In this document: positions 1-10,047 of the stretch, piece by piece | How the letters are laid out: each line of letters opens with the position of its first letter | Numbering within the stretch: position 1 is the first letter of the stretch | From: an uncultured Lachnospiraceae bacterium | GTDB lineage: Bacteria > Bacillota > Clostridia > Lachnospirales > Lachnospiraceae | Assembly (NCBI GenBank): GCA_902782815.1 | Contig: CACZOS010000108.1 | Span: 1-10,047 of the forward strand | Reading direction: 5' to 3' | DNA: 10,047 bases | Translations under genes and position numbers: made by a program | The notes under the pieces: generated by a model | Seen by the model: the letters and a program-made list of their open reading frames with translations, nothing else | Told to the model about the DNA's origin: nothing | The model's database searches: none

Positions 1-965
1 TCCTTATTCACGGAATCAGGGAAAAACTGGGTCTCAAAACAGACTCCATGCCGGGCATGGTAAACTGCCCCCTCTTTCCCCGGCTCATGATCCAGGAAAT
101 TGGCCGTGTAGACCTGCATACCGGGCAGGTCTGTGGAGACGGTCATCCTTATTCCGGTCTCCCGGCAATACAGGGAGGCCACCCGGCGGTAACCGGTTCC
201 CTCCAGCACGTAATTATGGTCGTAGCCGTGTCCTCTCTCCAGGAGATAATGGTTCTGGTTGATATCCTGACCAAGAGCCTTGGCCTGCCGGAAATCCAGA
301 GGTGTTCCATCAACGGCTATGATTTTTCCGTTGGGCAGAAGATTTTCATCCGGTTCCGTAATCTGCCCGGCCCGGATCCGGACAATCTGGGAAAGCACCT
401 CTCCCCCGTCATGTCCCGCCAGATTAAAATAGGAATGGTTGGTCAGATTCAGCGGCGTATCCTCATCAGACCTGGCTGTGTAATCAATCTGCAGTTCATC
501 CTCAGGGGTAAGGGTATAGGTTACCCGGATATGAAGATTCCCCGGAAACCCCTGGTCTCCGTCCGGGCTGAACAGATGGAACGTGACTGAGCTGTCCGTA
601 ACCTTTTCCGTGTCCCAGAGTCGTTTCTCATAGAAATCCCTCCCTCCATGGAGGGTATTGGGGCCGTTGTTCCGGGTCAGCTCATAGCTTTTGCCGTTCA
701 TTTGGAAGCATCCGTTTCCGATGCGGTTTGCCACTCTGCCCACCATACCTCCGATGGATCCCGTTCCGGACTCATATCCGGAAGCCCGGCCATGACCCAG
801 GACCACATCCCGGGGAATCCCCGTTTTATCCTCAATGATAAAGCGAACCAGGGCTGCCCCGAAATCGGTCACCTCCACCCGGGTCCCTTTTCTATTCTGC
901 AGACAGAAAAGAACTGCCTCTTTTCCGTATGACGTTGTTCCGAAAGATCTTCCTGGCGCTTCCAT
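1..965 (-). CDS. galM: Aldose 1-epimerase (galactose mutarotase), 3' end cut by window edge
   Basis: This gene interconverts the alpha and beta anomers of free aldoses such as galactose and glucose in the cytoplasm. The visible 321 residues carry the family signature in order: VANRI (R81), NTLHGG (H106), NHSYFNL (H177, the catalytic acid), YDHNYVL (D249) and FETQ (E311, the catalytic base). All catalytic residues are therefore present, and only about 20-30 C-terminal residues of the usual 340-350 lie beyond position 1. The start at 965 is set by GAGAGG about 7 nt upstream, and this ribosome binding site abuts the TGA of the ACT-domain gene (11 nt gap), so the two are almost certainly co-transcribed and perhaps translationally coupled. 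Its place at the end of a phenylacetate-CoA ligase operon is unexpected for a sugar enzyme. Family assignment is confident; the exact sugar substrate cannot be read from sequence. Confidence 0.95.
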   Translation of the reverse strand, partial: MEAPGRSFGTTSYGKEAVLFCLQNRKGTRVEVTDFGAALVRFIIEDKTGIPRDVVLGHGRASGYESGTGSIGGMVGRVANRIGNGCFQMNGKSYELTRNNGPNTLHGGRDFYEKRLWDTEKVTDSSVTFHLFSPDGDQGFPGNLHIRVTYTLTPEDELQIDYTARSDEDTPLNLTNHSYFNLAGHDGGEVLSQIVRIRAGQITEPDENLLPNGKIIAVDGTPLDFRQAKALGQDINQNHYLLERGHGYDHNYVLEGTGYRRVASLYCRETGIRMTVSTDLPGMQVYTANFLDHEPGKEGAVYHARHGVCFETQFFPDSVNK

Positions 966-976
966 AGCTTTTCCTC

Positions 977-1411
977 TCAGGCCAGGAATCCGCCCATGTC
1001 CTCATCGGAAAGGGTGACAATGCCGTTTCGGTTAAGTACGGACTCTGCTTCCACGATATCATCCACCCTCAGCACCACATAGGCACTGTCCTGCATGGCT
1101 CCGGTAAAGGCGTAGACATACTCGATATTGACATCGTCATTTTTCAGGATCCTCAGGATATTGTTCAATGCTCCCTTCTGGTCATTCATCTTCACCGCGA
1201 TAACGGAGGTCTCACTGATGATGGTGTTATCATCCAGCGCTTCTTTGGTTTTTTCTATGTCGGATACGATGATTCTTAAGATGCCGAAATCTTTTGTATC
1301 CGCCACGGAGAGGGCACGGATGTTCACTCCTGCTTCCGTGATGGCGCTGACTGCCTCATAGAGGGTTCCGGAGGTATTCTCAAGAAATGCGGATAACTGT
1401 GTAATTGCCAT
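977..1411 (-). CDS. Tandem ACT-domain protein (putative amino-acid-binding regulator)
   Basis: This is a small cytoplasmic protein of 144 residues made only of two ACT domains, roughly residues 3-70 and 71-140. Each half shows the beta-alpha-beta-beta-alpha-beta pattern: the first has 'NTSGTLYEAVSAITEAGVNI', and the second has 'DQKGALNNILRILKNDDVNI' followed by a hydrophobic 'AYVVLRV' strand. ACT domains typically bind amino acids at domain interfaces and act as allosteric sensors. No enzymatic domain is attached, so it probably binds a ligand or a partner protein. Stand-alone double-ACT proteins next to phenylacetate-CoA ligase genes are a familiar pairing in anaerobes and archaea. The start is supported by AGGAGG upstream of ATG. 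It lies 82 nt after the ligase gene and 11 nt before galM on the same strand. Phenylalanine or an aryl acid as ligand is inferred from the upstream Phe-codon attenuator and is unproven. Confidence 0.9.
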   Translation of the reverse strand: MAITQLSAFLENTSGTLYEAVSAITEAGVNIRALSVADTKDFGILRIIVSDIEKTKEALDDNTIISETSVIAVKMNDQKGALNNILRILKNDDVNIEYVYAFTGAMQDSAYVVLRVDDIVEAESVLNRNGIVTLSDEDMGGFLA

Positions 1412-1460
1412 ATAATTTTTCCTCCTAAATTTATTCTTTGTTGTAAAAGCTCTGTTTTTA

Positions 1461-1479
1461 ACCGGGATAAAGGCCCGGT
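1461..1479 (-). other. Intercistronic hairpin between the ligase and ACT genes
   Basis: In the 82-nt gap after the ligase stop codon the transcript contains ACCGGG, a 7-nt loop CCTTTAT, and CCCGGT: a perfect 6-bp GC-rich stem, extended to 7 bp by a G-U wobble. On the minus strand it is followed by TAAAAACAG and not by a T tract, so it does not look like an intrinsic terminator. It may mark an mRNA processing or stabilising site that sets the ratio of ligase to the downstream genes, or it may be a remnant. No promoter was recognised in the gap. Confidence 0.45.
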
Positions 1480-1493
1480 CAGATCCGATTTAC

Positions 1494-2801
1494 TCAGTCG
1501 TGAAGCTTCCGTTTGTCGATCACGCGGACAGCCTTGCCCTCCGACCGCTGGATGGTCTTGGGGGCCACCAGGTGGATCTTGGGCCCGATACCCAGCATGG
1601 ACCGCATGGCCGCTTTCAGGTCCTGCTCTTTTGACTGCATATCGGAAATCTTGTCCGAGAACATCTCTTTGGGGAATTCCACGAAGATATCGAAGGTATC
1701 CGTATTGTTCTTCCGGTCAACCACGATCTGATAGTTGGGTGTATATCCTTCCTTGAGAAGGACGGTCTCAATCTGACTGGGGAATACATTTACTCCGCGG
1801 ATGATCATCATATCGTCACTTCTTCCCATGGGTTTGGTCATCTTTACATGGGTCCTTCCGCAGGAGCATTTCTTGCGGGAAAGGATACAGATATCTTTGG
1901 TCCGGTAACGAAGCAGGGGGAAGCCTTCCTTATCCAGGGAAGTGAACACCAGCTCGCCTTTGGATCCTTCCGGCAGAACTTCTCCTGTATCCGGATCGAT
2001 GATCTCGGCATAGAAATGGTCTTCGTTGATATGCATGCCGGTCTGCTCCTCACACTCAAATGCAACACCTGGGCCGGAGGTTTCGGTAAGGCCGTAAATA
2101 TCGTAGGCTTTGATCCCCAGACTCTCCTCGATCCCCTTACGCATTTCCTCTGTCCACGGCTCCGCACCGAAGATGCCTGCCTTCAGCTTATTGTCCTCAG
2201 GCTTGTAGCCTTTCTCCGCCAGGGTTTCCCCGATAAAGGCGGCATAAGAGGGGGTGCAGCAGAGGATGGTGGCCTGCATGTCCATCATGAACTGGATCTG
2301 GCGGTCCGTATTGCCGGAGGACATGGGCAGGGTAAGGCATCCTACTTTGTGGGATCCGCCGTGTAATCCTGATCCGCCGGTGAAAAGACCATAGCCGTAA
2401 CAGACCTGACAGACATCCTCATCCGTGCCGCCGGCGGCAACGATGGCCCTCGCGCAGCAATCCTCCCAGATGTCGATGTCCTTCTGGGTATAGAAGGCCA
2501 CAACACGTTTTCCCGTAGTACCGGATGTGGAATGAATACGTACACAGTTCTTCAGGTCTGTACCCAAAAGGCCATAGGGATATGCTTCCCGGAGATCATC
2601 CTTGGTGAGGAAAGGCAGTTTCCTGATATCCTCCACACTCTTGATGTCTTCAGGGCTGACTCCTTTTTCCTCCATCAGGTTGCGGTAATAGGGGACATGG
2701 TCGTAAACGTATTTTACTTGTTTTACGATCTTTTCATTCTGGATCTTCAGGATCTCCTCTCTCGAGGCAGTCTCGATCTCCGGTTGATAATAGTGCTTCA
2801 T
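1494..2801 (-). CDS. paaK: Phenylacetate-CoA ligase (anaerobe type)
   Basis: This AMP-forming ligase is predicted to convert phenylacetate (or a related aryl acid), ATP and CoA to the aryl-CoA, AMP and pyrophosphate in the cytoplasm. The 435-residue length is normal for PaaK. The adenylate-forming motifs are in order: the P-loop STSGTTGK (91-98), YGLTE (236-240), LLRYRTKDI with D303, GRSDDMMIIRGVNVFPSQIE in the hinge region, and a C-terminal QRSEGKA with the probable catalytic lysine K423. A CSCGRT motif (C312, C314) typical of this family is also present. The start is supported by AAAGGAG just upstream of ATG. It is the first structural gene after a 310-nt leader with a Phe-rich leader peptide and a terminator, and it precedes a double-ACT gene. 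Related enzymes annotated as indoleacetate or 4-hydroxyphenylacetate ligases cannot be excluded. The context favours aryl-acid salvage toward aromatic amino acids, working with an indolepyruvate-type ferredoxin oxidoreductase that is not in this window. Confidence 0.93.
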   Translation of the reverse strand: MKHYYQPEIETASREEILKIQNEKIVKQVKYVYDHVPYYRNLMEEKGVSPEDIKSVEDIRKLPFLTKDDLREAYPYGLLGTDLKNCVRIHSTSGTTGKRVVAFYTQKDIDIWEDCCARAIVAAGGTDEDVCQVCYGYGLFTGGSGLHGGSHKVGCLTLPMSSGNTDRQIQFMMDMQATILCCTPSYAAFIGETLAEKGYKPEDNKLKAGIFGAEPWTEEMRKGIEESLGIKAYDIYGLTETSGPGVAFECEEQTGMHINEDHFYAEIIDPDTGEVLPEGSKGELVFTSLDKEGFPLLRYRTKDICILSRKKCSCGRTHVKMTKPMGRSDDMMIIRGVNVFPSQIETVLLKEGYTPNYQIVVDRKNNTDTFDIFVEFPKEMFSDKISDMQSKEQDLKAAMRSMLGIGPKIHLVAPKTIQRSEGKAVRVIDKRKLHD

Positions 2802-2897
2802 ACGATTCTCCTTTCGTTACAGACCATACCGGCGGAGGGTGATTATTGTATGCAGGCATGACAGCTTGTCCGGCTGCATGGAAGGGCTTCATACAAC

Positions 2898-2931
2898 AAA
2901 AAAGGTGCGGCACCGGTTAATGTGCCACACC
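2898..2931 (-). terminator. Intrinsic terminator inside the paaK leader (attenuator 3:4 stem)
   Basis: On the minus strand GGTGTGGCAC (2931-2922) pairs with GTGCCGCACC (2913-2904) across an 8-nt loop: ten positions with one A-C mismatch, followed directly by TTTTTT (2903-2898). It lies about 97 nt before the paaK start and about 180 nt downstream of a strong promoter, so it terminates the operon's own leader transcript. It could also stop read-through from the DUF89 gene upstream, which has no terminator of its own that I can see. Confidence 0.88.
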
Positions 2932-3006
2932 AATGTGATTCTTTCCTCTTCTTCCCTCACATCTTTTCAGCATAGCAAATTAACCTTACTGTTCATGTCA
3001 GTAAAG
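2915..3006 (-). promoter_or_regulatory. Phenylalanine-type transcription attenuator (1:2 hairpin and 2:3 antiterminator)
   Basis: Three competing pairings can be drawn in the leader RNA. Segment 1, CTTTACTG (3006-2999), pairs with CAGTAAGG (2991-2984) as an 8-bp stem with one U-G wobble and a 7-nt loop. Segment 2, GGTTAATTTGC (2985-2975), is complementary at 10 of 11 positions to GCACATTAACC (2925-2915). The pairing extends through TATGC (2974-2970) with GTGTG (2930-2926) using wobble pairs, which covers almost the whole 5' arm of the terminator. Segment 2 overlaps the last codons of the leader peptide, ending one base before its stop codon, and segment 1 overlaps its last Phe codon. A ribosome stalled at the Phe codons would block segment 1 and free segment 2 to form the antiterminator. 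A ribosome reaching the stop codon would mask segment 2 and let the terminator form. This is the classical trp/pheA logic. Pairings were drawn by eye, without energy calculation. Confidence 0.78.
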
Positions 3007-3053
3007 CTAAAGTAAAAGCCGAACTCGAATGTGTTATGAAGACGATTGGTCAT
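2967..3053 (-). CDS. Phe-rich leader peptide of the paaK operon
   Basis: This is a 28-codon open frame, ATG at 3053-3051 and TGA at 2969-2967, too short for routine gene calling. It starts 6 nt after GAGGAG (3065-3060) and about 60 nt downstream of a strong promoter. Residues 9-17 read FEFGFYFSF: five phenylalanines and one tyrosine in nine codons, using both TTC and TTT. This is the signature of a regulatory leader peptide like E. coli PheL, where translation senses charged tRNA-Phe, rather than of a functional protein. The stop codon lies 36 nt before the terminator hairpin, immediately after the antiterminator strand. No protein function beyond being translated is proposed. It is the strongest small-gene call in the window because codon content, ribosome site, position and RNA folding all agree. 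Confidence 0.85.
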   Translation of the reverse strand: MTNRLHNTFEFGFYFSFTDMNSKVNLLC

Positions 3054-3083
3054 CTTGTGCTCCTCGATTGATCTCTTGTGCTC
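3043..3083 (-). repeat. Imperfect 21-bp tandem duplication over the leader-peptide start
   Basis: Two near copies sit side by side on the minus strand: GAGCACAAGAGATCAATCG (3083-3065) and GAGCACAAGATGACCAATCG (3062-3043). They match at 18 of 20 aligned positions, with a period of 21 nt. The downstream copy supplies the ATG of the leader peptide. The upstream copy lacks one T and so has no start codon at the same place. It looks like a small duplication by replication slippage in the 5' leader. Confidence 0.7.
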
Positions 3084-3120
3084 AAGTAGTATTACAGAAC
3101 AACGCTATAGCTTGTAATGA

Positions 3121-3149
3121 ATACTACACCCATTATTTTGCTTTGTCAA
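3121..3149 (-). promoter_or_regulatory. Sigma-A promoter of the paaK-ACT-galM operon
   Basis: On the minus strand a perfect -35 box TTGACA (3149-3144) is followed by a 17-nt spacer and a -10 box TAGTAT (3126-3121). Transcription would begin near 3113-3115, giving a leader of about 310 nt before paaK. This is the best promoter match in the window. A strong constitutive promoter fits a unit controlled downstream by attenuation. Confidence 0.85.
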
Positions 3150-3205
3150 TTATTTTTTCATGAATATTCCATATTTATTCCGATTTTCCAGTTTTTCCCT
3201 TATGG

Positions 3206-4135
3206 TTATTCCTCCTGATTATTCCGGGGATCCAGATCGTTGATCAGCATGCCCGAAAGCCTGGGAACATGGAACATACCGGCAAAGAGATCACATTTGC
3301 AGAGAAAAAGATAATAAATATTCAGACCGCATCGACGCAGGGTTTCAAAATTCGCCTGCCCTTTCGCGATGATCAGGTCTGCCCGGCTGAGGAGGATCCC
3401 CGCTTCCTCAGACAATTCCGGAAGCCAGGTACCCATAATGTCATTGCCGTTTCCCACCACCCGGTCCACCTGACTCATGGAGGTAAGACCCACCTGGACA
3501 GCATCCTCCATGGTGGCATCGTTCATGGTGGGCATCCCCCGCACCACAACGGATACAGATAGGGCAGGATACATCTCCTTGATCTGTTCGATCAGAAGCC
3601 TGTCCATCACGATCTCCCCGCAATTATCCGTAAGAAAGACCAGGTTCCCCCCTGCCGACAGATCTTCTTTAAGCCTCGTGTAGGTCTCCTCCTCAAAAGT
3701 CTTTCTTTCCGCTTCCCGGATCAGCTGGTTCAGAAAGTCCTCGTCCACCTGGTCGATGACCCCGAAATCAATATAGTTCCCCACCAGAGCCAGCTGCATG
3801 GCGAGCTTCAGGGGATCCTCCGCCTCAGCGATCCGGCGGCGGAAGCTGTCGATCCGGTCCAGGAGTATGGCATTGAAGTGTTTCTTGATCTCCGTATAGT
3901 CGTCAGTAAAGCCGAACATCTCAATTCTCAGTTTATCGATGTCTCTGATAATCACCGGTAAAGCCGTGGTCTTCTCCGCATTGGCCATCATTTCCATAAC
4001 TCTCTGCATGAAATCCACTTTAATTGTATCCGGTGTATTCCCGGGATATTTTCTGATATATTTGTTGAAGGCACAGACGATGCAGTCCGGCCGCAGATGT
4101 TCCACTTTTCCGATACGTTTCAGGAGTTCTTCCAT
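3206..4135 (-). CDS. DUF89 / ARMT1-like protein (putative damage-control phosphatase)
   Basis: This is a 309-residue member of the DUF89 family, whose characterised members are metal-dependent phosphatases acting on damaged or overflow phosphometabolites. Visible family blocks are an N-terminal DCIVC (C18, C21), GNYIDFG (119-125), LTDNCGE (168-174, the core Asp-Asn motif), VVRGMPTMNDAT, VGNGND, AKGQANFE (257-264) and YYLFLCKCD with C279 and C281. The cysteine pairs resemble the prokaryotic/archaeal DUF89 branch. The start at 4135 is chosen because AGGAGG (4147-4142) sits 6 nt upstream; a frame extension to 4189 would place that ribosome site inside the gene. It follows the CmpB-like gene by 104 nt on the same strand and may be its operon partner. 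There is no clear terminator after its TAA before the paaK promoter. The real substrate is unknown. Confidence 0.88.
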   Translation of the reverse strand: MEELLKRIGKVEHLRPDCIVCAFNKYIRKYPGNTPDTIKVDFMQRVMEMMANAEKTTALPVIIRDIDKLRIEMFGFTDDYTEIKKHFNAILLDRIDSFRRRIAEAEDPLKLAMQLALVGNYIDFGVIDQVDEDFLNQLIREAERKTFEEETYTRLKEDLSAGGNLVFLTDNCGEIVMDRLLIEQIKEMYPALSVSVVVRGMPTMNDATMEDAVQVGLTSMSQVDRVVGNGNDIMGTWLPELSEEAGILLSRADLIIAKGQANFETLRRCGLNIYYLFLCKCDLFAGMFHVPRLSGMLINDLDPRNNQEE

Positions 4136-4141
4136 GACAAT

Positions 4142-4147
4142 CCTCCT
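4142..4147 (-). promoter_or_regulatory. Ribosome binding site fixing the DUF89 start
   Basis: AGGAGG on the minus strand lies 6 nt before the ATG at 4135. The longer reading frame starting at 4189 would run through this site, and its added N-terminal residues (basic, ending KRRRIV) do not resemble the family, so the shorter protein is preferred. Confidence 0.85.
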
Positions 4148-4239
4148 TCTTTTCCATTCATGTCCCCGGTCCGGTACGGTTCCATCCATACCATCCGCCC
4201 TGTTTTTCCGCCTTATCCTGCTGTCAGGTCAGGGCCTGA

Positions 4240-4791
4240 TCATTTCAGGAAAAAGGTGAAGATGCAGTCCAGTCCTACGATAACCATGGCAGCCAGGGCA
4301 ATCCTGTTGGTACGGGAAGTTCCCAGCCCGTCACACAGTCCTTCGAAAAGAGGCTGAAGAAGGTAGAGAAAAATGACTCCCCCCAGGCCAAAGCGAAGGG
4401 AAGGGGACAGGGCGATCCTTCCCTGAAAATTAAAGCGGTAATCGGCGTAAGTCTGCCAGGGCCAGCTCCCGCTGACATATTCAAGGATATAGGAAGTAAG
4501 GAGTTCCAGCACCGTCGCTATGGTCATGCTAAGCAGAAAGATGAGTGGAATAAGAAGTATTCTCCTGCCAAGGGTCCGGTCCTTCAGCATGGGGTAAAGA
4601 AGGATCAGAAAGATGGTGGCACCTACCCCGTAAACGGGGCAGTAGGGTCCGAAAAGGACTCCCCGGTTGGTGAACCCCCATCGGTACACCACTACCTCCA
4701 GGAAGACCTCATAACACCATCCGATGACGGAATACAGCATAAAATAGATAAAATAACGGCACAGGATATCTCCTGCCCTTAAATCTTCCAT
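4240..4791 (-). CDS. CmpB-like membrane protein (putative ABC-transporter type IV family)
   Basis: This is an integral membrane protein of 183 residues with about five hydrophobic segments (near residues 10-30, 42-65, 75-100, 125-145 and 160-182). Sequence blocks typical of the CmpB / putative ABC-transporter type IV family are FYEV-like 'IGWCYEVFLE', 'GFTNRGVLFGPYCPVYGVGA', and 'SYILEYVSGSWPWQTYADYRFNFQGRIAL'. Members are widespread in Firmicutes and poorly characterised; the transporter label rests on distant similarity, and no ATPase gene is nearby. The ATG at 4791 is preceded by AGGAGG with a rather long 10-nt spacing. A closer ATG at 4800 is followed at once by TAG and so cannot start a gene. 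The DUF89 gene follows after 104 nt. Function is not assigned. Confidence 0.85.
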   Translation of the reverse strand: MEDLRAGDILCRYFIYFMLYSVIGWCYEVFLEVVVYRWGFTNRGVLFGPYCPVYGVGATIFLILLYPMLKDRTLGRRILLIPLIFLLSMTIATVLELLTSYILEYVSGSWPWQTYADYRFNFQGRIALSPSLRFGLGGVIFLYLLQPLFEGLCDGLGTSRTNRIALAAMVIVGLDCIFTFFLK

Positions 4792-4821
4792 ATTCTACAT
4801 GCCTCCTATAACTTTGTTTTT

Positions 4822-4827
4822 ACTATA
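4822..4827 (-). promoter_or_regulatory. Possible -10 box for the CmpB-DUF89 unit
   Basis: On the minus strand TATAGT lies 31 nt before the CmpB start, followed by an A-rich stretch. No good -35 box is seen at 16-18 nt; the nearest is a weak TTATTC. The site is tentative. Confidence 0.3.
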
Positions 4828-4895
4828 TCATGAAACGGAAAATATGAATAATAGGAATTCGACCATTTTTCCCAAACATTCCGTCTGAATTTTGC

Positions 4896-4924
4896 TTTAC
4901 CATATTCTTCCATGGCGGTATAAT
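4896..4924 (+). promoter_or_regulatory. Promoter of the iron alcohol dehydrogenase gene
   Basis: The -35 box TTTACC (4896-4901, 4 of 6 consensus bases), a 17-nt spacer and a perfect -10 box TATAAT (4919-4924) predict a start near 4931 and an untranslated leader of about 95 nt. I see no riboswitch fold in that leader. Confidence 0.65.
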
Positions 4925-4943
4925 GAACATGGATTATTATACC
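4917..4943. repeat. Inverted repeat over the dehydrogenase -10 box and start point
   Basis: GGTATAAT (4917-4924) and ATTATACC (4936-4943) form a perfect 8-bp inverted repeat with an 11-nt centre. The left arm contains the -10 box and the centre holds the predicted start point. It could be an operator where a repressor blocks RNA polymerase. In AT-rich sequence chance cannot be excluded. Confidence 0.4.
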
Positions 4944-5025
4944 CCTTTTTCCAAGAGGATACCGGGGAATATTTATTACACGTATAGATCAATTTATATA
5001 CCGAAATCAGGAGAGAGGTAGAAAA

Positions 5026-6189
5026 ATGAGTTTCAAAGAATTATACCAGCCTGTTCACCTTATCATCGGGGAAGGCTGTATTCAGGAGATTCCCCGCCAC
5101 ATTGACACTCTGGGTGTGAAGAAGGCCCTGATCTGCACGGACCAGGGACTGATGAAGATCGGGACAGTGAAAATGGTCACCGATGTCCTGGATGGAGCAG
5201 GGAAACCTTACGCCATCTTCGCGGATGTCCTCCCCAACCCCACTGTCTCCATCTGTAATCAGGCCAAAGCCTTATATGATCAAGAGGGTTGTGATTATGT
5301 CATCGGAATCGGCGGCGGATCCCCCATCGATGTGGCGAAAGCAGTGGGTATCCTGGCCACCAACGGCGGTACCGTGGAAGACTATAACGGTCTGGAGCTC
5401 TCCACCCACAAAAGCGCACCGATCATCGCGGTAAATACCACGGCCGGAACCGGGTCCGAAGCGACAAGGGCTTTTGTGGTGACGGACGAAAAGAGAAAGA
5501 GCAAAATGCTCTGTGTTGACAGTAATTCCGTTGCCTATCTGGCCATTAACGACCCTTCTATGATGGTGGGCATGCCCCCCGCTCTGACCGCAGCTACCGG
5601 CATGGATGCCCTCACCCATTCCATCGAGGCTTATGTGGCCAAATCCCGCTGCCCTTTTACTGACGGGATCGCCCTTGAATCCATCCGTCTGATCGGCAAG
5701 TACCTGGAGAGGGCCGTTAAGGACGGCAGCGATATGGAAGCCAGAACACAGATGTGCTGGGCCCAGTACATGGGAGGCCTTGCCTTCTCCAATGCCGGTC
5801 TTGGCATGGTCCATGCCATGGCTCACCAGATGGGCGGATTTTATAATACTCCCCACGGAGTTGCCAATGCCATCCTGCTGCCCTATGTCATGAGATTCAA
5901 TATGTCTTCCTGCCCGGACCGTTACCGGGATGTGGCCCAGGCCTTCGGATTTGACACCGGCAGCATGACCCCTGAACAGGGTGCCCTGGCCGCTGTCCGC
6001 TACGTGGAGGAGCTGTCCAAAAATATCAAGATCCCTCCGCTGAAGGAGACTGCCTTTGATCCCAAGGATGCCCTGGCCCTGGCTAAAAATGCCATGGGAG
6101 ATACCGGCATGCCGGAGAATCCCAGACAACCTTCGATCCCGGAGGTTGTGGAAGTCTTCATGAAAGCATATATGGAAAAGAAAGATTGA
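5026..6189 (+). CDS. Iron-containing alcohol dehydrogenase (group III)
   Basis: This is a 387-residue NAD(P)-dependent dehydrogenase predicted to reduce aldehydes to alcohols, or the reverse, in the cytoplasm during fermentation. The nucleotide-binding GIGGGSPIDVAK (94-105) and NTTAGTGSEAT (137-147) are followed by the metal site: D194 and H198 in GMDALTHSIEAY, H263 in MVHAMAHQMGG, and H277 in NTPHGVANAILLP. These positions correspond closely to the four iron ligands of lactaldehyde reductase FucO. Length and motifs also match 1,3-propanediol dehydrogenase (DhaT) and methanol/butanol dehydrogenases, so the substrate is open. The start follows AGGAGAGAGG with good spacing. It is a single-gene unit with its own promoter and a strong terminator 13 nt after the stop codon. 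All metal ligands are present, so it should be active. Confidence 0.95.
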   Translation: MSFKELYQPVHLIIGEGCIQEIPRHIDTLGVKKALICTDQGLMKIGTVKMVTDVLDGAGKPYAIFADVLPNPTVSICNQAKALYDQEGCDYVIGIGGGSPIDVAKAVGILATNGGTVEDYNGLELSTHKSAPIIAVNTTAGTGSEATRAFVVTDEKRKSKMLCVDSNSVAYLAINDPSMMVGMPPALTAATGMDALTHSIEAYVAKSRCPFTDGIALESIRLIGKYLERAVKDGSDMEARTQMCWAQYMGGLAFSNAGLGMVHAMAHQMGGFYNTPHGVANAILLPYVMRFNMSSCPDRYRDVAQAFGFDTGSMTPEQGALAAVRYVEELSKNIKIPPLKETAFDPKDALALAKNAMGDTGMPENPRQPSIPEVVEVFMKAYMEKKD

Positions 6190-6198
6190 TCTGTATGG

Positions 6199-6231
6199 AA
6201 AAGGCTGCCCGTTGACGGGCAGCCCTTTTTT
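6199..6231 (+). terminator. Bidirectional intrinsic terminator between converging genes
   Basis: GGCTGCCCG (6203-6211), loop TTGA and CGGGCAGCC (6216-6224) form a perfect 9-bp stem, followed on the plus strand by C and six Ts. On the minus strand the same stem is followed by four Ts (plus-strand A at 6199-6202), so it probably also ends the ornithine cyclodeaminase transcript, whose stop codon is 18 nt away. Confidence 0.93.
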
Positions 6232-6249
6232 CGTCGGTTGCATTTCCTT

Positions 6250-7350
6250 TCATCTGATGGTCCCCAGTCCTTTAGCCACCAGGGTGATGAAATCCTGCAC
6301 ATTGGTCACCACAGTGGTTGCACTGAGACTCCCCCTGTCAAGAAGTTTATTTACCACAAATTCGTCGGCATCCACAGTGTAAAGATATACCGGTCTGACC
6401 TCTCCGTCATCCATAACCCGGAAGGAAGGGGTCATATTCCCCGTGGCGATGGTGTGAAGCATGGTTGCCATGCAGATCACAGTAGTGGCTTTTCTGGTCA
6501 GTTCCCTCATAGCGCTTGCCGCGTCGCAGACGTCATTGATCACCTCGGGGAGAGGCCCGTCGTCCCGGATAGATCCTGCCAGAACGATAGGGATCCCCTT
6601 CTTCACACAGCTGCAGATGACTCCTCCCTTAAGGTCGTAGTCCTTGATAAACTGAGGGATAGACCCGCTCCTGCGGGCTTTATTGCAGACATCCAGATGA
6701 TTGTAGTGGCCGTTAGGCTGGGATTTCTGTGTATAAATGTCCTGTCCCAGGGCGGTATGGAGATAGGCCCCTTCAAGGTCGTGGGTGGCCAGGGCATTTC
6801 CTGCCATCAGCCCATGGGCATAACCGTTTTCGATCAGGGACTGCATGGCATTCCTGGCATCCGCGTCAAAAGCCAGGGCCGGTCCCATTACCCAGAGGAT
6901 AAAACCATGGTCCTTCTCGTATTTCAACAATTCAAATAACTTATCATAGTCCCGGGCATAAGCTGTTTCCCGGCTTCTGCCCTGCCGAAACACAAAGTGG
7001 TCTTCCAGGATGGTCTCTTCATCCTCAAACCCGAACCAATGCAGATATATCCCTTCTTCGCATTTTTCCGTCCTTCCCAGGATTACTTTATCCCCCTTCT
7101 TCAGGTTTCTGGGTTCAATGACCGCAAGATTGCCGTCACTCCGGATCACTACGCAGGAATCCATCCTGCTCTCCCCGGCCAGTTTCCATTCTCCGTCTAT
7201 TTTAAAGTATTCCGGATACATGGACGTACTGTGGAATCCATCGGGAGCCACCCCATCCATGACTGCATATTGCCAGGTTACATCCGGTGCGTTTACAAAC
7301 TTCTCGTCCCTGAAATCGGGATGATGGTATTTGGGCATCTCAAATGACAT
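6250..7350 (-). CDS. Ornithine cyclodeaminase, LOR/SDH-domain (archaeal/AgrE C-terminal) type
   Basis: This 366-residue protein belongs to the LOR/SDH conserved-domain family (the TIGR00300 type), whose characterised members, including the C-terminal half of cyanobacterial AgrE/ArgZ and an archaeal enzyme, convert ornithine to proline and ammonia using NAD. It is not the mu-crystallin-type cyclodeaminase. Visible blocks are GYAHGLMAGNALATHDLEGA (176-195), GHYNHLDVCNKARRSGSI (214-231), VLAGSIRDDGPLPEV (256-270), TMLHTIATGNMTPS (296-309) and DRGS (338-341). The first 100 residues form the N-terminal LOR-like part. The start follows GGAGG with a 6-nt spacer. It begins 21 nt after the arginine deiminase stop codon, so the two are one operon. 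Together with ornithine carbamoyltransferase encoded elsewhere they would turn arginine into proline, a Stickland acceptor in clostridia. Catalysis is inferred from family and context. Confidence 0.88.
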   Translation of the reverse strand: MSFEMPKYHHPDFRDEKFVNAPDVTWQYAVMDGVAPDGFHSTSMYPEYFKIDGEWKLAGESRMDSCVVIRSDGNLAVIEPRNLKKGDKVILGRTEKCEEGIYLHWFGFEDEETILEDHFVFRQGRSRETAYARDYDKLFELLKYEKDHGFILWVMGPALAFDADARNAMQSLIENGYAHGLMAGNALATHDLEGAYLHTALGQDIYTQKSQPNGHYNHLDVCNKARRSGSIPQFIKDYDLKGGVICSCVKKGIPIVLAGSIRDDGPLPEVINDVCDAASAMRELTRKATTVICMATMLHTIATGNMTPSFRVMDDGEVRPVYLYTVDADEFVVNKLLDRGSLSATTVVTNVQDFITLVAKGLGTIR

Positions 7351-7371
7351 GTTATTCCTCCGTCCTATCCT

Positions 7372-8607
7372 CTACTGATCTTCACACAACTCACGGTATA
7401 CAGGCATGCTCATGCAGCGCGGTCCCCCACGTCCTCTTGAGAGTTCCGAACTGGTCATTTCCAATACCCTTATGCCCTTCTCCCGAAGGATCCGGTTGGT
7501 GACATAATTCCTGTCATAGACCAGGACTTTGCCCGGTTCTATACAGAGAGTATTGGACCCGTCATTCCACTGCTCCCTCTCCGAAGCGATCCTGTCCTTT
7601 CCTCCGCAGAGGATCAGGGTTACCTCATCCAGCTCCAGGCAGGAGGCCAGCAGCTTCCTCAGGGGCTGGTCCGCTTCCCTTACTTTCAGTTCTCCGGCTT
7701 TCTCCCCTTTTTTAATCTCGAAAACCCTCAATGACCGAAGGATTCCCGGATGAACGACAAAGGTCCCGTGATCGACCTGGGTGAACACCGTATCCAGATG
7801 CATATAAGCACGGACCGAGGGAATATCCAGAGCGAGAATTGTCTCAATCTGTGCCCTTTCATCAGCAAATATGTTTCTCGCCAGAAGCTCAATGGCCTCG
7901 GCTGTGGTCCTCTGGGAGATGCCGATGGCCAGCACCCGGGGACTCAGGTTCAATATGTCTCCCCCCTCAATGGAATAGGGATAATTTCTGTCATAATAAG
8001 AGGGTCTGATCCCGGCGAATTCAGGGTGATACTTTATCACATACTGGCCGAAGATAGTTTCCCTTCTCCTGGTGGAAGAATGCATCCGGTTCAGGCTGAT
8101 TCCGTTTCCGATACAGGCAAATGGGTCTCTGGTAAAATAGAGATTGGGGATAGGGTCCAAAAGGAACCGGCTCTGGGTACCCAACAGGGATACCAATGGT
8201 CCTCTGCTGCTGATGGAAAGTTCATTTTCCCTCACCCCGGACATAAGCTTTTTGACCAGTTCCTTCTCATCAGGTATCTCCATAAGATATGCCAGAAGAT
8301 TCTCCCTGGTTCCGGGGTCGGTGACATGTCCCTCCTCAACAAACTGCCGGATAAACTGTCTTTTGATCTCCCGGTCCTGTTTTAAAACCTCCGCTGTCAG
8401 ATCCTCCAGATAAAGGACTTCCGCCCCCTGTTCCCGAAGGATCCCCGCGAAAAGATCATGCTCGTACTGCGCTGTTTTCAGATAGGGAATATCCTCAAAC
8501 AGAAGTCTCTCCAGATCGCCGGGAACCAGATGCTCCAGCTCTTTATCCGGCCTGTGAAGAATGACCTTTTTCAGTTTACCGATCTCACTTTTAACCTGTA
8601 CTGCCAT
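7372..8607 (-). CDS. arcA: Arginine deiminase
   Basis: This enzyme hydrolyses L-arginine to L-citrulline and ammonia, the first step of the cytoplasmic arginine deiminase pathway. The 411-residue length is standard. The guanidino-group-modifying fold is shown by FTRDP (D161), YSIEGGD (E214), YMHLDTVFT (H270, D272), EREQWNDGSN and the C-terminal RGRGGPRCMSMP carrying the nucleophile C398. All the catalytic residues known for the family are present. The start at 8607 has AAGGAC about 8 nt upstream, a moderate ribosome site. It has its own promoter just beyond the terminator of the upstream TIM-barrel gene and is followed after 21 nt by ornithine cyclodeaminase. Neither arcB (ornithine carbamoyltransferase) nor arcC (carbamate kinase) is present here, so the classical arc operon is split in this organism. 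Confidence 0.96.
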   Translation of the reverse strand: MAVQVKSEIGKLKKVILHRPDKELEHLVPGDLERLLFEDIPYLKTAQYEHDLFAGILREQGAEVLYLEDLTAEVLKQDREIKRQFIRQFVEEGHVTDPGTRENLLAYLMEIPDEKELVKKLMSGVRENELSISSRGPLVSLLGTQSRFLLDPIPNLYFTRDPFACIGNGISLNRMHSSTRRRETIFGQYVIKYHPEFAGIRPSYYDRNYPYSIEGGDILNLSPRVLAIGISQRTTAEAIELLARNIFADERAQIETILALDIPSVRAYMHLDTVFTQVDHGTFVVHPGILRSLRVFEIKKGEKAGELKVREADQPLRKLLASCLELDEVTLILCGGKDRIASEREQWNDGSNTLCIEPGKVLVYDRNYVTNRILREKGIRVLEMTSSELSRGRGGPRCMSMPVYRELCEDQ

Positions 8608-8668
8608 TGTCCTGTCCTTATATGCTGACTTTTATTTTTCTGATCTTTCAAGATGTGACACTATGGAT

Positions 8669-8697
8669 ATTATACCATTGTTTCTCCAATTATCCAA
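8669..8697 (-). promoter_or_regulatory. Promoter of the arginine deiminase-cyclodeaminase operon
   Basis: On the minus strand a perfect -10 box TATAAT (8674-8669) is preceded by TGG, giving an extended -10 (TGnTATAAT). A -35-like TTGGAT (8697-8692) lies at exactly 17 nt. The -35 box begins inside the T tract of the preceding terminator. The predicted start is near 8662, about 55 nt before the deiminase ATG. Confidence 0.7.
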
Positions 8698-8740
8698 AAA
8701 AAAGCACCGGTCTGATGAATTTCCTTCAACAGAACGATGC
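8696..8740 (-). terminator. Intrinsic terminator after the TIM-barrel gene
   Basis: On the minus strand three stacked helices form one long hairpin: GCATCG with CGGTGC, TCTG with CAGA, and TGAA with TTCA. Single T-C and T-T mismatches separate them and the loop is GGAAA. The 14 paired positions (8740-8704) are followed by eight Ts (8703-8696). It starts 21 nt after the stop codon of the TIM-barrel gene. Confidence 0.88.
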
Positions 8741-8761
8741 CCGGAGCAGATCTTCAGGATA

Positions 8762-9778
8762 TCATACATATCCCAAAAACTTCCCTTGTTCAATAATAAA
8801 CTGTTCGTACTGATCTTTACTCTTCTGTCTTAGTTCAAAGGTGACATATTTCGGGTCAATACGGTCGATAAGTTCCTTCACTCCCCGGCCGATGAAAGGC
8901 TGGTGAAGATCGATACTCTCCGCATGCCGATAGGCAAGCGTATAGAGGTCATAGAAGGAAATCTCGTCAAAGTTGATCCTGTTTTCCCCGCTTTTCCATT
9001 CTCTCTTCTGTTTCATCTTATATGCCCCGCCCAGGGACATCTGGAGATGGATCCCTTTGATCCAGTCAGTGACTGGAAATCCTGCCTTTTCATGCTTATC
9101 CAGCATCCGGTGGAGATAGTCCACTGCCTGCTCCGGCGTGCGGAGCCGGGAATTGGTGTTCATATAGTGCCCGATATCCAGCATGATCCCTTTACGGTCG
9201 CTCCGGATTCCCTCCACAAGGCGGCGGGTAAGTCCGGGATCCTTCATGGTAAGCCCGCTCCACCATAGATTTTCCACAAGGAAATCAAAGGGATACTCCC
9301 TCTCGGAAAGAAGGATATTGATGACTTCCAGGGCAGTATCGATAACCTTTCGGTCAGAATATTTATATCGGTAGAGATAGCTTTCCCGGAGAGTGACTTC
9401 CGAAACATGGAAGACCACATATTTGGCTCCCACCTTTTCAGCGTATTCCAGATCCCTGCGGAAGGGATCCAGGTAAGCGTTCCGGTCCATCCCCCCGTAA
9501 TAATTTATCCACTGGTCTCTGGAATCGAATTCCTCGTCCAGCCTTCCGTAATCTCCCAGCCAGAAATCCATCCAGAAAATATGAAAAAAAAGATGCACAC
9601 CATTGACCATCTCCGGCAGGATCTTTCCCTGATCCGATTCACCGGCCAGAATCACTTCCAGACCGTTAAGCCCTCCCTGCTTATAATAATTCTCTATATC
9701 CTTACTATCTTTAAACTGATTGAGCATTCCGGCATATACCGGAAAATTCATTGACCGATAGGGGGGTATCTTATTCAT
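8762..9778 (-). CDS. Xylose-isomerase-like TIM-barrel protein (sugar phosphate isomerase/epimerase family)
   Basis: This is a 338-residue protein resembling the AP-endonuclease-2/xylose-isomerase-like TIM-barrel family, whose members isomerise or epimerise sugars or act on cyclitols with a divalent metal. Likely barrel strands with metal ligands are FLVENLWW (E169), GIMLDIGHYMN (D201, H204), IKGIHLQMS (H244) and VTFELRQ (E315); VVFHVSE (H124) is another conserved-type strand. The aromatic segment FFHIFWMDFWLGDYG near residues 64-78 looks distinctive. The ATG at 9778 is chosen because AAAGGG lies 5 nt upstream; a longer frame from a TTG at 9877 has no ribosome site. A stronger AGGAGG at 9812-9807 has no usable start codon next to it. 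The gene appears to be monocistronic, with its own promoter and terminator. The substrate is unknown. Confidence 0.8.
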   Translation of the reverse strand: MNKIPPYRSMNFPVYAGMLNQFKDSKDIENYYKQGGLNGLEVILAGESDQGKILPEMVNGVHLFFHIFWMDFWLGDYGRLDEEFDSRDQWINYYGGMDRNAYLDPFRRDLEYAEKVGAKYVVFHVSEVTLRESYLYRYKYSDRKVIDTALEVINILLSEREYPFDFLVENLWWSGLTMKDPGLTRRLVEGIRSDRKGIMLDIGHYMNTNSRLRTPEQAVDYLHRMLDKHEKAGFPVTDWIKGIHLQMSLGGAYKMKQKREWKSGENRINFDEISFYDLYTLAYRHAESIDLHQPFIGRGVKELIDRIDPKYVTFELRQKSKDQYEQFIIEQGKFLGYV

Positions 9779-9829
9779 ATCTTCCCTTTCTGTCCTGATT
9801 CTTCTTCCTCCTGACCTCCGCTTGTGATA

Positions 9830-9858
9830 ATAGTACCATTCACATCCGCATAAAGCAA
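9830..9858 (-). promoter_or_regulatory. Likely promoter of the TIM-barrel gene
   Basis: On the minus strand TTGCTT (9858-9853), a 17-nt spacer and TACTAT (9835-9830) preceded by TGG (an extended -10) predict a start near 9823, about 45 nt before the ATG. Both boxes are moderate matches. Confidence 0.5.
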
Positions 9859-9897
9859 TTACTCTATCTTGCGGCAAAAATCAGTCAGCTTCTGTCA

Positions 9898-9956
9898 TTG
9901 ACTTCCTGATTGTATTTCTTTATGAAGAGACTATGTAGTGGTCTTAACCGTATAAT
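9898..9956 (+). promoter_or_regulatory. Divergent plus-strand promoter elements
   Basis: TTGACT (9898-9903) with a 17-nt spacer and TATGAA (9921-9926) gives one candidate promoter. A second, perfect -10 TATAAT (9951-9956) lies downstream with only a weak GAGACT -35 at 18 nt. Either would transcribe rightward into the possible gene at 9999. The 9779-9998 stretch otherwise holds only these control elements. Confidence 0.45.
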
Positions 9957-9998
9957 GCACCCTTATTAAGTGATTATAAAAGAAGAGAAGATCAAATA

Positions 9999-10047
9999 AT
10001 GATAAAAAGCCACCAAAAGGCGGTTCAAATTAGGGATTTCGGAAACA
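9999..10047 (+). CDS. Possible 5' end of a divergent gene, cut by the window edge
   Basis: An open frame begins with ATG at 9999 and stays open for 16 codons to the window end (MIKSHQKAVQIRDFGN). It lies about 40-70 nt downstream of plausible plus-strand promoters. The upstream purine stretch AAGAAGAGAAG is a weak and rather distant ribosome site. The fragment is too short to name a family. Confidence 0.3.
   Translation, partial: MIKSHQKAVQIRDFGN

Follow-up and report, generated by a model that had tools for sequence, protein, structure and literature searches.

The leader upstream of paaK, the phenylacetate-CoA ligase gene of the window (the whole 10,047-nucleotide stretch of DNA analyzed here), is very probably a ribosome-mediated transcription attenuator that senses charged tRNA-Phe and induces phenylacetate salvage for phenylalanine supply. 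The first-pass annotation had read it as attenuation of the trp/pheA type, and this reading is supported by conserved Phe-rich frames, by covarying stems and by nascent-RNA folds in 12 of 12 leaders.

On the minus strand, between positions 3149 and 2898, a promoter, a GAGGAG motif, a leader frame, a 1:2 hairpin and a terminator with its T6 run follow one another in this order ahead of paaK. The promoter-like sequence TTGACA-17-TAGTAT (3149–3121; 10/12 in the pattern scan) lies where it had been annotated; promoter-like patterns occur in the window at about background frequency (14 vs 11.9 expected), and several other leaders carry comparable hexamers at the equivalent position (by eye). Directly 3′ of it, the stretch ACAAGCTATAGC (3115–3085, minus strand) is identical in the window and in two related leaders (L113 and L114), and is a possible early 5′ hairpin or operator. 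The Shine-Dalgarno sequence GAGGAG (3065–3060), which has purine-rich counterparts 5′ of the leader start in nearly all members of the family described below, serves a frame of 28 codons (3053–2967) that reads MTNRLHNTFEFGFYFSFTDMNSKVNLLC. This frame, with its FEFGFYFSF stretch, is present as first described; it is predicted to be translatable, and its five Phe codons within codons 9–17 form a regulatory-codon run of the trp/pheA type. The 1:2 hairpin, supported by folding and covariation, lies within the 3′ half of the frame: segment 1 (3010–2999) pairs with an arm at 2991–2980 that overlaps segment 2, giving 12 bp rather than the 8 bp originally reported. Likewise, the antiterminator was correctly recognized but its bounds (2985–2970 with 2930–2915) are slightly wider, 16 of the 17 positions of segment 2 (2985–2969) pairing with segment 3 (2931–2915), again with covariation. 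Segment 3 is at the same time the 5′ arm of the intrinsic terminator 3:4 (2931–2904; 10 pairs, 7 G–C, covarying), which together with its T6 run (2903–2898) precedes the first gene, paaK, as in trp/pheA-type leaders. Both this terminator and the placement of the stop codon (2969–2967) just 3′ of segment 2 match the earlier description. Between segments 2 and 3, the minimum-energy fold contains a further short stem (2963–2957 with 2938–2932), and a similar stem is seen in several relatives (by eye, uncounted). Overall, the fold of the leader RNA beats 199 of 200 shuffles (z = −3.00).

The conservation of this leader was examined at 110 paaK loci, 30 drawn from the family (299 genomes searched, 177 of which gave some match) and the best 80 from genome contigs. 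Sixteen of them have, no more than 700 bases upstream of paaK, a frame of 10–60 codons in which a stretch of ten contains four or more Phe. Ten of the 110 carry the conserved core, so that the leader is an unusual companion of paaK; nine are distinct, L005 and L040 being the same contig. The filter also passed frames at L018, L049, L066, L075, L093 and L098, which have no match to the covariance model R1 and were dropped as unrelated. R1 was built from eight of the nine distinct leaders, L004 having been misplaced by MAFFT in alignments A1 and A2, omitted from A3 and then recovered through the covariance model. It finds a single copy in the window's genome, matches 4 of 24 genomes of the genus (with three further paaK leaders, L113–L115) and matches at least 10 of 397 genomes of the family; the large genome searches scored nine candidates per genome, so the R1 family count and the R2 family and class counts given below are lower bounds. 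The scan of loci with R1 took 100 loci (leaving out L001, L002, L040, L071, L095 and L106–L111); weak matches in L012, L058, L063, L069, L070 and L091 were rejected by eye, and further weak matches fall in L042, L090 and L007 (E 0.5 to 3.4) and, as second matches, on the other strand of leader loci. L128, which precedes paaK in G520, a genome from a different family of the class, brings the number of distinct paaK leaders to 13. When 130 distinct PaaK proteins are placed in a tree, the leader-bearing ones fall within one clade of 17 (support 0.954). Upstream of four other genes of this clade (L003, L156, L157 and L159) the leader was not found, nor was it found upstream of the partial PaaK at L161, which is of this type but too short to be placed in the tree.

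The Phe-rich frame with covarying 1:2, 2:3 and 3:4 stems, which had been proposed as a check on paaK orthologs, is indeed conserved among them. In the alignment of eight leaders (A3), 97.8% of cells form 1:2 and 3:4, and 94.5% form 2:3; shuffles matched the 2:3 percentage in 7 of 500 cases and its number of two-sided pairs (one) in 386 of 500. In the alignment of all 13 paaK leaders (A6), 1:2 and 3:4 are formed in 97.3% of cells, with two-sided changes in 9 pairs and 13 cells (0/500 shuffles for each value), counts that are biased in favor of these two stems because A6 was fitted to them. The competing 2:3 pairing is formed in 95.6% of cells (0/500) and shows seven two-sided cells (0/500), but its two two-sided pairs are not above the shuffles (208/500). 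Shifting the partners by 1–3 columns lowers pairing to 27.5–43.2%. Across the 33 members of the wider family, the duplex of segment 2 with its own segment 3 has a mean energy of −19.8 kcal/mol, compared with −13.9 kcal/mol for cross pairs, and the own-partner mean was reached by none of 20,000 permutations, likewise when permuting within classes of downstream gene. Own pairing is not special in seven of the 33 (L056, L120, L125, L130, L131, L134 and L137; 12–30 of 32 foreign arms pair equally well), so that either the segment cut is crude there or the antiterminator is weaker. The mutually exclusive 1:2, 2:3 and 3:4 pairings that define an attenuator are conserved, more weakly in some aroF members. 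Together, the conservation and covariation of the leader in relatives make coincidence untenable.

These pairings suggest the following mechanism. A ribosome would load at 3065–3060 and, with phenylalanine plentiful, would reach the stop codon and mask segment 2, so that the 3:4 terminator halts transcription before paaK; in the absence of a ribosome, 1:2 would form, and the terminator likewise. When Phe-tRNA is scarce, the ribosome would stall on the later Phe codons (13–17), masking segment 1, and segment 2 would be available for pairing with the emerging segment 3. Phenylalanine limitation would thus let the antiterminator form which, if it persists until RNA polymerase is past, would allow paaK and the following ACT-domain gene to be transcribed. 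The ribosome states were modeled by folding 12 of the 13 paaK leaders (L128 was left out) with the ribosome footprint removed. When the ribosome sits on the penultimate or the final Phe codon and the RNA extends to segment 3, P(1:2) is 0.00 and P(2:3) is 0.76–0.89 (0.89 in the window for stalls at codons 13, 15 and 17), while P(3:4) is 0.84–1.00 with the ribosome at the stop codon and 0.85–1.00 for full-length RNA without a ribosome. Energy-model folding, suggested in the first-pass annotation as a check, therefore gives the expected stall and stop states for nascent RNA in 12 of 12 leaders, but two results count against the reading. At full-length equilibrium, 11 of 12 leaders form the terminator even when the ribosome is stalled, the antiterminator holding only in L036, and in nascent RNA without a ribosome P(2:3) is 0.33–0.56 in four of 12 (the window, L032, L036 and L037). 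As the terminator is favored at equilibrium despite the stall, antitermination must be a kinetic outcome.

The same core also precedes other genes of aromatic metabolism. A second covariance model, R2 (22 sequences), matches at least 13 of 397 genomes of the family and at least 13 of 391 of the class, in 26 distinct places. Five of these (L126, L127, L138, L139 and L140; E 4.5e-4 to 9.4e-4) were rejected by eye as having no aromatic leader before a fitting gene; for L125, L135, L136 and L137 (E 1.3e-4 to 6.1e-4) the leader and the gene together were the grounds for acceptance, so that the presence of aromatic codons is partly an acceptance criterion, but the identity of the aromatic residue is not. 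The 33 accepted members combine R2, R1, the genus search and the Phe-filter loci. Pfam was used to check ten proteins encoded downstream at eight of these loci, and NCBIfam for seven of the ten as well; the rest were named by eye. Leaders before prephenate dehydratase genes carry Phe codons (L121, L123 and L124) or Phe and Tyr codons (L132); those before DAHP synthase genes, which are often followed by a prephenate dehydrogenase-looking gene, carry Phe and Tyr (L119, L120, L122, L125, L129–L131 and L133–L137); those before TrpB-like genes carry Trp (L118 and L056); and those before a sodium:solute symporter gene and then paaK carry Tyr and Phe (L061 and L072). The codon totals are F78 Y6 W2 for paaK (13 leaders), F63 Y44 W1 for aroF (12), F21 Y5 W0 for pheA (four), F7 Y1 W5 for TrpB-like (two) and F6 Y8 W0 for symporter–paaK (two); the contrast of F with Y between paaK and aroF leaders has a Fisher p of 4.8e-8 which, the leaders being related, is not a tally of independent events. 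Across the 33 members, aromatic codons make up 28% of the leader frame compared with 10.7% and 14.2% of the other frames, and the core [AG]ATTTG[CT]NNTGC is present in 27. In L121, L123 and L124 the antiterminator lies slightly further upstream, with covarying GAGCC/GGCTC, GAACC/GGTTC and GGACC/GGTCC (by eye), and the own pairing is better than with all 32 foreign arms.

Two arrangements within this set stand on their own. In L056 (1316–2917, plus strand) a leader with Trp and Phe codons is followed by a TrpB-like gene and then paaK, which suggests salvage of indole or indoleacetate for tryptophan. In L061, L069 and L072 the gene directly 5′ of the paaK-type gene encodes a sodium:solute symporter (confirmed by PF00474 in L072), which may import arylacetates; L069 has a comparable terminator before its symporter–paaK operon, and a leader was not found there.

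Downstream of the window leader, paaK (1494–2801, minus strand) encodes a protein with Pfam AMP-binding and AMP-binding_C_2 domains that matches TIGR02155 from end to end but, at 518.4 bits, falls short of the curated equivalog cut-off of 646.3; we describe it as a PaaK-like ligase with a putative aryl substrate. The next gene (977–1411, minus strand; PF19571), for a protein with a pair of ACT domains, is likely co-transcribed with it, and the order paaK then ACT recurs in L061 and L070 (by eye). The window's genome (84.6% complete) also holds a full iorA above the curated cut-off, followed by an iorB-looking frame (by eye). PaaK would convert phenylacetate to phenylacetyl-CoA, which indolepyruvate:ferredoxin oxidoreductase (IOR) would carboxylate to phenylpyruvate, the precursor from which transamination would give phenylalanine.

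Prephenate dehydratase (PF00800) was not found in the window's genome, while the control was detected in 14 of 14 named genomes. Among 42 genomes, PF00800 is missing from five of the seven with leader-paaK (G000, G304, G314, G315 and G053, but not G167 and G520) compared with two of the 35 others (G308 and G040; Fisher p = 4.7e-4). This apparent link between leader-paaK and the absence of PF00800 homologues from draft genomes is suggestive only, because the five genomes are 78–93% complete and four are congeners. The window PaaK shares 87% identity with the G520 protein, from another family, but 66–70% with the ordinary PaaK found in congeners, a pattern that suggests transfer of the leader-paaK unit; G303, G317 and G318 have both PaaK types. 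Its nearest paaK relatives come from deer and reindeer MAGs and from RUG isolates, the latter being rumen genomes, and we infer that the window comes from rumen or gut.

The direction of these reactions bears on an unlikely alternative, in which a genuine attenuator serves another balance, with PaaK and IOR running fermentatively, from phenylalanine to phenylacetate. IOR-type enzymes can work in both directions, which counts in favor of this alternative. So does the IOR of Bacteroides thetaiotaomicron, which PMC13285125 cites as taking part in the conversion of phenylalanine to phenylacetate; the same paper argues for a possible biosynthetic role of ligase-linked IOR, since AMP-forming ligases favor acyl-CoA synthesis, and PMC7356843 states that rumen cultures can make phenylalanine from phenylacetate. 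A gene for phenylalanine breakdown should not be induced when phenylalanine is short, the core is shared with the leaders of biosynthetic pheA, aroF and TrpB-like genes, and prephenate dehydratase is missing. That paaK would be switched on by phenylalanine shortage argues that PaaK and IOR build phenylalanine from phenylacetate, and the most likely role of the regulated paaK is phenylalanine supply. The leader thereby offers regulatory evidence on the direction of ligase-linked IOR in gut and rumen metabolism, and predicts growth without phenylalanine in organisms that lack prephenate dehydratase.

The signal itself could also be different, with free phenylalanine or another small molecule causing a TnaC-like arrest of the nascent chain in place of codon starvation, as the conserved C-terminal part of the peptide in the paaK group (FSFTxxxSKVxLxC) might indicate. 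We regard this as very improbable, since that conservation follows from base pairing by the same bases, and members of other pathways have different peptides with their aromatic codons exchanged.

A still more remote reading takes the hairpin as merely the 3′ terminator of the upstream gene and the frame as a chance reading. An ARMT1-like gene (3206–4189) does end at 3206 on the same strand, upstream of the leader, the window is rich in terminator-like sites (25 vs 9.2 expected) and the Phe-count filter also catches the unrelated frames named above; the conserved frame, the alternative pairings, the pairing of each segment with its own partner and the match of codons to pathway stand against it, and it is contradicted by the A6 covariation and the own-partner permutations (0/20,000). 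Elsewhere in the window (6250–8607, minus strand), an arginine deiminase gene (7372–8607) precedes one (6250–7350) for a putative nickel-pincer-nucleotide-dependent ornithine cyclodeaminase, the two resembling the halves of ArgZ split into separate genes.

Finally, control of paaK by a T-box or metabolite riboswitch is scarcely credible: T-boxes do occur elsewhere in the window's genome, but none of 4227 Rfam families matches the window at gathering score, nothing in the leader approaches a cut-off at E up to 10 (best, atoC, 17.2 of 50 bits), and the T-box covariance model (RF00230) has no match there while finding four elsewhere in the genome. These four (contigs C184, C323, C298 and C112; L149–L152), three of them over the cut-off, precede genes named by eye as 2-isopropylmalate synthase, an oxoacid oxidoreductase subunit, anthranilate phosphoribosyltransferase and isoleucyl-tRNA synthetase, so that T-boxes and a peptide attenuator coexist in one genome. 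An Rfam scan of 40 of the 110 paaK loci and of 20 member loci returned only tRNAs, a sole T-box, which lies downstream of paaK (L111), and an azaaromatic (yjdF) riboswitch (L072, 6035–6158, plus strand), which lies roughly 2 kb past paaK in that contig piece.

Beyond the charged-tRNA attenuator itself, the chances are about even that one ancestral RNA switch was recoded across clostridial aromatic metabolism, that phenylacetate salvage replaced prephenate dehydratase in one lineage, and that the leader-paaK unit crossed families. If so, Phe, Phe/Tyr or Trp codons would have been fitted to pheA, aroF-tyrA, TrpB-like and arylacetate ligase operons, and PaaK with IOR would be the regulated route to phenylalanine. 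The recoded family and the link to missing prephenate dehydratase go beyond what the first-pass annotation observed, and a clostridial family with codons exchanged per pathway is a natural series for studying the recoding of a switch.

The E. coli pheA, pheST and trp leaders combine a peptide rich in regulatory codons, mutually exclusive 1:2/2:3/3:4 pairings and an intrinsic terminator. All three features are shared by the leader described here, which differs in belonging to another phylum, in having no Rfam match, in placing its stop codon just after segment 2 and in controlling an arylacetate CoA ligase gene instead of one for a tRNA synthetase or the shikimate pathway. For Proteobacteria, peptide attenuators are textbook material; from Firmicutes there are few reports of them. 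A related precedent is uORFC-13-1, a proposed Phe-reading uORF reported only from Acholeplasma and environmental sequences (PMC8632094): both have a Phe-codon uORF directly upstream of a terminator and an aroF target (12 of 33 members here), whereas uORFC-13-1, by its published description, is reported only before aroF and our family also precedes other genes. PMC2965389 and PMC9413887 describe His leader attenuators in Firmicutes, including some Eubacteriales, which share peptide-sensing transcription attenuation in Gram-positives but have His codons and his/hisS genes. The mutant-supported ilv-leu attenuator of S. aureus (PMC5794164) is likewise a regulatory-codon leader with a terminator in a Firmicute, with Leu/Ile codons and branched-chain genes, and hisZ and lysQ peptide attenuators are cited within PMC4833913. 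The T-box (RF00230) also senses tRNA charging for amino acid genes, but reads the tRNA directly. In a limited search of open-licence literature, none of the passages retrieved describes an attenuator before paaK, as the first-pass annotation had supposed, or one core recoded among Phe, Tyr and Trp. As the mechanism is known in Firmicutes and the paaK and recoded forms are absent from those passages, the leader is apparently a known mechanism in a new use, before paaK, and in a new clostridial family.
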